NCBI GenBank assembly: GCA_015063165.1
Contig: SUSZ01000006.1
Span: forward strand, 1 to 64,000
Origin: Thermoplasmata archaeon
Lineage (GTDB): Archaea; Thermoplasmatota; Thermoplasmata; Methanomassiliicoccales; Methanomethylophilaceae
Length of the DNA stretch: 64,000 nt
Reading direction: 5' to 3'
Translations under genes and position numbers: made by a program
In this document: positions 1 through 64,000 of the stretch, piece after piece
Layout of the letters: the number at the start of each line of letters is the position of its first letter
Position numbering within the stretch: the stretch's first letter is position 1
The notes under the pieces: generated by a model
The model's database searches: none
What the model saw: only the letters and a program-made list of their open reading frames with translations
Told to the model about the DNA's origin: nothing

Positions 1-61
1 CGCATTCTTCGTTGGGACAGGATACATCCGTATACTTTTGCTTTGGGCCCCGTTCTCCCAT
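1..61 (-). mobile_element. N-terminal fragment of a probable zinc-ribbon transposase
   Basis: An open frame begins with ATG at 61-59 on the minus strand and runs off the window after 20 codons. It starts MGERGPK and contains CPNEEC near residues 15-20, which looks like the first half of a zinc ribbon. A basic GPK start followed by Cys-Pro-Asn is how several IS1-like or zinc-ribbon transposases begin; that match is recalled, not searched. An AT-rich TATA-like stretch lies at about 85-100. It borders the AT-rich island, so it fits a mobile-element boundary. Only 20 residues are visible, so the family is uncertain. Confidence 0.45.
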
Positions 62-83
62 TTAACCACTAGAATGAGATGGG

Positions 84-100
84 AGTATAAATATAAAATA
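84..100. promoter_or_regulatory. AT-rich divergent promoter region (TATA-like)
   Basis: The sequence TATAAATATAAAATAT lies between the minus-strand transposase start (61) and the plus-strand coiled-coil gene start (136). On either strand it is about 25-40 bases from the start codon, a usual archaeal TATA distance. Which strand it serves cannot be settled from sequence. Confidence 0.4.
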
Positions 101-135
101 TCAACTAAAAAGTATAACATCACCAAGAATCATTT

Positions 136-1842
136 TTGAAAAAATATGCATTGATATATGACATCCCCGACAATCCTTTGGAAAGAATAAGTGGGATTTT
201 GGAACAAATGAAATCAGAACAAATGGATGTAAAACAGCGTATTGATTCTTTGGTAGCAACTATAAAAAATAAACAAACCGAATTAAAAAATTCTAAAGAT
301 CCTTCTAAAATAGAGTCGTTGAGAAGAACAATAGCGGAACTTAATAAAACAATAGGTGAAAAGATAAATCAAAGAGACGCCAACAAACAATTATCGACTG
401 AGTTAACTAGCCTTTATTATGCAAAAATGCTAGCCAATGCCCAGTCATATTATCATGATTTGTACATGCAACAGTTGGATAAAAATAAGCAAGGAAGGAA
501 AGCTAAAACCTCAAATAAGAAAATAAAAGCCGAATATGATTTGTCGGTATCTAATGCTAGGGTGGCTTGTCAGCGGTTAAAAGAATCATATGATTTATCA
601 TGTGATAAAATTAATATGATTGAGCACTTGAGTTCAGTGCCATGGCTTAATTATGAGCTAGATGTTGAAGACATGCTAGCTAAAAAAGAGCTCCCCAATG
701 CATTTTTAGAAAAATGTAATAATCTGAAGTCACAGATCGAAATTGAAAAAAAGAATATAATGGAAGATGAGAGTGCTTCTAAATCTGATGTTCTGAAGGG
801 ATTGATAGACATTCTGAGTGCACACTTGGATTCTGAAATGAAGATCTTGGACAGCCCTTTATCAGAAGTTTACTCTAAACTTTTAGAAGAGTATCAAAGT
901 CTTAGAGTTCAAAAAGAGGAATTTGATACTATGGCAGAAATAGTGTCCTCATTGAGCAAGGTCGCTTCTGATATTGAGGGCGCGGAAGCCAAGTTAAAAT
1001 CGATATTGCCAGAGCCTGTTATCGAAGAGTATGGGACTGATGAAGAATTGGCACAAAAGGTGAATAAGGCCTATGAGGAATTACAGAGGCTCGAGTCGGT
1101 GGCAAAGAAATACGACGTATACCCAGAGATATGTTCCTCCATAATTTTAACGGCATTGAACAATCCAGATGTTTCTGCATACTGTAGTTATGAATTAACT
1201 AAACTTAAAGAAAAAATAGGCGAGTTAGACAGCAGCGTATCTGTGTTAAACAGTGAATTAGAGGGAAGAAATGGTTTTAATTCCAAGTTACAGTACAATG
1301 AAGTTAAATTGAGAGAAATGGAAGACTATGCCGTCAATCCACTTATAGATTATCAGGAAGAATTGAACGAACTTCAGACCCAAGTCGGATCTATTGGAAA
1401 AGACATGGGAACTAAGATTAAGATAATGACCGATTTGACCAATAGGATAGAGCCAACTTCTTATTCTGAAAATAATGATTTTATCGAATCTGTGTGGTTT
1501 GAGCTTGGAAAAAGGGTTGCAACCATTCGCCACATTGGTATAGAGTATGAAGTCGTTCGTGTGGACAACCTAAAGGAAGAGATCGTTACAAAATCAGGCG
1601 TGGTTATCTCGTACCAGGATACGGGTACGGGAGAATCTCAAAATGCATATCTCAAGAGTTTGTTAAATAGTAATTCTGGGAAGATAATGTTGGCGATGTT
1701 TGATGAATCAGAGCACATGGATCCGGACATGGTATCTGATGTTCAATCTAGGTTAAAAGAACTGTATGATGATGGTTTTTTGCTTTTGGGATTGATGGCG
1801 AGTCCAGGAAAGGAACCGGAGGTGATTCCGTATGTTGGATGA
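136..1842 (+). CDS. Coiled-coil ABC/SMC-like ATPase half without Walker A
   Basis: A 568-residue protein with a TTG start. Residues about 15-470 are rich in long charged helices typical of coiled coil. The C-terminal ~70 residues hold a signature-like GTGESQ (about 493-498) followed by a Walker-B-like IMLAMFDESEHMD (about 512-524), the order seen in the second half of SMC/Rad50 ATPase heads. No Walker A (GxxxxGKS/T) is visible, so it is either half of a split ATPase, truncated by the element upstream, or a degenerate non-hydrolysing head. A TAA at 115-117 blocks in-frame extension. Its stop overlaps the next start (ATG at 1832), so the two are translationally coupled. Codon use is AT-rich, unlike the flanks. 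Function unknown; a defence or DNA-maintenance role is inference. Confidence 0.75.
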   Translation: MKKYALIYDIPDNPLERISGILEQMKSEQMDVKQRIDSLVATIKNKQTELKNSKDPSKIESLRRTIAELNKTIGEKINQRDANKQLSTELTSLYYAKMLANAQSYYHDLYMQQLDKNKQGRKAKTSNKKIKAEYDLSVSNARVACQRLKESYDLSCDKINMIEHLSSVPWLNYELDVEDMLAKKELPNAFLEKCNNLKSQIEIEKKNIMEDESASKSDVLKGLIDILSAHLDSEMKILDSPLSEVYSKLLEEYQSLRVQKEEFDTMAEIVSSLSKVASDIEGAEAKLKSILPEPVIEEYGTDEELAQKVNKAYEELQRLESVAKKYDVYPEICSSIILTALNNPDVSAYCSYELTKLKEKIGELDSSVSVLNSELEGRNGFNSKLQYNEVKLREMEDYAVNPLIDYQEELNELQTQVGSIGKDMGTKIKIMTDLTNRIEPTSYSENNDFIESVWFELGKRVATIRHIGIEYEVVRVDNLKEEIVTKSGVVISYQDTGTGESQNAYLKSLLNSNSGKIMLAMFDESEHMDPDMVSDVQSRLKELYDDGFLLLGLMASPGKEPEVIPYVG

Positions 1843-2686
1843 AGCAGAATTATCAATACTTAAACGGATGTACGATAGGTGTTGCGATTCGTCCTCGATC
1901 AAAAAAGGTAGCTTTTTATGTAGTTCATTGAAGAGTACAAAGAACAAGATAGTAAAGAGTATAACTGCTGCTAATTGTTGCTATAATGCCACTATGTCGG
2001 ATCCTTTTGCTAAACAATTGGAAAAATATGGATATGTAGTATTATACAAGCCTGGAATTTATGTTTTGACTTCAAAAGGCGTTTGGGAGGTAGAGTCGAG
2101 GTATTACGGACTAACATTAGAAACGCTGTTGGAAGCATTCAATGAAAAATATGATTGTGGCTGTGATAAATTAAGCGATCGCAATAAGGTCATTCTATTC
2201 GCAACTATTGCATCTCATGCATTTTCTAGTACCTCATCAATAAAAAATAGTTCGGAATACGAAAGTATTTTCATGGAATTGATGGAAGAGTCTTATAATT
2301 TCTTATCCTCCATAGAAAGGATCTCTATACCCTATGAGAAATTTTCAGGTGGCACGAAAGCAACAACAAAGCGGCCCTCTTCTAAGATAATGAGTACTGT
2401 AAATGAGTTACCAGGCTCCACCTATTCATTGTATGTTTCAAAGAATAGTACATACTATGTATCAATTTATAATAATGGTAAATTAGATACAGAAGCTTTG
2501 AAAAGTTTGTTGTCTGTGGTGTTTGGTGTAGTTAATGTTGATGAAATAGCCGTTATTGCAGAAACTTGCAGGAACATTTCATCGAAAGTGTGTGCACAAT
2601 TTAACGATGAGTATGATGCAGCACTTGAGAATACTTTGGATGACACTATTGAGGAATGTTTGGAAGAACTGGCGTTCGGAAGGTAA
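1832..2686 (+). CDS. Unknown partner protein with N-terminal winged-helix-like region
   Basis: 284 residues, ATG start 11 bases inside the preceding coiled-coil gene, TAA stop. Residues ~1-90 look like a winged helix (charged helices, then YGYVVLYKPGIYVLTSKGVWEVE, a strand-turn-strand wing). The rest is mixed helix with a possible small alpha/beta domain at ~205-250. No catalytic motif is recognised. The overlap suggests a subunit or regulator acting with the ATPase-like protein, as kleisin-adjacent winged-helix proteins do with SMC heads; this is an analogy only. The stop abuts the stop of the convergent gene at 2687. Confidence 0.7.
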   Translation: MLDEAELSILKRMYDRCCDSSSIKKGSFLCSSLKSTKNKIVKSITAANCCYNATMSDPFAKQLEKYGYVVLYKPGIYVLTSKGVWEVESRYYGLTLETLLEAFNEKYDCGCDKLSDRNKVILFATIASHAFSSTSSIKNSSEYESIFMELMEESYNFLSSIERISIPYEKFSGGTKATTKRPSSKIMSTVNELPGSTYSLYVSKNSTYYVSIYNNGKLDTEALKSLLSVVFGVVNVDEIAVIAETCRNISSKVCAQFNDEYDAALENTLDDTIEECLEELAFGR

Positions 2687-3364
2687 TTAATCAAAAATGT
2701 TCCTCAATCTGTCTTCGAGTTCATAAGGGAAGCTGTGGTCAATAGTCTTGAGCAGTGCTCTTGTACTATTGCGTCTTCTTTTGATCGTGGTTCCATTGTG
2801 AACCGAAGACAGTTCCTTATCAATCGATACTGGTCCGTATTTTGATTGGATCATTAAATTTTTAATAGTTCCCGTAGAAAGTAGCATCTTGGAAAACATT
2901 TTGTATCTTTCATCATCGTTTAATCTAGAGAAAATGACTCCCATTTTTGTTAACATGATTGTACGAGGTGTAGTGCGATTGATTTTAGCCAATCCCACTG
3001 ATGCAAGCAATTTTCCATGGCATTCTCCATACTTTTTCAATGCAGGTATGTTGTCGGACGAACAACCAGGGAGCAAACTTCCTAATTCGTTATAGGTAAG
3101 GGGCTCAGCTAAAAGATGATTTATTGAATAGATGATGGATGCATCAACGGAGCTAAACATCGGTGTTTCTTTTGCTCTTAACAAGGATATGCTGCTTTTA
3201 TCGACTACCTCTAGTATTTGGTGAAGGTCTGCTTTATATATTGCATTAAATAGAGGCAGAGCTTCATTCTCTTTTATATTGTCTTTATAATCTGGATTTG
3301 AAAAATATTTTTCTAGCAGCATACGTTCTTCATTAGTCAAGAGGGAGTCAGAAGTTTGTTCCAT
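2687..3364 (-). CDS. Protein sharing the C-terminal module of the neighbouring radical SAM protein
   Basis: 225 residues from ATG 3364 (a GTG at 3373 is an alternative), TAA stop. Its last ~139 residues align end to end with the last ~139 residues of the upstream radical SAM protein: shared LTY, GSLL, KYGE-H, K-LA, LA-I, then T-I, LM-SK, RR-S and ALLK positions, and a final RL-NI. The module looks like a winged helix with a helical tail. It starts 25 bases after the radical SAM stop on the same strand, so the two are probably co-transcribed. Function is unknown; it could be a stand-alone specificity or DNA-binding subunit, or an immunity-type partner. Confidence 0.7.
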   Translation of the reverse strand: MEQTSDSLLTNEERMLLEKYFSNPDYKDNIKENEALPLFNAIYKADLHQILEVVDKSSISLLRAKETPMFSSVDASIIYSINHLLAEPLTYNELGSLLPGCSSDNIPALKKYGECHGKLLASVGLAKINRTTPRTIMLTKMGVIFSRLNDDERYKMFSKMLLSTGTIKNLMIQSKYGPVSIDKELSSVHNGTTIKRRRNSTRALLKTIDHSFPYELEDRLRNIFD

Positions 3365-3389
3365 CAGTCTCACTGCCTATTGTATTGTT

Positions 3390-5534
3390 TCATTCTATTT
3401 CCGGCATGATGTTGTTCAAACGCTTGTCTATTTCGTTCGAGTTAAGTTTCTTCAATTCTTTTAATAAGGCTTTGATTGATGTTGTTCTACGTACGGCAGT
3501 GCTAGTTTTTAACATTGTTAGATCATTTCTGATATCGATTGGATTCAGTTTTGATTTTTTCATAAGAGATTGAATAACCGGTGTGCGAAGAATTAACTTC
3601 GGTACTATGTCATTGTAATTGCAGTTCCGAAGACATTCACCGATTGGTGATATTTTTATAGTATTGGGTTTTTCTTTTTTATCTATCCATGCAAGATCTA
3701 ACATTGCAAGTATCTTGGCATGGTTTTCCCCATACTTTTGTTTACTAACCTCTGTATCCGTTTTACGTCCTTCCAGTAAGGAACCAAACACAACATATGT
3801 AAGGCCGGATTTTGAGAGGTGGACCAGTCCATCGGCAGCATATTTTAATTTGCTAATTTGCGGGATGTCTTCTGGAACTAAATCTGAATCAGGGATATTA
3901 TCAATAATGTCAAGAATGGCTTCTATTGGGGTTTCATGTAATGTATGCAGGACCTTATACGCGAGGGCATTGATCGGTGTTTTGTTCATACAGCAGTGAC
4001 GAGGTTTGACAATAAAACAAGAGAAATCGAGACTCCCCTCAAAGTATTGTCTTATAAAAGTGATTTTGTCTGTATTATCATTGAAGAAATCGTCCCAGGT
4101 TAAGTATTCCCCTTTGTTTTTACAAACATCACAAGGATGTGTCATTTTTCTTCCATAGCTAACTACGCACTCGTTTATTTGATCAAATCTCATATCGAAG
4201 TATTTTTTTGCAATGTCGGGGCGATCTCTTTCAAACAACAGCATTGCTTGATAGGAGGCGCACATCTCGTTGTTGTTGTAGTCCCTATTCGCTTCGCAAA
4301 ACTGTCTAAATGATTTCTTTTTGAAGAAATTGGGTTGGTTGCACCACCTTGCCAATTCTGTATAGACGCCTCTGTATCTGCTTTCTTTGTACTTTTCGAA
4401 ACGCATAATATATGGAAGACAACCGTACTTCATCAGGATCTGGATGCGTTCGAAGACGCCTTCTATGTCCACTTGGTCACGTTCTTCCTGGCTATTGAAG
4501 CCATTCATTCTTTTCAAGAAGTAGTGGTGGTAATTATCTTGAAGATCTGTAGCAACAACTTCGTAGTCCCACGAGTCAAACGCACATAGTACATACAGTT
4601 TTGTTGTTTTAGAGCACCACTTCCTCCACAATTGTAATTTTCTCTCTATGAGTTTGGCTTCATTTACATGGTCAAAAGCAAATATGAAGTCTCCATGGTA
4701 CTTGCTGTTGCAAAGTTTTTTAGCGTGACCCTCTTGCAACAAACGAATATCAAGACCTTGTCTAAATTGAAATGGTTTCCCAGTGGCATTCAGATCATCA
4801 AAAATTTTTTCCCATCCGTCTTTTAAAGCGAAGATGTTGTCATCCCATAAGTAAATCATTGGACGATCTTTATCTAAAAATTCATCTAAGGGGGAATTAA
4901 CGAATGCATGGTCGTATTTTCTATTAACGCAAAAGTGGCATTTTCTGAAGCAGCCTCTTGATGTAAAACCAATGGAGTAGTTTAGATAGTCGTCAAAATA
5001 GGATTTTTTTCTTCCTTCTGATATTTTACAATCCACATAATCTTTGTAGAGAGAGTATAGTGGCCTAAAATGCTCAATATCGTGGTGGAGGTTGCGTCCT
5101 CCATCAATTTCAAAGAACCCTGTACCCCCTATCAGTAGTACGGTTTTTGTCGGTCTTTTTTTTTCGTACTTGTTCAATGCTTTATTTATACATCCATTTA
5201 AAGAAGAAAGGTTATTGAGGTATGGCCTTAGATATTTCTCTAATTGTTTGGGAATTTTTGTGAAATTAAAAACCTTAGACGCTATTATTAGATCATACCT
5301 TTCGAGATTATTCAGGTCTTCCTCCTAGTAAATTAATTTGATTTTATGCCCTCTGCTTTTACAATAACCAGCCATTTTCATCTGGGCAAGATTGGGGTGC
5401 CGCGTACCGTTGTCCAGTAGGTCAACATCCATCATTCCTATGTTGAGCACGACTGAGTTAACCGGTACAACGTCTGGAAGATCATCCGAATAGATCTCTA
5501 TAGGTAACTGAGTGTTTTTTTTAGGTGGGCACAT
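3390..5534 (-). CDS. Radical SAM protein with in-frame amber codon (predicted pyrrolysine 70)
   Basis: A single frame runs from ATG 5534 to TGA 3392-3390 with one internal TAG at 5327-5325 (codon 70), giving 714 residues if read through. Residues ~25-115 resemble the N-terminal domain of B12-binding-type radical SAM proteins: NGTRHPNLA, then GH-IKL, then after the amber codon YDLIIASKVF and FTKIP. The cluster motif CFRKCHFC (Cys 195, 199, 202) is the CxxxCxxC site for the 4Fe-4S/SAM centre. Further Cys-rich motifs (CDVCKNKG, RHCC) follow. The C-terminal ~139 residues are a module repeated in the next gene. A start at MNKYEKK (5177) would lose the N-terminal domain. Reaction unknown. Confidence 0.8.
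5325..5327 (-). other. In-frame TAG, candidate pyrrolysine codon in the radical SAM gene
   Basis: Minus-strand TAG at codon 70. Both flanks belong to the same recognisable domain: family-typical GHKIKL just before and NLERYDLIIASKVF just after. A true stop here would split one domain. Confidence 0.65.
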
Positions 5535-5614
5535 CAGCTCGCTTCTCGCTCATGGCTCCAATGGACTGCCCAAATAAACAAGTGTCGATCTGGTTCAATT
5601 GAAGTTAATCCAGA
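5535..5614. other. Boundary between AT-rich island and GC-rich core
   Basis: About 80 bases between two minus-strand genes. Composition changes sharply from AT-rich to GC-rich here. I see no attachment-site repeat or tRNA, so the junction gives no integration mechanism. Confidence 0.4.
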
Positions 5615-6964
5615 TCATTCCCTCCTCATATCCAGCGGCACGAAGTCCCTGTCCTCCGCGATGCTGATGTACCTCGGGCGGATGATCTTCCCTGAGGTCA
5701 CGAGCTCCTCGATCCTGTGCGCGCTCCATCCCACCGCCCTGGCGACGGCGAACATTGGGGTGAACAGCTCCTTCGGGATCCCCAGCATGTCGTACAGCAA
5801 TCCGCTGTACAGGTCCACGTTGGCGCAGATCTTCTTGGCTCCGCATTTCTTCCCGCGTATGATGTCCGGGGACAGCTCCTCTATGGATTCCAGGAGCCTC
5901 AGGTCCTTCTCCCTCCCCTTCTCCTTGGCCAGCTTCCTGGCGAAGTCCTTGAGCAGGATGGCTCTCGGGTCGGACAGGGTGTACACCGCGTGCCCCATGC
6001 CGTACACGAGCCCTTGGCGGTCGAAGGCCTCCTTCGAGACTATCTTCTTCAGATACGCCGCGACCTCCCCCTTGTCGTCGGTGTCGCTCACGTGGTCCTT
6101 GATGTCCTGGAACATTTCCATGACCTTGATGTTGGCCCCTCCGTGCTTCGGGCCTTTCAGGGACAGTAGCGCCGCGGCTATGACGGAATACGAATCGGAT
6201 CCGGAGGACGCCACCACGCGGGCGGTGAACGCGGAGTTGTTCCCTCCTCCGTGCTCCACATGGAGCGTGAGCATCGCGTCCAGGACTTCGACCTCCAGCG
6301 GGGAGAAGTCCCCTTTGGGCCTCAGCATGTGCATGATGTTTTCCGATACCCCTTTGTCGGGATCCGGCCTGAAGATGACCAGGTGCCCTTTGTTGTCGTA
6401 GTGGGAGTACGCCTGGTACCCGTACACGGCCAGCATCGGCAGCTTGCTGATGATCTCCAGGCACTGCCTTATGACGTTGCCTAGGGAGTTGTCGTTGGCG
6501 CTCCTGTCGTATGCAGACAGCCCCAGCACCCCTCTGGCCATGGTGTTCATGATGTCGTGGCCGCTCTCCCTCAGGATGAAGTCCTTGACGAAGTCCCCAG
6601 GGAGCTCCATATGGTCGGTGAGCACCTTCCTGAACTCCTCAGTCTCCTCTTTCGACGGCAGGTTCCCGAAGAGCAGCAGGTAGGCCGCCTCCTCGAATCT
6701 GAGGCCCGAGTCCCCATGGTGCAGGACGATGTCCCTGATATCGTATCCTCTGTACGACAGGCGCCCGTCGCAGGGCTCGGATCCGTCCCCGGTCCTGTTC
6801 ACCCCGATGACCTTCGAGATGTTCGTGATCCCGGCGCGGACCCCGTTCCCGTCCTTGTCGCGCAGACCTTTCTTGACATCGTATGCGTCGTAGAGGCCCG
6901 GGGGTATTTTCGATATCCTGAGGCAGTCCTCCGCCCTCTCCTTGTAGAACTCGTTATCATCCAT
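5615..6964 (-). CDS. gltA: Citrate synthase
   Basis: 449 residues from ATG 6964; a GTG one codon upstream is an alternative. Condenses oxaloacetate and acetyl-CoA to citrate, here probably feeding 2-oxoglutarate and glutamate synthesis. The catalytic regions of the Si-type family are visible: LHVEHGGGNNSAF with the first His, YGMGHAVYTLSDPRA with the second His, and NVDLYSGLLYDMLGIP with the catalytic Asp. The start overlaps the stop of the sulfite reductase gene as TGATG, so the two are likely co-translated. Length and order match the family. Confidence 0.93.
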   Translation of the reverse strand: MDDNEFYKERAEDCLRISKIPPGLYDAYDVKKGLRDKDGNGVRAGITNISKVIGVNRTGDGSEPCDGRLSYRGYDIRDIVLHHGDSGLRFEEAAYLLLFGNLPSKEETEEFRKVLTDHMELPGDFVKDFILRESGHDIMNTMARGVLGLSAYDRSANDNSLGNVIRQCLEIISKLPMLAVYGYQAYSHYDNKGHLVIFRPDPDKGVSENIMHMLRPKGDFSPLEVEVLDAMLTLHVEHGGGNNSAFTARVVASSGSDSYSVIAAALLSLKGPKHGGANIKVMEMFQDIKDHVSDTDDKGEVAAYLKKIVSKEAFDRQGLVYGMGHAVYTLSDPRAILLKDFARKLAKEKGREKDLRLLESIEELSPDIIRGKKCGAKKICANVDLYSGLLYDMLGIPKELFTPMFAVARAVGWSAHRIEELVTSGKIIRPRYISIAEDRDFVPLDMRRE

Positions 6965-8613
6965 CACAATCCACTCTTCCGGAATGGAAACCCAGTCGGT
7001 CTATTCCGTATACAGATAAATCGGACGTTATAAAAGATTAATCGGGGAAGGCACGGGATTCGATGAAACGCCTCCCCCGGAACTGCTCGGACCATCAGCC
7101 TTCTGCCCGCTAATTCGATTATTCTGGACGGGTTCCTGTCGCACCATCCGTAGAAATCCTTCCCGCTGGCCTCCACGGACTTGCCAATATCCTCCAGGAA
7201 TCCGGGGATGTCCGCAGCCCTCATCCTTCCCAGGACCGTCCCGAGCCTCTCCTTGCCGCGGACGTGGGAGCCGTCGAAGTGGAGCTCGAACGCCGGCTCC
7301 CCCTCGATGGAGGGGCATCCTTTGAACGACAGTGTGCCCACCTGGTGCGCGGCGCAGGAAGAGACGCATCCGGAGATCCTCACGGTCGGAAGGGTGCCGT
7401 CCCTGAACCCGTTCCTGCGGTCCATCTCCACCAGGGCGTCCAGGAGGCCCTTGGAGTCGCGGAGGCCTATCTGGCATACCGTGTTCCCTACGCAGGAGAT
7501 CGACGACTGGAACCTTGTTCTCGCCCCGTCGTCGGCCAGCTCCGCGAACATGTCGGCCTCCGAGCCGGTGAGGTTCACCGCGTACAGCGTCTGGTTCGGG
7601 CCGACCCGGATCTCCGCCCCGACGTCCTCGACCATCTTCAGGATCCGGACCATCTTCTCCGGCTTCGGGTCCCCTCCGATGGGATGGTACGCGACGTAGT
7701 ACAGTCCGTCCTGCCTCTGCGGCTTGGCCTTCCGGCTCTTCGGGACGGAGCCGTCACCTCTTTTGGTTATCACTATGGTCTTCGGGACCTCCATCCTCGC
7801 GTCCGGGTCCTTCCTGGCCGCCTCCGCGAGGCTCCTGAGCTCCTCGGCGTACCCTTCGTCTCCCAGGGAGTCCCTTATGTACCTCACTCTGGCCTTGGAC
7901 CTGTCCTCGTAGTTTCCGTGCCTCACGAACATGTCCAGCATAGCCCTCAGATAGAACCCCACGTCCTCGGGCGGGACGTCCTCCTCGATCAGAATGCCGA
8001 GCTTCGGGTTGGCGCCCAGCCCTCCTCCGGAGTATACGTCGAAGGCCCCTTTCCCGTTCGTGACGAACCCGAGGTCCCTCGCTGTCGCATCCGTGTTGTT
8101 CTCCATCGTGTTCGAGAACCCCACCTTCAGCTTCCTCGGCAGATTCACGCCCATCGAAGCCTTCAGCAGATACCTCTCCGCCGCCTTGGCGTACGGCTGG
8201 ACGTCAGGCTCCGCCGAGTTTATTATCTCCGACAGAGGCGTAGCGGTGACGTTCCTGGGGTAGTCTCCTCCGCCTCCGTACGTGACTATACCGTGCCCCA
8301 ACGCGCTGTCCACGAGCTTTATGACCTGTTCTCCGTCCAGCCCGTGCAGCTGTATGGACTGGCAGGTCGTCAGGTGCACCATCTCCGGCCTGTACTCCTC
8401 GATGGCGGAGCGAATGAATCCAAGGTCCTTCCCGGAGACCCTTCCTCCGGCCAGCCTGAGCCTGACCATGCTCCTCTCCCCGCCCCTCTGGGCGTAGCTT
8501 CCGAAGCCTCCGGATATGCCTTTGTATTCCTTCGCCGGCATCTCCCCGGAGTAGAACCTCTCCGTGGCCTCTGCGAAGGCCGGGAAGCGATCCCTGTAGC
8601 CGTTTCCGTCCAT
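6964..8613 (-). CDS. Siroheme/4Fe-4S nitrite or sulfite reductase family protein
   Basis: 549 residues from ATG 8613. The frame extends to 8808, but that would run into the divergent cobD promoter and adds unrelated sequence. A ferredoxin-like half domain (GGFGSYAQRGGERSMVRLRL) is followed by the cofactor site: CVGNTVC (C-x5-C) then CVSSC (C-x3-C), which together bind 4Fe-4S and siroheme. The family reduces sulfite to sulfide or nitrite to ammonia in the cytoplasm; the substrate cannot be told here. The last ~35 residues look atypical. Overlaps the downstream citrate synthase start. Confidence 0.85.
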   Translation of the reverse strand: MDGNGYRDRFPAFAEATERFYSGEMPAKEYKGISGGFGSYAQRGGERSMVRLRLAGGRVSGKDLGFIRSAIEEYRPEMVHLTTCQSIQLHGLDGEQVIKLVDSALGHGIVTYGGGGDYPRNVTATPLSEIINSAEPDVQPYAKAAERYLLKASMGVNLPRKLKVGFSNTMENNTDATARDLGFVTNGKGAFDVYSGGGLGANPKLGILIEEDVPPEDVGFYLRAMLDMFVRHGNYEDRSKARVRYIRDSLGDEGYAEELRSLAEAARKDPDARMEVPKTIVITKRGDGSVPKSRKAKPQRQDGLYYVAYHPIGGDPKPEKMVRILKMVEDVGAEIRVGPNQTLYAVNLTGSEADMFAELADDGARTRFQSSISCVGNTVCQIGLRDSKGLLDALVEMDRRNGFRDGTLPTVRISGCVSSCAAHQVGTLSFKGCPSIEGEPAFELHFDGSHVRGKERLGTVLGRMRAADIPGFLEDIGKSVEASGKDFYGWCDRNPSRIIELAGRRLMVRAVPGEAFHRIPCLPRLIFYNVRFICIRNRPTGFPFRKSGL

Positions 8614-8761
8614 AATCCGACATCGTATGTAGCGTGTAAAAATCCAGCGAAAACCCGATTCTCCACAAAGATTGCCAGGATGGCCCGACCATCTTAGCCT
8701 ACGCAACATCTTCGTTCGTCTTTGCAAACCAAATATATAGATTCTAGACATTCGAGATGCG

Positions 8762-9874
8762 ATGAGGGGACGCATTCTGCCTAGGGAAGAGCTTTCCGGA
8801 CTTCCCAAGACCGTCCATGGCGGGCAGGCTTGGAAGCTGGAGGATGTCGAGGATTACAGCCATAATCTGAATCCTTTCGGACCTCCCGACGACCTGGCGG
8901 AGATCATCGCGTCCGCGGTTGGAGACATAGGCCATTATCCGGACGACTCCTGCGCCGAGCTGAAGGACACCATCTCCAAGGCCTTCAACGTCAGCGTCGA
9001 CTGCATCACCGTCGGAGCAGGCTCTTCCGACATCATACGCAACGTCCCCAACACGTTCTATCGCCCTGGCGACAGGATACTTCTGAGCAGGCCCTCCTTC
9101 GCGGAGTATGCTCAGCAGACCCGCATTGTCGGCGGATCCATCGACTGGAACGACCTGTCCGAGGACAACGACTTCAGGCTGGACGCCGACAGCTTCATCC
9201 AGAGAGCGCAGGGTGCCAAGGCCGTATACATATGCAATCCCAACAACCCCACCGGGAGGGTGGAGCCCAGGGACAAGATAGTGTCCATAGTGAGGGAGTG
9301 CGAGGAGACCGGGACCCTGGTCTTCCTGGACGAGACCCTGCTGGAGCTGGTCCCCGGATACGCCGACGTGACGCTCTCGAGCATGGTCGGGCGCTTCTCC
9401 AACCTCATAGTGGCGTCTTCCCTGACGAAGTCATTCGCCATCCCCGGCATAAGGATAGGGTTCGGGTTCTCCAACCCCGACATAATCACCGAGATGGAGA
9501 AGGTCCGCATGACCTGGAACGTCGGCCAGATCGAGCAGACCGTCGCCAACGTCCTCATCCGCGACAGGATGGACTACGTGGACGACGCCGCCGCTGCCAT
9601 GGCGACCGAGTCCGAGGTGATGAACACGTCCCTCAACGAGCTCGGATTCCCCGCAGGCCCCGTTTCGGACTCGTTCTTCTACTTCAGCTCCGTCAGGCCC
9701 CTGGGAATGGACGCCGGCGAGTTCAAGAAGAAGATGCTGGCCCGTGGCATAATGGTGCGCGACTGCTCCTCGTTCGGAGAGAGGTTCAAAGACTACATCC
9801 GCTACAGCGTGAAAGACCGCGACAGGAACTGCCGCTTCATCGCCGCCGTGGATTCGATAATCAACGGTCGATGA
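8762..9874 (+). CDS. cobD: L-threonine-O-3-phosphate decarboxylase-type aminotransferase (CobD)
   Basis: 370 residues, a fold-type I PLP enzyme of the histidinol-phosphate aminotransferase/CobD group. YSHNLNPFGPP (~31-41), VGAGSSDIIRN, CNPNNPTGRVEPRD, FLDETLLEL and SSLTKSFAIPGIRIGF (PLP-binding Lys) are in the family order. It is first in a tight run with cbiB, cbiZ, cobS and cobY, which favours CobD, the enzyme making (R)-1-amino-2-propanol phosphate for the nucleotide loop, over a histidine-pathway enzyme. Four bases separate it from cbiB. No leader or RBS is evident. Confidence 0.88.
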   Translation: MRGRILPREELSGLPKTVHGGQAWKLEDVEDYSHNLNPFGPPDDLAEIIASAVGDIGHYPDDSCAELKDTISKAFNVSVDCITVGAGSSDIIRNVPNTFYRPGDRILLSRPSFAEYAQQTRIVGGSIDWNDLSEDNDFRLDADSFIQRAQGAKAVYICNPNNPTGRVEPRDKIVSIVRECEETGTLVFLDETLLELVPGYADVTLSSMVGRFSNLIVASSLTKSFAIPGIRIGFGFSNPDIITEMEKVRMTWNVGQIEQTVANVLIRDRMDYVDDAAAAMATESEVMNTSLNELGFPAGPVSDSFFYFSSVRPLGMDAGEFKKKMLARGIMVRDCSSFGERFKDYIRYSVKDRDRNCRFIAAVDSIINGR

Positions 9875-9878
9875 TGAG

Positions 9879-10898
9879 ATGGAATTCTGGGTGGACGCTC
9901 TCCTCGTCGTGGTTCTCGCGATACTGATCGACCGCTTTATAGGGGAGCTCCCGAACCCCGTCCATCCGCTGAGATGGATGGGCAACATACTGGACGCCAT
10001 CAACCGCAGGGTGAAGAACCGCACCTCGTTCAGCGCCACCGTCATAGGGTTCCTCTCCTATCTCCTGGTGTTCGCGCTGTTCTGCACCATAGGGTTGCTC
10101 ATAACCACGCTGGCCCGCTACGGCGTCACCCAGCTGGCGTCCCCGTTCTGGGGCGAGATAGCATGGATCGTCGCCACCGCGTTCATGTTCAAGATCACCT
10201 TCGCCGTGTTCTCGTTCAGGCACCACTGCGACCCCATCGCAGCCGATCTGGAAGCCGGAAGGGTGGAGGACGCCGCTGCCAAGGTGCAGATGATCGTCAG
10301 CCGCAACACCAAGGGCATGGACGCCGAGCACATAGCCTCGTCCTGCTGCGAGACCGTTTCCGAGAACCTGGTGGACAGCATCTGCTCGCCCACGTTCTAC
10401 TTCGGGCTCCTGGGCCTCCCCGGAGCGGTCATGTTCCGCTGCGCCAACCTCATGGACGCCATGTGGGGCTATCTCAACGAGAAGTACGCCAGGATAGGGT
10501 ACTTCCCCGCCAAGTTCGACGACGTGCTTGGATTTCTCACCGCCAGGATATCCCCCTACTTCGTCGCGTTCGCCGGGATGCTCCTGGGGATGGACTGGAG
10601 AGCCGCTGTCCCAGCCGCCAAGGCGGAGCACACCAAGACCCCCAGCCCCAACAGCGGATGGTCCATGACGGCGGTGGCGGCCACCCTGGGGATAAGCATG
10701 GAGAAGAAGGGCGTCTACATCATGGGCACCGGCCCGATGCCGACGACCGACGACATAAGGCGCTGCTGCAGGCTGGTGGAGCTGACCTCCATCATCTACA
10801 TGCTAACCGTTACGTTCATATTATACGCTTTATTGGGCATACACGTACAGACGTTCGTGGAAGGATACGTCCAGCAGATATGGGGGTGTTTGTTTTGA
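9879..10898 (+). CDS. cbiB: Adenosylcobinamide-phosphate synthase (CbiB)
   Basis: 339-residue membrane protein that attaches the aminopropanol (phosphate) linker to adenosylcobyric acid. It has several hydrophobic helices and the family motifs LIDRFIGELPNPVHPLRWMG at the N-terminus, RNTKGMDAEHIASSCCETVSENLVDS in the middle, and MWGYLNEKYARIG with KFDDVLGFL. It sits between cobD, which supplies its amine substrate, and cbiZ. The stop overlaps the next gene. Confidence 0.93.
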   Translation: MEFWVDALLVVVLAILIDRFIGELPNPVHPLRWMGNILDAINRRVKNRTSFSATVIGFLSYLLVFALFCTIGLLITTLARYGVTQLASPFWGEIAWIVATAFMFKITFAVFSFRHHCDPIAADLEAGRVEDAAAKVQMIVSRNTKGMDAEHIASSCCETVSENLVDSICSPTFYFGLLGLPGAVMFRCANLMDAMWGYLNEKYARIGYFPAKFDDVLGFLTARISPYFVAFAGMLLGMDWRAAVPAAKAEHTKTPSPNSGWSMTAVAATLGISMEKKGVYIMGTGPMPTTDDIRRCCRLVELTSIIYMLTVTFILYALLGIHVQTFVEGYVQQIWGCLF

Positions 10899-11950
10899 AG
10901 TGCATTTCATCTTGCGAGATCGTCGAGCACGAGGGGCTCAGCGTCGGGGTCGTCCGCTTCACGGAGACCATGGAGGCGCTGTCCTCTGCCATACTCAACG
11001 GAGGCTCGACCGAGGCGGACGCCATGTTCATAATGCAGGTCCCGCACGATTACGACCACGACGACCCTATCGCCCACGCCATGTCTGTCAGGGACGCGCT
11101 GGGCCTTCCCGAGAACACCGTCGGGATGATGACCGCCGCCGAGGTGCCGTACGTCTTCAACAAGCAGGAGGTCGTCTTCGAGGGCGTCCCCGTCTGCGCC
11201 ATAGCCACCGCTGGCCTCAGCAACCACGTGGTCGCCGGCGACAAGCTGGTTGATTGGCCCGCCCGCCATATCGTATCCCTGGCCAGAGCGGCGAAGATGA
11301 TGGCCGGCACCATAAACATCGCCCTGGTGACGGAGAGCCCGCTCACCGAGGCCGGGAAGATCAACATGTTCATGCCTCTGGTGGAAGGCAAATCCGCCGC
11401 CATGGCCGACCGCGGGTTCAGGGAGACCGGAACCACATCCGATGCGATGGCGATCTTCTGCCCCAAGCACGGCGAGAGGGTCGGCTACACGGGCACAGGC
11501 TCGGACATCGGGATAGCCGCCGCGAGGGCATCCAGGGCCGCCGTAGGGTACGCTCTGGAGGCCAGAGGGGAGCATCCTGTCCCCGAGGAGCCCATGAAGC
11601 TCCTGGAGAGGCTGGGGTACGGAATGGACGCGATGTGGACCCTTTCCGGAACGCCCATGACCAAGGACGAGTACGCGGAATCCTTGGCTGAATACCTCAA
11701 GGGCGAGGACGTCAGGACCTTCCTGGACCTGGCCGTCTTCGCATCCGACCGCATAGATTCTCTCGCCGACGACGGGAACGTCACCGTGATGCCGATGGTC
11801 TACGACATCTGCCGCTCCTACCTGGGGATAACCCCCGACCTGAGCCACGGGACCGTCGAGGGCATCGTGACCGCCATCGCGGAGGACGCCGGGAGGAAAT
11901 CCCGATGGGATCCGACGGCACCAGCGGGTTCTCGGCCCTCAAGGGCATGA
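10880..11950 (+). CDS. cbiZ: Adenosylcobinamide amidohydrolase (CbiZ)
   Basis: 356 residues from ATG 10880; TTG 10895, overlapping the cbiB stop as TTGA, is an alternative start. CbiZ cleaves the aminopropanol side chain of adenosylcobinamide to give adenosylcobyric acid, letting archaea salvage external corrinoids through CbiB. Family-type stretches include AGLSNHVVAGD, GTINIALVTESPLTEAGKIN and ETGTTSDAMAIFCPK with GYTGTGSDIG. The last ~20 residues overlap the start of cobS and look unconstrained. Confidence 0.88.
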   Translation: MGVFVLKCISSCEIVEHEGLSVGVVRFTETMEALSSAILNGGSTEADAMFIMQVPHDYDHDDPIAHAMSVRDALGLPENTVGMMTAAEVPYVFNKQEVVFEGVPVCAIATAGLSNHVVAGDKLVDWPARHIVSLARAAKMMAGTINIALVTESPLTEAGKINMFMPLVEGKSAAMADRGFRETGTTSDAMAIFCPKHGERVGYTGTGSDIGIAAARASRAAVGYALEARGEHPVPEEPMKLLERLGYGMDAMWTLSGTPMTKDEYAESLAEYLKGEDVRTFLDLAVFASDRIDSLADDGNVTVMPMVYDICRSYLGITPDLSHGTVEGIVTAIAEDAGRKSRWDPTAPAGSRPSRA

Positions 11951-12750
11951 TCTCGTTCTTCACCCTGTGGCACATGGACATCACCCAGAGGGAGATGGAC
12001 TCCATGGAGACCAGGTTCCATCTGGTCCCGGTCGTGGGGATACTGTTCGGGATACCGCTGATGCTCGCGATGGCCGGATGCGTTCTGCTGTCGCGCGAGA
12101 TATTCGTCGACCTGGGCCTCCTCGCCGCCGTTTTCTGTCTTCTTATCGTCTACATCGGAAGCAAGTTCATCCATTTCGACGGCCTCACCGACTTCGGGGA
12201 CGGGATGATCGTCTCCGGACAGAGGGAGGACCACATTCGTGCCCTCAAGGACACGCTGGTGGGCGCAGGAGGCATCGGAGTGGCCCTGACGGTGACCCTC
12301 ACCACCTTCGCCATATACTCGACCTGGGGCCCTCTGACGCTCCTCATGCTGGCTCCTCTGACCGAGGTCATGGTCAAGAACGCGATGGTGTTCGCCGCCT
12401 CGTTCGGCCTTCCCGGGAAGGGGATGGCCGGAAGGCAGGTGTCCATGACCACTCCCAAGTCTGCCGCCAAGGGGATCGCGGTGAGCCTCCTGTGCGGAGC
12501 ACTGCTAGCTTTCCTAGCATCGCTGCTGTACGTATGGCTGACCGGAGCCGCCCTGGAGGACATGCTCCTGCCCATAGCCGTCATGCTCGTCGCAGGGATC
12601 GTCGTATCGGCTATCGTGGGCCTTATAATGGCCCGCAACGCCAACAGGGTGTTCGGCATGGTCAACGGCGACATCCTGGGCGCCACGAACGAGGTCTGCA
12701 GGCCCTTAGTTACCCTGGCGATGGGCATTGCATTTGTATTGGTGATCTGA
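11905..12750 (+). CDS. cobS: Adenosylcobinamide-GDP ribazoletransferase (cobalamin synthase, CobS)
   Basis: 281-residue integral membrane enzyme joining adenosylcobinamide-GDP with alpha-ribazole (phosphate). The family signature FIHFDGLTDFGDGM with the metal-binding Asp residues is at ~88-101; MVKNAMVFAASFGLP and GATNEVCRPLVTLAMGIAF follow, with five to six hydrophobic helices. The ATG at 11905 overlaps cbiZ by 46 bases; an ATG at 11947 would give an ATGA overlap but would cut into the LISFFT-like N-terminus of the family. Confidence 0.92.
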   Translation: MGSDGTSGFSALKGMISFFTLWHMDITQREMDSMETRFHLVPVVGILFGIPLMLAMAGCVLLSREIFVDLGLLAAVFCLLIVYIGSKFIHFDGLTDFGDGMIVSGQREDHIRALKDTLVGAGGIGVALTVTLTTFAIYSTWGPLTLLMLAPLTEVMVKNAMVFAASFGLPGKGMAGRQVSMTTPKSAAKGIAVSLLCGALLAFLASLLYVWLTGAALEDMLLPIAVMLVAGIVVSAIVGLIMARNANRVFGMVNGDILGATNEVCRPLVTLAMGIAFVLVI

Positions 12751-13409
12751 TGGAAGCCCTCGTGAACGCCGGCGGAAAAGGCTCCCGCATGGGAAGATGC
12801 GGAATCGAGAAGCCCATGCAGCTGGTCGGTGGGGTTCCCACCGTCAAAAGGGTAGTGGACGCCCTATCCGCATGCTCCAGGATAGACAGGATACTGGTAT
12901 CAGTGAGCGACAACACCCTGGAGACCGAGGCGTTCCTGGACAGCATCGGCGTGGAGACCATAAGGACCTCCGGGGAGAGCTTCATGGACGACCTTCACGC
13001 GTCCTTCGAGACGATGCACGGCGAATACGTCCTCACCTGTCCCTCGGACCTTCCTCTCCTCACTACGGAGGCCGTGGACGAGTTCCTGGACTTCTTCAAG
13101 CCGGGCGAGATGCAGTCGGCCATCGCCGTGGTGGACGAGGATACCGTACGCAGCGTCGGGATAACCCCTTCGTACACCCGCGAGGACGGCGGGAAGAACT
13201 GGGTGCTGTCCGGCATCTGCATCATGAGCCGCGAGGGGACCCTCAGGGGGGACTACCTCGAGGAGTTCCTGTTCAAGACCGGCCGCATAGACCTTTCGGT
13301 GAACGTCAACACCAAGGCCGAGCTCTTCCTGGCCAGAGGATTGGCCAACCATAACGGACAGGTGTCGGACGTTCGCAATCGATCGGCCATGGTGCATTTC
13401 GACCTGTAG
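12750..13409 (+). CDS. cobY: Adenosylcobinamide-phosphate guanylyltransferase (CobY)
   Basis: 219 residues, start overlapping the cobS stop (TGATGG). A MobA-like nucleotidyltransferase with VNAGGKGSRMG at the N-terminus (GTP-binding loop) and EKPMQLVGGVP after it. It makes adenosylcobinamide-GDP, the substrate of CobS; archaea use CobY in place of bacterial CobU. It ends in TAG (13407-13409), one of very few genes here that may end that way. Read-through would add 27 residues to a TAA, but the following sequence is AT-rich and not protein-like, so TAG probably is the stop. Confidence 0.88.
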   Translation: MEALVNAGGKGSRMGRCGIEKPMQLVGGVPTVKRVVDALSACSRIDRILVSVSDNTLETEAFLDSIGVETIRTSGESFMDDLHASFETMHGEYVLTCPSDLPLLTTEAVDEFLDFFKPGEMQSAIAVVDEDTVRSVGITPSYTREDGGKNWVLSGICIMSREGTLRGDYLEEFLFKTGRIDLSVNVNTKAELFLARGLANHNGQVSDVRNRSAMVHFDL

Positions 13410-13800
13410 AAAACGTGCTGTTTAATTATTGTATTTGTAGAACATGATGTCGGCTCGATAACAAAGCAGTCGTCGTTCACCCAGTGGTAATTCGAGCCAT
13501 TCGGCTGGAAAGATTTCGTTGCGTTTATCGGAAGAAGACGTCTGTGCAGCACATCAGGTACTTGGCGGTCGTTATGATTTCGGTGAGAGCGAAGCTGGTG
13601 GAAGCCATCCTTTGCGCATGTTGAGGCAGATCATGAGCAGGATCATGTCGCTCAGCAGCTTCCCGCAGACCCTTTGCACGGCCTATCCCTGAGGGGCAGT
13701 AGATCGAGGCACTCATCGGCGGTCTGTATCATCGACTGCTGTTTCCTTCTGTTTCGCACACCAATATGCATACCTGCCCGTTATGTTCGTTAATTGCGAG
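13410..13800. other. Intergenic region without a supportable gene
   Basis: Begins with an AT-rich stretch (TTTAATTATTGTATTTG) that could end transcription of the cob operon. Short frames of up to ~100 codons exist on the minus strand but overlap each other, show no recognisable motif and look like unconstrained sequence. It may be a decayed remnant. Confidence 0.4.
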
Positions 13801-13806
13801 AAATCT

Positions 13807-13816
13807 ATTTAAATAA
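13807..13816 (+). promoter_or_regulatory. TATA box for the dockerin binding-protein operon
   Basis: ATTTAAATAA lies 43-52 bases before the ATG at 13859, placing a transcript start near 13835-13840 with a ~20-base leader. This argues against the upstream in-frame ATGs at 13820-13826. Confidence 0.6.
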
Positions 13817-13858
13817 TACTTGATTATGGATAATTGGATATTTCATCCAAGTGATAAC

Positions 13859-15295
13859 ATGGACAAGAAATATATGGCAATCGCGATTGTCGCAGTCGCC
13901 GTTATTCTTGTTGCCGTCGCTGCTGTTGTCCTCATGGGGCAGAACGGCAAAGGCGGAGACAACAAATACGACCTCAATGACATCGCTAATGCGGAGCAGA
14001 ACACCTCTATCACCGGAAAAGAGGGTTGCTACGATAAGTTCCCCGCAATTGAAGAATGCAATCTCGTCATCTACGGGAATGTCAACAACGATATGGACAT
14101 CGATAACTCAGACATGACCGCTCTCAGAAAGATTATTGCGGACAACAGCTGGGACAAAAACAAGAACCCCTTCGCTGATGTGAACTGCGACGGTAAAGTC
14201 AATAACAGCGACGTCACCGCTCTTCAGAAGATCCTCAACAAAGAAAAGACGCTTCTTTACTACGTCAACTCCAATGGATACCCCGACTACATCCATTATC
14301 CCGTAACCGGAAAGATCGGTATCAACTACGACTACGGATATATGTGCGCTCAGATCCTTGGTAACTACGACCAGATTACCGCTGGAACCGCCAGATGGAC
14401 CCAGGAGAAAGTTACTGACACCATGTACCCTGGAGTTCACTCGTTCTACAACATGGGGGATGGAAAGACCGTCGAAGAGGCTCTCGCCGCTTACCAGAAT
14501 GCTGGAGTCACCGTCATTATGGGAACCGGATCCACATATGACCTCAACGTCGCTCTCCATGAGTCCGGATACGGAATCGACTGTCTCAACCTCAGGTTCG
14601 ATCAGGTAATCAACCTCTCCTACGTTCCACCGATTGCCAGACTTATTACTGCCGGATTCATCTTCGACCAGATGGACAATGCACTCACCTTCTATAACTG
14701 GTGGAATAACCTCAACAACAAGATCGAAACGATTTTCGACGCTGCTGGACTTGACAAGAAGACTTTTGTCGTTCCCTACAACACCAACCAGGCTGTTGAG
14801 ACTTCTGTGGATGACTGTCTCTCCAACGGAAGAACCATGGGAGATTACACAAACGTCAGAGATAACCTTCCCATGACTCCCGCCCTCACTCCTTCTTCGG
14901 AAGCTACCGGCCCTTGTTATACCACTACCATCGAGTATCTGCTTACCGTAAACCCTGATGTACTCATTATCAGCATGTGGGGTTCTCTGACGGATGCTAC
15001 CTCTTACAACGATGCATACGCAGTATTCAAAGAGAAAGCGGATTACTTCAAGAACTTTGACGCATACAAGAAAGGAGATGTTTACGGAGTCTGCTACGAA
15101 ACCTTCGGAACTTATGCGGGAGTCGCCGTTCTGTATCTTCTCTGCTCGTACGTCTACCCCGACCTCTTCTCTGAGGAGGACGGATGGAACTACGTCGACT
15201 ACTACTTCGACAACTTCACCCTGCTCGACAAGAAGACTGACCTGAAGAATGCAGGAGGACTCATTGTCTTCCAGCTTAACAGGACCAAACCCTGA
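13859..15295 (+). CDS. Substrate-binding protein with dockerin domain, corrinoid/iron-type ABC importer
   Basis: 478 residues from ATG 13859. An N-terminal hydrophobic helix (about residues 5-27) anchors or exports it. Next comes a type I dockerin-like pair of calcium loops: GNVNNDMDIDNSDMTALRKI and ADVNCDGKVNNSDVTALQKI (about residues 65-120). The remainder is a periplasmic-binding-protein-like domain, with GVTVIMGTGSTYDL and VNPDVLIISMWG. It heads an operon with a FecCD permease and an ATPase, 450 bases after the corrinoid salvage genes. Corrinoid uptake is therefore the preferred guess; iron chelate is the alternative. Codon use is less GC-rich than the cob operon. Confidence 0.82.
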   Translation: MDKKYMAIAIVAVAVILVAVAAVVLMGQNGKGGDNKYDLNDIANAEQNTSITGKEGCYDKFPAIEECNLVIYGNVNNDMDIDNSDMTALRKIIADNSWDKNKNPFADVNCDGKVNNSDVTALQKILNKEKTLLYYVNSNGYPDYIHYPVTGKIGINYDYGYMCAQILGNYDQITAGTARWTQEKVTDTMYPGVHSFYNMGDGKTVEEALAAYQNAGVTVIMGTGSTYDLNVALHESGYGIDCLNLRFDQVINLSYVPPIARLITAGFIFDQMDNALTFYNWWNNLNNKIETIFDAAGLDKKTFVVPYNTNQAVETSVDDCLSNGRTMGDYTNVRDNLPMTPALTPSSEATGPCYTTTIEYLLTVNPDVLIISMWGSLTDATSYNDAYAVFKEKADYFKNFDAYKKGDVYGVCYETFGTYAGVAVLYLLCSYVYPDLFSEEDGWNYVDYYFDNFTLLDKKTDLKNAGGLIVFQLNRTKP

Positions 15296-15303
15296 AACTT
15301 CTC

Positions 15304-15325
15304 GCCTGTCCCAGCCGGGACAGGC
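15304..15325 (+). terminator. Perfect 9-bp hairpin between binding protein and permease
   Basis: GCCTGTCCC-AGCC-GGGACAGGC lies 9 bases after the binding-protein stop and before the permease start at 15354. It has no T-run, so it more likely stabilises the upstream mRNA, or attenuates permease expression, than terminates fully. Confidence 0.5.
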
Positions 15326-15353
15326 ACATCTATACAAGGAGCCGAAGACCAGT

Positions 15354-16550
15354 ATGACTGATTCGGATAACATGGCAGGGATTTCCTCCGTGCCGGAAGG
15401 AGTCCCTATGACGGAACGCCGCATCCCGGTAAACGATCCTCTAGTAAGCGCCAAGACCGCCAGGGCTCTTTCCAAATGGATGGAAATTCGCGAAGAGTCT
15501 GAAGAGGACAGAGAATCCTACAGGCAGTATGACAACTACGTCTGGAAGAAATGGATCTTCATGGTCGCATGCATTGTGGTCATGTTCGTTACCGCCGGCC
15601 TCGCCTGCACTATCGGTCCCATGAACATCACTTTCGTGGAGACGTATGAGACCCTTTGGAACCATATTACCGGCAACATCACGGACGTGAACTACGATTA
15701 TGTCATAATCGACCTCCGTATGCCCCGCATATTCATGGCTATAGTAGCCGGTGCGGGACTCGCTATTTGCGGTGCCGCAATGCAGAGCACCCTGATGAAT
15801 CCTTTAGCTGACCCGTACACTACCGGAGTTTCTTCCGGAGCATCGTTCGGAGCCACCATGGCTATGCTCGCCGGATTCACAGTCGTCGCTGGAGAATACG
15901 GGCTGGTCGCCAACGCTTTCTTATTCTCGCTCATACCCACGGCACTGATCGTGGCTTTGGCTAAGATTAAAAAATCCTCTCCGACAACCATGATCATGGC
16001 AGGTATAGCCGTGATGTACATCTTCAACGCATTCACCACAGTCATGATGCTTATGGCGGATCCCAATGATCTGGAAGCGGTATATGAATGGCAGGTCGGT
16101 TCCCTGTCCCGTGCGTCTTGGGAGGACATCACCGTTTCCGGATTATTCGTAGTATCCGGTTCTCTGGTTGTCATGTTACTCTCCAAGAAGCTGAACGTCC
16201 TCTCAACTGGGGATGATATGGCGGCTTCTTTGGGAGTTGACACTTCCAAACTCAGAACGTTCATGATGATTCTAGTTGCATTGGTAACAGCCAGCATAGT
16301 CAGTTTCGTCGGTCTGATAGGATTTGTCGGTCTGGTTGCGCCTCATGTTGTCAGGCTGTTCATCGGAGCCGACAACAGATATCTTGTACCTGCCTCAGCC
16401 GTATTCGGAGCTGCTCTCCTGATGGTTTCCGACCTTGTAGGAAGGGTGGTTATCCAACCGGCTACGTTGCAGGTAGGGGTTATCACTGCTTTCATCGGAG
16501 GGCCCGTGTTCCTGTGGCTCCTGCTGAGGAAGAACTCCAACGTATGGTGA
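15354..16550 (+). CDS. FecCD/BtuC-family ABC permease
   Basis: 398 residues from ATG 15354, with AAGGAG 12 bases upstream. An ~65-residue cytoplasmic, acidic N-terminal extension precedes about ten membrane helices. Family marks are LRMPRIFMAIVAGAGLAICGAAMQ, the NPLADPYTTGVSSGASFGA loop, and FVGLIGFVGLVAPHVVRLFIG near the C-terminus, which contacts the ATPase. Works with the binding protein before it and the ATPase four bases after it to import a metal chelate or corrinoid. Confidence 0.92.
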   Translation: MTDSDNMAGISSVPEGVPMTERRIPVNDPLVSAKTARALSKWMEIREESEEDRESYRQYDNYVWKKWIFMVACIVVMFVTAGLACTIGPMNITFVETYETLWNHITGNITDVNYDYVIIDLRMPRIFMAIVAGAGLAICGAAMQSTLMNPLADPYTTGVSSGASFGATMAMLAGFTVVAGEYGLVANAFLFSLIPTALIVALAKIKKSSPTTMIMAGIAVMYIFNAFTTVMMLMADPNDLEAVYEWQVGSLSRASWEDITVSGLFVVSGSLVVMLLSKKLNVLSTGDDMAASLGVDTSKLRTFMMILVALVTASIVSFVGLIGFVGLVAPHVVRLFIGADNRYLVPASAVFGAALLMVSDLVGRVVIQPATLQVGVITAFIGGPVFLWLLLRKNSNVW

Positions 16551-16554
16551 TCTC

Positions 16555-17337
16555 ATGGAATACGAAGTCAGAAACCTGGATTTCGGTTACAGGACGCATC
16601 ACGTCCTCACCGACATCAATCTCAAGTTCGACAAACCGGGGCTGGTATGTATCATCGGCCCGAACGGTGTCGGAAAATCTACTCTCGTCAAGTGTATGAA
16701 TAGGGTTAACAAAGGATATACAGGAGAGGTGCTTATAGATGGTGTCGACATCAAAACGATGACCAGCAAGGATATTTCCATGAAGGTTGCCTTCGTCCCC
16801 GCAGGAACTCAGGACATATTTGCAATGACTGTTATGGATACGGTTCTGATAGGAAGGCACAATATCCAAGGATGGAGGACTACCCGTAAAGACCTCGAGA
16901 CCGTTCGTAGAGCGCTTGAGATGCTTTCTCTTGAAGATCTTGCGATGAGAAACTTCAACGAACTTTCTGCAGGACAGCACCAGAGGGTCGCCCTAGCCAG
17001 AGGATTGGTTCAGGAGACGCCATGCATAATCCTGGACGAGCCCACGTCCAACCTGGATGTCAAGCATCAGGTGTTCGTTGCCGAACTCCTTCGCGCCCTG
17101 GCTGTGATGGAGAATAAACTCGTTATCATGATATGCCATGACCTCAACATAGCCGCAAGATACTCTCACGAGATCGTAGTGATGAAGGAGCCGGGAATCA
17201 TATACAAAGTCGGAAAACCGATCGATGTGATTACCGAAGACCTCGTCAGAGACGTTTACGGAATAAACTGCGAGATTACAGTAGTAGATGGAAGTCCTCA
17301 TGTAATCTTGAAAGAAACCGTCGACGATGGCGAATGA
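16555..17337 (+). CDS. ABC importer ATPase (BtuD/FecE type)
   Basis: 260 residues. Walker A GPNGVGKST (~35-43), Q-loop region FVPAGTQDIF, signature LSAGQHQRVALARG (the usual Gly-Gly is Ala-Gly), Walker B CIILDEPTSNLD, and H-loop MICHDL. Drives the FecCD-type importer encoded immediately upstream. Followed by a stem-loop that probably ends the operon. Confidence 0.92.
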   Translation: MEYEVRNLDFGYRTHHVLTDINLKFDKPGLVCIIGPNGVGKSTLVKCMNRVNKGYTGEVLIDGVDIKTMTSKDISMKVAFVPAGTQDIFAMTVMDTVLIGRHNIQGWRTTRKDLETVRRALEMLSLEDLAMRNFNELSAGQHQRVALARGLVQETPCIILDEPTSNLDVKHQVFVAELLRALAVMENKLVIMICHDLNIAARYSHEIVVMKEPGIIYKVGKPIDVITEDLVRDVYGINCEITVVDGSPHVILKETVDDGE

Positions 17338-17346
17338 AATGCTTTA

Positions 17347-17367
17347 CCGGGGACATCGGTTCCCCGG
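17347..17367 (+). terminator. Stem-loop after the first importer operon
   Basis: CCGGGGA-CATCGGT-TCCCCGG, a 7-bp stem ten bases after the ATPase stop, followed by ATTACTATTTTC. Confidence 0.55.
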
Positions 17368-17860
17368 ATTACTATTTTCACTTGATTCATTGACTGTATC
17401 TATTCAGCGTATAGCACAGAAGAATGGGTGCATCCCGGTTTGTTTATGAAACCGAAATTCTATTTGTGCGGTAATTTGAGTCGTTTTTGATACGCTGAAA
17501 ATAATCAGGCTCTACCATGAGGACTGTTGGACCTGTCCGAGCTGCTCCATTCCGTGGCGAAGGTCGACACCATCGAAGGTAGATGGGGCTCGGAAAACGC
17601 TGTTCGGGCATCATGATGCGATTGTCACATACTGGAGAATATCGGTTGAAAGGCATCGGAGGGGGGGGGGGTCGCTCCTCCTTTGGAGGACGTTCATGCT
17701 GATGAGGTCGGTCTGGCCTTGGCGATGATGAAGATCATGCGACCGTGAAGGAGACGAGTGGCTACAGAAGGATTCGGTCTGGTCGAACTCGGATCAGCGT
17801 CCGACTCGGCTCGTCCTCCGTTCCGTGAAATTACGTAAATACCGTATCCATATAGCCGTG
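17368..17860. other. Intergenic region, no gene supported
   Basis: About 490 bases between the importer ATPase and the MFS gene. It includes a run of ten or so G at about 17661-17670 and a short minus-strand frame with no recognisable motif. Nothing RNA-like or tRNA-like was seen. Confidence 0.4.
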
Positions 17861-17863
17861 GCC

Positions 17864-19066
17864 ATGAAGCGGGAGCCTATCGTGACACGGAACTTCGTCG
17901 TATGCTGGACGCTGATGTTCTTCAACGCGATGTTCTTCTTCGTGATGTTCACCGGGATGACCAGCTATTCCGAGAACGGGCTCGGTCTCGCTGGAGCGTC
18001 CGCCGGACTTCTCACCAGCGCCCTCATCGTCGGAGACCTTGCCGCTAGGATGCTGTGCGCCTCCAAGGTCGACCGCTGGGGCAAGAGGAGGGCCGTGGCT
18101 GTGGGGATGGCTGCGGCCGCTGTCGTCACCCCGCTGTACTTCGTTGTCACGGAGCCGTTCGCACTGGCCGTCGTCAGGGTTGTCCAGGGCTTCGCATACG
18201 GCCTCGCCGGGACTGCCATCAATGCAGCCGTGGTAGAAGGGCTCCCGGCGTCCCGCAGGGGAGAAGGGATAGGGTACTTCTCGCTCTCGTTCACCATCTC
18301 GTCGGCCATAGGGCCCTTCCTGACGCTCTGGCTGCTTAGAAATGGCTCCTACGAGAGCCTGTTCGTCCTTGCGACGGTGTTCGCCTCCGTCACCGCCCTC
18401 CTGTCCCTGCTTATGAGGGACGACCGCGCTGAGTTCGCTTCCGAGCCGAAGGGCTCCAGGACGTCCGTCAGGGACTTCGTGGAACCCTCCGCCGTGCCCC
18501 TGTCGATGGTCGGGTTCCTGTTCTTCTTTGCATACTCCGGAGTGCTGACGTTCACCTCCTTGTACGGAGAGGACATCGGCCTGGAGGACGTGGCGACCTT
18601 TTTCTTCGTCTTCATCTCCATAGGGACGCTCGTCTCCAGGCTGTTCCTCGGAAGGCTCTACGATGATCACGGGGAGAACGTCGCCCTCCTGCCATTCTTC
18701 CTCGTCGGGATCTTCGGGTTCTTCCTCTATGCCGAAGCGTCCGAGGGGTGGCACCTTGTCGTTGCAGGCGTGTTCCTGGGATTTCTCATGGCCCAGCTGT
18801 CGTCGGTCGTCCAGAGCGTCATAGTCAGGGACGCTCCGAGGTCCAGGTACTCCGTGGCCATCTCGACGTTCAACATCTTCCTGGACTTGTCCTACTGCAT
18901 CGGGCCGATGCTCCACGGAGCCCTGAAGGACGCCCTCGGGTTCCATGGAAACTTCCTGCTCATGACGGTCATAGCTGTCGTAGACCTGGTCCTCTACCTC
19001 GCGGTGCATGGCGCGAGACGCAAGGGGCGCCCGACGGGATCCGCCCGAACGAAAGGATTCCGATGA
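17864..19066 (+). CDS. Major facilitator superfamily transporter
   Basis: 400 residues from ATG 17864 (the frame opens at GTG 17825). Twelve hydrophobic segments in two halves. After helix 2-3 there is the MFS loop motif in the form KVDRWGKRRAVAVG (~66-79), with its second copy as GRLYDDHGENVALLPFF. PGTAINAAVVEGLPASRRGEGIGYF-like sequence follows helix 4. Substrate unknown; a small-molecule or drug exporter is typical of this branch. Stands alone and converges on the HPP gene. Confidence 0.88.
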   Translation: MKREPIVTRNFVVCWTLMFFNAMFFFVMFTGMTSYSENGLGLAGASAGLLTSALIVGDLAARMLCASKVDRWGKRRAVAVGMAAAAVVTPLYFVVTEPFALAVVRVVQGFAYGLAGTAINAAVVEGLPASRRGEGIGYFSLSFTISSAIGPFLTLWLLRNGSYESLFVLATVFASVTALLSLLMRDDRAEFASEPKGSRTSVRDFVEPSAVPLSMVGFLFFFAYSGVLTFTSLYGEDIGLEDVATFFFVFISIGTLVSRLFLGRLYDDHGENVALLPFFLVGIFGFFLYAEASEGWHLVVAGVFLGFLMAQLSSVVQSVIVRDAPRSRYSVAISTFNIFLDLSYCIGPMLHGALKDALGFHGNFLLMTVIAVVDLVLYLAVHGARRKGRPTGSARTKGFR

Positions 19067-19163
19067 TACGGTGCAGAAGGACGAAAAACGATGCGCCGAT
19101 GCATTCTGCGGTCGCGGATACGCCATCATTCGAACTCTTTTCTCGACCTGAAAACAATAAATG

Positions 19164-19183
19164 GCCGGACCTATCGATCCGGC
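19164..19183. terminator. Bidirectional hairpin between convergent genes
   Basis: GCCGGA-CCTATCGA-TCCGGC lies between the stops of the MFS gene and the minus-strand HPP gene (19191), followed by TCTTTG on the plus strand. Confidence 0.5.
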
Positions 19184-19190
19184 TCTTTGA

Positions 19191-19700
19191 TCAAGCTGTT
19201 CTCTTCTCTTCGAAATGCTTCTTCGCGTAGTTGGCGCAGTAGGCTATCGCCATCATAACCACGACTCCGAGCATCAGGGGGACGAACAGGTATTCGATCG
19301 AACCGAACCCGCTCATGACGAAGGTGATCGCGGTGGCTCCTCCCGGAGGATGGACGGTCCCGGTCAGCATCATGACTACTATGGCCAGGCATCCGGCCAG
19401 GCCGATCCCGGCCCATTTGAGGTCGTCGTAGCTTCCGGTCTGCATCAGGATGAAGGTGATCGTGAGGCCGATGATCCCGGAGAACAGGTGTCCGAAGAAC
19501 ACGTTCTTGGGCTTGGAGAATGGAGCCTTGGGCGCTCCGTAGATGAGCACGGCGGTGGCTCCGAACGACGCTACGAGATACGGGTTGGACAGCGTCTGGT
19601 CCAGATAAGCGAGGAAGGCCAGCGACACGAACGCCGCTATGGCTGTGATGACCACGGTCGCCGTGCTGTACTTCTCGCTTGGTTTGAAAGGATTGTCCAT
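19191..19700 (-). CDS. HPP-family membrane protein
   Basis: 169 residues with four to five hydrophobic helices. The defining HPP motif is present as GTVHPPGGATAI (~112-123). Some HPP proteins have been linked to nitrite transport in chloroplasts and cyanobacteria; that is family knowledge and the role in archaea is unproved. It follows hcp on the same strand, 58 bases downstream of a hairpin. A link to nitrogen-oxide handling is suggested by that neighbour. Confidence 0.85.
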   Translation of the reverse strand: MDNPFKPSEKYSTATVVITAIAAFVSLAFLAYLDQTLSNPYLVASFGATAVLIYGAPKAPFSKPKNVFFGHLFSGIIGLTITFILMQTGSYDDLKWAGIGLAGCLAIVVMMLTGTVHPPGGATAITFVMSGFGSIEYLFVPLMLGVVVMMAIAYCANYAKKHFEEKRTA

Positions 19701-19720
19701 TTTACACGCCTTCTAGATGC

Positions 19721-19744
19721 CCGCGGGGGAGGCTTCCCCGCAGG
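19721..19744 (-). terminator. GC-rich hairpin after hcp
   Basis: GCGGGGGA-GGC-TTCCCCGC (one mismatch) lies between the hcp stop and the HPP start, so the HPP gene may be expressed by partial read-through or its own promoter. Confidence 0.45.
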
Positions 19745-19758
19745 CGGAAAGGGTTTCT

Positions 19759-21282
19759 TCACTCGATCTTGAGTATGACCATGTCGCCGGCGACGGTCCC
19801 GTTGGCCTTGATGCCGAAGGTGTTCACGAGGACGTCCAGGATTCCGGGTGTGATGAATCCGGGGAGCCTGGGCCCGAGCATGATGTCCTTCACGCCGAGG
19901 CTGAGCAGGGTCAGCAGCACGAGGACGGCCTTCTGCTCGTACCAGGAGATGTTGAACGACAAGGGGAGGCCGTTGACGTCGGTGTTGAATGCCTGGGCCA
20001 GAGCGTTGGCGATGACGACGAGGGAGTAGCAGTCGTTGCACTGTCCGGCATCGATCACACGGGGGATGCCTCCGATGTCGCCAAGATCGAGCTTGTTGTA
20101 TCTGTACTTGGCGCATCCGGCGGTGAGGATGACGGTGTCCTTGGGAAGGCTCTGGGCGAACTCGGTGTAGTACTCCCTGCCCTTCTCGCGGCCGTCGCAT
20201 CCGGCCATGACCACGAACCTCTTGATGGCTCCCGCCTTGACGGCGTCGACGATCTTGTCAGCCAGAGCCAGCACCTGGGAGTGGCCGAATCCTATGGTCA
20301 GGTTCAGGTCGTCGATCTGAGTCGGAGAGGAGCACTTCTTGGCGATGGCGATGACCTCGGAGAAGTCCTTCTTTCCGTCCGCTTCGTCGATGTGCTTCAC
20401 ACCTTCCACGCCGGCGGTGCCGGTGGTGAACAGCCTGTCCCTGTAGGAGTCCTTGGGGATAAGGACACAGTTTGTGGTCGCGATTATGGGCCCGTTGAAG
20501 GATTCGAACTCGTCCTTCTGCTTGTACCAGGCTCCTCCGTAGTTCCCGACGAGGTTGTCGTACTTCTTGAAAGCGGGATACGCGTTGGCGGGGAGCATCT
20601 CTCCGTGGGTGTAGACGTCGACTCCGGTGCCCTTGGTCTGCTCCAGGAGCTGCTCCAGGTCCTTGAGGTCGTGTCCGGTGATCAGGATCCCGGGTTTCTT
20701 CCCTACCCCGGTCCTCACCTGCGTGATCTCCGGAACCCCATAGGCGCCGGTGTTCATCTTGTCCAGAAGGGCCAGGCAGGCGGCTCCGACGGTTCCGCAC
20801 TCCATGTTGAGGGCGACCAGCTCGTCAGCGGTCCTGCTCTCGGCGAGGGAAGCCATGGCCTTCCTGAGGAAGTCGGTGACAGCCTCGTCCTTCCCGCCGA
20901 GGACGACCGCGTGATGGTAGTACGCGGCCAGCCCCTTCAGCCCGAACAGGAGGAGCTCCTTCAGGGACCTGAGGTCGTCGTCGGCATCGAGGGAGACGAT
21001 GTCCTTGCACCTGATCTCCACGTCCTTCCCGACGAGCGTCTTCGCCTTCGCGGTCTGGGAGTCGATGACCTTCCGGTCGAAGTTGGTGTTGCTGAGGGTC
21101 ATGAAAAGGCCGTCGACCATAGTCTTATCGACCTCGTCGCCCTTCCTCCCGCTGGCTGCGAGCTCTATGAGGGCTCCGACGAGGATGTCCTGGCTCTTGG
21201 CGAGCTCTTCGGTCTTTCCGCAGACCCCTCTCTTCACGCATCCGGTTCCTGCAATCGTCTCTTCGCATTGTCTGCATAGCAT
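19759..21282 (-). CDS. hcp: Hydroxylamine reductase / hybrid cluster protein
   Basis: 507 residues from ATG 21282 (the frame stays open further upstream into the divergent gene). N-terminal [19 protein letters not shown] gives the C-x2-C-x8-C-x5-C cluster site. Hybrid-cluster ligands appear as NGGAWYKQ-like context ([14 protein letters not shown]), [12 protein letters not shown] and the C-terminal [12 protein letters not shown] with Glu. The family reduces hydroxylamine in vitro and acts on nitric oxide in vivo. It is divergent from an HxlR regulator across 78 bases, which probably controls it. Confidence 0.94.
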
Positions 21283-21309
21283 CTCGATCGTCCTCTCGCC
21301 TAGTGGCAG

Positions 21310-21337
21310 GTTTCTAAAAGATACCATGTTATAAATA
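21310..21337. promoter_or_regulatory. Face-to-face promoters of hcp and the HxlR regulator
   Basis: TTATAAATA at 21329-21337 is 24 bases before the HxlR ATG (21361), giving a nearly leaderless transcript. On the minus strand TATCTTTTAG (about 21315-21324) is ~33 bases before the hcp ATG. The overlap means a regulator bound here would affect both. Confidence 0.55.
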
Positions 21338-21360
21338 CCGCCACTTTCTGCTTGGAAACC

Positions 21361-21717
21361 ATGGACAAGATGTGCACGGTTTACCAGACGATGGACTATC
21401 TCTCGAAGAGATGGACCATCCTGATCATTCACGAGATGAGCAAAGGGCCGGAGTGGAAGAGGTTCTCCGAGATAGAGAGGTCCATGAAGGAGGTGACCGC
21501 CAAGGTCCTCACGGAACGTCTGAGGGAGCTGGAATCCCAGGGATTGATCGAGAGGAGGGTGGACACATCGTGCGTCCCCATGAAGAGCGAGTACCGCCTG
21601 ACCGAGGCGAGCGTGGAGCTCCTGGGTGTCATCCATGAGCTCAAGACGTGGGCCCTGAAGTGGAAGATCGACAATCCCGTCTGCGCCAACACCCAGTGCA
21701 GGCTCTGCACCCTGTGA
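21361..21717 (+). CDS. HxlR-family winged-helix regulator with C-terminal cysteine cluster
   Basis: 118 residues from ATG 21361. Standard HxlR fold: [49 protein letters not shown], then a wing and [14 protein letters not shown]. The C-terminus ends [12 protein letters not shown] (C-x5-C-x2-C), with another Cys at residue 4 and one in the wing. Such a cluster could bind a metal or an iron-sulfur centre, or sense oxidation or NO. Divergent from hcp, the likely target. Confidence 0.9.
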
Positions 21718-22050
21718 TCACTCGATAAGGCCGTTCAGGAAGATTATAAGGTCTTTGAATCTGGGCTTGTTCAGGAAGTAGACGTGGTCGTTCCCGTCTC
21801 TCCTGGACGAGATCAGGCCGGCGTTCTTCATCTTGCGGATGGCTGCGTTGGTGGAAGCGTTGTCGAGACCGAAAAGCCCATCCGGGAACGGGGATCTGGC
21901 CTCCTCCTTGGAGAGTCCTCTGACAAGAGTGAGGACGTCCTTGTCGGCGAGAGCCTCGAATATCTCGTGTTCCGGGTCCTCGGTTATAGTCAATGCGCCT
22001 CTCTTCGTCAGGCATACGTGCTTGCTAGGGCGGCTGGTCTGCTCTTCCAT
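21718..22050 (-). CDS. ArsR-like winged-helix regulator
   Basis: 110 residues; its stop abuts the HxlR stop (convergent). EALADKDVLTLVRGLSKEEARSPFP leads to a helix-turn-helix (GLDNASTNAAIRKMKNAGLISSRRDG) and wing (NDHVYFLN). The effector is unknown; one Cys (residue 12) is visible. Standing alone, it may regulate itself or the unknown gene at 22395. Confidence 0.7.
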   Translation of the reverse strand: MEEQTSRPSKHVCLTKRGALTITEDPEHEIFEALADKDVLTLVRGLSKEEARSPFPDGLFGLDNASTNAAIRKMKNAGLISSRRDGNDHVYFLNKPRFKDLIIFLNGLIE

Positions 22051-22371
22051 GATGCGTGGATGGAGGAGTCCGTATTTAACCTGAATGAGGTTTTTCCTGC
22101 CTTCTGATTTAAAAGAGTCGACCGTATTGGGCCTTTCTACGACCTGGTATACGTCTACGTTCCCGCCTTTCCTCTCGCTCGGATGGGAACCATAATGCCT
22201 TCACAGGCACATGCAGTGCCGATAGCATGGACGTGGTCAAGATCAAACTCGAGTCCTGAATAGGAGGATGCGGATGGGAGGTGGATGGAGACGAGATCGG
22301 CCAGGTGCTAGTCCTGCACGAAGACGGCAGACTGCGGCTCTCTCGCCGTGCCATCCTGAGTTCTTAGTCCC
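22051..22371. other. Intergenic region with a short coding-like stretch
   Basis: Mostly featureless. A plus-strand frame at about 22261-22364 (DEIGQVLVLHEDGRLRLSRR) resembles the end of an S1 RNA-binding domain and joins the next gene in frame across a TAG at 22365-22367. No start or RBS supports it, so it may be a decayed remnant. Confidence 0.3.
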
Positions 22372-22387
22372 ATGATGCACGCATCAT
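22372..22387. promoter_or_regulatory. Dyad immediately before the GTG of an unknown gene
   Basis: ATGATGC-AC-GCATCAT ends 7 bases before the start at 22395. It could be an operator or a hairpin covering the start. Confidence 0.4.
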
Positions 22388-22394
22388 CGAATCC

Positions 22395-23033
22395 GTGAGC
22401 AGGATCATCCCTGCGGAGACCGCATCCGAGATAATCGACGCCGTGGTCCGCTACGCCTGCGCGTTCGACACCCCTCCCTATGATATCGAGCCGTGGCGCC
22501 TGGACATCGTCTACAGCTCCGGCTCCGCTAAGGTGATCATCGGATGCCTGGACTCTTATGTCCCCGACCTCGGCTCAACGCTCTCTGAATTCGTTCGGAA
22601 AAGGCTGTCTACCGTCCCGGACGATCCGCATGCCGACCACGGGATCGGCAGGCCTTTCCTTACGATGCTTGACACGGACATGATGCTGCTTTTCGACCAG
22701 GGCGGCCAGGAGCCGGATGATTCGGACGATGAGGCAATGGAAGACGAGTACGAGCCTGAACCGGCTATATTCGAGATAGCCCGGGTGACGGAGGACGACC
22801 TCGAAGCCGTCATGACCATGCTCAGGAACTCCTGGAAGTACTTCCGGCAGGTGACCTACGAAGAAGCCAGCGAAGGCGACGATGACATCATCTTCTACGG
22901 CGGCCGCTACGCGATTGCGGAATATTATGACCATCCGGACGGCGACCGCGCGGAGGTCTTCTATGTCGACGAGGGGAAGAAAGAGGTCTCTGAAATCTGG
23001 ATCTGGAAGAGCGTGGACCCTGAAAAGGGGTGA
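22395..23033 (+). CDS. Unknown acidic protein
   Basis: 212 residues from GTG 22395. Soluble and strongly acidic, with a low-complexity acidic linker around residues 98-118 (DDSDDEAMEDEYEPEPA) separating two parts; the second, RVTEDDLEAVMTMLRNSWKYFRQVTYEEA then IIFYGGRYAIAEYYD, looks alpha/beta. I do not recognise the family. Its 3' end overlaps the run-on tail of the convergent ATPase gene. Confidence 0.65.
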   Translation: MSRIIPAETASEIIDAVVRYACAFDTPPYDIEPWRLDIVYSSGSAKVIIGCLDSYVPDLGSTLSEFVRKRLSTVPDDPHADHGIGRPFLTMLDTDMMLLFDQGGQEPDDSDDEAMEDEYEPEPAIFEIARVTEDDLEAVMTMLRNSWKYFRQVTYEEASEGDDDIIFYGGRYAIAEYYDHPDGDRAEVFYVDEGKKEVSEIWIWKSVDPEKG

Positions 23034-24166
23034 TTCCGCATGGCGTTCGAGGAAGGGCTCCTGACCTGGCCGATGCGGAGGACGATCCTCGCTGATCGAT
23101 CGTCATGCAGGCGTCCGTTCAGCGTTCCCCCCTTCGAATCCTTGTCCGCGATTGGCTTCAGACCCCCTTCGGACATCTGGAAGCAGCATTCCGGGCGGAG
23201 CGTCTCGTTCGTCTCCAGCCCGATGTTGTGGGTGGCGAAGACGCATTGGATGGAAGTCTGGGAGACTATAGTCTTAATGGCCTTCTCGGCCGTCTCCTGG
23301 TCCAGGACGTCGTCGAAATCGTCGAAATACATCAGAGCTTCGCGGTCCCCGCATCTGGCCATCCAGGCGTACAGGCCGCAGGCGACCAGCGTCTCCCTCG
23401 ACACGGACTCCTTGAAAGGTATCGTGCCGTCCTCCTTCCTTATCATGATCCTGCCGTCGTCCGCAACGAGGTCCATGTTCTCGGAGCAGACCTCTTCCAG
23501 GAACCGCTGGAACTGCTCCACCAGGCCGTTCTTCACGATGTAATCCTCTGGATCCTCGAAGCAGTCGCACTTCCCTATGTGCGTGTCCTGCATCAGAGCT
23601 GTCAGGCAGTATGCGGACTGCTTGGCGAAGTCCGACACCACTTTGGCGACGCTCTCCTCGCCGAATTCCATGCTCTCGGACACTGACAATATGAGGGACT
23701 TCCTTCCGTCGGGGATCGGTATGTCGAACTCTATGCCGGGATCCAGGAAGAGCTCCGATCCCTTGGCGAGGTCGTATTCGAAGACCGTGTGGCGGTCCAC
23801 CTTCAGGCTCTCGGAGATGACGGTGTCCGGCGAGCCCTTGGAGTATTCGTAGTAGATGATCGATCCGCCTTTGGAGAATTCGTAGTGGAACGTCGCGCGG
23901 TTCGTGGGAGCGTCCTTGTTCAGGAAGCTCCTGGGGTTCCGCTGCCCTATGTCCTTGGTGTATCCTCCGACCGTCGATACGATATCGGCGAGAGCGTATC
24001 CCAGGGCGGTCTTTCCGGAGCTGTTGCAGCTGTTGACTATAGTCTCATCAAGGAGGTCCTGCCTGAAGCATTCCTTTCCAGGGACGTAGTTCCTCTTGCA
24101 CGTGAAGTCGATCTCTGTCTTCTTGTCGAAGCAGCGGAATCCCTGTACCCAGAATCTTATCAGCAT
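22961..24166 (-). CDS. OLD/AAA-15-like ATPase with variant Walker A
   Basis: 401 residues from ATG 24166. Opens LIRFWVQGFRCFDKKTEIDF, the usual start of OLD-like and AAA-15 ATPases, then NSCNSSGKT (Walker A with the first Gly replaced by Asn), a long middle, ALMYFDDFDDVLD (Walker B with Asp in place of Glu) and CVFATHNIGL (H-loop). Relatives occur in abortive-infection and retron systems. The frame ends at TAG 22961-22963, inside the convergent gene. After ~residue 350 the sequence no longer looks like the family, so a one-base shift at a six-G run near 23127 may have removed the true end. Confidence 0.72.
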   Translation of the reverse strand: MLIRFWVQGFRCFDKKTEIDFTCKRNYVPGKECFRQDLLDETIVNSCNSSGKTALGYALADIVSTVGGYTKDIGQRNPRSFLNKDAPTNRATFHYEFSKGGSIIYYEYSKGSPDTVISESLKVDRHTVFEYDLAKGSELFLDPGIEFDIPIPDGRKSLILSVSESMEFGEESVAKVVSDFAKQSAYCLTALMQDTHIGKCDCFEDPEDYIVKNGLVEQFQRFLEEVCSENMDLVADDGRIMIRKEDGTIPFKESVSRETLVACGLYAWMARCGDREALMYFDDFDDVLDQETAEKAIKTIVSQTSIQCVFATHNIGLETNETLRPECCFQMSEGGLKPIADKDSKGGTLNGRLHDDRSARIVLRIGQVRSPSSNAMRNHPFSGSTLFQIQISETSFFPSST

Positions 24167-24320
24167 GGCCAAGCCCCAGCATCCTCCTACATAAGTTGTA
24201 TCTACAACCAGCGTATATACATGAAACGGTGCCAGGATGGGTTTAACATCCGTTTAAAAGAGGAATATGTCCAGAGGCGAGGCCCTCTGGATGTTTGGAC
24301 TGAGGTTTTGTTGGACGTGA

Positions 24321-25439
24321 TCAGTCGAATCCCATGATCCCGCGGTAGAGCTCGTGGACCTTGTCGACAAGGTCCGCGCAGGTGATCTGCCCCTTGGATT
24401 CGATGATGGCTCCGACGGAGGCTCCTCCGCATCCGACGCCTTCCTTGATGAATCCCCACTCGTAGGCCTGCAGCCCTTCGTAGGGACTATCACTATAGTC
24501 TACGTTGACATAGACGATCGGGATGCGGTCCGAGATGCCGTCCATGATCCTCTTCATGCTCGAGTTCGGATCGTTCATGAGCCACCTGGTGGTCCCCTGG
24601 AAGAAGTTGCCCACGACTTCGGGGTGCATCTTCGCGACTCCTGCCATCACAGCGGCCATCTGGGTCCCGCCTCCGACGATGACAGGGACGCTCTTGGCGG
24701 CTCCCGCGATTATGCCGATGTTGGCGGGCATCATGGGGTCTCCGACGCATTCTATGGCCTTCAGAGGGTCGTCCGCGAGGTCTCCGGGCTTGATTCCGGC
24801 GGCTTCCAGTGCTTCCGCCACGAGCCTGCTCTTGAGCTCCTTGGGGTTCTTCGGGGAGCTGCTGCTCACGAGGTTCTCCTTCAGGACTCCCATGGCCATC
24901 ATGACGGCCAGTGCGGTGGTGGTCCCTCCGGCGCAGCTCTCGCTCACGATGACGAAGTCGTACGCCTTGGCGAGCATCTCTCCGAGCATGTACCCCTTCT
25001 CGTACTCCTGCCTGACGTTCTTCACGGCGTGACCGGTGGTGATCTTCTCCCCGCACACGCCTCCCATGTCGAAGTACGGCACGTAGGGGACGATCTCGCA
25101 ACCTCCGTTGACTATGTAGTAGGGTATGCTGGACAGCCTCAGCGCGGCCATCGTCAGGGTCGCGGGGGTGGGGATCCCTCCGGGGTTGATCGGTATCCCC
25201 TTCATGCAGGTGGTCTTCCCGCTCACCAGGATCTCGGCATCCGCCGCAGGGGTGAACATCGTGAGCTCAGGGGTGTCTCCCGCGTCGGAGACTCCGGGGA
25301 TGGTCGAAGTGCGGGTGTTCGCCACGGTGCAGGTGAACACTCCTCTTTTCCCCCAGATCCTGGAGAGGATCTCTTTGGCTTGCTCCTCGTCGCCGTACAC
25401 GCTGAGCGACTCGGGTAACTCGAATCCTGTCATTATCAT
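24321..25439 (-). CDS. cobT: Archaeal nicotinate-nucleotide:base phosphoribosyltransferase (CobT)
   Basis: 372 residues from ATG 25439; GTG 25445 is an alternative. It activates the lower-ligand base to alpha-ribazole phosphate for the nucleotide loop. Family features: NPGGIPTPATLTMAAL, GGVCGEKITTGHAV, ESCAGGTTTALAVMMAMG, VGDPMMPANIGIIAGA and VGGGTQMAAV. It follows a phosphatase-superfamily gene with overlapping or abutting codons, itself coupled to hypF, and supplies the partner substrate for CobS in the other cob operon. Confidence 0.9.
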   Translation of the reverse strand: MIMTGFELPESLSVYGDEEQAKEILSRIWGKRGVFTCTVANTRTSTIPGVSDAGDTPELTMFTPAADAEILVSGKTTCMKGIPINPGGIPTPATLTMAALRLSSIPYYIVNGGCEIVPYVPYFDMGGVCGEKITTGHAVKNVRQEYEKGYMLGEMLAKAYDFVIVSESCAGGTTTALAVMMAMGVLKENLVSSSSPKNPKELKSRLVAEALEAAGIKPGDLADDPLKAIECVGDPMMPANIGIIAGAAKSVPVIVGGGTQMAAVMAGVAKMHPEVVGNFFQGTTRWLMNDPNSSMKRIMDGISDRIPIVYVNVDYSDSPYEGLQAYEWGFIKEGVGCGGASVGAIIESKGQITCADLVDKVHELYRGIMGFD

Positions 25440-25441
25440 CT

Positions 25442-26449
25442 TCACATCCTGTTTTTGAGGAGCAGCTCGACGACGCGGTCCAGCGGGACCATGGAGCCGT
25501 CAGGTAGTCCGGTGTCAATGGTCGTCCATATCGGGACGTCCATCAAAATATGTTCGCCCGTGACGCACGATGTGCCGTGGTCCACGAAGTAGATTATGTT
25601 GTCGACGTCGGAGAAATACTCCTCCATGAGTCTGTCGGCATGCTCCAGGACCGCCTTCTTCTTGAAAGGGTCCTTCTGGTGGCTGTACTCGTCGACCTCG
25701 TCCACGTGGAGGAAGACGTCCCCCTTCCTCAGGGCGTCGCGGGCCAGCGGGAACCTGTCGTCCAGATCGTCGACGAGATGGATGTTATGCCCCAGGGAGG
25801 CGCAGATCCCCAGCGAGGTGGGGCTGTCCGAGATGGCGGTCATCATCTCCATGCCATCGACCGGAGGGTACTGGCGTCCGAACTTGCCGCATCCCCAGGG
25901 ATAGTCCGTGGTCCCGTTCAGATCGTCCGCCACGGACATCACCAGCCTTCCCAGGTCTCCCGGCACCTCCACGAAGGGAGCGTCCTTGGGAGGCCCCGGA
26001 AGGTCCGGGACGTCGTCGCATTCCATCGTCAGGATGGCTCTCCCGCCGAGGAAGAACCTGATGCTCGGATCGTACGAGGACACGAGGTCCATGTGGGACT
26101 CCACCGTCGGGACTAGCCTCTCGGTGTACTCGTTGGAGGTGTACGACCAGCGTATCATCCCGTCCGAGATGACGGCAGGGCTGAGCCTGTACGCCGTCCT
26201 GTTCGGATCGCGCATGTCCATCCCCAGTCCCATGGCCTCCAGCGCCGCGCGCGGTATCTCGGGAGGGTGTCCGGTGAAGAACTCGTTCAGGAAGAGATGG
26301 GTGTACCCTCTGCCGGTGGTCTTCAGCTTGTGCGTGGCCCTGCTCTTCAGGAAAGGCATGTCGGCTACGTCGATGGGCTTCCTTCCGCCGAGAAGCGGGT
26401 GCGGATGGTCCTCCGCTCCGTCCAAAAGCACGAACAGGGTGTTCTTCAT
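25442..26449 (-). CDS. Phosphoglycerate-mutase-like alkaline phosphatase superfamily protein (ApgM-like)
   Basis: 335 residues. Metal-binding motifs of the superfamily: LFVLLDGAEDHPHPLLGG near the N-terminus, HVDEVDEYSHQKDP and VDHGTSCVTGEH near the C-terminus. Archaeal ApgM converts 3- to 2-phosphoglycerate, but this copy is shorter than the usual ~400 residues. It lies between hypF (ATGA overlap) and cobT. Its position beside cobT makes an alpha-ribazole-phosphate phosphatase a reasonable alternative; that is inference. Confidence 0.8.
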   Translation of the reverse strand: MKNTLFVLLDGAEDHPHPLLGGRKPIDVADMPFLKSRATHKLKTTGRGYTHLFLNEFFTGHPPEIPRAALEAMGLGMDMRDPNRTAYRLSPAVISDGMIRWSYTSNEYTERLVPTVESHMDLVSSYDPSIRFFLGGRAILTMECDDVPDLPGPPKDAPFVEVPGDLGRLVMSVADDLNGTTDYPWGCGKFGRQYPPVDGMEMMTAISDSPTSLGICASLGHNIHLVDDLDDRFPLARDALRKGDVFLHVDEVDEYSHQKDPFKKKAVLEHADRLMEEYFSDVDNIIYFVDHGTSCVTGEHILMDVPIWTTIDTGLPDGSMVPLDRVVELLLKNRM

Positions 26450-28611
26450 CTCAACATATCCAGGGCGATGGCGGCCTGTCCGACCGATATGCCCCCGTCC
26501 CCATTGGGAACGTCCTTGTGCTGGATGGATAGTTTGTCCGATGATTTAACCATGTCTCTAAACATTATAGATATCGGGCCGCTGTAAGAGACGCCTCCGG
26601 TGAGGCCAATGCATCCAACCCCCGTCCTGTCGGCCTCTTCGACCGCGGATTGGACCAACTCGGACATCACGCTGTGGACGATGGAATAGGCCACGTCGGC
26701 TTTGTCTGTTCTGTCCCTGATTCCGGAGAACAGGTGCGCCGTTCTGACGATTCCGTTCACGGTCTCGGTCTCGAAGCCGTCCACCAGCTTGCCACGGGCC
26801 AAGAGCGGCTCCAGCCTCATCGCCGGTTCACCGTCGTATGTGCGCTGGCTGCAGACGCCGAGATAGAACGAGAGCGAATCCAGGAGCCTTCCCATGGACG
26901 TGGTCCTGACGCTCCTCTCCATCAGCTTGGACAGGACCGCGGACTCCTTGTCAGTGAAGTCGGAGTTCCGGTCTCCGTTCATGGAGTCTATCGCGAATCC
27001 CAGGCGTCTGAGGTCGTACAGGGCGCGTTCCGAGCCGAGGAGAGGTATCTCCTCCAGATGGGCCACGCGCCTGTATCCCGAGAAGTCGGCGGCCAGCACC
27101 TCTCCTCCCCAGGCCGTGCCGTCGTCCCCGTGCCCGGTGCCGTCCAGCGTCAGCGCTACGCACGAGTCCACGCCGTTGTCGGCCATCAGGGCGGCGGCAT
27201 GTCCCCAATGATGCTGTATGTCCCTGATCTCCGCCCCATACTCCTCGGCGAGCCTTCTGGCCAGCTTCCTGTTGGAATAACCGGGGTGGAGGTCCTCCGC
27301 GATCACCTGCGGCCTGCATCCTACGAATTCGATCTGGGTTCTCACGGCCTCCTCGAGGTATTCCGGGACTCCGACGTTCTCCCCGTTCCCGATGTGCTGG
27401 GTGGGCCAGATCCTTCCTTGCGAAGCGACGGAGCCGGTGAGGTTCTCCTGCGCCCCCAGCGCCACGGCGTCGCCTGTCATCTTAGTCCTTAGCCCGAAGG
27501 GTATATGGCCTCTGGACCTGCGGATGAACTGGGTGCGGTCCCCGAGCATCCTCAGGACGGAGTCGTCCGCGCGGTTGACGATAGGCTGGTCGTGAAGAAG
27601 ATAGGCGTCCGCTCCCAGCTCCTTGACGGCTTCGTCGTCCACTATCATGGGCTCTCCGGGGACGTTCGCGGACGTCATGACCAAGGCGTCGTGCTTCAGT
27701 CTGGAAAACAGGATGTGGTGCATGCCTGTGTACGGGAGGAACATCCCTGCGTTGTCCAGGCCGGGAGATATCAGCTCCGTGACGTCGCTTTTTATCTTGT
27801 TCACGAGGACGATCGGCCTGTGCGGCGAGAGCAGTTCCCTCTCCTCCGCCTCGGTGGGCTCGGCGTAGCGCTTCAGGGCCTCCATGCTGCCCGCCATGAT
27901 GGCGAACGGCTTGTTCTTCCTGCCGTACCATTCCCTCATCCTCGGAAGGATGTCCAGGTTGCAGCAGATGTGCATCCCGCCCCATCCCTTCACGACGGCG
28001 ATGCATCCGTCGTCCAGCAATCCGGCCAGCTTGCCGATCGGGTCGTCCCTGACGATCGTCCCGTCCTCCAGCTCGAGCCTGTACCGGGGCCCGCATGCGG
28101 GACAGCAGACGGTCTGGTGATGGAACCTTCTGTCAGCCGGGTCAGAGTACTCGCGTCCGCACTCGGGACATACCGGGAAGGCGTCCATTGAGGTCAGCGG
28201 ACGGTCGTACGGCATCCCTCTGAGAAGGGTGAAGCGGGGCCCGCAGCTCGTGCAGGTGGTGAAGGGGTAGCCGGAGCGCCTCCCTTTCCCGAAGATCTCC
28301 GCTAGGCAGTCGTCGCACACGGCGCTGTCCGCAGGGACGGATGCTCCGCGTCCGCTGTTCCCGGATGGCGATATGGAGAATCCGCTCCTCCCGGTGAACG
28401 GGATGTCCGTTTTCTCGACGGAGTCTATCCTCGCCAGAGGCGGGAGGTCCGAGAGGAGCTCTTCCATGAGCCTCTCGCCGGAATCGGTGTCTATGATCAC
28501 GTCGGAGCCGTCGTTCCACACCGTTCCGGAAGCATCGCAGCGCTCGGCGGCACGGTACACCGCTGGCCTGAACCCGACCCCCTGGACGGTCCCCCTGATC
28601 GTGATCCTCAT
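26446..28611 (-). CDS. hypF: [NiFe]-hydrogenase maturation carbamoyltransferase HypF
   Basis: 721 residues, full length. N-terminal acylphosphatase domain (GTVQGVGFRPAVYRAA), two zinc fingers (CDDCLAEIF with CTSCGPRF; CPECGREY with CCPACGPRY), a YrdC-like domain, and a Kae1-like C-terminal domain (HHWGHAAALMADN, ALTLDGTGHGDDGTAWGGE, LTGGVSYSGP). It makes the thiocarboxamide that becomes the CN ligands of NiFe hydrogenases, needed for Mvh/Ech-type enzymes of methanogens. No other hyp gene is in the window. Confidence 0.95.
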   Translation of the reverse strand: MRITIRGTVQGVGFRPAVYRAAERCDASGTVWNDGSDVIIDTDSGERLMEELLSDLPPLARIDSVEKTDIPFTGRSGFSISPSGNSGRGASVPADSAVCDDCLAEIFGKGRRSGYPFTTCTSCGPRFTLLRGMPYDRPLTSMDAFPVCPECGREYSDPADRRFHHQTVCCPACGPRYRLELEDGTIVRDDPIGKLAGLLDDGCIAVVKGWGGMHICCNLDILPRMREWYGRKNKPFAIMAGSMEALKRYAEPTEAEERELLSPHRPIVLVNKIKSDVTELISPGLDNAGMFLPYTGMHHILFSRLKHDALVMTSANVPGEPMIVDDEAVKELGADAYLLHDQPIVNRADDSVLRMLGDRTQFIRRSRGHIPFGLRTKMTGDAVALGAQENLTGSVASQGRIWPTQHIGNGENVGVPEYLEEAVRTQIEFVGCRPQVIAEDLHPGYSNRKLARRLAEEYGAEIRDIQHHWGHAAALMADNGVDSCVALTLDGTGHGDDGTAWGGEVLAADFSGYRRVAHLEEIPLLGSERALYDLRRLGFAIDSMNGDRNSDFTDKESAVLSKLMERSVRTTSMGRLLDSLSFYLGVCSQRTYDGEPAMRLEPLLARGKLVDGFETETVNGIVRTAHLFSGIRDRTDKADVAYSIVHSVMSELVQSAVEEADRTGVGCIGLTGGVSYSGPISIMFRDMVKSSDKLSIQHKDVPNGDGGISVGQAAIALDMLR

Positions 28612-28674
28612 ACGGGCGGGATGCGGTTATGGGTATTTATCTGACATGAATGGGGAAGGGGTCCGATGGGCCGT

Positions 28675-29787
28675 TCATTCCAGAAGCCAGTCGATGATGT
28701 TGATCGCCTTTATCCCTTCGTAATTGCCAAGGCCGAACCTGTCCAGGGTGAGGACGGTCTTGGGAAAGCTGTCTCTGATGGATCTGAGAGGGCGCATCTC
28801 CCTGTCCCTGGTATCCTCGGCCAGCATGGTCTCGGTCACCTGGAAGTATTCCGTCTCGTCTCCTTTCACGGCGGAGAAGTCGACCTCCTTGTCGCGGTAC
28901 GATCCAGTCCTAACGTCGTATCCGCGTCTGATCAGCTCCAGGTACACGACGTTCTCTATCGTTCTGTCGAGGTCCTGGACTCCTTTGTCCGATATCGCCG
29001 TGTTCCTCATGCCCACGTCTGAAGCGTAGTACTTGCCGTTGGTGGAAAGCAGCCTCTTGCCGACGATATCGTACCTGTCCGCATGATGGAACAGCAGCGC
29101 GTCCTCCATGCCTTCGACGTATCTGTCGACCGTGGCCTGGTTCAGCCCTGTCCCTTTCGATATGGCCGACCTGTTGGTGACGTTTCCGATATTGGAGTAG
29201 AGGAATCTGGCGATGGTTCCTATCCTGCCGACGTCGTCGGTCTTAAGCCTGGAGAGGACGTCCTTGACGAGGATGGTGTTGAAGACGCCTTCGAGGTACC
29301 CTCTGCAGAACCGCTCCCCCCTGTCAGGGTCGGAATCCGGGAGCCCTCCGTACCGCAGGTACTGGTCGAAGCGGGATTCCCTGTCGCCGGGATGCAGCTG
29401 GAGATACTCCTTGAACGACAGGGGGAGGACCTTTATCTCGATGTATCTGCCGGACAGATGGGTGGCCAGATCCGTCGAGAGCATGTCCGAGTTCGATCCG
29501 GTGATGTAGACGTCGAAGCGCTTCTCCGCTTCCAGAGCGGCCACTATCATCTCCCAGCCGTCCACGTCCTGGACCTCGTCCAGCAGGACGTATGAGATCC
29601 TGTCGTTAGGGAGGCTTCTCAGCATGGCCCTGAGCTCGTCGCCGGAGACAGTCTCCTGCCCTTCGAAGGATTCGAAGTTCATGTGGAATATGTGGTCCTC
29701 GTTCACTCCGTCATTCCTGAGGTCTTCAGCGAACTGGTCCAGAAGGGTGGACTTTCCGCAGCGACGCATGCCGGTGATGACTTTCAC
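28675..29787 (-). CDS. DUF4143-type AAA ATPase, 5' end frameshifted
   Basis: 370 residues from GTG 29787. Walker A GMRRCGKST at the extreme N-terminus, Walker B YVLLDEVQDV, sensor ITGSNSDML, then LPLSFKEYL and the C-terminal nuclease-like DUF4143 region (ENVVYLELIRRGYDVRTG, KEVDFSAVKG). The family normally has ~30 residues before Walker A. They are present out of frame: ATG 29855 reads MAEYVKRDGYL, and the ATPase frame upstream of 29787 reads LLHECKDAVGVVKVITG. One missing base near 29820-29826 would join them. The product may be truncated or the gene broken. Confidence 0.82.
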   Translation of the reverse strand: MKVITGMRRCGKSTLLDQFAEDLRNDGVNEDHIFHMNFESFEGQETVSGDELRAMLRSLPNDRISYVLLDEVQDVDGWEMIVAALEAEKRFDVYITGSNSDMLSTDLATHLSGRYIEIKVLPLSFKEYLQLHPGDRESRFDQYLRYGGLPDSDPDRGERFCRGYLEGVFNTILVKDVLSRLKTDDVGRIGTIARFLYSNIGNVTNRSAISKGTGLNQATVDRYVEGMEDALLFHHADRYDIVGKRLLSTNGKYYASDVGMRNTAISDKGVQDLDRTIENVVYLELIRRGYDVRTGSYRDKEVDFSAVKGDETEYFQVTETMLAEDTRDREMRPLRSIRDSFPKTVLTLDRFGLGNYEGIKAINIIDWLLE

Positions 29788-29855
29788 GACGCCGACTGCG
29801 TCCTTGCATTCGTGGAGAAGGCTAAGTAGCCGTCTCTTTTTACATATTCCGCCAT

Positions 29856-30306
29856 ATATTTTAAGATAAATCTGAGAAAATCATATGTTACGATAATAAA
29901 TTTTCACATCTTTGTTGTATCTTAGTTATTGCATCAGGATTTTTTCATAGATGAAGATCGGAAAGGTCCAGACGATTAACCGTTGGGTTTTAATCGTGCT
30001 AAGAAAGCCACCTCGCAGGAGCACTCGGGACATGTCGAGAATACCGTCGATTATCATGATCCAGGGGCGGGACCGAACGTCTTTTTGGAGAGGGAACATC
30101 AGTGCGGCTTTCGGATTATGAGCTTTGAATGAGCGCTTCGTTTCATATGCGGGAACGTACGCTGTTGTCGGAGGAACATTTCAGCATCCTAAGATGCGAA
30201 GGTCAGAACAATTCAGCATCATGTACCGATTATTATGGGATGGCGGAAAAGGATCAGAACCCAGTTATTCGAGATGAAGAAAGAGGGGCCCGGAGGCTTT
30301 TTTGTT
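29856..30306. other. Intergenic region, no intact gene
   Basis: AT-rich at 29856-29945 (promoter of the DUF4143 gene, with AAAATAT before its ATG), then GC-moderate sequence. A plus-strand frame of 130 codons at 30129 is not protein-like. Confidence 0.4.
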
Positions 30307-30697
30307 TCAGGATTCGTGGCAGAGTCTGCCGTCGATTCCTTCGAAGGAGAGGCCTGCGAGCTTTGAAACGGTTCTTGCGACCGCCTTCCCGCTGTCGTGG
30401 AACAGGTTGCTGTAGAACGCCTTGCTGGCGATTCCCGTTACGCTTCATTCGAACACGAGGTAATTATGGCGGAGGGAACGACGATTTCTGTATCGGCGCT
30501 TTCGGTGGTGATCCCGAGTAAGGCAGCGGTATTGGAGTCCCCGCTGCAGGCGATCCGTAAGTGATGCCTTCTGGACGTAGGCAGTCAATGGGAAAGCATC
30601 TCATTGGATCTGATATCAAGTGCAGAATGGCTCCATAGAAGTCCAAACATGTCTTGTCGACGCGGGTGATGGCCCTGTTCGTCTTCGTGTATCCCAT
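30307..30697 (-). pseudogene. Decayed, frameshifted gene remnant
   Basis: Three minus-strand frames each show protein-like sequence in succession: GYTKTNRAITRVDKTCLDFYG (30697 downward), DSNTAALLGITTESADTEIVV (frame open 30584-30438) and KAFYSNLFHDSGKAVA to a TGA at 30309-30307. Adjacent frames overlap by a few bases, as expected when a gene has taken indels. No start codon joins them. The family is not recognised; the first part is weakly transposase-like. Confidence 0.35.
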
Positions 30698-30755
30698 GAA
30701 CAGCCATCGTTTGTTTTTTTAAACATGGAAAATCTGCATATCTTCGAGGGACAAC

Positions 30756-31898
30756 ATGAAAGATAACAGTTTCTTTCCGGAGATCAAGGGGAATCTCGGA
30801 TTCGGACTCATGCGTCTTCCGATGAAAGGCGACGAGGTCGACCACGAGGAGCTCTCGAAGATGGTCGACTCCTATCTCGACGCCGGATTCAACTATTTCG
30901 ACACGGCACATCCTTACCATGGCGGAAAATCGGAGATCGCCATGCGCGAATGCCTTGTCAAGAGGCACGACAGGAAGGAGTTCCTTGTCGCTGACAAGCT
31001 GACCGAACCATACTTCCAGAAGACCGAGGACATCCGTCCGTTCTTCGACAGCCAGCTGGAATGGTGCGGGGTGGATTACTTCGACTTCTATCTGATGCAT
31101 GCCCAGAACTCGAGCAACTACGGAAAGTTTCAACGCTGCAAGGCTTACGAGACCTGTTCCGGGATCAGGGACGAGGGCCTGATCAGGCATCTGGGGATCT
31201 CTTTCCATGACAAAGCCGCCCTTCTGGAGAAGATACTGAGCGATCATCCCGAGGTGGAGTTCGTCCAGATCCAGTTCAACTACTTCGACTACGACAACAT
31301 GAACGTCGAGAGCAGGAAGGTGTACGAGGTCTGCGAGGACCATGGCCTCCCCGTGGTCGTCATGGAGCCTTTGAAAGGAGGGCATCTGGTGAATCTTCCC
31401 GACGAGGCCGACAAGGTCCTGCGCGGTCTGGGCGGAGGAAGCAACGCCAGCTACGCCCTCCGCTTCGCGGCCAGCTTCCCGAACATGGTCTCCGTCCTGT
31501 CAGGCATGGGCAGCATGCCCCAGATGGAGGACAACCTCTCCACGATGAAGGACTTCGTATCTCTTTCCGAGGAGGAGAGGGACGCCCTGTGGAAGGTCCG
31601 CGACATCCTGAACGGGATGAACACCATCCAGTGCACCGGATGCCGCTACTGCATCGAGGAGAACGACTGTCCCATGGACATCCAGATCCCCGACATGTTC
31701 TCCGCTCTGAACTCGTTCAGGGCGTTCAACGACTGGAACAGCTCGTTCTTCTACAAGACCTCCATAACCGCCAACGGCCACGGCCTGGCTTCCGACTGCG
31801 TGGAATGCGGGAACTGCGAGGCGGTATGTCCCCAGAACCTGGATATAAGGGATCTTCTGAAGGAGGTCGCCGAGGCCTTCGAGAAGAAGAAAGAGTGA
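30756..31898 (+). CDS. Aldo/keto reductase with C-terminal 4Fe-4S ferredoxin domain
   Basis: 380 residues. TIM-barrel part: LGFGLMRLP, DAGFNYFDTAHPYHGGKSE with the catalytic Asp/Tyr, GLIRHLGISFHDK, PVVVMEPLKGGHL. C-terminal clusters: CTGCRYCIEENDCP and CVECGNCEAVCPQ, room for two 4Fe-4S centres, suggesting ferredoxin-linked rather than NADPH-only chemistry. The subfamily is common in anaerobes; substrate unknown. TTTTTTTAAAC at about 30714-30723 may be the promoter. It stands before ybaK. Confidence 0.9.
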   Translation: MKDNSFFPEIKGNLGFGLMRLPMKGDEVDHEELSKMVDSYLDAGFNYFDTAHPYHGGKSEIAMRECLVKRHDRKEFLVADKLTEPYFQKTEDIRPFFDSQLEWCGVDYFDFYLMHAQNSSNYGKFQRCKAYETCSGIRDEGLIRHLGISFHDKAALLEKILSDHPEVEFVQIQFNYFDYDNMNVESRKVYEVCEDHGLPVVVMEPLKGGHLVNLPDEADKVLRGLGGGSNASYALRFAASFPNMVSVLSGMGSMPQMEDNLSTMKDFVSLSEEERDALWKVRDILNGMNTIQCTGCRYCIEENDCPMDIQIPDMFSALNSFRAFNDWNSSFFYKTSITANGHGLASDCVECGNCEAVCPQNLDIRDLLKEVAEAFEKKKE

Positions 31899-31942
31899 AT
31901 CCGACGGATGAGGTTATAAACCATAGTCCTAATCGATGCCTC

Positions 31943-32425
31943 ATGGATGTGAAGACGAACCCCATGAGGCATCTGGACAAGCTAGGGATACCGTACACCG
32001 TCCACACCTACGGGGACGAGGCCCTCGGAGGCATGGAAGTCGCCGAGAGGCTGGGGGAGAACCCGGAGGAGGCGTTCAAGACCCTCGTCACTCAGTCCAA
32101 GGACAAGTCCTATTACGTGTTCGTCGTGCCCGTGACAGGCGAGCTGGACCTGAAGAAGGCCGCCGCGGCAGTCGGAGAGAAGTCTGTTTCCATGATAAAG
32201 TCGGCTGACCTGCTCTCTGTGACAGGCTACGTCCACGGGGGATGCTCCCCGATGTGCATCAAGCGCCCCGTGAAGGTCACCATCGATTCCACCGCCAACG
32301 ACCACGAGAGGTTCTTCGTGAGCGCAGGGAAGATCGGGTACCAGCTGGAGTTCGCCTCCGCGGACATCCCTAAGGCGATTCCGGGGGTCAGGTTCGCCGA
32401 CATCAGGAAGCCGGCGCAAGAGTAA
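31943..32425 (+). CDS. ybaK: YbaK/EbsC-type aminoacyl-tRNA deacylase
   Basis: 160 residues from ATG 31943, TAA stop. Hydrolyses misacylated tRNA, typically Cys-tRNA(Pro). Family marks: EVAERLGENPEEAFKTLV, the catalytic lysine region VPVTGELDLKKAAAAVGEK, GYVHGGCSPMC and the C-terminal FVSAGKIGYQLEFASADI. Probably independent of its neighbours. Confidence 0.92.
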   Translation: MDVKTNPMRHLDKLGIPYTVHTYGDEALGGMEVAERLGENPEEAFKTLVTQSKDKSYYVFVVPVTGELDLKKAAAAVGEKSVSMIKSADLLSVTGYVHGGCSPMCIKRPVKVTIDSTANDHERFFVSAGKIGYQLEFASADIPKAIPGVRFADIRKPAQE

Positions 32426-32452
32426 TAAACTCGGCAATCGGTCATAATCCTC

Positions 32453-32596
32453 ATGCCACAGGACTTGAACCCTAACTGCAACTGCCCCAACGAGAGCTGT
32501 CCCAGACATGGGAGATGCATGGAATGCGTGGAGTTCCACAAGGCGAACAGCGACAAGATACCGTTCTGCCTCAGATTCATGATAAAGCCGCAGTGA
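32453..32596 (+). CDS. Cysteine-rich miniprotein
   Basis: 47 residues, ATG 32453 to TGA 32596. Seven of the first 33 residues or so are Cys or His in spacing C-x-C-x5-C-x3-H-x3-C-x2-C, followed by a single later Cys, consistent with a zinc- or cluster-binding knuckle (NCNCPNESC, HGRCMEC). It ends with a basic tail. Short but compositionally unlike shadow sequence, and it fits the gap between ybaK and crcB. Function unknown. Confidence 0.65.
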   Translation: MPQDLNPNCNCPNESCPRHGRCMECVEFHKANSDKIPFCLRFMIKPQ

Positions 32597-32642
32597 GCGC
32601 ATGAAACGCGGTCCGACCGCCGTCCGGGCCGCTTCTTTCTTC

Positions 32643-32999
32643 TTATAGGAAGGCCAGGTATCTGCCTGCCGCCGCCCCGGCCACGCAGACCGCCGAGTTG
32701 AGCAGGACGTTGCCCGCCGCGTACCAGTAGGACCCGTCGGCGATGAGGTTCACTGTGTCTATCGAGAACGTGGACATGGTCGTGAACGCGCCGAACAGCC
32801 CTACGAACAGGAACGTCTTCAGCTGGTCCTGCATGTCCACTCCGAAGCGGAACATCAGGAACGACGCCAGGACGCATCCGACGATGTTCACGATGAACGT
32901 CGCCCAGGGGAAGTCCGTCTCGATCAGCCTGTACACGGAGAATCTCAGGACGGCGCCTATGGCCCCTCCGGCCGCCACCGCAATCGCGCTCAGCATCAT
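32643..32999 (-). CDS. crcB: Fluoride channel CrcB/Fluc
   Basis: 118 residues with four membrane helices. Family motifs: GGAIGAVLRFSV at the N-terminus, FPWATFIVNIVGC (conserved Asn), GLFGAFTTMSTFS (conserved Gly/Thr/Ser/Phe box). Exports fluoride as a dual-topology dimer. TAA stop. No fluoride riboswitch was recognised upstream. Confidence 0.94.
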   Translation of the reverse strand: MMLSAIAVAAGGAIGAVLRFSVYRLIETDFPWATFIVNIVGCVLASFLMFRFGVDMQDQLKTFLFVGLFGAFTTMSTFSIDTVNLIADGSYWYAAGNVLLNSAVCVAGAAAGRYLAFL

Positions 33000-33036
33000 G
33001 TCTGTCGACGAAGAGATTTTGATCAGCCTTATAACC

Positions 33037-34068
33037 TTAATCTCGGAAGCCGGCAGGACGGCCGTCTCGTCCGTCGATGCGGGTCGATCCGTCGAGCATA
33101 TCGCGGTATCTCTTCCTGTAACGGCTGGGGGTGCATCCGAACATCTTCTGGAACTCCTCGGCGAATTTGCTCTCCTTCCGGAAGCCGCTGCTGTTCGCGA
33201 TCGCCCCGATGGGCTCGTCGCCGACCATCAGCTCGCTGGAGGCACAGAGCATCCTCTGGTGCTTATGGAACGCGTAGGGCGTATCCCCATACACCTCTGA
33301 GAAGGACGAGCATATGTTGCATCTGTCCATGTCGAGTTCCAGGCACGCCTCCTTGATGTTGCATGGACGGTCGTAGCAAGACGCCAGCCTGTCGTACAGC
33401 CGGTCCTCCCTCTCGGAGAGATGGGCTAGGACCATCCCTTTGGGGCGAGCGTCCAGCGGTTCGGAGAGGTCTTCCAGGATCTCGTCCACGAGGGCATGGA
33501 TTAGCGCCCTTCTCTCAGGACGACCCAGCGCTCTCTAGATGGCCATGGCGTCGGCCATGGGTCTGTCGGGCAGCCTCAGAGGCCATAGCGGCCTGTCCTT
33601 GTACTATTCTACGAACCGCCGTACGGCGCCCGCAGGTTCCGCATCGGCGCCCTCGGGCAGGATGCCGTACCTGTCCAGGTCTATCCCGATGGTGATTGAT
33701 TCGTATCCTTCGGTGTGGACGGTCATGAAAGACTGCACGCTCACCGGGTAATAGATGACGACGCTGCCTGGCGACAGGGACAGATGATTTCCGCCGTACT
33801 CTATGGTCATCCTGCCATGCAACGTGCAGTCGATCATGATGAAGTTCATCTGGCCGATCTGGTTCCTGTTCGAGAATCTCGGCATATCCGTGACCATATG
33901 ATTCACCACGAACCCCTGGTCGAAAGGATAGTTCATCACATCGGTCGATCCGCCAGGACCTCTGATGGAGTATCTGAGGCCCGATTCGAACGGTGTGATC
34001 TCGAAATTGTTGTGGAGCAGCGTGTCCATGTCTTCTCGCCGACCTAGAGGCTGTGAGGATGGCCCCAT
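33037..34068 (-). CDS. AraC-family regulator with two in-frame amber codons
   Basis: One frame from ATG 34068 to TAA 33037 with TAG at codons 155 and 178, 343 residues if read through; ATG 34029 is an alternative start. Residues 1-150 form a cupin-like sensor half (GGNHLSLSPGSVVIYYPVSVQSF). Residues ~255-335 hold two helix-turn-helix units: CNIKEACLELDMDRCNICSSFSEVYG and PIGAIANSSGFRKESKFAEEFQKMFGCTPSRYRKRY. The ambers fall in the linker. Divergent from the triple-domain binding protein across a shared promoter, so it most likely controls that uptake cluster, as AraC regulators do at siderophore loci. Confidence 0.82.
33535..33537 (-). other. Second in-frame TAG of the AraC gene
   Basis: Codon 178, between MADAMAI and RALGRPERR. 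Frame and coding character continue on both sides. Confidence 0.6.
33604..33606 (-). other. First in-frame TAG of the AraC gene
   Basis: Codon 155, between GAVRRFVE and YKDRPLWPL. No ATG that would give a sensible separate start lies between it and the DNA-binding half except far downstream. Confidence 0.6.
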
Positions 34069-34070
34069 TA

Positions 34071-34138
34071 TTTGTAATTATTAGTCATGGTTAAATAATG
34101 AGTCGGCGAGATAATCCAATCCGATACCATATCGGTGG
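34071..34138. promoter_or_regulatory. Divergent promoter and RBS between AraC and triple binding-protein genes
   Basis: GGTTAAATAATG at 34089-34100 provides a TATA-like element readable on both strands: about 25 bases from the AraC ATG (34068) and 45 from the binding-protein ATG. GGTGG at 34134-34138 sits four bases before ATG 34143 and decides that start over 34098. Confidence 0.6.
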
Positions 34139-34142
34139 TAGA

Positions 34143-37100
34143 ATGGATAAAAAGATTATCGCTTTGATAGCTATCGTCGCAGTGGTCGCCATCGCTGCCG
34201 CGGCAGCCTTCGTCGTCATGAGCGGCAGCAGCGACGAAAAGGCTCCTGTCGAGAAAGACACCTTGAAAGTGACGGACATGGCTGGCAACGAGGTCCAGCT
34301 CAAGGTTCCCCTGGAGAGGGTCGTCTGCGGCGATGCGGGCCTGATGACCCTGGTAGCATCGATCGCAGGAGAGAACTTTGGGAACATCCTGGTAGGGTAT
34401 GACAGCAATCTCCGCGAGATGTATCCAGATTTCATGGATATGTGGACGGATGCCGGCATAGACTTCTCTAAGATCAAGCCGGTTGGATCCTTCCTGGACT
34501 CCTCGTTCAACTGGGAGACGGTCGCTTCGCTGAAGCCCGACGCCGTGTTCGTCCCGTACTGGTGCATCACGTATGGTATGGTCACCCAGGAGAGCATCGA
34601 CAACATGGCCAAGGCCGGGATCCCGATCGTCACCCTGGACCTGTTCTCGGCCAAGCTGAACGCGGACGAGATGTCCAAGAACTGCGAGGTGCTCGGAAAG
34701 ATATTCAAGAACGAGCGCACGGCGAGCGATGTGGCCAAGTTCTACAGGAACCAGGTGGAGAAAGTCTCCAGCAAGCTCTCGCAGGTCCCTGCGGACAAGT
34801 ACACGTACTACATCGAGACGATAACCAACCTCGGCCAGTATTGCCTGAACTATTCCACGGACGACGGCAAGCCGCAGGAAGCGCTCAACCAGAAGTCCCT
34901 GACCAAGTACGGCGAGACCGTGGGCGCGGAGGCGTTCGCTTCCAGCGATGTGGACTTCATATTCCTGGATCTTCTCAGAGCGTACTACCCGGACATCGGG
35001 AAGTACATAGGATGGGGAGCCAAGGCCCCCACGGAGTCGGATCTCCGCACGCTCGCTTCGGCTCTCGACAAGAGGGTCGGATGGTCCGCCAGCATCCCCG
35101 CCATCGACAACAACGAGATCTATTTCATAAACAAGATGTCCATGAGCGGTACGATAGACGGCTGGTGGATACAGCAGTTCTATGCGGAGAAGATGTTCCC
35201 CGAGATCTTCGGCGACCTGGGATACATCGAGGCGCTGGGCGATTTCTACAAGACATACCTTCCCTGGGTCGATTTCAGAGGCGTATGGTACTTCGGTCTC
35301 AACGGCGAGGTCGGGGCGACTCCCGTTTCGGAGAGCAGGGACAAGGCGGCCACGGTCACCATAACCGATCTCGCAGGGCGCGAGGTCAAGATAAGCACCC
35401 CTGTCGAGAGGGTGGTCTGCGGCGACGCCGAGGCGATGTCCCTGATAGCGGCCATCGCCGGAGAGGATTTCAAGGACTGCCTCGTCGGATACGACAGCAA
35501 CCTCCAGACGTACTACCCCGACCTGGCCAGGATGTGGGAGAACGCCGGACTGGACTTCTCCAAGATCGCCTCCGTCGGGAGCTTCCAGAACTCTACCTTC
35601 AGCTGGGAGGCCGTCGCCTCCCTGGATCCGGACGTGGTCTTCGTTCCGATGTGGGTGTACCAGTACGGGATGGTGTCCGAGGATACGGCCAAGAAGATGG
35701 CCGACGCGGGCATCCCGATAGTGAACCTCGATCTCTTCGTCAACAGCTACGACGCAGATACGATGTCCAAGAACTGCGACATCATCGGGAAGATCTTCGA
35801 CAGGAGAGGCGTCGCCTCCAAGGTCGCCGACTTCTACGCGGAGCAGCTGGATTCCGTTCTCGGCAAGAGGTCCCAGATCCCTGAAGGGAAGCTCTCCTTC
35901 TACGAGGAGATGCTGGTCAAGCTCGACACATACAGGGGCGGAGCAAACGTCGCGGAGGCCCTGGCGCTCGGCCAGCAGAACATCGCGACGCCCGGCCAGC
36001 AGATCAGCGCCGAGGCCTTCGTCGCGAGCGATCCGGATCACGTCTTCTTCATGGCCTACAACGGTGCGGCCGAATGCGGGAGGAACATCGGATGGGGCGC
36101 GACGGTCACCGCTTCCGACATCGCCGATATAAGCGCCTCGTTGTCCAAGAGGCCCGGATGGAACAGCGTCACCGCCGTGAAGAACAAAGACGTCATGGTC
36201 TACGACCAGGTCTATTTCAACACGTTCGAGAACTGGATGATCCTCCAGCTCCATGCTATGCAGATGTTCCCTGATATGTTCTCGTCGTTGGACCCTGTCG
36301 GATCCCTCGAGAGCTTCTACGAGGAGTTCCTGCCCTGGGTGGAGCTCAAGGGCGTCTGGTACTTCACCCTGGGCGGCGACATCGGGGAGACCCAGACGTC
36401 TGGCGGCGGCGACGTGGGCAGGACTGTGACGGTGACCGATCTGGCTGGACGCGAGGTAGCGCTCGACATCCCTCTGAAGAGGGTGGTGTGCGGCGACGCC
36501 GAGTCGATGACCCTGATCGCGTCCATTGCAGGCGAGCAGTTCACCGACATCGTAGTCGGATACGACAGCAACCTCAACACGTTCTACCCGGATTTGAAGG
36601 AGATGTGGACCAACGCCGGCATGAACTTCGGCAGGATGACCGAGGTCGGCAGCTTCCTTCAGGGGACGTTCAACTGGGAGACCGTCGCATCGCTGAACCC
36701 CGACGCGGTCTTCATGCCAACCTGGTGCATCCAGTACGGGATGGTCAGTCAGGAGACCGTGGACAAGATGGCGAAGGCGGGCATACCTATAGTTACTCTC
36801 GACCTGTTCGTCGGAAAGCTCAACCCGGAAACCATGAGCAAGAACTGCGACATCGTGGGGAAGATATTCGACAACCAGTCCAAGGCCGCGAAGGTAGCCG
36901 ATTTCTATAAGACGCAGGTCGAGAAGGTGTCCAGCAAGCTCTCGCAGGTCCCTGCAGAGAAGTACACGTACTATGTCGAGCTCGTCACATACCTGTCGCA
37001 ATACAGCCAGAACGAGTCTGACAACCCCATAGAGTGCCTCAACCAGAAGTCCTTGACCCAGTACAAGCAGACCGTGAGCCCCGAGGTGTTCGCGACCAGC

Positions 37101-37478
37101 GATGTGGACTTCGTATTCTTCGACCTCCTCAGGTCGTACGCTCCGGAGTGCGGCAAGTTCATCGGATGGGGGGCCAGCGTCACCAAGTCCGACATAGACT
37201 CCATCGCGGCCAAGCTCGGCACGAGGATAGGCTGGAACGATTCGGTGCCTGCCATCAGCAGCGGCAACGTCTACTTCATCGACAAGATGAGCATGATCGG
37301 CATGTTCGACTGCTGGTTCGTCTACCAGTTCATGGCGGAGACCATGTTCCCGGAGATCTACGGCGACCTCGACTGCCTCGGGACTCTGGACGGATTCTAT
37401 TCAGAGTACCTCCCATGGGTCGAGTTCAAGGGCGTCTGGTATTTCTCCATCGACGGAGAGGTGGGAGCCACTTCCTGA
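34143..37478 (+). CDS. ABC substrate-binding protein with three tandem binding domains
   Basis: 1111 residues from ATG 34143 (RBS GGTGG). An N-terminal anchor helix (about 4-27) is followed by three homologous domains of ~340 residues. Each begins with a V-TD-AG-EV strand and PLERVVCGD (PVERVVCGD, PLKRVVCGD), has GYDSNL, GSF and a YGMV motif mid-domain, and ends PWV-FKGVWYF. They match the iron-siderophore/cobalamin binding family. Domains 1 and 3 are closer to each other than to 2 (both keep VEKVSSKLSQVPA and YTYY). Followed by a FecCD permease and an ATPase. Three binding domains for one transporter could raise local ligand capture or accept different ligands. Confidence 0.92.
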   Translation: MDKKIIALIAIVAVVAIAAAAAFVVMSGSSDEKAPVEKDTLKVTDMAGNEVQLKVPLERVVCGDAGLMTLVASIAGENFGNILVGYDSNLREMYPDFMDMWTDAGIDFSKIKPVGSFLDSSFNWETVASLKPDAVFVPYWCITYGMVTQESIDNMAKAGIPIVTLDLFSAKLNADEMSKNCEVLGKIFKNERTASDVAKFYRNQVEKVSSKLSQVPADKYTYYIETITNLGQYCLNYSTDDGKPQEALNQKSLTKYGETVGAEAFASSDVDFIFLDLLRAYYPDIGKYIGWGAKAPTESDLRTLASALDKRVGWSASIPAIDNNEIYFINKMSMSGTIDGWWIQQFYAEKMFPEIFGDLGYIEALGDFYKTYLPWVDFRGVWYFGLNGEVGATPVSESRDKAATVTITDLAGREVKISTPVERVVCGDAEAMSLIAAIAGEDFKDCLVGYDSNLQTYYPDLARMWENAGLDFSKIASVGSFQNSTFSWEAVASLDPDVVFVPMWVYQYGMVSEDTAKKMADAGIPIVNLDLFVNSYDADTMSKNCDIIGKIFDRRGVASKVADFYAEQLDSVLGKRSQIPEGKLSFYEEMLVKLDTYRGGANVAEALALGQQNIATPGQQISAEAFVASDPDHVFFMAYNGAAECGRNIGWGATVTASDIADISASLSKRPGWNSVTAVKNKDVMVYDQVYFNTFENWMILQLHAMQMFPDMFSSLDPVGSLESFYEEFLPWVELKGVWYFTLGGDIGETQTSGGGDVGRTVTVTDLAGREVALDIPLKRVVCGDAESMTLIASIAGEQFTDIVVGYDSNLNTFYPDLKEMWTNAGMNFGRMTEVGSFLQGTFNWETVASLNPDAVFMPTWCIQYGMVSQETVDKMAKAGIPIVTLDLFVGKLNPETMSKNCDIVGKIFDNQSKAAKVADFYKTQVEKVSSKLSQVPAEKYTYYVELVTYLSQYSQNESDNPIECLNQKSLTQYKQTVSPEVFATSDVDFVFFDLLRSYAPECGKFIGWGASVTKSDIDSIAAKLGTRIGWNDSVPAISSGNVYFIDKMSMIGMFDCWFVYQFMAETMFPEIYGDLDCLGTLDGFYSEYLPWVEFKGVWYFSIDGEVGATS

Positions 37479-37536
37479 GACGTTTTTTCAAACCTCTTCC
37501 CAAACATCTTCAACGATTACAGATCGGGGTCAGCAG

Positions 37537-38601
37537 ATGGAGAATCACGAAACTACAGACGGCTCCCACATGATGAAAGGATACGATCGCCTGATAGGAA
37601 GGCGCAAGATGTACCTGGCGGCATCGATCGTGGTGTGCGTGGCGGCTTTTTTCATAGACCTCACCGTGGGTTCCTCGGGGATGTCGGTCATCGACGCCAT
37701 CAGGACGCTCGTCGTCCCGGATCAGGTCACCGCCATGGACAGGCTGATCATCTACGACATACGCCTTCCGGCGACGACCATGGCTATAGCCGTCGGCATG
37801 AGCCTTGCGCTCGCCGGATCGGTCATGCAGACGATTTTGGACAACCCGATGGCCGAGCCCTATACGCTGGGGATATCCTCGTCGGCAGGGTTCGGGGCCG
37901 CGCTTATGATAGTCGTCGGGTCCTCCGCGGTCGGAGCGATGGGGATGATCATGATCTCCGCCGGCGCATTCGGCTGCAGCATGATGGCCTGTCTGGTCAT
38001 CTACATGGTGGCCAGGTTCAGGGCCTCCGACAAGTCGACCATCCTTCTGACAGGGATTGCGATATTCTTCATGTTCCAGGCCCTGCTCTCCACGATGCAG
38101 CTGCTCGCGAACAGCAACCAGCTGTCTGAGATAGTGTTCTGGATGTTCGGGAGCCTAGCCAGATGCTCATTGGAGCAGTGCGGCGCGGTCATCCTGGTGC
38201 TTTCCATCTCATCGATCGTGTTCATCTTCAGCTCGTGGAGGTACACTGCCCTCAAGCTCGGGGATGCATACGCGTCTAGCCTCGGGGTTGACGTAGCAGG
38301 GCTCAGGAGAAGGACCCTGATAGTGGTGTCTGTGCTCACCTCCGTCGCCGTCTGCTTCGTGGGGACGATCGGATTCATCGGGCTGATAGCGCCGCACATC
38401 TCGAGGTTCCTCGTGGGCGAGGACCACAGGTACTACATCCCGATGTCCATGGCGGTGGGGGCGATCATCCTCATCCTGGCCAACATGCTGAGCAAGGTGG
38501 TGGCTGCGCCGTCGATATTCCCTGTCGGGATCCTCACGTCGTTCATCGGAATCCCGTTCTTCTTCTATCTCGTCCTTTCGAAGAGGAGGTTCGCATCATG
38601 A
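37537..38601 (+). CDS. FecCD-family ABC permease
   Basis: 354 residues. About ten membrane helices; DIRLPATTMAIAVGMSLALAGSVMQ, DNPMAEPYTLGISSSAGFGA and FVGTIGFIGLIAPHISRFLVG are the family marks. RBS-like GGGGTCAG lies before ATG 37537. The stop overlaps the ATPase start (ATGA). Partner of the triple-domain binding protein. Confidence 0.93.
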   Translation: MENHETTDGSHMMKGYDRLIGRRKMYLAASIVVCVAAFFIDLTVGSSGMSVIDAIRTLVVPDQVTAMDRLIIYDIRLPATTMAIAVGMSLALAGSVMQTILDNPMAEPYTLGISSSAGFGAALMIVVGSSAVGAMGMIMISAGAFGCSMMACLVIYMVARFRASDKSTILLTGIAIFFMFQALLSTMQLLANSNQLSEIVFWMFGSLARCSLEQCGAVILVLSISSIVFIFSSWRYTALKLGDAYASSLGVDVAGLRRRTLIVVSVLTSVAVCFVGTIGFIGLIAPHISRFLVGEDHRYYIPMSMAVGAIILILANMLSKVVAAPSIFPVGILTSFIGIPFFFYLVLSKRRFAS

Positions 38602-39368
38602 GCCTGGAGCTCAAGGGGGTGGTGTGCAGCTACAGCCAGAAGGAGGTCCTGCACGACGTATCCTTCGAATCTGACGCCAGGCTGATAGCGGTGGTGGGGC
38701 CGAACGCCGCTGGCAAGTCCACATTGATCAAATGCATGGCGGGGCAGATCCCCCATGGCGGGTCCATCTCGTTCAACGGCACGGAGATAGGCCGCGTCGA
38801 TCAGACCTCTACCGACCTGGTGGGTTATCTGCCGCAGCAGCACATGAGCGCCGTGGCGATGACCGTGTACGAGACCATCCTCCTCGGGAGGCTCAATCAC
38901 ATCAGATGGAGCCCCAGCGAAGAGGACAGGCGCATGGTGGACCATGCGATGACGGAGCTCTCTCTCGACAGGATCGCTGACAAGCAGATCAACGAGCTGT
39001 CTGGAGGGCAGCTGCAGATGATCTCCATCGCCCAGGCGCTGGTGAAGGAGCCGCAGCTCCTGCTCATGGACGAGCCCACGAACAATCTCGACCTCCAGAA
39101 GCAGCTGGAGATGTTCGAGGTAGTGAAGGATCTGTCCGAACAGCGCGGGCTGGTGACGGTGATGATCCTGCACGACCTGAACCTCGCCTCCCGCTTCGCG
39201 GACGAGGTTGTGGTCCTCCAGGAGGGGAGGGTGTATGCCAAGGGGCCCGCCCAGGGGATCTTCACGGAAGAGATGCTGAGGGACGTCTACAAGGTGAGCG
39301 CGGAGGTGATCCACGACCGCGACGGGCTCCCGCACGTGGTCGCATACGGATCCCTGAAGCACACGTGA
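38598..39368 (+). CDS. ABC importer ATPase (FecE/BtuD type)
   Basis: 256 residues; Walker A GPNAAGKST, Q-loop LPQQHMSAVAMTV, signature LSGGQLQMISIAQ, Walker B LLLMDEPTNNLD, H-loop ILHDLNLASRF. Starts by ATGA overlap with the permease, so the two are translated together. Powers the second importer. Confidence 0.94.
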   Translation: MSLELKGVVCSYSQKEVLHDVSFESDARLIAVVGPNAAGKSTLIKCMAGQIPHGGSISFNGTEIGRVDQTSTDLVGYLPQQHMSAVAMTVYETILLGRLNHIRWSPSEEDRRMVDHAMTELSLDRIADKQINELSGGQLQMISIAQALVKEPQLLLMDEPTNNLDLQKQLEMFEVVKDLSEQRGLVTVMILHDLNLASRFADEVVVLQEGRVYAKGPAQGIFTEEMLRDVYKVSAEVIHDRDGLPHVVAYGSLKHT

Positions 39369-39428
39369 ATCGAAGGATGCAGGACGCAGGTCAGGAACGG
39401 AGAACGATTGACGACGAAAAGGTGGAAC

Positions 39429-41216
39429 ATGTTCAAGAAAGACAAGCATAGCCGCATCGCGGAATTCGAGAAATATGCCGAGGGCAGGCATCACTGGGTG
39501 AAGGCTTCGATGATAGGGTCGGCCATAAGCTCGGTGCTGTCCATCGTGCCCTTCTATTACATCTGGCTGACGGTTGACGAGGCGCTCGGCGCGGGCGACC
39601 CGGATACGATGATAGGATACGGCTGGTCGGCAATGGCGTTCGCGGTCCTGTCGATCGCCGTCTACATCCTGTCGCTCATAATATCGCACTTCGCCGCCTT
39701 CCGCATAGCCAAGAACATGAAGAAGATTCTCGTGGAGCATTCCCTGAAGCTGTCCCCCGGCGCGTTCGACGAGGAGGGCAGCGGAAGGATACGCAGGGTG
39801 ATACAGGACTCGGTGGAGTCCACCCACGAGTTCATAGCGCACAACCAGCCGGACCTGGCTGGGATGTACGTCCTCCCGTTCGCGATAGTCGCCCTGCTGC
39901 TGGTGTTCGACTGGAGGCTGGGCGTCGCCGCTCTCGTCCCCGTGATGATCGGAGGCTACATCTCCATGTCCATGATGGGAAGGTCCTCCATGCAGGAGAG
40001 CATGACCGCATGGCAGTCGTCCATGGCCGATGTCAACAACAAGGCCGTGGAGTATGTCCGCGGAATCTCCGTCGTGAAGATATTCCAGCAGACCGTGGAT
40101 TCCTTCCAGAGCCTCAAGGGGTCCATCGACTCCTACGCAGCGTACTGCCAGGGATACACCGAGATGGCCAGGAGGCCGATGACCGCATTCTTCGTCCTGG
40201 TAAACAGCTGCGTGTCGTACGTGATCATATTCGGGGTGCTGATCATCGAGGTCCTGGAGAGCGGCGAGATAAGCAGCGGCATGGTCTCCAACGTGATCTT
40301 CTACGTGGTGTTCACGCCGCTCATCTCGGTCCTGTTCATGAGGATAATGTTCTCGTCCGACCAGACCTACAGGGTGGACGACGCCCTGATGCGGGTGAAC
40401 GAGATCCTTTCCATCGAGCCTCTGGAAGAGCCCTCCGCCCCCAAGATGCCGAAGTGCTTCGACATCGCGTTCGACAACGTCCGCTTCTCCTACTCCGAGG
40501 GTCTGGCGCCCGCTATAGACGGCGTCTCGCTGGAGCTGAAGCAAGGGACGATAACCGCTCTCGTAGGGCCGTCCGGCAGCGGGAAATCCACGATGGCGGG
40601 ACTGGCCGGGAGGTTCTGGGATCCGCAGGATGGCTCGATATCCATAGGCGGCATCGACCTCCGCGACATCGGCAGCAGCAACCTGCGCTCCATAGAGAGC
40701 TACGTCTTCCAGAACAACCGCCTCATCAAGGGGACCCTGCTGGAAAACGTCCGTCTGGGAAGGCCTCAGGCCGGGCCGGAGGAGGTGGCGGAAGCGCTCA
40801 GGCTCGCCCAATGCGAGGACCTCGTCGCCAAGATGCCCCACGGCCTGGACACCCTCATCGGCCCTGGAGGGACGTACCTCTCCGGAGGGGAGGTGCAGAG
40901 GATCGCCATCGCCAGGGCCATCCTAAGGGACGCCCCCATAGTGATATTGGACGAGGCGACGGCGTTCGCGGACCCGGAGAACGAGCATCTGATCCAGAAG
41001 GCTTTCGAGGAGCTCTCCAAGGGCCGCACCGTGCTGCTGATAGCGCATCGCCTCACCACCATCCGCAATGCGGACCTGATATGCGTGATGGATCGCGGCA
41101 GGATCGTCGAGTCCGGAAGGCACGACGAGCTGATGTCCTCCGCCGGAAAGTACCGTGACATGTGGGATGATTACCAGAAAGCCCTCTCCTGGAAGGTCAA
41201 GGAGGCGTCCGCATGA
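39429..41216 (+). CDS. Exporter-fold ABC transporter, subunit A
   Basis: 595 residues from ATG 39429, preceded by AGGTGG six bases away (TTG 39408 lacks this). Six-helix membrane domain, then nucleotide-binding domain: Walker A GPSGSGKST, Q-loop YVFQNNRL, signature LSGGEVQRIAIARA, Walker B IVILDEATAFAD, H-loop IAHRL. Forms a pair with the next gene (ATGA overlap). Located after a siderophore-type importer and near an AraC regulator, an arrangement like yersiniabactin YbtP/YbtQ, where exporter-fold subunits serve in uptake. Direction of transport is unproved. Confidence 0.9.
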   Translation: MFKKDKHSRIAEFEKYAEGRHHWVKASMIGSAISSVLSIVPFYYIWLTVDEALGAGDPDTMIGYGWSAMAFAVLSIAVYILSLIISHFAAFRIAKNMKKILVEHSLKLSPGAFDEEGSGRIRRVIQDSVESTHEFIAHNQPDLAGMYVLPFAIVALLLVFDWRLGVAALVPVMIGGYISMSMMGRSSMQESMTAWQSSMADVNNKAVEYVRGISVVKIFQQTVDSFQSLKGSIDSYAAYCQGYTEMARRPMTAFFVLVNSCVSYVIIFGVLIIEVLESGEISSGMVSNVIFYVVFTPLISVLFMRIMFSSDQTYRVDDALMRVNEILSIEPLEEPSAPKMPKCFDIAFDNVRFSYSEGLAPAIDGVSLELKQGTITALVGPSGSGKSTMAGLAGRFWDPQDGSISIGGIDLRDIGSSNLRSIESYVFQNNRLIKGTLLENVRLGRPQAGPEEVAEALRLAQCEDLVAKMPHGLDTLIGPGGTYLSGGEVQRIAIARAILRDAPIVILDEATAFADPENEHLIQKAFEELSKGRTVLLIAHRLTTIRNADLICVMDRGRIVESGRHDELMSSAGKYRDMWDDYQKALSWKVKEASA

Positions 41217-42991
41217 GCGTCTCAGGGTCTCTCAAGGAACGCTGGGGGCTCACGGATAAGCAATGGAGCAACCTCAAGAGGGCCATAGCGGCGACGCTCG
41301 TCACGGACTTCGTCCTGATGGTCCCGATGATGGTCGCCATCATGTTCGTGGCCGGCCTGATAGGGGACAACCAGTACGATTTCGGCCTCGACCTGTGGGT
41401 CTACGCTGCGATAGGCCTGGTGATGATGCTGGCGACCGGCGCCGCCTACTTGTACCAGTACAACCGCTGCTTCTTCGACGTCTACCAGGAGAGCCGGAAC
41501 GTCCGCACGGGCATGGCGGAGAAGATGAGGAAGGTTCCGCTGTCGTTCTTCGCCAAGAAGGACCCTACTGACCTCACGGTGCGCATGATGGGTGACGTGA
41601 CGATGCAGGAGACCGCGCTTTCCCATTGGATCCCCGCCCTCGTAGCCTCGCTGATATTCACGACCGCCGTCGGCGTGATGATAGTCGCATGGTCTCCGAT
41701 CCTGGGGCTGGCGATAGTTTGGCCGATCCCGGTGGCGTTCCTGATGGTGTTCCTCTCGGCCGGGATGCAGAAGAAGGAGAACAGGAGGAAGATGGAGAAG
41801 ATGGAGGCCGTCACCGAGATGATACAGGAGTCCCTGGAATGCTCCGCGGACCTCAAGGCCAACGATGCCCAGGGATCCTACATGGCGAGGCTTGGGAAGA
41901 ACCTCGACGCCGTCGAGGGCGCGGAGATCAGGTCGGAGCTCACGATGTCCTTCTTCGTGGTTGGCGGACAGCTGGTCCTGAAGCTCGGGATCGCGACCAC
42001 TGCCATAGCCGGCGCCGTGCTCTTCTCCGAAGGCTCCATATCTCTGATAGTGTACATCGCGGCCCTCATAATGGTCGGGAGCATCTACAACCCGATCAAC
42101 ATCGCCTTGCAGAACCTTGCCGCCATACTTATGGCGGAGGACCACTGCGAGCGCATCCAGGAGATCAATAGCCTGGGTATCCAGACCGGGTCGGAGTCTT
42201 TCGAGCCCGAGAACTACGATATCGAGTTCAAGAACGTGGGGTTCTCGTACAACGACGGCCAGACCGTCCTGGAGGACGTCTCCTTCGTGGCGAGGCAGGG
42301 AGAGGTCACCGCGCTGGTGGGCCCGTCCGGAGAGGGGAAGTCCACCGTCGCCAGGCTGGCCACCAGGTTCTGGGATGTCGACAAGGGGCAGATAACTCTT
42401 GGGGGCATAGACACATCCATGGTCGATCCCGAGACGTTGATGAGCAAGTACTCCATAGTCTTCCAGGACGTCGCGTTGTTCAACACCACCGTGATGGAGA
42501 ACATCCGCATTGGAAGGAGGGGGGCATCCGACGAGGAGGTGCTCGCGGCGGCCGAAGCGGCGATGTGCGACGAGTTCGTGTCCGCCCTTCCCGAAGGATA
42601 CGATACGGTTATCGGCGAGAACGGGAGCAAGCTCTCCGGAGGCGAGAGGCAGAGGATCTCCATAGCGAGGGCGATATTGAAGGACGCCCCGATCATCATC
42701 ATGGACGAAGCCACGGCCTCGCTCGACACCGAATCGGAGAGCAGGGTCCAGAAGGCCCTGTCCAGGCTCGTGGTCGACAAGACGGTTCTGATAATCGCCC
42801 ACAGGATGAGGACTGTGGAGGAGGCCGACAAGATCGTCGTCCTGTCGGGAGGAAAGGTGGGCGAGGAAGGCCCGCCGTCGGTGCTGAAGGAATCCGGAGG
42901 GCTGTTCGAAAGGATGGTGAAGCTCCAGACCGACTCTGACGTATGGAGTCTGCGATGGCCGATCGCGCTAAGAAGGCCGGAGATAACATGA
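41213..42991 (+). CDS. Exporter-fold ABC transporter, subunit B
   Basis: 592 residues. Membrane domain with PLSFFAKKDPTDLTVRMMGDV coupling region, then Walker A GPSGEGKST, Q-loop IVFQDVALF, signature LSGGERQRISIARA, Walker B IIIMDEATASLD, H-loop IAHRM. Partner of the preceding gene as a heterodimer. Last gene of the cluster. Confidence 0.9.
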   Translation: MSVSGSLKERWGLTDKQWSNLKRAIAATLVTDFVLMVPMMVAIMFVAGLIGDNQYDFGLDLWVYAAIGLVMMLATGAAYLYQYNRCFFDVYQESRNVRTGMAEKMRKVPLSFFAKKDPTDLTVRMMGDVTMQETALSHWIPALVASLIFTTAVGVMIVAWSPILGLAIVWPIPVAFLMVFLSAGMQKKENRRKMEKMEAVTEMIQESLECSADLKANDAQGSYMARLGKNLDAVEGAEIRSELTMSFFVVGGQLVLKLGIATTAIAGAVLFSEGSISLIVYIAALIMVGSIYNPINIALQNLAAILMAEDHCERIQEINSLGIQTGSESFEPENYDIEFKNVGFSYNDGQTVLEDVSFVARQGEVTALVGPSGEGKSTVARLATRFWDVDKGQITLGGIDTSMVDPETLMSKYSIVFQDVALFNTTVMENIRIGRRGASDEEVLAAAEAAMCDEFVSALPEGYDTVIGENGSKLSGGERQRISIARAILKDAPIIIMDEATASLDTESESRVQKALSRLVVDKTVLIIAHRMRTVEEADKIVVLSGGKVGEEGPPSVLKESGGLFERMVKLQTDSDVWSLRWPIALRRPEIT

Positions 42992-43088
42992 GGGGACCAG
43001 AGGGCGGATGAAGGGAGCGCGGACGCCGCAGCGCCCGCGTCACGGGGTCTTCCGACACGGTTATTAGAATCCCTTGCGGTGCACCCTC

Positions 43089-44264
43089 ATGGATTTGACA
43101 AGAGCCGAGGAAGCCATCCTCAACGGAGAGGAAGGCGAGGGAAGGCAGAAAGCGATGGAGCTGGTCACCGCTCTTGGGAAGATATACGGCGCCGAGAGCC
43201 TGGTGGACATCACCTCTGCTCACCTGTCCGGAGCTTCGTACAAGACGATCGGCGACGGCGGCCTGAAATATCTCGAGGACATGGTCGCGGGAGGAGCCAA
43301 GGTCTCCGTCCCGTCCACCCTGAACCCTGTCGGGATGGACCGCACCAGGTGGAGGGAGATGCACGTCACAGAGGCGTTCGCCCAGAAGCAGCTCAGGATC
43401 ATCGACCTCTACGGGAGCATGGGGATCAAGACCACCTGCTCCTGCACCCCTTACACCGGAGCGAACGTCCCCAAGCTCGGGGACCACGTCGCCTGGGCGG
43501 AGTCTTCTGCTCTCTCCTTCGTGAATTCGTTCATCGGCGCCCGCACCAACCGCGAGGGAGGCCCTGGAGCACTAGCAGCGGCCATTCTCGGCAAGACTGC
43601 CAACTACGGTCTGCATCTGGACAAGAACAGGAAGCCGACGGTCGTCATAGATGCCGACATCGACGGCTCCGTGTTCTCGTATTCGCTTCTGGGACAGGCC
43701 GTCGGAATGTCCATAGGCACCGGAGTGCCCTATTTCAAAGGGATAAAGCCGCAGGTGGAGGAGGCGAAGGCCCTGTCCGCAGCGATGGCCGCATCCGGTT
43801 CCATCGCTCTGTACCACGCCGAGGGAACCACTCCGGAGGCGGGAAATTTCGACGTCTCCGACCTGGAGGTCATCCACATAGGCGAGAAGGAGCTGAAAGC
43901 GGCCTACGACAAGCTGAACGTGGCAGACGACGTGGAGCTCATAGCGATAGGATGCCCCCACCTCACCGAGAAGGAGATGCACCAGATAGCTTCGTTCCTC
44001 AAAGGCAAGAAGAAGGTCAGGAAGGACGTGGAGATATGGTTCTGCACCTCCGCGGAGATCAGGGACAAATGCCCTGATGACGTCAGGATCATGGAGGAGT
44101 TCGGCCCTGTTCTGGCCGACACATGCATGGTCGTGGCTCCCATAGAGGGGTCGTTCTCCAGGACCGGGACCAACTCCGCCAAGGCCGGCAACTACCTCCC
44201 CACCCTGTGCTCGCAGAAGGCGATGTGCCGCGACATCTCCGCGCTTCTGGGGGCGGTCATGTGA
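43089..44264 (+). CDS. Aconitase X large subunit (phosphomevalonate dehydratase, catalytic)
   Basis: 391 residues from ATG 43089. In the archaeal mevalonate route this DUF521/AcnX protein dehydrates mevalonate-5-phosphate to trans-anhydromevalonate phosphate with its small subunit. Cluster-binding Cys candidates include the TTCSCTPY region (~117-124), IGCPHLTEKEM and the C-terminal YLPTLCSQKAMCRD. SFVNSFIGARTNREGGPGALAAAI is characteristic. The small subunit follows with a GTGA overlap. Confidence 0.92.
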   Translation: MDLTRAEEAILNGEEGEGRQKAMELVTALGKIYGAESLVDITSAHLSGASYKTIGDGGLKYLEDMVAGGAKVSVPSTLNPVGMDRTRWREMHVTEAFAQKQLRIIDLYGSMGIKTTCSCTPYTGANVPKLGDHVAWAESSALSFVNSFIGARTNREGGPGALAAAILGKTANYGLHLDKNRKPTVVIDADIDGSVFSYSLLGQAVGMSIGTGVPYFKGIKPQVEEAKALSAAMAASGSIALYHAEGTTPEAGNFDVSDLEVIHIGEKELKAAYDKLNVADDVELIAIGCPHLTEKEMHQIASFLKGKKKVRKDVEIWFCTSAEIRDKCPDDVRIMEEFGPVLADTCMVVAPIEGSFSRTGTNSAKAGNYLPTLCSQKAMCRDISALLGAVM

Positions 44265-45034
44265 GGTTCGAAGGCCGCATGATATCTCCAGGCAAGGCCA
44301 AGGGCGAGGTCCTGGTCATTCCCGAGCCTCTGAGCTTCCTGGGAGGCGTCGACGGGGCCACCGGCGATGTGCGCGTCGGGAACGGCGGGAACGTCGCTGG
44401 GAAGGTCCTGGTGTTCCCTAGAGGGAAGGGGAGCACCGTGGGATCGTTCGTCATGTACGACCTCATGGTCCACGGCAAGCAGCCTGCGGCGGTCATAAAC
44501 GAGTCTGCTGAGACCATAGTCGCCACCGGGGCGGTCATCTCGTCCATTCCCATGATAGATTCCATCCCTTCCATCGGCATATTCCAGAACGGCGACGTGG
44601 CGACCGTGGATGCGGATACGGGGGCTGTGGAGATCGAAGGCGTCACCATGCGCGAATCCGTCTCTTCGGCCCTTTTCGACGGGGAGAGGATCCTCATGCT
44701 CAAGCGCCCCGAGAAGTGCCATTCCTTCCCCGGAAGGTGGTCTCTGGTCGCAGGAAGGGTCGAGGAAGGGGAGGATCCCGAGGATACGGCCCGCAGGGAG
44801 ATAATGGAGGAGACCAGGATCTCCGTCGGGAAGCCGGACAAGCGTCTTCCTCCCGTCTACACCAGAGAAGGAAGCACCCTGTGGAAGGTCTACCCGTTCC
44901 TGTTCAAGGTGAAGGACGTCGAACCTGTGCTGAACGAGGAGAACGAGGCCTTCAAGTGGGTTTCTCCCGAAGACGTCCCGTCCGTCGTCCATGTGGACGG
45001 AACTCCCGAAGTCGTATCCAGGCTTCTGAACTGA
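44261..45034 (+). CDS. Aconitase X small subunit fused to a Nudix hydrolase
   Basis: 257 residues from GTG 44261, overlapping the large-subunit stop. Residues 1-128 are the swivelling DUF126 small subunit: FEGRMISPGKAKGEVLV, LSFLGGVDGATGDV, FPRGKGSTVGSFVMYDLM, NESAETIVATGAVIS, PSIGIFQNGDVATVDADTGAVEIE. Residues ~130-257 are a Nudix domain with a complete box (GRVEEGEDPEDTARREIMEE). The fusion couples isoprenoid precursor synthesis to a pyrophosphohydrolase; an isoprenoid diphosphate or a nucleotide are both possible substrates. Confidence 0.9.
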   Translation: MRFEGRMISPGKAKGEVLVIPEPLSFLGGVDGATGDVRVGNGGNVAGKVLVFPRGKGSTVGSFVMYDLMVHGKQPAAVINESAETIVATGAVISSIPMIDSIPSIGIFQNGDVATVDADTGAVEIEGVTMRESVSSALFDGERILMLKRPEKCHSFPGRWSLVAGRVEEGEDPEDTARREIMEETRISVGKPDKRLPPVYTREGSTLWKVYPFLFKVKDVEPVLNEENEAFKWVSPEDVPSVVHVDGTPEVVSRLLN

Positions 45035-45041
45035 AGGGTCT

Positions 45042-45064
45042 GTCCGCCTTCAAAACGGGCGGAC
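45042..45064. terminator. Hairpin between convergent genes
   Basis: GTCCGCC-TTCAAAACG-GGCGGAC, 8 bases after the AcnX/Nudix stop and ahead of the minus-strand acyltransferase stop at 45090. Confidence 0.55.
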
Positions 45065-45089
45065 TCCCCTCTTATTCTATCGACTTTGA

Positions 45090-46229
45090 TCAGAAGATCG
45101 TTTCGCCTTCCGCGTTCTTTCCAAGGATTCCCAGGTGGATCAGCATCCTGGGCCCGTATTCGCAGATGAGATACGAGACGAACAGGGATGCGAAAGACAG
45201 CACCAGCCTCGCGATACCGGCGAACTCCGTAGGCAGGCAGTCAACATCGTTGAACGTGTAGAACGGAGCGAGGGTCATCTTGGCGACGAAGACGTGCAGA
45301 AGCAGGATGCCCATTGTGTGCTCCCCTATCTTCTCGAACACCGTGGATATGATGGGGATCTTGGAGAAGAAGAACGAAATGTACAGGATCATCACGAAGG
45401 ACAGGATCCCTTCTAAGATGTATGGAACGGCGGAGTACCCTCCGTACTTTCCGAAGTTCATGTAGTCGAAGTCGATGCTGGGAGGCAGCAGGTGCACCAT
45501 TACGAGAAGGATCGCAGTGCTTCCCAGGAACAGACCCCACCATTTCGGATTTCCGACTGCTCCGGACTCCACCTTCCCGACCAGATCGTACTTGGCCAGG
45601 TACATCCCGCATGTCATGAATGCCGCCGCCATCGGGGAGAGGTTGGCGTACATGGGGAGGCTGAAGTCGAAGAGCTCCCTGTAGGCTATCGTTATTCCGA
45701 GAAGGACGGCTATCGCCACCATCCCCCGCCTCGCATCGTCTCTTATGCGGTCGGCGATGGCATAGAAGATGACGAACGCGAATAGCATGCACCATAGGAA
45801 GTAGTACCCCATCGAGAACCCGCAGATGGCCCAGGGCAGCCTCTCGTCGAACGGGACGAAGGTGCGCTCCAGCGCGAAAGTCCTCGTCATGCAGGAGACG
45901 AGGTCGTCGAAGTCCGTGGGCTGCCCCCAAAGGCTGCACCATAGGAAGCTGATCAACGGCAGGACGGCCGCGGCGACGATCAGCAGCACGAGGAACAGCC
46001 TGGAACGGCGCCTCATGTTCTCCTTGAAGCCTCTCCCGGGCTTGAAGAAGTATCCTGACATGATGAAGAATCCGACAAGGCCCAGGTACAGGGCCTGGAT
46101 GGCGGGAGCAGGGTCTCCGACGTCCCCTTTAGAGATTATTGCCAGGTGGAGGACGACGATGAAGGATATCGCTATCCCCTTGAAGATGTCGGGGGACTTC
46201 AGACGGCTGCTGGCTTCGGATCTCTCCAT
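45090..46229 (-). CDS. Acyltransferase-3 family membrane protein
   Basis: 379 residues with about ten membrane helices. Opens with SPDIFKGIAISFIVVLHLAI, the helix carrying the family His, then FFIMSGYFFKPG and RRRSRLFLVLLI; IGEHTMGILLLHVFVAK near the C-terminus is also typical. Such proteins O-acylate sugars or other surface molecules at the membrane. Substrate unknown; no sugar genes nearby. Confidence 0.85.
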   Translation of the reverse strand: MERSEASSRLKSPDIFKGIAISFIVVLHLAIISKGDVGDPAPAIQALYLGLVGFFIMSGYFFKPGRGFKENMRRRSRLFLVLLIVAAAVLPLISFLWCSLWGQPTDFDDLVSCMTRTFALERTFVPFDERLPWAICGFSMGYYFLWCMLFAFVIFYAIADRIRDDARRGMVAIAVLLGITIAYRELFDFSLPMYANLSPMAAAFMTCGMYLAKYDLVGKVESGAVGNPKWWGLFLGSTAILLVMVHLLPPSIDFDYMNFGKYGGYSAVPYILEGILSFVMILYISFFFSKIPIISTVFEKIGEHTMGILLLHVFVAKMTLAPFYTFNDVDCLPTEFAGIARLVLSFASLFVSYLICEYGPRMLIHLGILGKNAEGETIF

Positions 46230-46334
46230 TGGGATGTGTTATACCTCTATCGATATATGATTTCTGACCAAACCGTTGTCTGTTGCTGCTCCAGTATGGT
46301 AAAAGAGAAAGATGGGGGATGCCCCCGGTTTTGT

Positions 46335-47924
46335 TTATGCCGCAGCAGGTTCGTCGTTGTCCTTCAGCTTCTTTATCAGATAGAACACGAGGACGGTGGC
46401 CGCGGCTCCGATCACGGTCACGAAGATGCTCTGCCAGAATCCGGCTATCAGGAAGAACACGAAGCAGATCCCGGCCACGATGAGCGCGTACGGCGTCTGT
46501 GTGGACACGTGCTCGATATGGTTGCACTGCGCTCCCGCGGACGACATGATGGTCGTATCCGAGATAGGAGAGCAGTGGTCTCCGAAGACGGATCCGGCGA
46601 GACATGCGCTCACTCCGACGATCATCAGAGGATCGCCGAGGTCGAACACCGTCAGCACTATGGGCAGCAGGATTCCGAACGTTCCCCAGGAGGTTCCGGT
46701 GGAGAACGAGATGAAGCAGGCGATCAGCATGAATATGGCGGGAAGGAATGCTGTTCCTCCGAAGTCCTTAATCACGTCCTTGACGTAAGCCGCGGAATCC
46801 AGCTGTCCTCTGGTCATCTCGCACAGGGTCCAGGCGAAGATCAGGATGAGGATCGCAGGGACCATGTTGCGGAATCCGAGGGGCAGGCAGTTCATGACCT
46901 CGTCGAACTTGAGCACCCTGCGGAGCATGAAGTAGAGGATCGACAGGATGAGGGCGACCCCGGAACCGTACACCAGTCCGACGGACGCGTCGCAGTTCGC
47001 GAAGGAGTCCTGGATGCTGGCTCCGCTGAAGAAGCCTCCGGTGTACATAAGTCCGAGGATGCATCCGGGGATCAGGAACAGGAATATGGGGAGGATGAGG
47101 TCTATGACCTTCCCGTTGCCCTTGACATCCTCTTCTTCCTGCTTGTCGTTGGGGTTGAAGGGAACCGTGAACAGGTCTCCTCCCTTGGCGTTCTCCTCGT
47201 GCCTCTTCATGGGTCCGATGTTGATGTCGAAGAAGATGATGCAGAGGACCGCGACGATGGTGAAGATCGCGTAGAAGTTGTATTCGATGCTCTGGGTGAA
47301 GACGGTGTAAGGGTTCAGGACGTCTCCGAGGCCGGCGTCTCCGATGGCTCCGGACACTGCAGCTGCCCAGGAGCTGATGGGCGCGATGATGCAGATGGGG
47401 GCCGCGGTGGAGTCGATCAGGTACGCCAGCTTGGCACGGGAGACCTTATGGGCGTCCGTGACAGGGCGCATGACCGATCCGACGGTCAGGCAGTTGAAGT
47501 AGTCGTCGATGAAGATGACGCATCCGAGGATCATGGTGGCCAGCTGGGCCATCTTGCGGCTGTGGATGTGGGCAAGGGCCCATTCTCCGTACGCACGGGT
47601 CCCTCCGGTCTTCAGAGCCAGCGCCCCGAAGGTTCCGAGGATGACCAGGAAGATCAGGATACCGACGTTCCAGGAGTCGCTCAGGACGGTGATGAACCCG
47701 TTCTCGAACATGATGTTCATGGCGTTCTCGATGTTGCCGTCGCCGGCGAATATCGCTCCGATGGCGATACCTATGAAAAGCGAGGAATAGACTTCCTTCG
47801 TTATCAGCGCCAGGATGATGGCGACGAGAGGCGGTGCAAGAGACCAGACGGTTCCGGCGAACCTGCTCCCCTCGCCTGTGGGCGCGGTGGTCATGAAGGC
47901 CACGAGCAGGACGACGAGGACCAA
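46335..47924 (-). CDS. nhaC: NhaC-type Na+/H+ antiporter, 5' end possibly frameshifted
   Basis: 529 residues from TTG 47924, TAA stop. About eleven membrane helices; LGCVIFIDDYFNCLTVGSVMRPVTD, ISFSTGTSWGTFGILLP and GSVFGDHCSPISDTTIMSS are family hallmarks. The coding frame continues upstream as IQPLTAYKAGAIVA to a TGA at 47978-47976 with no normal start. ATG 47995 (TATA TTATAT near 48046, GTGACTGG before it) reads MAKGDFESQ in another frame. Shifting one base around 47967-47971 would give the usual short N-terminus, so the gene may carry an indel. Maintains sodium and pH balance. Confidence 0.85.
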   Translation of the reverse strand: MVLVVLLVAFMTTAPTGEGSRFAGTVWSLAPPLVAIILALITKEVYSSLFIGIAIGAIFAGDGNIENAMNIMFENGFITVLSDSWNVGILIFLVILGTFGALALKTGGTRAYGEWALAHIHSRKMAQLATMILGCVIFIDDYFNCLTVGSVMRPVTDAHKVSRAKLAYLIDSTAAPICIIAPISSWAAAVSGAIGDAGLGDVLNPYTVFTQSIEYNFYAIFTIVAVLCIIFFDINIGPMKRHEENAKGGDLFTVPFNPNDKQEEEDVKGNGKVIDLILPIFLFLIPGCILGLMYTGGFFSGASIQDSFANCDASVGLVYGSGVALILSILYFMLRRVLKFDEVMNCLPLGFRNMVPAILILIFAWTLCEMTRGQLDSAAYVKDVIKDFGGTAFLPAIFMLIACFISFSTGTSWGTFGILLPIVLTVFDLGDPLMIVGVSACLAGSVFGDHCSPISDTTIMSSAGAQCNHIEHVSTQTPYALIVAGICFVFFLIAGFWQSIFVTVIGAAATVLVFYLIKKLKDNDEPAAA

Positions 47925-48040
47925 TGCGACGATCGCTCCCGCCTTGTATGCGGTCAGTGGCTGTATCTTTGAGATTCAAAATCCCCCTTTGCCATCCAGT
48001 CACAACGGATGGCCATGAAATCTGAATCTCATCGAGAGGA

Positions 48041-48052
48041 TATAAGTTGTTT
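48041..48052 (-). promoter_or_regulatory. Probable TATA box of nhaC
   Basis: Minus-strand AACTTATATCCT lies ~50 bases before ATG 47995, leaving a leader of about 25 bases. The surrounding 48041-48170 is strongly AT-rich intergenic sequence with no gene. Confidence 0.45.
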
Positions 48053-48170
48053 GAGTACCAATTGCGGTTTTACGCAAAATTCATCTGTTTTTAATAAGAT
48101 ATTCGTAGATAAAATATGGATATCGTATTCAATTATTGATTAGAAAACTAAAGACGGATGAAGTGGTTTC

Positions 48171-48198
48171 AGGGTCGGAAAGAAGCCTCCCCGACCCT
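48171..48198 (-). terminator. Hairpin after ileS
   Basis: AGGGTCGG-(12)-CCGACCCT, a perfect 8-bp stem ten bases beyond the IleRS stop. Confidence 0.55.
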
Positions 48199-48207
48199 TT
48201 GTAAAGC

Positions 48208-51159
48208 TCATTCTATAGGGGATATCCCGATGGTGACGGTCTTTCCGCCGAACTCCCACTCCTTGATGACTGTTCCCGCGGGGCTGTCGGTGATGGAGAG
48301 GCGCTGGGCTCTGACCTCGGTCGCGATGCCGTCCTTCCACTTCTCCAGCAGAGCGTTGTGGAACTCGTCGGACATGAGGTCGCAGGCGATGAACTGGTCG
48401 ACCTTCAGCTTCATGTCCTTGCGCATCTGCTGGATCCTCCTGATGACCTCTCTCGCAAGAGCTTCAGCCTCGATCTCGGGGGTCACGGTGAAGTCCACGA
48501 ACACGACTCCATCGTCGAACTCGGCCATGGCGATCTTGTCGGAGGCCTCGGGCTCCTGGTCGGGAGCGAGATAGACGACCTGCTTGGAGTTGGTCTGGGA
48601 AGACAGGACCTTGTCGAACCTCTTGACGTAGTCGTTGGTGTCGGCGTCCTTTCCGCGGACCATGATCCTGAGCAGGGGCCATCTAAGGTTGTAGGACGCC
48701 TTCGCCCTCTCTGAAGCCACCAGCTCGTCGATCTTCTGGACGAGGAACATGCTGCGCTCGATGTCCTCGCGGATGAGCGAAGCGTCGCAGACGGGCCAGC
48801 TCTCCATGTGCACGGATTCCAGGCCTCCGTCCATGCTCCTGTAGATCTCCTCGGTGATGTGGGGCGCTATGGGAGCGAGCACCACGGTGGTGCTCATGAT
48901 GGCGTAGTACAGGGTGAAGTACGAGGCGATCTTGTCGTTCTCGACTCCCTCGTCCTCGGACCAGGACCTGTCCCTGACGAGGCAGACGTACCATCTGGAG
49001 AGGTCCTCCATGATGTAGTCCTCCAGGGTCCTGGCGAGCTTGTGGAGCTCCCTGGACTCGAGGTACTTGGTGACCTCGGCCTTCATCTTCTCGGTCCTGG
49101 AGATCATCCAGAGGTCCTCGTCGCGGAGGTAGGGCATGACGTCCTCGATGGGGTGCTCGTTGGGGTCGTACTTGTCCAGTATCATGTAGGTGGAGGCGAA
49201 GTTGACGACGTTCCAGAGGGTGTTCAGCACCTTCCTGGCGTTCTTCGGACCCTCCTTCTGGAAGGCGGTGTCCTCCCAGGGGGCGTTGGACTTGATCAGG
49301 TAGAACCTCATCGAGTCGGCTCCGACCTCGTTGATCAGGTCGAGCGGGTTGATGACGTTGCCCTTGGACTTGGACATCTTCTGCCCCTTGGGGTCCAGCA
49401 CCCATCCGTGCATCATGACCTCGTTGTAAGGAGCTCTGTCCATGGAGATGCATCCTGCTCCCAGCTGGGAGTAGAACCATCCGCGGGTCTGGTCGTGCGC
49501 TTCCACGATGAACTTCGGAGGCCACCACTGGTCGTACTCCTCCTTGTGGTGGGGGTATCCCAGGGACGCCCATGACGCCACTCCGGAGTCGAACCAGACG
49601 TCGAGGACATCGGGGACCCTGTGCATGGTCTTCCCGCATTCGCACTTGAACGTGACGCCGTCGATCCAGGGCCTGTGGGGGTTCATTCCCTCGGTGTAGC
49701 CTTCTCCGGCCTTGAGCTCCTCGTACTGTCCGACGACCTTCTTCCTTCCGCATTCGCACTCCCAGACGGGCAGGGGGATCCCCCAGTACCTCTGACGGGA
49801 GATGCACCATTCCCTGGCGCCGTCCACCCAGTTCTTCTCTCTGGTGGATCCGGCCCAGTCGGGGACCCACTTCACGCGGTCGATCTCTCCCAGCATCTCC
49901 TCCTTGATCTCGGGGATGTTGACGAACCACTGCCTGGTGTTCCTGTAGATGATGGGCGACTTGCATCTCCAGCAGTGCCCGTACCTGTGCTTGATCTTGG
50001 CGACGTTGTAGATGGCGTCCTTGGACTCGGTCAGCATCTTGATGATGTCCTCGTTGACCGTCTTGACCTTCTTCCCGGCCAGGGGAGGGAACTCGTCGGT
50101 GTACCTTCCGTTCTCCGCCACGGGGCAGAACGCTTCCATCCCGTACCTCTTTCCGGTGTCGTAGTCGTCGGGACCGTGTCCGGGAGCGGTGTGCACCAGG
50201 CCGGTGTTGTCCTGCTCCACGTAGTCGGCGTTGACCACCTTGAACGTCCACTCGCTCTTCTTGACGGCGTCCAGCTCGAAGGGGGGGATGTACTCCAGCC
50301 CCTCGAGGGCTTTTCCGTTCATGGTCTCGAGGATCTCGAACCTGTCGTATCCTCCGGCCTTCATGACGTACTCGGCCTGGGAGGCCAGTATTATCACCAC
50401 TTCGGAGCCCTTCTCTCCGCTCATCCTCACCCTGGCGTACTCGAAGTCGGGGTGCGCGGCCACGGCCATGTTGGACGGGAGGGTCCAAGGGGTGGTGGTC
50501 CAGATGAGGAGCGAGGCGCTTCCGTCCCTGAGGGGGAACCTGACCATGACCGAGGGGTCGGTCTCGTCCCAGTACTCTATCTCCGCCTCTGCGAGGGCGG
50601 TCTCGCACCTGGGGCACCAGGTGACCACTCTGCTGTTAGCGTTCAGGAGGCCCCTGTCGTAGGCGCGCTGGAGAGTCCACCATGCGGACTCGATGTAGTC
50701 GGACTTGAGCGTCTGGTAGGGGTGGTCCCAGTCGAACCAGGCTCCGAGCTGCTTGAACTCCTCGGTCATCTCGGCGTGGAGCTTGAAAGCGTGGTCCTGG
50801 CAGGTGGTGACGAACTTGTCGATGCCCATCTCCTCGATCTCCTTCTTGGAGTGTATCCCGATGAGCTTCTCGACCTGGACCTCGATGGGGAGCCCGTGCA
50901 TGTCGAATCCGGGCTGGTCGCGGACATTGTATCCGTTCATCCTCCAGTACCTGAGCATTATGTCCTTGATCGTCTTGTTGAAGGCGGTTCCCAGATGGAT
51001 GTGTCCGGTCGTGTAGGGCGGTCCATCGACGAAGTAGAACTTCTCGCCGTCGGCCCTCGCCGCTTTCGTCTTCTCATAAGTCTTCTCGGCCTTCCAGGTC
51101 TCCTGTATGGCCTTTTCCAGCTTGGTGCCGTTGTAGGTGGGTTGGATCTGCTTTATCAT
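48208..51159 (-). CDS. ileS: Isoleucyl-tRNA synthetase
   Basis: 983 residues. Class I signature HIHLG at ~56-60 (PPYTTGHIHLGTAFNKTIKD), KMSKSKGN in the catalytic core (~595-602), a CP1 editing domain with TWCPRCETALAEAE and TTTPWTLPSN, zinc-type Cys pairs (WECECGRKK, FKCECGKTM), WVDGAREWCISRQRYWGIPLP, and a tRNA-binding helical C-terminus. Slightly shorter than some archaeal IleRS. Single gene with its own terminator. Confidence 0.97.
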   Translation of the reverse strand: MIKQIQPTYNGTKLEKAIQETWKAEKTYEKTKAARADGEKFYFVDGPPYTTGHIHLGTAFNKTIKDIMLRYWRMNGYNVRDQPGFDMHGLPIEVQVEKLIGIHSKKEIEEMGIDKFVTTCQDHAFKLHAEMTEEFKQLGAWFDWDHPYQTLKSDYIESAWWTLQRAYDRGLLNANSRVVTWCPRCETALAEAEIEYWDETDPSVMVRFPLRDGSASLLIWTTTPWTLPSNMAVAAHPDFEYARVRMSGEKGSEVVIILASQAEYVMKAGGYDRFEILETMNGKALEGLEYIPPFELDAVKKSEWTFKVVNADYVEQDNTGLVHTAPGHGPDDYDTGKRYGMEAFCPVAENGRYTDEFPPLAGKKVKTVNEDIIKMLTESKDAIYNVAKIKHRYGHCWRCKSPIIYRNTRQWFVNIPEIKEEMLGEIDRVKWVPDWAGSTREKNWVDGAREWCISRQRYWGIPLPVWECECGRKKVVGQYEELKAGEGYTEGMNPHRPWIDGVTFKCECGKTMHRVPDVLDVWFDSGVASWASLGYPHHKEEYDQWWPPKFIVEAHDQTRGWFYSQLGAGCISMDRAPYNEVMMHGWVLDPKGQKMSKSKGNVINPLDLINEVGADSMRFYLIKSNAPWEDTAFQKEGPKNARKVLNTLWNVVNFASTYMILDKYDPNEHPIEDVMPYLRDEDLWMISRTEKMKAEVTKYLESRELHKLARTLEDYIMEDLSRWYVCLVRDRSWSEDEGVENDKIASYFTLYYAIMSTTVVLAPIAPHITEEIYRSMDGGLESVHMESWPVCDASLIREDIERSMFLVQKIDELVASERAKASYNLRWPLLRIMVRGKDADTNDYVKRFDKVLSSQTNSKQVVYLAPDQEPEASDKIAMAEFDDGVVFVDFTVTPEIEAEALAREVIRRIQQMRKDMKLKVDQFIACDLMSDEFHNALLEKWKDGIATEVRAQRLSITDSPAGTVIKEWEFGGKTVTIGISPIE

Positions 51160-51324
51160 CGTCAGTCCCTCCGGACGGGTGTATCTAGCCCGCCGGTGCG
51201 GTCGGCTATGCCGATGTTCTATAAATGAGTCTGTGTAAGGAAAGACGCCTGCACGGATTCACGGATGTTGCGGAATCCCGAGAGTTCTGAAATGGATATA
51301 AACGAATATTCCATCGGTTGCCTC

Positions 51325-52746
51325 ATGGCAGTCTACAAATGCACCATCTGCGGCGAGATCTACGACGAGGACGACGAACCCGTCAAGTTCGCCGATCTCC
51401 CCGACGACTGGGTCTGTCCTCTTTGCGGATCGCCCAAGAGCGCTTTCGTCAAGGTAGGGGAGGAGTCCGAAGCTCCTCCGAAGCCCTCTTCGGAGCCGGA
51501 ACCGGCCGCGGAGCCTTCGAAGCCCGCGGAGGTCGACATCCTGCCGGCTCTGGTGAGGCATGACGGCGGCGTCATGGACGACATCCATGCGATGGCCGAG
51601 AAAGGGAAGAGCATCTCCGGAGCTATGGACACCCAGATGGATCTCCCCAAATTCGACGACATCCTGATCCTAGGGGCCCAGCTCGACCCGGCTCCCCTGG
51701 ATGACGACGCCGAAGTCTCCATCAGAACGGTCATCGGGAAGAAGGCGAAGAAGCCGATGGTCCTGGAGACCCCGATATTCGTGTCCCACATGTCGTTCGG
51801 AGCCCTCTCCGGACGTGCCAAGATCGCTCTGGCCAAAGGAAGCGCCATGGCCAAGACTGCCATGTGCAGCGGAGAGGGCGGCGCCCTGTACGACGAGATG
51901 GTCTCCGCTTACCGCTACATATTCGAGCTGGCTCCCAACAAGTACTCGTTCGATTCCGCCACCATGAACGGTTCGGACGCTATCGAGATAAAGATCGGGC
52001 AGGGCACCAAGCCCGGAATGGGAGGGCATCTCCCTGGGGACAAGGTCACGCCCATCATAGCCACCATGCGCGGAAAGAGCCCCTGGCAGGACATACAGAG
52101 CCCCTCGAGGTTCCCCGGAGTCGAGACTCCCGAGGACCTGAAGGCGCTGGTGGACATGCTCCGCGAGAGGAGCGGAGGGCTTCCGATAGGGGTGAAGATA
52201 GCCGCAGGCCACATCGAGAGGGACCTGGAGTTCGTCTCCGTCTCCGGATGCGACTTCATAACGATCGACGGACGCGGAGGAGCCACCGGTTCCTCGCCCA
52301 AGTTCCTCAGGGAGGCCTCGTCCGTTCCCACCGTCTACGCTCTGGCCAGGGCCCGCAGGTACATGGACGAGCATGGCATGGACCAGGACCTGATAATAAC
52401 CGGAGGGTTCCGCACCAGCGGCGATGTCGCCAAGGCAATCGCGATGGGTGCGGACGCCGTGGCCATGGCTTCCGCGCCTCTCATGGCTCTAGGATGCCAG
52501 AGGTACAGGATATGCGGCTCCGGAAAGTGTCCTATGGGGATAGCCACCCAGGACCCCGAGCTGGAGGATCGCCTGAACGTGGAGTCCGGAGCCAGGAGGG
52601 TCGCAAACTACCTCAACGTGATGTCCTCGGAGCTCAGGACCTTCGCACGCGTCACCGGCCACCAGGACATCCATGGCCTGTCTTGCGACGACCTGTGCAC
52701 CACCTGCAAGGACATCGCCGAGGCGACCGGTATCAGGCACGCCTGA
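51325..52746 (+). CDS. Rubredoxin fused to FMN-binding glutamate-synthase-like domain
   Basis: 473 residues from ATG 51325; GATATAAAC near 51294 is the likely TATA box. Residues 1-50 are a rubredoxin ([10 protein letters not shown] and [10 protein letters not shown], one iron). A Pro/Glu/Ser-rich linker (~55-75) leads to an archaeal GltB-like TIM barrel: [57 protein letters not shown], and cluster Cys [13 protein letters not shown]. Glutamate synthesis from glutamine or ammonia is the family role, with rubredoxin a plausible electron donor. Overlaps the end of the convergent tcdA gene by 14 bases. Confidence 0.9.
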
Positions 52747-53458
52747 CGTCCTCGTAGCCTAGGATGTACCTTATGGCCTCGTTGGCCAGGGTCATCCCGA
52801 ATATAGCAGGTACAGTGGGCATCGAGCCCAGAACGCTCTTGCCGTGCTCGTCCCTCGAGTCCGGCACGGCCAAGGGCCTCTCTTCCGAATAAACGCAGGT
52901 CATCCTCGAGGTGTCGTATCCTCTGAGGGACGACCTGACCCTGGAAGCTACCGGACACACCTTGGATTTCATTATCGGGGCTATGCGAACCGCCCCCGCA
53001 TCCATGTGAAGCGCCGCTCCCATGGACGAGAAGGTCCTGATCCCGGCTTCCGAGGCCGCCTGGAGCAGGCAGACCTTCATCTTCATGGTGTCTATCGCGT
53101 CCACCAGAACGCCGAAATCGCCGTCCAGTATCTTCGGGATGGTCTCTTCTGACACGAGCACGTCCATCGTCTCTATCTTCACATCCGGATTGATGGATAA
53201 GGCCCTCATGCGAGCCGCCTCCACCTTCTTCATCCCGATGGTGTCGCGGGTGGCCAGGATCTGCCTGTTAAGATTGCTCTCCGAGAAATCGTCCTTGTCA
53301 ACTACCCTGATCCTTCCGATCCCGGCGCGGACGAGGCCTTCGAACGCGTACCCTCCGACGGCTCCGCATCCGCACAGGATCACCGAAGCGTTCTTCAGCC
53401 TGTCGACGCCGTCCTTTCCGACCAGGATCTCCGTCCTGGTGCTCATGTTGTCAGCCAT
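52733..53458 (-). CDS. tcdA: ThiF/E1-like tRNA threonylcarbamoyladenosine dehydratase (TcdA)
   Basis: 241 residues. Adenylating ThiF fold: [40 protein letters not shown] with the ATP loop and Arg finger, [17 protein letters not shown], and [18 protein letters not shown] toward the C-terminus. The TcdA/CsdL subgroup cyclises t6A at tRNA position 37; a ubiquitin-like-activating role is the alternative. Start overlaps the stop of the tatD-like gene, whose transcript it shares. Confidence 0.85.
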
Positions 53459-54155
53459 TCAAGGTCCTCCTGAGGTTTCCTGCTATTATTCTGGCAAGCT
53501 CTTCCGGCTCGACCTCCACGTATCCGGATATCGTCGTGACGAAGTCCTCCATCCCGGAGAATCCCTTGGAGACATGAGGCGAGTCCGTCTCGAGAAGAAG
53601 GTTCTCCAAGGGGATGGCCTTCAGCAGGCGGTTCAGCCTCACCTCCGAACGAGTCAGTATGCGCGGGTTGATCGACAGCATGCACCCTTCTCCGACGAAC
53701 GGCTTGATGTAGCTATCCGAAGAATACGAGTGAAGGATGATTCCCCTGCAGCTCTTCCCCAGCTCTCTGACGGATTTCAGGACCTTCTCCTCGCATCCTA
53801 TGTCGTGTACAGACGCCACGCGGTCCATCCTGGAAGCCAACGAAAGCTGTGCTTTGAACGAAGGGACCTGACTCTCTACCGTGCCGCGCTTGGAGTCCAA
53901 GCCTATCTCGCCTACCTGAGCCTTCGGATTCGATTCCAGGATGATCTCGAGCCTCTTCGCCGTCTCTTCGTTCCATTCTTCGCAGTACCACGGATGTACG
54001 CCGTACGACATCGTGGCGCGGGGGTCGTCCGTGGAGAACCCCCACTCCTGGACCCTGGCCACGCACGTGACGTACGATTCCAGCGAATCGAAGTCCCCGT
54101 AGACCTCGGAACCTATCCTGTCGCTCAGATGAAGGTGCGAATCCGTAAGAAGCAT
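53451..54155 (-). CDS. TatD-family metal-dependent hydrolase
   Basis: 234 residues. TIM-barrel amidohydrolase motifs: DSHLHL at the N-terminus, GVHPWYCEEWNEE, VGEIGLDSKRG, ILHSYSSD and LLLETDSPHVSKG. Family members are 3'-5' DNA exonucleases or D-aminoacyl-tRNA deacylases. First gene of a two-gene unit with tcdA (8-base overlap). Confidence 0.9.
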   Translation of the reverse strand: MLLTDSHLHLSDRIGSEVYGDFDSLESYVTCVARVQEWGFSTDDPRATMSYGVHPWYCEEWNEETAKRLEIILESNPKAQVGEIGLDSKRGTVESQVPSFKAQLSLASRMDRVASVHDIGCEEKVLKSVRELGKSCRGIILHSYSSDSYIKPFVGEGCMLSINPRILTRSEVRLNRLLKAIPLENLLLETDSPHVSKGFSGMEDFVTTISGYVEVEPEELARIIAGNLRRTLNG

Positions 54156-54220
54156 CGTCCCGGCTATCGTCCTCCGTATTTTTTAATCCGTGCCGTCGGT
54201 CTCCGAATCATTTAGGACTA

Positions 54221-54236
54221 CCTAAATATTAAATAC
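54221..54236 (+). promoter_or_regulatory. TATA-like promoter before DUF3793 gene
   Basis: CTAAATATTAAATAC is about 25-35 bases before the GTG at 54259, consistent with a leaderless transcript. Confidence 0.45.
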
Positions 54237-54258
54237 AAAGTTTAAGTTATCCTTAATC

Positions 54259-54864
54259 GTGGAGTTCGAAGGAGTCGTCCTATGCGGACGCTGTCATGGA
54301 TGCAAAGGTTCCCTCGAGGAGCGCATAGTAAGGCACTGCGCCCCGACGCTCGCTGGAATAAAGTGCGGGAGCATGTTTAGGATGTGCGATGCTTCCGGCG
54401 ATGTTCTCAGCGGTATCCGCGCCGTGAACAGGATCCTTCAGTCCACCGGAGTGTCAGTGATGATCCTCCGTTCGTGGACGGATGCCGTTCTGGTGTACGT
54501 CTACCGCCCCGAGATGCTCTCCGATGTGATTTCGGACATGCGCGTCAGAGAGTTTCTCGGGGATTTCGGCTATTCCGGGAACAATTATGTCGCCTATCTC
54601 CAGCATCTGGGCTACAGATACAGCGGAGATGCGATGCCCCACGAGGTCGGAGTGTTCCTCGGATACCCTCTGGACGACGTCATCGGGTTCATCAGCGACA
54701 GGAGCGAATGCACCTGCTCGGGATGCTGGAAGTGCTACAGCGATCCCGTCAAGGCGGAGAGCACGTTCAGGCGTTGCAGGGAGTGCACCTGCAAGTGCAT
54801 AGAGATGTATAATTCGGGCGCCACTCTGGATGTGATGGCGGCCAAGCTCCCGACACTGGCCTGA
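54259..54864 (+). CDS. DUF3793 family protein
   Basis: 201 residues from GTG 54259. The family core is visible: HCAPTLAGIKCGSMF, VYVYRPEMLSD, HEVGVFLGYPLDDVIGFI and the Cys-rich C-terminus SECTCSGCWKCYSDP with CRECTCKC. Cysteines suggest metal or thiol chemistry. DUF3793 proteins occur in anaerobes, sometimes near flavodoxin or iron genes; function unknown. Confidence 0.82.
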   Translation: MEFEGVVLCGRCHGCKGSLEERIVRHCAPTLAGIKCGSMFRMCDASGDVLSGIRAVNRILQSTGVSVMILRSWTDAVLVYVYRPEMLSDVISDMRVREFLGDFGYSGNNYVAYLQHLGYRYSGDAMPHEVGVFLGYPLDDVIGFISDRSECTCSGCWKCYSDPVKAESTFRRCRECTCKCIEMYNSGATLDVMAAKLPTLA

Positions 54865-54925
54865 TTTCTTAATCGCAGGCCCATGTTTCATATGTAATCA
54901 CCGATATCGACGTCCAGTGATTCTT

Positions 54926-55906
54926 ATGGATCGTACATCTTTTTCCAAGATTTGCACTCTGCTGGGCCTGGCGAGCGTGGTCCTGGTGGTGGGAAGCTCC
55001 CTCATGGGTGTACCCGCTTTCGTCCTCGGCGCGGTTCTGGCAGTCGCATGCTTCGTCTTCGGCCTGATGGCACGCAAAGAGGACGGGAGCAGGAAGATCT
55101 CCGGAGGGATAATGTTCGGGGTCATGGCCATATTCGTCCTTCTGGCCATCGCGGGCATGTCCACCGTGCAGGTCGCGGCAGGAGAGAAGGGTGTCATCGT
55201 CAGCAGTCCCTCCGGTAACATCGGAGAGGTCATAGACGAAGGCTGGCACTTCGACCCCGCTTACTCCTTCGCCACCGTGGAGAACATCAGGTACAACACC
55301 CAGACCGTCGAGTACATCGGTTACGACGACGACATAGACACGGTCGGAGGGATCTCCGTCCTGACCAAGGATTCCCTGGTCGTGGATATGGACATCGCCG
55401 TGACGTTCCATATTCCGCCGGAGATGGTGAAGAAGCTGAGGTTCGAGTACGGCTCCGACTGGAAGATAACCATCCTCCACCAGGAGGTCAGGTCCGTACC
55501 CAGGCTCACCTGCGTCAACTACACCGCCCTCGAGATAATCTCCGACAAGAGGCCCGAGGTCGAGTCGGCCATCACCACCAATCTGAGCAACCAGATCATG
55601 GACAGGTGCGGAGGATGCGTCGTCGTGGACAAGGTCATCATCCGCGAGATGCGCATCCCTCAGGCGATGAGCGAGGCCGTCGAGCAGAAGCTGATCTCCC
55701 AGCAGCAGCTGGAGAAGGCGAAGATCGATCTGGAGCGTGTCCAGGTGGAAGCGGAAGCCAGCAAGGCGGCCGTGGACAAGGTCCGCGAGTCGTTCGACAG
55801 CGACGAGGCCTATTTGAAATACATACTGTACGAGACGCTGAAGGACATGCAAGGCGTGCAGATCGTGCTATCGGACAGCGGGACAGCCACCGTGAAGGTG
55901 GTCTGA
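54926..55906 (+). CDS. SPFH/prohibitin-like membrane protein
   Basis: 326 residues from ATG 54926. Two or three N-terminal hydrophobic segments (within residues 8-80), then an SPFH domain starting VAAGEKGVIVSSPSGNIGEVIDEGWHF, continuing VLTKDSLVVDMDIAVTFHI and REMRIPQAMSEAVEQKLISQQQLEKAKIDLERVQ coiled coil. Prohibitin-type proteins scaffold membrane proteases or microdomains. No NfeD-type partner adjacent. Confidence 0.88.
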   Translation: MDRTSFSKICTLLGLASVVLVVGSSLMGVPAFVLGAVLAVACFVFGLMARKEDGSRKISGGIMFGVMAIFVLLAIAGMSTVQVAAGEKGVIVSSPSGNIGEVIDEGWHFDPAYSFATVENIRYNTQTVEYIGYDDDIDTVGGISVLTKDSLVVDMDIAVTFHIPPEMVKKLRFEYGSDWKITILHQEVRSVPRLTCVNYTALEIISDKRPEVESAITTNLSNQIMDRCGGCVVVDKVIIREMRIPQAMSEAVEQKLISQQQLEKAKIDLERVQVEAEASKAAVDKVRESFDSDEAYLKYILYETLKDMQGVQIVLSDSGTATVKVV

Positions 55907-55937
55907 CGGAAAACAGGGGCTCCGGCCCCATCCTTCT

Positions 55938-56906
55938 TCAAAAGAACTCTTCCAGAGACCTGGTCCCCTGCTTCTTCCTGTCTCCGACGGGATTCCCGTC
56001 GATGTCCACAAGCACGACGTTCCTGCAGTTCCCGCAGTCGACGCATCCGGCGCAGGAAGGCCTGCTGGAGCAGTGCATGCATCTGTCCATGTTGAATACC
56101 GGCTTGATCAGCTCGTCCTCGGACAGGAGATGCCCGTCGCAAGGGCTGTATAGACTATAGTGCACCTTGCCGAAGAACCTCGACAACCCAGTGTTGTACG
56201 CCCATCTCGCCTGTGTAGGGATGGAATCCGCCTCGTATATCGTGCCGTCTTTGATGAAGACTGTTCCCACGGTGTCCACGTACAGGTTCACGCGATGCTT
56301 CTCGCATTCCCTGCTGACGCGTTCGATCCATTCGTACCTGCAGGGCCTCCTTCCGCCGTAGGCCTCCCCTCCGAGGTTTATCTCCTCGATCTGTCCGGAT
56401 GCCACGGCGGGAGAGACGTCGACCTCTCCGACCAAGGGGGACAGGTTCATGCCCTTGTGCCTGGCGGGGATGGACTCCAGGATGGGCCAGCGCTCGTCGA
56501 AGGCTCTCTGGTTCTCGACGCTTATGTTGATGGATACGTTGTCGTAGCCGTCTCCCCAGTCGTCCGGAAGGCATTCCATTATCCTGTATGCCCTCTTGGT
56601 TAGAACGTAGAATATGACGTCTGGACGGCGTCTTATGGCCTCCCACATGTTCTTGCGCCATCCGTCGGCCTCCTCCAGGAAGGTGTCGGAGGTCATGTTG
56701 ACGCGCAGCATGAACCCGGATGGAACCTTGTATCTGCCTCCGGAATCCTTGGCCAGAGGCTTCCAGAAGTCCTTGGTCCTGGCTATCTCCATCGATTTCT
56801 CGGGGACGCCGCGAACACCGTCCAGATAGAACATGTAGCAGTGCTCGCAGCCTTCGCTGTACCTGCGGCATCCGTGCCAGGGGTTCCAGGCTCTCGGGTC
56901 GGCCAT
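55938..56906 (-). CDS. DUF5131 (phage Gp37/Gp68-like) family protein
   Basis: 322 residues. Opens WNPWHGCRRYSEGCEHCYM, whose Cys triad (C-x6-C-x2-C) binds a 4Fe-4S cluster in this radical-SAM-like family; LRVNMTSDTFLEEADGWRKNMW and IFYVLTKRAYRI follow. Its C-terminus adds a second Cys-rich region (MHCSSRPSCAGCVDCGNC), perhaps another cluster. Reaction unknown. Three bases downstream of fen1 on the same strand. Confidence 0.82.
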   Translation of the reverse strand: MADPRAWNPWHGCRRYSEGCEHCYMFYLDGVRGVPEKSMEIARTKDFWKPLAKDSGGRYKVPSGFMLRVNMTSDTFLEEADGWRKNMWEAIRRRPDVIFYVLTKRAYRIMECLPDDWGDGYDNVSINISVENQRAFDERWPILESIPARHKGMNLSPLVGEVDVSPAVASGQIEEINLGGEAYGGRRPCRYEWIERVSRECEKHRVNLYVDTVGTVFIKDGTIYEADSIPTQARWAYNTGLSRFFGKVHYSLYSPCDGHLLSEDELIKPVFNMDRCMHCSSRPSCAGCVDCGNCRNVVLVDIDGNPVGDRKKQGTRSLEEFF

Positions 56907-56909
56907 GTG

Positions 56910-57938
56910 TCAGAACCAGTTGTCCAGGGACTTCTGCTTCTTCCTGCTGGACTCGGCCTTCCTGGCGGCCTCGATCTTGCTGACGACCGCTCTCACCCTC
57001 TCTTCGGAGAATCCGTAGGCGGTCATCATCTCGATGGTGCCTTCCATGTCCGCGACGCCGGGCTTGACCTCGTAGTCGTCGGAGTTGGGCCCGTTCAGGA
57101 ATATGTCGCGGACCTCCTGGTACTCCGGGATCTCCTGGCCGATGGCTGGGAGGACCTCCTCCAGCCTTCCGTGCTTCTGGATGAGCTTCAGGCCCTTCTT
57201 CGGTCCGATCCCGTCTATCCCGTGGTTGAAGTCGGTTCCGATCATGATGCACACGTCGACGAGCTGCTCCCTCGTTATGCCGAGGTCCTGGAGCATGGTT
57301 TGGGTGTCGATGATCTCGGTCTTCACGTCCCTGTAGACGTTCTTGCCGGGCACCTTGCGCCTACCTGAGATGGTCAGGTTCCTGACGAGGAGCGGCGCTC
57401 CGAAGAGAATGGAATCGAAATCCTGGGATGCCGCCGCATATACGGAGCCTTTGGAGCACATGTACGCCGCCTGGGCCTCCCCGTCGCTGGGAGCCTGCAC
57501 CACAGGTATGCCGAGAAGCTTGAGCAGCCTCTTGGAGCTGTCCAGTATGTCCGGCGTCATCCTCGACGTCTGCTGCGCTTTGGAGAAGGCCTTCTTGAGG
57601 TCTCCCTCGGCCAGGGCCTTCTCGTATTCCTCCTTCGCCTTCTCCCTGCGGGCTATCCTCTCCTCGATGGTCCCGGCCTTCATATCGTTGGCCTTGCCGT
57701 CGAAGACGAAAACAGGCTCTATTCCAGCCTCGATGAGGTTGGAGGTGCGGTAGAGGATTCCGGAAAGATGGGAGGTGACGTTGCCCTCCTGGTCCATCAG
57801 GGGCTTGCCATCCGGCTGCCTGATGATGGAGAGGAATTGGAAGATCGTGTTGTAGGCATCCACGGCCACGGTCTTCCCGCGGAGGTCCGACAGCTCTATC
57901 TCGCGGGCTTCTGTGATCGGCGAAAGGTTTACTCCCAT
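56910..57938 (-). CDS. fen: Flap endonuclease FEN1
   Basis: 342 residues from ATG 57938, with GGTGGAG just before it. Removes 5' flaps during Okazaki fragment maturation. MGVNLSPI start, VAVDAYNTIFQFLS, VFVFDGKANDMK, PSDGEAQAAYM and SQDFDSILFGAP carry the acidic metal ligands; MIGTDFNHGIDGIGPKKGLKLI is the helix-two-turn-helix. It ends with a PCNA-interacting peptide QKSLDNWF. Confidence 0.95.
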   Translation of the reverse strand: MGVNLSPITEAREIELSDLRGKTVAVDAYNTIFQFLSIIRQPDGKPLMDQEGNVTSHLSGILYRTSNLIEAGIEPVFVFDGKANDMKAGTIEERIARREKAKEEYEKALAEGDLKKAFSKAQQTSRMTPDILDSSKRLLKLLGIPVVQAPSDGEAQAAYMCSKGSVYAAASQDFDSILFGAPLLVRNLTISGRRKVPGKNVYRDVKTEIIDTQTMLQDLGITREQLVDVCIMIGTDFNHGIDGIGPKKGLKLIQKHGRLEEVLPAIGQEIPEYQEVRDIFLNGPNSDDYEVKPGVADMEGTIEMMTAYGFSEERVRAVVSKIEAARKAESSRKKQKSLDNWF

Positions 57939-58620
57939 CTCCACCGCCTCGCAGGGTAGGTTCCAGGGTAGGGCCGAATGTCTTCCACTCGGCTATCTCC
58001 GACGCCATGTCTTTCAGCTTGAACAACGAGGATCCGGCTACCAGAACGGTCGCTCCGGCTTCCACGCAGGTCCTGCCGGTCTCGGCGTTGATCCCTCCGT
58101 CCACGGAGATCTCGATCCTTCTGCCTTTGGACTCGGCAATCTTTCTGATCTCAGATATCTTCGGGACGCAGTCCGATATGAAAGACTGGCCTCCGAAACC
58201 GGGGTGGACGGTCATGACCAGGACCAGGTCCGCTCTGTCCAGGAACGGCTCCACCTTTTCGGTGGGGGTCTCGGGGTTCAGGGAAATCCCTGCCTTCAGG
58301 CCTCTGGCCTTTATCTTGTCTATGGCGCCCAGGATGTCGCCTTCCGCTTCGCAGTGGACGGTTATGATGTCGCATCCCGCGTCCGCGAAGGCGTCGATGT
58401 ACCTCACGGGGTCTTGTATCATCAGGTGGGCGTCGAAGACCATGTCTGAGCATCCGCGGATGGCCTTGATGACGGGAGGTCCGAACGTTATATTGGGTAC
58501 GAAAGCCCCGTCCATCACGTCCAGATGCGCCCAGTCTGCGCCTGCCTTCTCGATGCGCACCAGCTCTTCTCCTAGCTTGGAGAAGTCAGATGAAAGCATC
58601 GAGGGTGATACTTTGGTCAT
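57361..58620 (-). CDS. rpe: Ribulose-phosphate 3-epimerase, stop codon missing at the expected place
   Basis: The first ~220 codons (58620 to about 57960) encode a complete epimerase: SPSMLSSDFSKLGEEL, HLDVMDGAFVPNITFGP, DAHLMIQDP, VMTVHPGFGGQ, EISVDGGINAET and VAGSSLFK. Catalyses ribulose-5-P/xylulose-5-P interconversion. The frame then continues for ~200 more codons inside fen1 without homology, ending at 57361. A one-base change near the tandem CTACCCTG repeat at about 57955-57970 probably removed the stop. Treat 57938-58620 as the functional gene. Confidence 0.78.
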   Translation of the reverse strand: MTKVSPSMLSSDFSKLGEELVRIEKAGADWAHLDVMDGAFVPNITFGPPVIKAIRGCSDMVFDAHLMIQDPVRYIDAFADAGCDIITVHCEAEGDILGAIDKIKARGLKAGISLNPETPTEKVEPFLDRADLVLVMTVHPGFGGQSFISDCVPKISEIRKIAESKGRRIEISVDGGINAETGRTCVEAGATVLVAGSSLFKLKDMASEIAEWKTFGPTLEPTLRGGGDGSKPFADHRSPRDRAVGPPREDRGRGCLQHDLPIPLHHQAAGWQAPDGPGGQRHLPSFRNPLPHLQPHRGWNRACFRLRRQGQRYEGRDHRGEDSPQGEGEGGIREGPGRGRPQEGLLQSAADVEDDAGHTGQLQEAAQASRHTCGAGSQRRGGPGGVHVLQRLRICGGIPGFRFHSLRSAAPRQEPDHLR

Positions 58621-58658
58621 ATAACGTCAATATACGCTGATTTCTTTAATATATTTAC

Positions 58659-59672
58659 TCACCTGGATGCCCTGTAGCTGGCCAGCGCCTGGAGATTCTC
58701 GTTCGGGGTGTGGGGAGGCACTCCGCACTCGGGAGCGATTATGGCGTATCCGGCGTCCGAAGCCTTCCATGCGTCCTTCACTATGACCTCTGGCGTGCTG
58801 CCGAAGAGGTGGTCCACCGGAGGTATGCCTCCGATCAGGTTCGTGTTGCCGTCGACCTTCTGGACGATGGCGTCGTAATCGAGGAACGACTCCACCGATA
58901 GCCCGTTCTCGCCCATCTTCGCTATGTCCGCGACGACCTCGGAGGTGTCCCCGCAGGTGTGGATGGTGGAGAAGGAGTCCTTGATGTTGGAGACGATCTC
59001 GGTAGCGCTGTCCTTGGTGAACTGGTAGAACATCTCGGGCGGAGCGATGTCCGCGGCCGCCTCGATGATCATCTGGACGTCGTCCGAGACCTCGGAGAGG
59101 GCTTTGGCGTAGGCGTTCAGGCACGGCACTATGGCCTTGACCCAGGACAGGCAGAGGTCGGGGTCCATCATGGCTCCCACGAGGAACGTCTCCATCCCGC
59201 ACATCTGGTAAGCTGTCGAGAACGCGTCCTCCATCCCGGTGATGAGGAACAGGTCCTCCCTGCGGGACTTGATCTTGGTCGCGGCTTCGAGCATCATCGG
59301 GCATCTGCCTTTGGTCAGGAACTCGTCCGGGGATATGATGTCCGGAACTTCCGGGACCATCATATCGTCGTTGCGCCAGGGGGAACCGCTGACAGCTGGC
59401 TGTCTGTCCCCTTTTCCTTCCTGGATCTCGCACCCCATTATCTCGGGGATGATGGTTATGTCGAACGGAATCTTCACGGTGGCGAACCCGAACATGTCAG
59501 CAGGCTGGAGGGCCAGCTTGATCATCTTCTCAGCGTCGAAGTTGGCTTCCGGCCAGTGGGATCCGCACGCCTCCATCTGTCCCACGGTCCCGGTCTGGGT
59601 GAATATCGCGGGAGGTGCGGCATCTCCTCTTTTGCCTTCGAGGGCGTCTATGATCTCGTCTCTTGTTGTCAT
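58659..59672 (-). CDS. Methylcobamide:CoM methyltransferase (MtaA/MtbA type)
   Basis: 337 residues from ATG 59672 (GTG 59684 possible). Uroporphyrinogen decarboxylase-like barrel; zinc ligands IHTCGDTSEV (His-x-Cys) and PECGVPPHTPNENL (distal Cys). Moves the methyl group from a methylated corrinoid protein to coenzyme M in methanol or methylamine methanogenesis. MtaA and MtbA cannot be separated from sequence alone. No corrinoid protein or substrate methyltransferase is nearby. Confidence 0.88.
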   Translation of the reverse strand: MTTRDEIIDALEGKRGDAAPPAIFTQTGTVGQMEACGSHWPEANFDAEKMIKLALQPADMFGFATVKIPFDITIIPEIMGCEIQEGKGDRQPAVSGSPWRNDDMMVPEVPDIISPDEFLTKGRCPMMLEAATKIKSRREDLFLITGMEDAFSTAYQMCGMETFLVGAMMDPDLCLSWVKAIVPCLNAYAKALSEVSDDVQMIIEAAADIAPPEMFYQFTKDSATEIVSNIKDSFSTIHTCGDTSEVVADIAKMGENGLSVESFLDYDAIVQKVDGNTNLIGGIPPVDHLFGSTPEVIVKDAWKASDAGYAIIAPECGVPPHTPNENLQALASYRASR

Positions 59673-59758
59673 GCGTGCAATCACATCGTATGACGATTTA
59701 TCAGTTGCTGAACAAAATGCCCATCAACATTATACGGTATGGGAACGATTCGGTGACC

Positions 59759-59971
59759 ATGGCATTAGCAAAACATGATGTCCAGCCTGAAGTCTGCGAC
59801 GTCGCAGGCTGCAGCAATCCGGCCGAGAGGTCCTTCAACATCAAGCAGGTCTCGAGGTCCAGTCTTAAGCTCAAGGACGAAGGCGCACGCCAGATCCACC
59901 TGTGCAAAGAGCACTACAGGGAGTTCAAGAAGGAGACCAAGACCGACAGGTCCCTGGACCAGGTCTACTGA
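59759..59971 (+). CDS. Small zinc-finger-like protein
   Basis: 70 residues from ATG 59759, with GGTGA three bases upstream and a TATA-like ATTATAC near 59730. CDVAGC (C-x4-C) and HLCKEHYREF (C-x2-H) could form one zinc site; the body is basic. It lies 22 bases before the RNase Z gene, possibly as one transcript. Function unknown. Confidence 0.75.
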   Translation: MALAKHDVQPEVCDVAGCSNPAERSFNIKQVSRSSLKLKDEGARQIHLCKEHYREFKKETKTDRSLDQVY

Positions 59972-59993
59972 CCCGAAGCATCGGTGATGCCGG

Positions 59994-61532
59994 ATGGAGA
60001 TTCTGTTCCTAGGAACCGGAGCCAGCGTTCCCTCCAGGGACAGGTCTACATCCTGCATCGCCCTTCGCAGCGGTTCGGACATCATTCTGATGGATTGCGG
60101 GGAGGGCTCGCAGAGGCAGATAATGGTCTCGCCCTTCTCGTTCATGAAGATCCGCGCTATTCTGATCACACATCTGCATGGGGACCATATCCTGGGCCTT
60201 CCAGGGCTTCTTCAGACGATGAGCCTGCTGGGAAGGACCGAGCAGCTCTCGATCTACGGTCCCGCCGGCTTCTCCAAGGCTCTGGATTCTATGATGGCCG
60301 CCACTGATGGAGAGACTTCGTACCAGGTCGTCTCACAGGATGTCGATCCCGGGCAGGAGTTCATGGTCCGCTCGATGAAGGTGTCCGCTTTCGCCACCGA
60401 TCACGGCGTCCCGTCAGTAGGGTTCTCCGTCTCCGAACCGGACGTCCCAGGGAAGCTGGACCGCCAGAAGGCGCTGGCTCTCGGAATAAAGGACGGCCCC
60501 GACATGGCCCGCCTCAAAAGGGGTGAAGCGGTAGGGAACGTCAGGTCCGAGGACGTCGTAGGGCCTGTCCAGAAGGGGGTGCGCGTGGTGTACACTGGCG
60601 ACACCATGAAGTCGCAATGCGTCGAAGAGGCTTCCAAAGGCGCCGACGTCCTGATCCACGAGTGCACCTACATGGATTCCGAGGCTGGCCTGGCCAAGGA
60701 CCATTTCCATTCCACCGCCGTCCAGGCCGCGGAGACCGCCAAGAGAGCAGGCGTCCGCTATCTGATGCTCACACATGTCAGCGCACGCTACGACGACGAG
60801 CGCGAAGACGTCCTGTCGGAAGCCAAGGCTGTGTTCGAGGACTCATACCTGGTCGACGACTTTGACCATTTCGACGTGTCCCTGAGATCGATTAGGACTA
60901 TAGTCAGCCAGCGATCATATCAGCTTCAGCATGTCCGCGTTGGTGATCAGGCCCACGATTCTTCCTTTCTGAGCCACCAGGACGGCGTTGCTGTCGCTCA
61001 TCAGCATGGTCACCAGGGTTATCGGCGTGCTGTCGGAGACGATAGGGAACGATTCGTTCATCACCTTCACGACGGAGGTCACCTTCATCTGGTCCATGGT
61101 GTACCCCTGTCTGAGCATGTCGAAGATGTCCCTCTCAGATATGCTTCCGACCGGGACCTCTCCTCTCAGAACAGGAAGCTGGGAGTATCCTGTGCTCTTG
61201 AGTATCTCCGATGCCCGATGGACGCTGTCCGAGCTCTGGACGGTCACCACGTTCTTCGATGCCACGTCTATGGCCGTCAGATCCTTGTCCCCCTCCTGTT
61301 TCATGGCCTCCAGCGTCTCGAAAAGCTTCACGACGGTGGAGTAGCTGGCGGAGATCTTGCCCTGCTCTATCTTCGCGATGGTGCTCTGGCTTATACCGGA
61401 CTACTGAGCAAGGCAGGTCTGGGTCACGTCCATCGATTTCCTTATCCTCTTGATATCGGTGGATGGAGGGAATTTCATCGGAAGCTGATTTTAATATTCC
61501 TATTTGAATATTTGTTTGCGTATCATTTATAA
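59994..61532 (+). CDS. rnz: Ribonuclease Z, stop codon missing at the expected place
   Basis: Codons 1-~305 (to about 60905) encode tRNA 3'-processing RNase Z: LGTGASVPSRDRSTSC, LMDCGEGSQRQI, ITHLHGDHILGLPGLL (metal-binding HxHxDH), FATDHGVPSVGF, VYTGDT, LIHECTYMD, HFHSTAVQAAETAKRA and LMLTHVSARY. The frame then stays open to 61532, antisense to the CBS-domain regulator, with no homology. One base at CCCTGAGATC (about 60890) would restore a TGA. Treat 59994 to ~60905 as the gene. Confidence 0.85.
   Translation: MEILFLGTGASVPSRDRSTSCIALRSGSDIILMDCGEGSQRQIMVSPFSFMKIRAILITHLHGDHILGLPGLLQTMSLLGRTEQLSIYGPAGFSKALDSMMAATDGETSYQVVSQDVDPGQEFMVRSMKVSAFATDHGVPSVGFSVSEPDVPGKLDRQKALALGIKDGPDMARLKRGEAVGNVRSEDVVGPVQKGVRVVYTGDTMKSQCVEEASKGADVLIHECTYMDSEAGLAKDHFHSTAVQAAETAKRAGVRYLMLTHVSARYDDEREDVLSEAKAVFEDSYLVDDFDHFDVSLRSIRTIVSQRSYQLQHVRVGDQAHDSSFLSHQDGVAVAHQHGHQGYRRAVGDDRERFVHHLHDGGHLHLVHGVPLSEHVEDVPLRYASDRDLSSQNRKLGVSCALEYLRCPMDAVRALDGHHVLRCHVYGRQILVPLLFHGLQRLEKLHDGGVAGGDLALLYLRDGALAYTGLLSKAGLGHVHRFPYPLDIGGWREFHRKLILIFLFEYLFAYHL
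60915..61478 (-). CDS. HTH-CBS regulator with in-frame amber codon
   Basis: One frame from ATG 61478 to TGA 60915 with TAG at codon 26, 187 residues if read through. Residues 7-62 are a Cro/CI-type helix-turn-helix (IRKSMDVTQTCLAQ, amber, SGISQSTIAKIEQGK, SYSTVVKLFETLEAM). Residues ~70-187 are paired CBS domains (ASKNVVTVQSSDSVHRASEIL, ISERDIFDMLRQG, VLVAQKGRIVGLITNADMLKL), which bind adenosyl ligands. Translation from MKLFETL at 61331 alone would lack the DNA-binding helix. Divergent from SAM synthetase; its CBS domains could sense SAM or ATP and control that gene. Confidence 0.83.
61401..61403 (-). other. In-frame TAG, candidate pyrrolysine codon inside a helix-turn-helix
   Basis: Codon 26, between LAQ and SGISQ, where relatives usually have Lys, Arg or Ala. 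A long polar Lys derivative would fit. Confidence 0.65.
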
Positions 61533-61534
61533 AT
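61526..61534 (+). promoter_or_regulatory. TATA box of S-adenosylmethionine synthetase gene
   Basis: TTTATAAAT ends 26 bases before ATG 61561, implying a leaderless or near-leaderless transcript. The 82-base divergent spacer is shared with the HTH-CBS gene. Confidence 0.65.
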
Positions 61535-61560
61535 GTTGACTAGTTCCTCATTCCGATACT

Positions 61561-62787
61561 ATGAGTTCGAAGAACATTTATGTGGAGGGTCTCAACGAGA
61601 TCCCCACTCCTATGAAAAAAGTCGAGATCGTCGAGAGGAAAGGAATCGGCCATCCCGACAGCGTCTCCGACGCTCTGGCTGAAGAAGTGAGCAAATCCCT
61701 CTGCAGGATGTACAGGAAGGAGTTCGGACACGTTCTCCACCACAACACCGACGAGACCCAGATCGCTGCCGGAGAGGCGGCACCCAGGTTCGGAGGAGGA
61801 ACTGTCATCGACCCCGTCTTCATCCTCCTCGTCGGACGTGCCACCACCCACGTCGGAGAGGGAAAGGACATGAAGTCCCTCCCCTGTAAGCCCACCGCCC
61901 TCAAAGCGGCCACCGATTATCTCACCAAGACCTTCCCCAACCTCGATGTCGACTCCCAGGTCATTCTCGACGCCAAGCTCGGAATGGGTTCCGACGACCT
62001 CACCGGTGTCTACAAGACCTCCGGCGTCCTCGCCAACGACACCTCCTTCGGTGTCGGATATGCTCCTTACTCCATCACCGACAGGCTCACCCTCCAGACC
62101 GAGGAGTACGTCAACGGCGCCATGAAGAAGAAGCTCAAAGAGACCGGACAGGACGTCAAGGTCATGTGCTCCAGGGTCGACAACAAGATCACCATGACCA
62201 TCGCCTGCGCCATGGTCGACAAATACATCCCCGACCCCGCCCACTACAAGTCCGTCGTCGAGGAGATGTACGACCTCGTCACCGACAACGCCTTGAAGAT
62301 CATCGGAAGCGAGAAGGTCGACTACAAGCTCGAGATCAACACCGGAGACAACTACGACAACGGCGTCTACTACCTGACCTGCACCGGACTCTCCCAGGAG
62401 ATGGGAGACGACGGATCCGTCGGAAGAGGAAACAGGTGCAACGGGCTCATCACCCCCTACAGGCCCATGTCCATGGAAGCCACCTCCGGAAAGAACCCCA
62501 TCACCCACATCGGAAAGATCTACAACGTCATGTCCAAGCTCATCGCCGAAGAGGTCGCCGAGAAGGTCACCAACGAGGCCGAGATCAGGGTCAGGCTCCT
62601 GTCCCAGATCGGAAAGCCCGTCTCCGAGCCTCTCAACGCCTCTGTGCAGATCGTCCTCCCCAACGCGGAGAGCGACCCTCACCTCGCTTCCTGGAAATCG
62701 GACGCCGAGGGTGTCGCGGAATACTGGCTCGACAACGTGGACAAAGTATCCGACATGATCATAGACGGAAAGGTCAGAACTTTCTGA
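61561..62787 (+). CDS. mat: Archaeal S-adenosylmethionine synthetase
   Basis: 408 residues. Archaeal-type MAT, unlike the bacterial/eukaryal form: ERKGIGHPDSVSDALAEEVS, LHHNTDETQIAAGEA, MGSDDLTGVYKTSGVLANDTSFGVGYAP, TGDNYDNGVYYLTCTGLSQEMGDDGSVGRGNR and GKNPITHIGKIYN. Makes SAM from ATP and methionine. Strongly biased, C-ending codon use suggests high expression. Followed by a poly-T terminator. Confidence 0.97.
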   Translation: MSSKNIYVEGLNEIPTPMKKVEIVERKGIGHPDSVSDALAEEVSKSLCRMYRKEFGHVLHHNTDETQIAAGEAAPRFGGGTVIDPVFILLVGRATTHVGEGKDMKSLPCKPTALKAATDYLTKTFPNLDVDSQVILDAKLGMGSDDLTGVYKTSGVLANDTSFGVGYAPYSITDRLTLQTEEYVNGAMKKKLKETGQDVKVMCSRVDNKITMTIACAMVDKYIPDPAHYKSVVEEMYDLVTDNALKIIGSEKVDYKLEINTGDNYDNGVYYLTCTGLSQEMGDDGSVGRGNRCNGLITPYRPMSMEATSGKNPITHIGKIYNVMSKLIAEEVAEKVTNEAEIRVRLLSQIGKPVSEPLNASVQIVLPNAESDPHLASWKSDAEGVAEYWLDNVDKVSDMIIDGKVRTF

Positions 62788-62817
62788 TTTTGTTCATTTA
62801 AACCTCTTACCAAACCA

Positions 62818-62826
62818 CTTTTTTTT
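62818..62826 (+). terminator. Poly-T terminator after SAM synthetase
   Basis: A run of eight T (CTTTTTTTTC) about 30 bases past the stop, the usual archaeal termination signal. Confidence 0.55.
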
Positions 62827-62910
62827 CACTGTCTGGCTACCAGTTGGATGTATAGTTTCAGTCTTTATTAAAGGTCATAATACTGAATCCTGTTTCAATT
62901 CCATCCAACA

Positions 62911-62950
62911 CTATTAAAAGGTACTAAGTGAATATTGAGTTTACAGGTGG
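62911..62950 (+). promoter_or_regulatory. TATA-like element and RBS before DUF4443 gene
   Basis: CTATTAAAAG at 62911-62920 predicts a transcript start near 62940. GGTGG at about 62945 then precedes TTG 62955, which favours that start over GTG 62928. Confidence 0.45.
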
Positions 62951-62954
62951 TAGT

Positions 62955-63539
62955 TTGAAGATTATAGATGAGCCGCAGTTCGGTCCGATGTTCAGATTCA
63001 ACGATGCTAACGTCTACTGGTCGCTGCACGTCCTCTCCGGAGGAAAGTGCATGGGCAGGAAGAGGCTGGCCCAGGAGGTCGGCGTAGGCGAGGGAAGCAT
63101 GCGCAGGATCATCGACACTCTGAAGGAGTGGGAGTTCATCCTTATCAAGCAGACCGGGATAACCATCACCAGAGCCGGACTGGAGTTCCTCAAGCAAATA
63201 CCTATAAGACCCGTGGAGATCAACGTTCCCGACATCGTGGTGGGCAAGTACCAGCAGTCCGTCCTCGTGCTCGGCGTCGCCAACAAGGTGAAGAACGGCA
63301 TGGAGCAGAGGGATGTCGGAGTCAAGATGGGAGCGCAGGGATGCACGACCATAGTGATCAGGGACGGGGCCCTGATGATGCCTCCCGACTGGAACCTCGA
63401 CGAGAAGAACCCCGAGATGGCCAAGATGATACGCGAGGAGACCGGCATCACCGCCGACGACGTGTTGATCATCGGAGGTGCCGAGGACAAGTGCAACGCT
63501 GTGGAAGCAGCGGTCTCCGCCGCATTGGACCTGTTCTGA
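62955..63539 (+). CDS. DUF4443 family regulator-like protein
   Basis: 194 residues from TTG 62955, or 203 from GTG 62928. An N-terminal winged helix (YWSLHVLSGGKCMGRKRLAQEVGVGEGSMRRIIDTLKEWEFI) precedes an archaeal DUF4443 domain (VPDIVVGKYQQSVLVLGVANKVKNGMEQRDVG, TIVIRDGALMMPPDW). Effector unknown. The next gene starts two bases after its stop. Confidence 0.82.
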   Translation: MKIIDEPQFGPMFRFNDANVYWSLHVLSGGKCMGRKRLAQEVGVGEGSMRRIIDTLKEWEFILIKQTGITITRAGLEFLKQIPIRPVEINVPDIVVGKYQQSVLVLGVANKVKNGMEQRDVGVKMGAQGCTTIVIRDGALMMPPDWNLDEKNPEMAKMIREETGITADDVLIIGGAEDKCNAVEAAVSAALDLF

Positions 63540-63540
63540 T

Positions 63541-64000
63541 ATGAAGCACCTGTTGAGCTATTCCGTCTATCAGGACATCGGGTTCTTCGGCAAGACCCCG
63601 CGTGAGCTCCTGAACGGGATGAGATGCGACGGGCTGGAGATGCTCACCTCCTACGAGCATCCGCCCGAATCGCATCTCCCCCTCTCCGCTTCGGTGCATC
63701 TGCCGTACGCCACCGATTGGATGGCCGCGTGGAAGGGGGAGCCTTACGATATGGACGACTACCAGTCCCTGTACTACATGTACGGCAGGTCTCCGGAGGA
63801 TGTGGTTGGCAATATTTCCAAGGCCATCGACCTCGCATCGGACATCTCCCCGCCGTACGGCATAATGCATCTGTGCGACGGCAGCGTGCCCCATCTGCAC
63901 TGCCACGAGCAGCCCTACACTGACGACTACGTCATAACGGAGTTCGCCGAGGTGATGAACCGCGTGGCTGCTTCCATGCCCGGCGGAGAGCCTCCTTTCC
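63541..64000 (+). CDS. Sugar-phosphate isomerase/epimerase-like TIM barrel, cut by window end
   Basis: ATG 63541 begins a frame open to the last base (153 codons seen). MKHLLSYSVYQDIGFFGKTP, RCDGLEMLTSYEHPP, SVHLPYATDW, and later YGIMHLCDGSVPHLHCHEQ resemble the AP-endonuclease-2/xylose-isomerase-like barrel with metal-binding His and Glu. Probably co-transcribed with the DUF4443 gene. Substrate unknown. Confidence 0.72.
   Translation, partial: MKHLLSYSVYQDIGFFGKTPRELLNGMRCDGLEMLTSYEHPPESHLPLSASVHLPYATDWMAAWKGEPYDMDDYQSLYYMYGRSPEDVVGNISKAIDLASDISPPYGIMHLCDGSVPHLHCHEQPYTDDYVITEFAEVMNRVAASMPGGEPPF

Follow-up and report, generated by a model that had tools for sequence, protein, structure and literature searches.

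Methylation, phosphorothioation and 7-deazaguanines are the self-marks known in restriction systems. A methylase is a defining part of DISARM, and NurA and HerA are, from published biochemistry, a helicase-nuclease pair. The excerpted portions of PMC10853773 treat Pbe and DndFGH, and describe cytosine methylases replacing phosphorothioation; in them, the term "radical SAM" is used only for DndC. Another radical SAM module, with DUF483, is described from Thermus phages in the excerpt of PMC11437467. Here, we examine an AT-rich island of four genes, initially annotated as a candidate defence or DNA-interaction system, at the start of a 64,000-nucleotide stretch of archaeal DNA (the window). One of these genes belongs to a family of radical SAM proteins, which we call RS.

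An AT-rich island at a contig edge

The first base of the window is also the first of contig C58, one of 67 contigs in the assembly. GC content is 0.34–0.39 across positions 1–5000 and about 0.53–0.64 for most of the remaining window, bearing out the sharp contrast with the flanks noted in the initial annotation. The four reported ORFs are present, at 136–1842 and 1832–2686 on the plus strand and 2687–3373 and 3390–5534 on the minus strand, and the two units indeed converge, with zero gap (2686/2687). A second dip in GC (0.49–0.53) is seen at 13–18 kb, where the first long ORF (13820–15295) appears by eye to be secreted and dockerin-like. The transposase said to adjoin the island was not found: no transposase gene lies at the island in the window, and positions 1–124 are the right end of a multicopy IS, at the contig edge. 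Eight copies of this end are found, all at contig ends. The AT-rich island is real, and consists of parts of two systems rather than one four-gene system.

The plus-strand unit (136–2686) belongs to a NurA-HerA-ABC-partner operon of which the window holds the right half; contig C53 carries its left part. Its first ORF (136–1842) begins directly after the IS end, lacks Walker A, and encodes the C-terminal fragment of a coiled-coil ABC ATPase, matching residues 129–690 of a 692-aa homologue. Full-length homologues of 692 and 704 aa, from two genomes of the same order, carry GPNSSGKST, and around both the gene order is NurA, HerA, ABC, partner. The claimed likeness to coiled-coil ABC proteins holds for what is only a fragment of the gene. 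Probing the same genome with HerA gave a 48% match on C53, which carries NurA (3442–4539), HerA (1881–3470) and, on the minus strand at 1428–1751, the N-terminal fragment of the ABC protein (residues 1–99, with Walker A). The IS end in the window is flanked by a 9-bp target-site duplication, AAGAATCAT (125–133), the exact reverse complement of C53 126–134. Seven of the eight IS right ends pair with a left end through an exact 9-bp repeat of this kind, and we therefore conclude that the window contig and C53 flank one IS copy. Across the assembly, this multicopy IS with its 9-bp target duplications accounts for breaks at 16 contig ends, of which seven pairs can be matched. An IS630-like transposase ORF (C53 267–1421; family name assigned by eye), with 15-base inverted repeats at 224 and 1442, occupies the same gap. 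Hence the ABC gene has been split by two insertions, and this copy of the unit is dead.

The second plus-strand ORF (1832–2686), initially labelled a winged-helix partner, encodes the ABC ATPase partner protein, the fourth gene of the operon; the winged helix supported by a structural model is instead that of the two minus-strand proteins, described below. Its product has no fitting Pfam family, and its homologues lie directly downstream of the ABC gene in loci L022, L023, L142 and L143. At L022, the Pfam scores are 23.1 bits for NurA (cut-off 21) and 34.0 and 32.4 bits for HerA (cut-offs 23.2 and 22). Of 389 genomes in the phylum, 10 have a NurA relative (in two cases a short fragment), and six archaeal genomes besides this one hold related operons. 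By profile, all four genes stand in order in genomes G119, G019, G360 and G210; in G241 and G286, ORFs of the right size stand at the place of ABC and/or partner, not all of which are scored by the profiles. The operon of G170 is cut inside ABC. Like archaeal HerA-NurA with Mre11-Rad50, these operons combine a coiled-coil ABC ATPase with NurA and HerA, both scoring above Pfam cut-offs; they differ in having an extra partner gene, in their sporadic spread (the 10 of 389 genomes above), and in that no Mre11 was seen, the four-gene operons read having no further gene between NurA and partner. By analogy, we infer that the unit may serve in DNA end processing or degradation. Its target is probably foreign DNA, judging from the sporadic spread and from the genes alongside; in G119, for example, the intact operon is directly followed by a gene for a type IV restriction enzyme (L022 12156–15008; PADLOC mREase_IV, 6.6e-218). 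Some NurA-HerA-ABC loci have IS and methylase-like neighbours. Lamassu was considered for the ABC protein and rejected, as LmuB matches only weakly (PADLOC 2.1e-4, 1.8e-3), LmuA and LmuC are absent, and the neighbours are NurA, HerA and the unmatched partner.

The RS protein and its winged-helix module

The larger minus-strand gene (3390–5534) encodes the RS protein, 714 codons long and a putative writer of a DNA mark. Its CxxxCxxC motif (C195, C199 and C202; 4929–4952, minus strand), for a 4Fe-4S cluster, is found in all 63 aligned relatives, rows that were chosen with the motif. It also occurs in all 79 RS loci kept from the best 80 of 107 relatives, in 78 by ORF scan and in the 79th on reading the match. 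Little or no variation is seen in the family at the cluster cysteines, at D231-D232-N233 or at C398. This conservation is in part a product of selection, because the rows were chosen with the cysteine motif and the scan patterns contained WDDN and WCNQP. Matches to Pfam Radical_SAM fall below the gathering score in the proteins of L024, L084 and L028, and protein P0001 has no match.

The AF2 model of RS, built from 63 alignment rows, has a pLDDT of 88.0 and a pTM of 0.86. Over residues 27–451 it matches MgmA (Z 16.4), AprD4 (15.8), the tRNA-modifying MiaB (15.0) and RimO (14.5). With Foldseek, the best hit of the RS model is AprD4 at E 1.2e-3, and neither the RS model nor that of the module described below has a match at E≤0.001; a sequence search of the PDB with the RS profile returned nothing. 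What RS shares with the MiaB/RimO methylthiotransferases, MgmA and AprD4 is a predicted radical SAM fold and N-terminal Rossmann-like domain (Z 14.5–16.4). It differs from them in its sequence (about 10% identity), its C-terminal winged-helix module and its setting in defence operons. On the strength of the cluster motif and the predicted fold, the RS family is an undescribed member of the radical SAM superfamily.

The C-terminal module of RS (residues about 528–711; 3402–3953, minus strand) recurs in the neighbouring minus-strand gene (2687–3373), which encodes a stand-alone, DUF7226-like protein of 228 aa with 32% identity to RS residues 528–711 (E 2.7e-19), in agreement with the initial annotation. 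DUF7226 itself scores below cut-off, in the L024 relative. The AF2 model of the stand-alone protein (pLDDT 94.1) supports a winged helix as the predicted fold of the module common to both proteins. Structural matches to the module have Z 7–8, a range that the tool rates as common; the longest include SspB (149 residues) and FokI (150–153). Among the 79 RS loci, 44 ORFs in 42 loci carry the module, which is fused to RS in 19; in the other 37 loci no recognisable copy is present.

Restriction modules beside RS

RS relatives were sought across 84,980 species, each represented by a single genome, with scan patterns containing WDDN and WCNQP. This gave 107 relatives, and 79 RS loci were kept from the best 80. 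ORFs within 10 kb of RS were clustered, and counts were taken from clusters no more than 3 kb upstream and 8 kb downstream. In this set, 68 of the 79 loci have exactly one of four restriction-type modules: Pbe (type A, 28 loci), ParB/SNF2-helicase (type B, 13), DISARM-like (type C, 17) or DptFGH (type D, 10). None of the 79 has two. The remaining 11 comprise four with a PD-(D/E)XK-like protein (L061, L063, L073 and L094; two were tested and score over the Pfam cut-off), four with RS alone (L057, L070, L071 and L087) and three cut by contig ends (L064, L075 and L116). Seven loci first scored as "none" and one as "no RS ORF" were assigned by eye to the PD-(D/E)XK-like or solo class. In L073, the RS ORF was masked by a longer antisense ORF. 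Cultured carriers of RS include Clostridium hydrogeniformans DSM 21757 (type D, L056) and Dysgonomonas sp. 520 (type C, L110), and the pair with a PD-(D/E)XK-like protein at L094 is that of Anaerovibrio lipolyticus.

The association is close. Of 65 distances measured between RS and the module gene after it, 50 fall between −22 and +35 bp, and most of those above 400 bp are consistent with an intervening, separate module gene. Of 448 genes lying more than 1 kb upstream of RS, only 6 belong to the module clusters. Module names derive from one representative per cluster. These score 168.5 bits for DptF (cut-off 50), 86 for DptG (20) and 629.4 for DptH (620.65). The type C representatives match DrmA at 1.9e-171 and DrmB only weakly, at 2.2e-8; the SNF2 helicase representative is nearest ZorD/DpdE; and "phosphorothioation-associated protein 4" is a match, below cut-off, to the small gene that stands third in the Pbe type.

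Several further arrangements were seen. A small ORF (91–119 aa) precedes RS, often overlapping it, in L089, L092, L113, L115, L118, L121–L123 and L125, mostly in Bacteroidota. At L063 (9341–12136), three genes stand in succession, for a fusion of a PLD-like nuclease with the winged-helix module, for RS and for the PD-(D/E)XK protein. In L028 (7079–10044, G056) and L027 (7527–10547, G125), a gene for a GHKL/HSP90-like ATPase adjoins that of a shorter, distant radical SAM protein, possibly another defence pair; next in the row in L028 are genes that by eye look Vsr-like and cytosine-methylase-like.

How do the RS operons compare with the systems whose modules they carry? Types A and D have PbeA/PbeC-like or DptF/G/H-like proteins, as in DndCDEA-PbeABCD and DndABCDE-DndFGH (DptFGH). 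They differ in that RS stands at the place of the DndABCDE writer, and DndC is over cut-off in just one of the 38 RS-Pbe or RS-Dpt genomes (that of L050); on this count, phosphorothioation was rejected as the mark of RS systems. In a genome of the Bacteroidia, G597, the neighbours of DptFGH are DndC (454.4 bits, against a cut-off of 290.4) and a DndD-like gene (227 bits, against 245.85), and in G724 a cysteine desulfurase follows DptH; in 10 RS loci, RS occupies the place that these Dnd-type genes hold beside DptFGH. The reciprocal test is small, since DptH was found in only 3 of 295 Bacteroidia genomes. The corresponding search for PbeA in the 295 genomes, at E≤1e-60, found nothing and is not informative.

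Type C resembles DISARM in its DrmA-like helicase and weak DrmB match, and differs in having RS in place of the DrmM methylase, along with a NERD helicase and an unnamed 777-aa protein. No methylase motif was found in the 17 type C loci by motif scan. More broadly, a scan of 444 ORFs in 72 operons for methyltransferase motifs gave no convincing hit and three chance hits. The loosened motif test used here matches six of six known methylases, and a stricter version only three; the idea of a methylase hidden in these 72 RS operons was rejected on the loosened motif scan. The PD-(D/E)XK loci (type E) recall type II restriction-modification in pairing a small nuclease (PDDEXK_11, over cut-off) with a single putative modification gene, which encodes a radical SAM enzyme rather than a methyltransferase.

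RS and its partners have not evolved as fixed sets. On a tree of 78 RS proteins (75 loci, the window and two phages; L064, L073, L075 and L116 excluded), the partner labels require 27 changes (shuffled mean 43.2, minimum 5); the well-supported branches by themselves call for no fewer than 9 changes for module A, 7 for B, 8 for C and 6 for D. Thus, RS moves between machineries, as would an exchangeable writer. RS also occurs in viruses: 15 of 50,697 phage records match, and no restriction module lies beside the phage RS genes in the flanks read. RS of the Methanomassiliicoccales virus vir335 groups with that of the window and of L047 (SH-aLRT 96), a position made less sure by its long branch. 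The RS gene of phage NatCom_21982 shares an overlap with that of a DNA methyltransferase. A scan of viral contigs gave one distant match only (28%). An archaeal plasmid record, LC711081.1, has a distant relative at 24554–25117, annotated as a radical SAM protein with an N-terminal intein.

Within the order of the window's genome, matches to RS were found in 8 of 147 genomes. Apart from the window copy, only that of G039 is near full length (48%), the others being short or distant; the genes after RS in G039 are PbeA-like and PbeC-like (PADLOC 2.3e-196 and 2.1e-89). PbeA and PbeC are absent from the island beside the window RS, and a search of the same genome for PbeA gave nothing beyond a 67-aa helicase match at 1.7e-4. 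With no recognisable partner nearby, the window RS and the second module protein are a putative orphan writer or a remnant.

We found no report linking RS with Pbe, Dpt or DISARM modules in the open-access PMC literature; a 2020 survey of ABC ATPases, outside that scope, may mention such a link. The excerpts of PMC10853773, PMC12458937, PMC12839542, PMC6459918, PMC12926258 and PMC11437467 contain no mention of it. The initial statement that the island matches no named system is sustained for RS, and not for the partners of RS elsewhere, which belong to named systems (Pbe, Dpt and DISARM).

RS as a candidate writer of a DNA self-mark

With moderate confidence, we favour the view that RS supplies the marking function of a defence akin to restriction-modification, altering host DNA by radical chemistry, with partner modules that attack unmarked or wrongly marked DNA. 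The winged-helix module, in its fused form and in the second copy in the window, would bind DNA and choose sites. From SAM and the 4Fe-4S cluster, the radical SAM core would generate a radical and alter a base or sugar carbon of host DNA, and the resulting self-mark would replace that made by a methylase or by DndABCDE. Attack on DNA that lacks the mark or carries it wrongly would then fall to the partner nucleases and helicases, whether of Pbe, Dpt, DISARM-like or SNF2 modules or a PD-(D/E)XK protein standing alone, and phages carrying RS alone could wear the same mark and so hide. Action of RS on DNA, specificity conferred by the module, and the identity of the mark are presumed in this scheme; likeness to MiaB and MgmA suggests methylthiolation and C-methylation as candidate chemistries. 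We are evenly divided on the broader proposition that the family writes a carbon-position DNA self-mark by radical chemistry, beyond those of methylases and Dnd, that five or more unrelated restriction machineries can read this interchangeable label, and that phages and archaeal viruses copy it to pass as self. Several points count against RS as a writer. No known DNA mark is tied to the family, matches to Pfam Radical_SAM stay below cut-off in the members tested, the winged-helix matches of the module fall in a common range of Z, a recognisable module is missing from 37 of the 79 loci, the partner names derive from single representatives, and PbeA was not found in the window's genome. In addition, the window copy has an in-frame stop and adjoins a dead system.

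The last point bears on the copy rather than the family. As the initial annotation had it, the gene is amber, with one in-frame TAG at codon 70 (5325–5327, minus strand); the relative in G039 has no stop at this position. It is conceivable, if not our preferred account, that the window RS is a functionless pseudogene, kept by chance in a decaying island next to a neighbour broken by two IS elements, in which case the family at large is not concerned. This TAG is, however, the only one in 714 codons, and the three cluster cysteines are kept. Moreover, the genome encodes PylS (255.3 bits, cut-off 178.15), so TAG may be read, and codon 70 possibly specifies pyrrolysine.

Alternatively, RS might be an effector that makes an antiviral nucleotide or damages the nucleic acid of the invader, with the modules assisting. 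There is precedent in the prokaryotic viperins, which are radical SAM defence enzymes (excerpt of PMC12926258), and viperin is among the structural matches of RS; PADLOC gives no viperin hit. The viperin scores (Z 7.6 and 6.6) are nonetheless far below those of MiaB, MgmA and AprD4 (15–16). The modules already include nucleases and helicases, RS is fused to a DNA-binding-like module, and solo copies in phages would be odd for an antiviral effector. We regard this role as unlikely.

MgmA and RimO act on proteins. Their place among the top matches of RS raises the prospect that RS modifies a protein of the complex, and a match to spore photoproduct lyase (Z 7.1), which acts on DNA, that it repairs or removes a mark rather than writing one. 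The partner sets of RS number five or more and are unrelated, however, which makes a protein substrate common to all improbable, and self-marking better explains the solo copies of phages. For these reasons, we doubt that RS has either function.

Finally, the four genes might be one system in this lineage, with NurA-HerA-ABC-partner as a sixth type of RS restriction module. This is suggested by the zero-gap convergence of the plus-strand unit with the RS module gene, their common low GC and the convergent Pbe arrangements known from L077 and L082. We consider it very improbable and reject it here. RS is missing from the flanks fetched for six operons of the NurA-HerA-ABC type, and the genomes of the order that match RS do not include G119 or G019. 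NurA, HerA, ABC and partner find no match among the 1148 ORFs that surround RS at its 79 loci (from the best 80 of 107 relatives). In the genomes and loci examined, co-occurrence of the four families, which had been proposed as a check, is confined to this genome, the homologues otherwise occurring independently. The suspected link to defence or DNA interaction fares better when each half is taken by itself, the one through NurA, HerA and the ABC protein, the other through the tight association of RS with restriction modules.

Our results suggest that what is new here is a restriction-modification-like defence with a new kind of writer, RS. The two-gene form, RS with a small nuclease, would offer the simplest case for study, and a direct test should become feasible in cultured gut and environmental bacteria. 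If RS does write a self-mark, this would explain how Pbe-, Dpt- and DISARM-type modules function in genomes that lack the usual writer, and the radical SAM enzyme would add a further mark chemistry to those by which cells label their own DNA.

Follow-up and report, generated by a model that had tools for sequence, protein, structure and literature searches.

We analysed a 64,000-nucleotide stretch of archaeal DNA (the window) and found in it an AraC-type regulator gene crossed by two in-frame TAG codons. The most probable reading is that both UAGs are decoded as pyrrolysine, that the intact regulator so made controls a divergent uptake cluster, and that the TAGs are tolerated rather than forming a dedicated switch. 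We infer the insertion of pyrrolysine, the ligand and the regulatory target from sequence. Contig C58, of which the window forms the initial 64 kb, belongs to a 2.28-Mb genome (G000; 99.86% complete); the closest of its named relatives is a metagenome-assembled genome (MAG) of Candidatus Methanomethylophilaceae from sheep rumen. The features of the locus are the following:

33037..34068, minus strand: gene for an AraC-type regulator, a single frame holding two internal TAGs (frame reading, HTH_18 match, relatives and model)
33679..34002, minus strand: N-terminal beta-barrel (cupin-like) sensor domain, model residues 10-117 (predicted structure)
33604..33606, minus strand: TAG codon 155, which is residue 142 when counted from the likely start, in a predicted linker helix; CAG in G026
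33535..33537, minus strand: TAG codon 178, residue 165, in a predicted linker helix; common to G026, and R, W, Q or K elsewhere in relatives
33109..33336, minus strand: HTH_18 / AraC DNA-binding domain (profile match)
34143..37478, plus strand: substrate-binding protein (SBP), a single chain containing three Peripla_BP_2 stretches in tandem, divergent from the regulator
37537..38601, plus strand: FecCD/BtuC-type permease
38598..39368, plus strand: FecE-type ABC ATPase
39408..41216, plus strand: ABC transporter half, membrane and ATPase parts
41213..42991, plus strand: partner ABC transporter half

Two TAG codons in a single regulator frame

On the minus strand, positions 34068-33037 form a single frame that runs from ATG to TAA and encodes an AraC-type regulator. 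The only internal stops are TAGs at codons 155 and 178, exactly the two in one continuous frame that the initial annotation had described, and the frame is free of TAA, TGA and frameshifts. Judged by homology, translation likely starts at codon 14 (34029), giving a product of 330 residues. The coding score is equal on either side of and between the TAGs (0.22, 0.25 and 0.22), and the region past TAG178 matches HTH_18 (E 7e-16, 58.6 bits against a cut-off of 33.6), the C-terminal two-HTH domain of the AraC/XylS family. The part ahead of TAG155, searched alone, gave no significant Pfam match, and AraC_binding_2 matched the regulator at a sub-threshold E of 0.005.

We modelled the read-through regulator with lysine in place of pyrrolysine. 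The model is a confident cupin-linker-HTH fold (pLDDT 83.9, pTM 0.85), with a barrel at residues 10-117, linker helices at 135-143, 155-167 and 171-188, and a DNA-binding domain at 206-312. Foldseek returned domain-level matches to ToxT, CuxR and Rns as well as to cupins, and together with the model this provides the N-terminal beta-barrel expected of an AraC/XylS member. The two UAG-encoded residues, 142 and 165, are predicted to lie close to the ends of helices in the interdomain segment, which agrees with the earlier placement of the TAGs between the sensor and DNA-binding halves. By itself the model is no proof of UAG decoding.

Pyrrolysine machinery and TAG usage in the host

A host able to decode UAG was borne out: G000 encodes PylS, with a tRNA-Pyl gene (CTA anticodon; tRNA-Pyl(CUA)) directly adjoining, and its MtmB, MtbB and MttB genes carry one TAG apiece. 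PylS was detected in 28 of the 31 genomes of the genus. G003 is one of the three genomes without a match at the cut-off, a gap that would have told against decoding; each of its two mtmB genes nevertheless holds one TAG, so that pylS is probably absent from this assembly rather than from the genome.

Stop usage was counted over a sample of stretches using our own gene caller, which moves each start out to the first ATG, GTG or TTG; TAGs within the first approximately 50 codons of calls were left out as likely start errors, and G026 and G001, sampled over 40-60 kb with poorly trained models, were excluded from the rates. Under table 11, the 290 genes called in 369 kb of G000 end in TGA (251), TAA (27) or TAG (12). 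For at least six of the 12 TAG-ended calls, including three methyltransferases and the regulator, coding continues past the TAG, and at most five of about 283 called genes in the 369 kb (at most about 2%) have a plausible TAG terminator. In G003 the bias is more extreme: of 234 calls, about one has a plausible TAG terminator. Across the genus, internal TAGs occur in genes for an Lhr helicase, TnpB, a flavodoxin-Fer4 protein, a nitroreductase, an LRR protein and an integrase. Because the pyl machinery is present and TAG is rare at gene ends and occurs inside unrelated genes, TAG appears to be a genome-wide pyrrolysine codon in G000, and its depletion at stops together with its use inside unrelated genes indicates constitutive decoding. 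This usage in G000 and G003 matches the pattern of Ca. M. alvus and rumen ISO4-H5: according to PMC4153887, Ca. M. alvus has 1.6% TAG stops and 16 non-methyltransferase pyrrolysine candidates, and the low TAG-stop frequency is taken as a sign of constitutive pyrrolysine decoding; PMC5011839 gives 46 genes with an in-frame amber codon for ISO4-H5.

Other TAG-bearing frames were recorded. In the window, a 714-aa frame at 3390-5534 (minus strand) has a TAG at codon 70, coding signal on both sides and no Pfam match, and is a probable further pyrrolysine gene. Elsewhere in G000, a 2761-aa frame (L039/L040; G000:C32:17271-25556) has its sole TAG at codon 1911 with coding on both sides; a nitroreductase-family gene (L047:18448-18960) that adjoins the pyl/mtmB region has a TAG at codon 81; and an integrase gene (L047:9732-10943) has two TAGs. 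In G013, an Lhr-type helicase of 1786 aa (L108:4712-10072; G013:C35) has a TAG at codon 595 with strong coding on both sides, and a TnpB-like transposase gene in G003 (L104:14837-16153; G003:C1) has an internal TAG. Mobile elements are thus TAG-bearing too.

Relatives of the regulator

Full-length homologues of the regulator number 11 including the window gene, all of them inside the genus; family-wide searches beyond it gave HTH-level matches alone and no full-length homologue. Five of the 11 carry an internal TAG, at four columns: 155 and 178 in the window gene, 178 in G026, 104 (window numbering) in both G019 and G003, and 251 in G013. None of the 11 has an internal TAA or TGA, or a frameshift, so the mixture of all three stop types that the initial annotation had named as the mark of a pseudogene is not what the relatives display. 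Among weak HTH-only matches in other genera, which are not orthologues, two have one TGA. A TAG in an AraC gene of G025, three codons ahead of a TGA near the C terminus, was left uncounted as a possible ordinary stop.

Conservation of the TAGs, which had been proposed as a check, held in part. The nearest ortholog, in another MAG (G026; 86% identity), shares TAG178, whereas its codon 155 is CAG, and both codons specify ordinary residues in the remaining relatives. The regulator thus has an in-frame TAG flanked on both sides by conserved coding sequence, as expected of a pyrrolysine protein, but lacks the family-wide TAG position of pyrrolysine methyltransferases. Because the window gene and the G026 gene share one ancestry, the conservation of TAG178 counts as a single event.

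The AraC family is enriched in TAGs. Five of 11 homologues have an internal TAG versus 12 of 571 other called genes (about 2%; Fisher P about 5e-6), the latter set excluding methyltransferases and AraC genes and, like the counts of about 155 below, being tallied by hand. The excess persists when the window gene and G026 are removed (3/9, P 0.001) and when G019 and G003 are counted once (2/8, P 0.014). Families from the same cluster are almost devoid of TAG: among the matches listed, the strongest ones, 2 of about 155 Peripla_BP_2 genes and 0 of about 155 FecCD genes have a TAG. The simplest reading is that the excess may stem from relaxed constraint on a low-expressed regulator. The alternative, which would be novel, is that pyrrolysine is functionally retained in a transcription factor. 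The G019 and G003 proteins are 34% identical and are sisters on a long branch in the best tree (78/84 support), and their column-104 TAGs occupy one and the same position in a strand of the sensor barrel, which may reflect retention or convergence. That the AraC family consists of pyrrolysine transcription factors, in which UAG was gained repeatedly and on one branch (G019/G003) retained because pyrrolysine, or its limited supply, aids sensing or the dosage of the regulator, strikes us as unlikely.

Selection past the TAGs

If TAG178 had a single origin, the divergence between G000 and G026 accrued with this codon in place, because both genes carry it. Between the two, dN/dS is 0.17 for codons 19-154, 0.20 for codons 156-177 and 0.23 for codons 179-229; for the HTH it is 0.40, a value based on few synonymous changes, and for everything past TAG178 about 0.3-0.4. 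The dN of the HTH (0.053) equals that of the sensor (0.052), and the two are again equal against the TAG-free G011 ortholog (0.203 and 0.209). In a neutral simulation of codons 179-320, built on 39 nucleotide differences, 19 amino-acid changes were observed versus 26 expected (P=0.005). The tail past codon 320 is unconstrained, and taken over its full length the gene evolves more rapidly than the genes around it (dN/dS 0.30 against 0.07-0.16). We conclude from these sequence comparisons that the part past TAG178 is still under purifying selection.

The neighbouring uptake cluster

Divergent from the regulator lie the genes for the triple SBP, the permease, the ATPase and the ABC halves, which form an MsbA-like pair. 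The best curated relative of the triple SBP is a ferrichrome/ferrioxamine binding protein, below the cut-off, and the cluster is predicted to serve the uptake of siderophores or related metal complexes. It is 94-98% conserved in G026, and copies of the ABC pair that are 74% and 70% identical in G003 and G013 again adjoin TAG-bearing AraC genes. Genes for SBPs, permeases, ATPases or ABC pairs of this kind adjoin 10 of the 11 full-length homologues; the short contig of G011a shows no uptake-type neighbour. The association between regulator and uptake cluster that had been proposed at the outset therefore stands in the sense that a likely functional read-through regulator adjoins the cluster. Upstream of the SBP start, window positions 34121-34135 hold a short inverted repeat, CCGATACCATATCGG, which is largely kept in G026 and is a possible operator. 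Downstream of the regulator, positions 32643-32999 (minus strand) encode a small, putative membrane protein that by eye resembles the CrcB fluoride channel.

Alternative explanations

Loss of the gene would account for the TAGs if TAG178 inactivated it in the G000/G026 ancestor and TAG155 followed later. Such an early pseudogene would be expected to evolve faster than its neighbours, as this gene does, and the same contig holds a twelfth family member, a 5'-truncated, frameshifted relic 50 kb away (L003; G000:C58:83867-84100). That relic, at 83.9 kb, displays the local look of decay, however, and the regulator gene shows neither lost constraint nor mixed stops or frameshifts: constraint persists past TAG178 against neutrality, the HTH and the sensor change at the same rate, and the host has the pyl system. 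The lack of TAA, TGA and frameshifts in all 11 homologues points the same way but is weak evidence alone, because, by chance, TAG would be the outcome of about half of the single-step nonsense changes open to this gene. Given purifying selection past TAG178 and the confident read-through fold, a pseudogene is unlikely, and we assign this reading a low probability. The gene might instead be split, with the cupin half and the HTH half made as two proteins and the second begun at an internal start past TAG178; a GTG at codon 194 does open a 150-aa frame holding the entire HTH. Shine-Dalgarno-like motifs are absent ahead of codons 194, 212, 247 and 259, codons 179-193, just ahead of that GTG, show one nonsynonymous and five synonymous changes between G000 and G026, and both domains are single-chain in relatives, all of which make a split gene very unlikely. 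Sequencing or assembly error, to which the presence of TAG155 in one MAG only could be ascribed, is hardly credible, given the high quality of the assembly and the presence of TAG178 in a second, independent MAG. The recurrence of TAG178 in G026, the even coding score and the constraint past TAG178 place the TAG pair beyond chance or assembly error.

The initial annotation had further suggested that the TAGs form a nutrient-responsive switch, in which the efficiency of UAG read-through sets the level of full-length regulator and the uptake cluster follows methylamine or pyrrolysine status. With two serial TAGs ahead of the DNA-binding domain, the yield of full-length product would depend steeply on decoding. 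Relatives in the AraC family have TAGs before or inside the HTH, and in the bacterium Acetohalobium arabaticum UAG decoding varies with carbon source, according to PMC4153887 and PMC8211752. Against this, the sites are lineage-specific, TAG is rare as a terminator and decoding looks constitutive, and a search for PYLIS-like RNA structure after either TAG gave no signal above background (z 0.07 and 0.18). With no conservation of the sites, and neither an internal start nor a cis RNA element close to the TAGs, the proposed switch found no support and is improbable.

The reading we prefer, an intact regulator with tolerated TAGs, would work as follows. With UAG a nearly dedicated sense codon in rumen-type Methanomethylophilaceae, tRNA-Pyl would read both TAGs as pyrrolysine, and read-through would yield an intact regulator of about 330 residues. 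The ligand sensed by its beta-barrel would likely be a ferric siderophore or a comparable metal complex, and the regulator would control the divergent triple-SBP/FecCD/ATPase/ABC-pair cluster. The TAGs would be lineage-specific substitutions tolerated in the linker helices.

Implications and comparison with known systems

If the regulator does contain pyrrolysine, gene control in a gut methanogen depends on a rare amino acid of methylamine metabolism. Under standard gene calling, TAG-bearing genes come out as two pieces and are wrongly labelled as pseudogenes or truncated proteins. The TAG excess in the AraC family offers a small, testable set of non-methyltransferase UAG gains that may be neutral or useful.

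ToxT, Rns and CuxR, members of the AraC/XylS family, share with the regulator a beta-barrel sensor, a helical linker and a two-HTH DNA-binding domain, although the likeness is at the level of domains only (full-length TM about 0.3, 13-15% identity) and UAG-encoded residues in the linker helices set the regulator apart from all three. In yersiniabactin uptake, the AraC regulator YbtA lies beside the paired ABC half-transporters YbtPQ, much as the regulator here adjoins an ABC-half pair and siderophore-type uptake genes; the present locus differs in being archaeal and in having a triple-SBP/FecCD system with a putative substrate, and the likeness is one of arrangement, not orthology. Kivenson and colleagues reportedly described, in Science in 2025, the whole-code reassignment of TAG to pyrrolysine in archaea, and a genome-wide sense TAG of that kind fits the stop usage measured in G000.

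We found no report of an AraC regulator with pyrrolysine in the open-access literature, and none is among the pyrrolysine candidates described in the excerpts of PMC4153887 and PMC5011839. Like those Methanomassiliicoccales candidates, the regulator has in-frame TAG in an ordinary gene of a host with a pyl operon, and Ca. M. alvus resembles G000 in having very few TAG terminators (PMC4153887). Compared with the Ca. M. alvus and ISO4-H5 candidates as these excerpts present them, it stands apart as a transcription regulator with two TAGs and with several TAG-bearing members in its family.

Follow-up and report, generated by a model that had tools for sequence, protein, structure and literature searches.

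A three-domain substrate-binding protein beside a single FecCD-type ABC importer in an archaeon of the Methanomethylophilaceae

Results

Organization of the locus

The window, a stretch of 64,000 nucleotides from contig SUSZ01000006.1 of a Thermoplasmata archaeon (Methanomassiliicoccales, Methanomethylophilaceae; assembly GCA_015063165.1), contained a forward frame at 34143-37478 that encoded 1111 residues and was not interrupted by any stop codon. It was followed by the genes of a FecCD-family permease, an ABC ATPase and two exporter-fold ABC half-transporters, and preceded by the divergent gene of an AraC-type regulator (Table 1). Another in-frame ATG was located at 34098, and the start at 34143 was favored because the first start in the frame of the orthologue from a genome of the same genus (G026) already yielded a protein of 1111 residues. 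The Pfam model PF01497 (Peripla_BP_2, cluster A-2) matched the protein in three stretches, with 126.1 bits over the whole protein against a curated cut-off of 27.5 (E 1.8e-36). Only one hydrophobic segment was found, at approximately residues 5-27, with a 19-residue Kyte-Doolittle mean of 3.05, whereas the maximum beyond residue 40 was 1.29. The initial annotation had described three complete homologous binding domains behind one membrane anchor, served by a single FecCD permease and ATPase, and the reading frame, the Pfam matches and the hydrophobicity profile bore out this arrangement of domains, anchor and genes.

Table 1. Features of the three-domain locus, with positions counted in the window
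Feature	Coordinates	Strand	Evidence
AraC-type regulator, divergent, two in-frame TAG codons (33604-33606, 33535-33537)	33037..34029	-	HTH_18
Three-domain substrate-binding protein, 1111 aa	34143..37478	+	ORF; three PF01497 stretches; three-domain orthologue in G026 at 95%
N-terminal membrane anchor and tether, residues 1-40	34143..34262	+	Sole strong hydrophobic window; pLDDT < 50 at residues 1-37
Binding domain 1 (d1), residues 41-400	34263..35342	+	dN/dS 0.107 vs G026; two docking Glu present
d1/d2 linker, residues 388-402	35304..35348	+	pLDDT < 50 in low-confidence full-length model
Binding domain 2 (d2), residues 401-757	35343..36413	+	dN/dS 0.051; two docking Glu present; cleft loops diverged
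d2/d3 linker, Gly/Ser-rich, residues 736-759	36348..36419	+	pLDDT < 50 in low-confidence full-length model
Binding domain 3 (d3), residues 758-1111	36414..37475	+	dN/dS 0.103; AlphaFold2 pLDDT 93.7; best PDB match 4mo9, Z 34.5
FecCD-family permease	37537..38601	+	PF01032 E 9.5e-81
ABC ATPase of the importer	38598..39368	+	PF00005 E 9.9e-28; nearest NCBIfam models heme/F420-0/FecE/corrinoid ATPases, all below cut-off
Exporter-fold ABC half-transporter, YbtP/IrtA-like	39408..41216	+	PF00664 and PF00005; PDB 6p6i_A 316 bits
Exporter-fold ABC half-transporter, YbtQ-like partner	41213..42991	+	PF00664 and PF00005; YbtQ 266 bits

The AraC-type regulator aligned over its full length with the intact regulator of a related genome (G025) at 41% identity. 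Among the matches listed for bacterial half-transporters of the PDB, the first half-transporter scored highest with 6p6i_A, followed by IrtA (289 bits), Sav1866 (227) and MsbA (222), and the second scored highest with YbtQ, followed by TM_0288 (245 bits). Eukaryotic full-length ABCB proteins had higher total scores than these half-transporters, summed over their two repeated halves. Similar half-transporter pairs adjoined the genes of a single-domain substrate-binding protein (SBP), a FecCD permease and an ATPase in two other genomes (G015 and G020) and SBP and ATPase genes in two more (G081 and G045), and one subunit was found in such a place in G109. A separate set of genes for a dockerin-containing SBP, a FecCD permease and an ATPase was located at 13820-17337 of the window, beside CbiZ and CobS, and is likely the corrinoid importer of the window.

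Integrity and conservation of the three domains

The protein identity between the domains was 46% for d1-d2, 63% for d1-d3 and 53% for d2-d3. The corresponding DNA copies were in register, with spacings of 1092 and 1071 nt, and were 65-78% identical (65-70% in the longest repeat, of about 300 nt). A repeat collapsed or expanded during assembly or binning, which the initial annotation had named as the explanation that would overturn it, was judged exceedingly improbable. Such loci can break assemblers, since the related gene of another genome (G011) was split over two contigs that shared an identical overlap of 141 nt. The copies in the window, however, were too different at the DNA level for mis-joining, and a sheep-rumen metagenome-assembled genome of the same genus (G026, RGIG6908) encoded the same three-domain protein of 1111 residues, 95-96% identical, with the same genes downstream. 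Given this independent orthologue, and internal copies that were just 46-63% identical as protein, the gene was not regarded as an artefact. When the domains of the window's genome (G000) and of G026 were matched by position, they were 95-97% identical, and the three-domain form therefore predates the split of the two genomes. A search of the genome contigs for related loci yielded two loci only. The dN/dS ratios between the two orthologues were between 0.05 and 0.11 in each domain (Table 1), and that of the permease was 0.064; all three domains are thus maintained by purifying selection, and the possibility that they were decaying copies was rejected.

Fold and docking residues

The AlphaFold2 model of d3, based on an alignment of 42 rows, was of high confidence, whereas the full-length model, based on four rows, was poor (pLDDT 63.9), and d1 and d2 were modeled only in the latter. 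The closest fold to the d3 model was the FepB-like protein of Veillonella (4mo9), with an rmsd of 2.4 over 335 residues, and the entries of Yersinia YiuA followed with Z scores of about 30-32 over 316-329 residues. The molybdate-type relative 3psa was also within the fold neighborhood of d3. No relevant paper was found in the literature on the PDB entries 9HRJ, 9HT5, 9IF3 and 9HRP. A glutamate was present at both aligned docking positions, one per lobe, in all three domains of the window and in 9/9 aligned rows of the family to which they belong (family A). We take these positions to be equivalent to the docking glutamates of BtuF, which contact the permease. In a second family (family B), which was 22-23% identical to d1 of the window, neither glutamate was present in any of the 11 rows, yet its arrays adjoined FecCD genes; the arrays thus do not all dock by these residues. 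Judged from the aligned residues, family B would have to use another mode of docking, if it docks at all, unless the alignment is wrong in this region.

Domain number in related genomes

The number of domains varied among the relatives. The protein of G011 (roe-deer rumen, matching RGIG5104) contained d1 and d2 only, and its d2 ended in the same last residues as d3 of the window. It most likely lost d3, because the split between d1 and d3 preceded the d1 branch of G011 in the domain tree. A two-domain version of the family A protein with 765 residues was found in G025, and only a fragment of a substrate-binding domain (SBD), fused in frame to the terminal part of the ATPase, was found in G001. 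Among the family B proteins, those of G000 and G029 had two domains and those of G025 and G001 had three; the three domains in G001 were 87-91% identical to one another and thus result from a recent amplification. Within the genus, 10 of the 31 genomes matched the profile of families A and B at E <= 1e-30: six had an array of family A or B (the G011 array being split over two contigs), and four had single-domain matches only. At the level of the order, 17 of 147 genomes matched at 1e-25. In an evenly drawn sample of 389 genomes from the phylum, with up to five candidates scored per genome, so that diverged arrays can be missed, seven matched at 1e-20, and more than one match per frame occurred only in G000 and G029. 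These surveys were confined to Thermoplasmatota, and arrays may thus also occur in other groups.

Multi-domain binding proteins in the same genome

The genome of the window contained 30 FecCD genes. In their surroundings, 19 distinct SBP-like frames were detected, nine of which carried two or three SBD-like regions (the window's gene, C58, and C35, C40, C57, C44, C37, C17, C31 and C38). This proportion refers to detected genes, because eight of the 30 FecCD genes showed no SBD-like frame nearby, and an SBP does exist for at least one of these eight (C63). Six of the nine arrays had at least two PF01497 stretches each, and C17, C31 and C38 were recognized by phmmer, Pfam giving weak or partial support. 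The internal repeats were compared by pairwise alignment of the split domains. The identity within the array was 84-90% in C57, 76-82% in C40 and 85-92% in C17, far above the likeness to the domains of other arrays; dissimilar domains were paired in one protein in C37 (28%), C31 (22%) and C38 (21%). Several separate internal duplications, together with combinations of unlike domains, therefore have to be assumed. Dockerins alternated with the binding domains in C40. In C275 of genome G107, from another genus (g12), a single B-type domain was joined in one protein with a near-identical pair of domains of a different type, one dockerin and one additional domain. The statement in the initial annotation that such proteins normally have one domain may be true of the family as a whole, but it does not describe this genome. 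To judge from these genes, the repeated duplication or combination of binding domains inside one polypeptide appears to be a habit of the lineage, and what is surprising is less the single gene of the window than that one genome assembled such strings repeatedly and independently.

Divergence of the second domain

Domain 2 had initially been described as lacking segments shared by domains 1 and 3. The alignment did not confirm this: in comparison with d1 and d3 together, d2 missed just three single residues, and the short insertions of d1 were absent from d3 as well. Missing segments were accordingly discarded as an argument for a difference of d2. The cleft loops were defined as the loops following the cleft-facing strands of the predicted d3 model, a choice of our own made without the use of coordinates or a bound ligand. 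Positions were counted when they were fixed within each orthologue pair and differed between domains, and positions that varied between the two genomes were left out. Between d1 and d2, fixed differences were found at 54 of 75 positions in the cleft loops and 31 of 79 in the other loops (p 5e-5), and between d2 and d3 at 49 of 77 and 24 of 78 positions, respectively (p 5e-5). No excess was found between d1 and d3 (28/77 versus 27/82, p 0.74). When the mask was rotated along the sequence, the observed value was reached by 1 of 347 masks for d1-d2 and by 2 of 347 for d2-d3, the true mask included in each case. Since d2 diverged preferentially in the cleft loops and d1 and d3 did not do so from each other, we infer two ligand specificities, with d1 and d3 probably sharing one and d2 having another. 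The cleft-loop counts were the main, though indirect, ground for this assignment, and the different ligand hinted at for domain 2 in the initial annotation was thereby supported, at the level of a predicted model, by the differences from d1 and d3 instead of by missing segments.

Discussion

Ligand class

The AraC-type regulator and the YbtP/IrtA- and YbtQ-like neighbors suggest uptake of a ferric chelate as the putative ligand. This class was chosen because the closest folds were those of iron-siderophore SBPs, because of the YbtP/YbtQ-like neighbors and the similar pairs beside the single-domain SBP genes of relatives, and because of the annotation of ISO4-G1, another member of the Methanomassiliicoccales, for which 15 Fe3+/siderophore ABC transporters are reported (PMC4824259). 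In YiuA, the basic triad consists of R64, R165 and R223 (PMC5683015). The aligned residues in the window were G/F/I in d1, E/F/L in d2 and E/F/V in d3, so that the mode of catecholate binding in YiuA cannot be assumed here. The NCBIfam subfamily models of the permease and the ATPase did not distinguish between B12, heme, hydroxamate and dicitrate, and all scored below their cut-offs, including the best permease model, BtuC. Corrinoids had been among the candidate ligands named at first, but they were not favored for the three-domain system because the set at 13820-17337, beside CbiZ and CobS, is the likelier corrinoid importer.

Proposed mechanism and alternatives

The preferred reading of these genes, to which we give about an even chance, is that of a tethered array of three receptors that serves one Type II (FecCD) ABC importer, most likely for metal chelates of the ferric-siderophore type, with d1 and d3 binding the same ligand and d2 another. 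The FecCD permease would form a homodimer with one docking site, and each domain would swing on its flexible linker, dock in turn through its own pair of glutamates and deliver its cargo. The capture of the same ligand by d1 and d3 would provide more receptor per pump, and with d2 capturing another ligand, a single pump would import two chelates or more. Expression of the cluster would be turned on by the AraC-type regulator, and the YbtP/YbtQ-like pair might transport or process that chelate in a further step, or import a second form.

The three domains could also bind the same ligand and serve avidity only, the triplication raising the receptor density per pump or the capture at very low ligand concentrations. 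The lack of a cleft-loop excess between d1 and d3 and the closely similar domains of C57, C40 and family B in G001, such as dosage would give, are consistent with this. It nevertheless appears rather unlikely, because d2 departed from both other domains preferentially in the cleft loops, in comparison with both the other loops and the rotated masks, and because dosage leaves unexplained the dissimilar domains of C37 and the mixture of SBD types in C275 of G107. A different cargo for the same architecture, be it a corrinoid, heme, the precursor of a cofactor or some metal complex other than a ferric siderophore, is unlikely as well. The YbtP/YbtQ-like neighbors and the other probable corrinoid importer in the window argue against such cargo, whereas the missing basic triad in all three domains, the presence of 3psa in the fold neighborhood and the rank of BtuC among the permease models, though below cut-off, point towards it. 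Finally, one or two domains might do the work while the rest are passengers of duplication or spacers, for which the unstable copy number in G011, G025 and G001 could be cited. We regard this as very improbable, since the dN/dS ratio between G000 and G026 was low for every domain and both docking glutamates were intact in all three.

Comparison with known transporters

The closest likeness in design was found in GlnPQ of Lactococcus, a Type I amino-acid importer whose tandem binding domains (SBD1-SBD2), as reported in PMC8025302, are connected by flexible linkers, differ in specificity, bind independently and compete for one translocator. The counterpart in the window, as read from the genes alone, comprises three SBDs and one FecCD gene in the cluster, and the shared use of the permease by the three SBDs is putative. 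The domains of GlnPQ are two in number, belong to another SBP class and are fused to the permease, whereas the three cluster A-2 domains of the window have their own anchor in a protein that ends at 37478, and the FecCD (Type II) permease is encoded by a separate frame from 37537. By analogy, the system of the window would work like GlnPQ without belonging to its group. YiuA and 4mo9 are cluster A-2 SBPs like d3, of which they are the closest folds, but they are single-domain proteins, and the triad of YiuA was found in none of the window's domains. The downstream half-transporters were nearer to YbtP/IrtA and YbtQ than to other bacterial half-transporters among the matches listed. Unlike the exporter-fold siderophore importers YbtPQ and IrtAB, however, the window's pair is archaeal and adjoins a complete SBP-FecCD-ATPase importer, and import by the pair is putative. 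ISO4-G1 has a large repertoire of transporters, which may be set beside the 30 FecCD genes found here, but multi-domain binding proteins are unmentioned in the passage on these transporters (PMC4824259).

The tandem-receptor design is known from amino-acid importers, and no description of it was found for the FecCD class of iron and vitamin importers. In the open-licence literature, no report was found of multi-domain binding proteins of the FecCD class or of such arrays in Methanomassiliicoccales, which is weak evidence of absence. Tandem SBDs that share a translocator serve as the model for how ABC importers select among ligands, and the studies found concern a single amino-acid importer of Type I. 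With a Type II counterpart whose three domains have a separate anchor, with natural one-, two- and three-domain variants, and with arrays that arose independently within a genome, comparison could show what receptor number, order and specificity each contribute. The system is also relevant to how methanogens of this order compete in the rumen for iron or cofactors, and their receptors would be underestimated if each gene were counted as one domain.

More broadly, and with somewhat less than even confidence, it may be proposed that in the Methanomethylophilaceae the lone SBP of a Type II importer evolved into a modular, anchored string of receptors, the domains of which were repeatedly and independently duplicated, lost or mixed, some of them spaced by dockerins or Ig-like domains. 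One pump would thereby serve several chelates in the rumen competition for iron and cofactors. The protein C68 of G107, with three dockerins and at least two SBDs recognized by Pfam (a third was recognized by eye), followed by three FecCD-ATPase pairs, suggests an extreme case of such a modular string. Cohesin matches were found in five of the six genomes tested, and their pairing with the dockerins of the arrays is putative.

Expansion of FecCD transporters and their receptors

In the 2.28-Mb genome of the window (G000), 30 genes encoded FecCD permeases, and the genomes G026, G001 and G107 carried 29, 43 and 47, respectively; the expansion of this transporter class in G000 is very large. One set within the window, at 13820-17337, consisted of a dockerin-bearing substrate-binding protein (SBP), a FecCD permease and an ATPase, and its CbiZ- and CobS-family neighbours indicated that it is likely a corrinoid salvage importer. 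Another receptor of G000 contained three units, each formed by a dockerin and a substrate-binding domain (SBD), with a mutual identity of 76-82%, and was adjoined by FecCD and ATPase genes. In G107, three consecutive FecCD-ATPase pairs followed a receptor string in which three dockerins were combined with SBDs; this locus joined several receptors with several pumps, whereas the window array has one pump. In family B, the second and distant array family, Glu was absent at both docking positions (one per SBD lobe) in 11 of the 11 domain rows (L039, L038, L047, L040, and L087), and FecCD genes were found downstream of the arrays wherever the contig extended far enough. These domains possibly use an alternative way of docking.

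Features of the array loci, dockerin strings and likely corrinoid region
Feature	Location	Strand	Remarks
Likely corrinoid-salvage region	window 10907-17337	+	CbiZ- and CobS-family genes, importer set
Dockerin-bearing SBP	window 13820-15295	+	adjoins CbiZ-/CobS-family genes
FecCD permease of this set	window 15249-16550	+	
ATPase of this set	window 16555-17337	+	
AraC-type regulator adjoining array	window 33037-34029	-	in-frame TAG at 33604-33606 and 33535-33537
Three-unit dockerin-SBD protein	L102:7124-11044 (G000:C40)	-	1306 residues
Dockerin/SBD string, permease-ATPase pairs	L090 = G107:C68:12000-22000		
SBD-ATPase fusion gene	L044:2600-3457 (G001:C52)	-	

Regulator and disrupted loci

The only in-frame stops in the AraC-type regulator were its two TAG codons. 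The G026 orthologue contained one TAG, matching the second site, and none was found in the regulators of G011, G001, and G025. Since G000 encodes a pyrrolysyl-tRNA synthetase (255 bits against a cut-off of 178), the regulator protein may contain pyrrolysine.

In the G001 fusion gene, the first part of an SBD ran on in the same reading frame into the C-terminal portion of the ATPase, as if all the intervening sequence had been deleted, which could reflect gene decay or misassembly. Two G011 contigs, C88 and C46 (L042 and L043), overlapped exactly over 141 nt within domain 1, a break of assembler style, so loci of this type are prone to fragmentation in MAGs.
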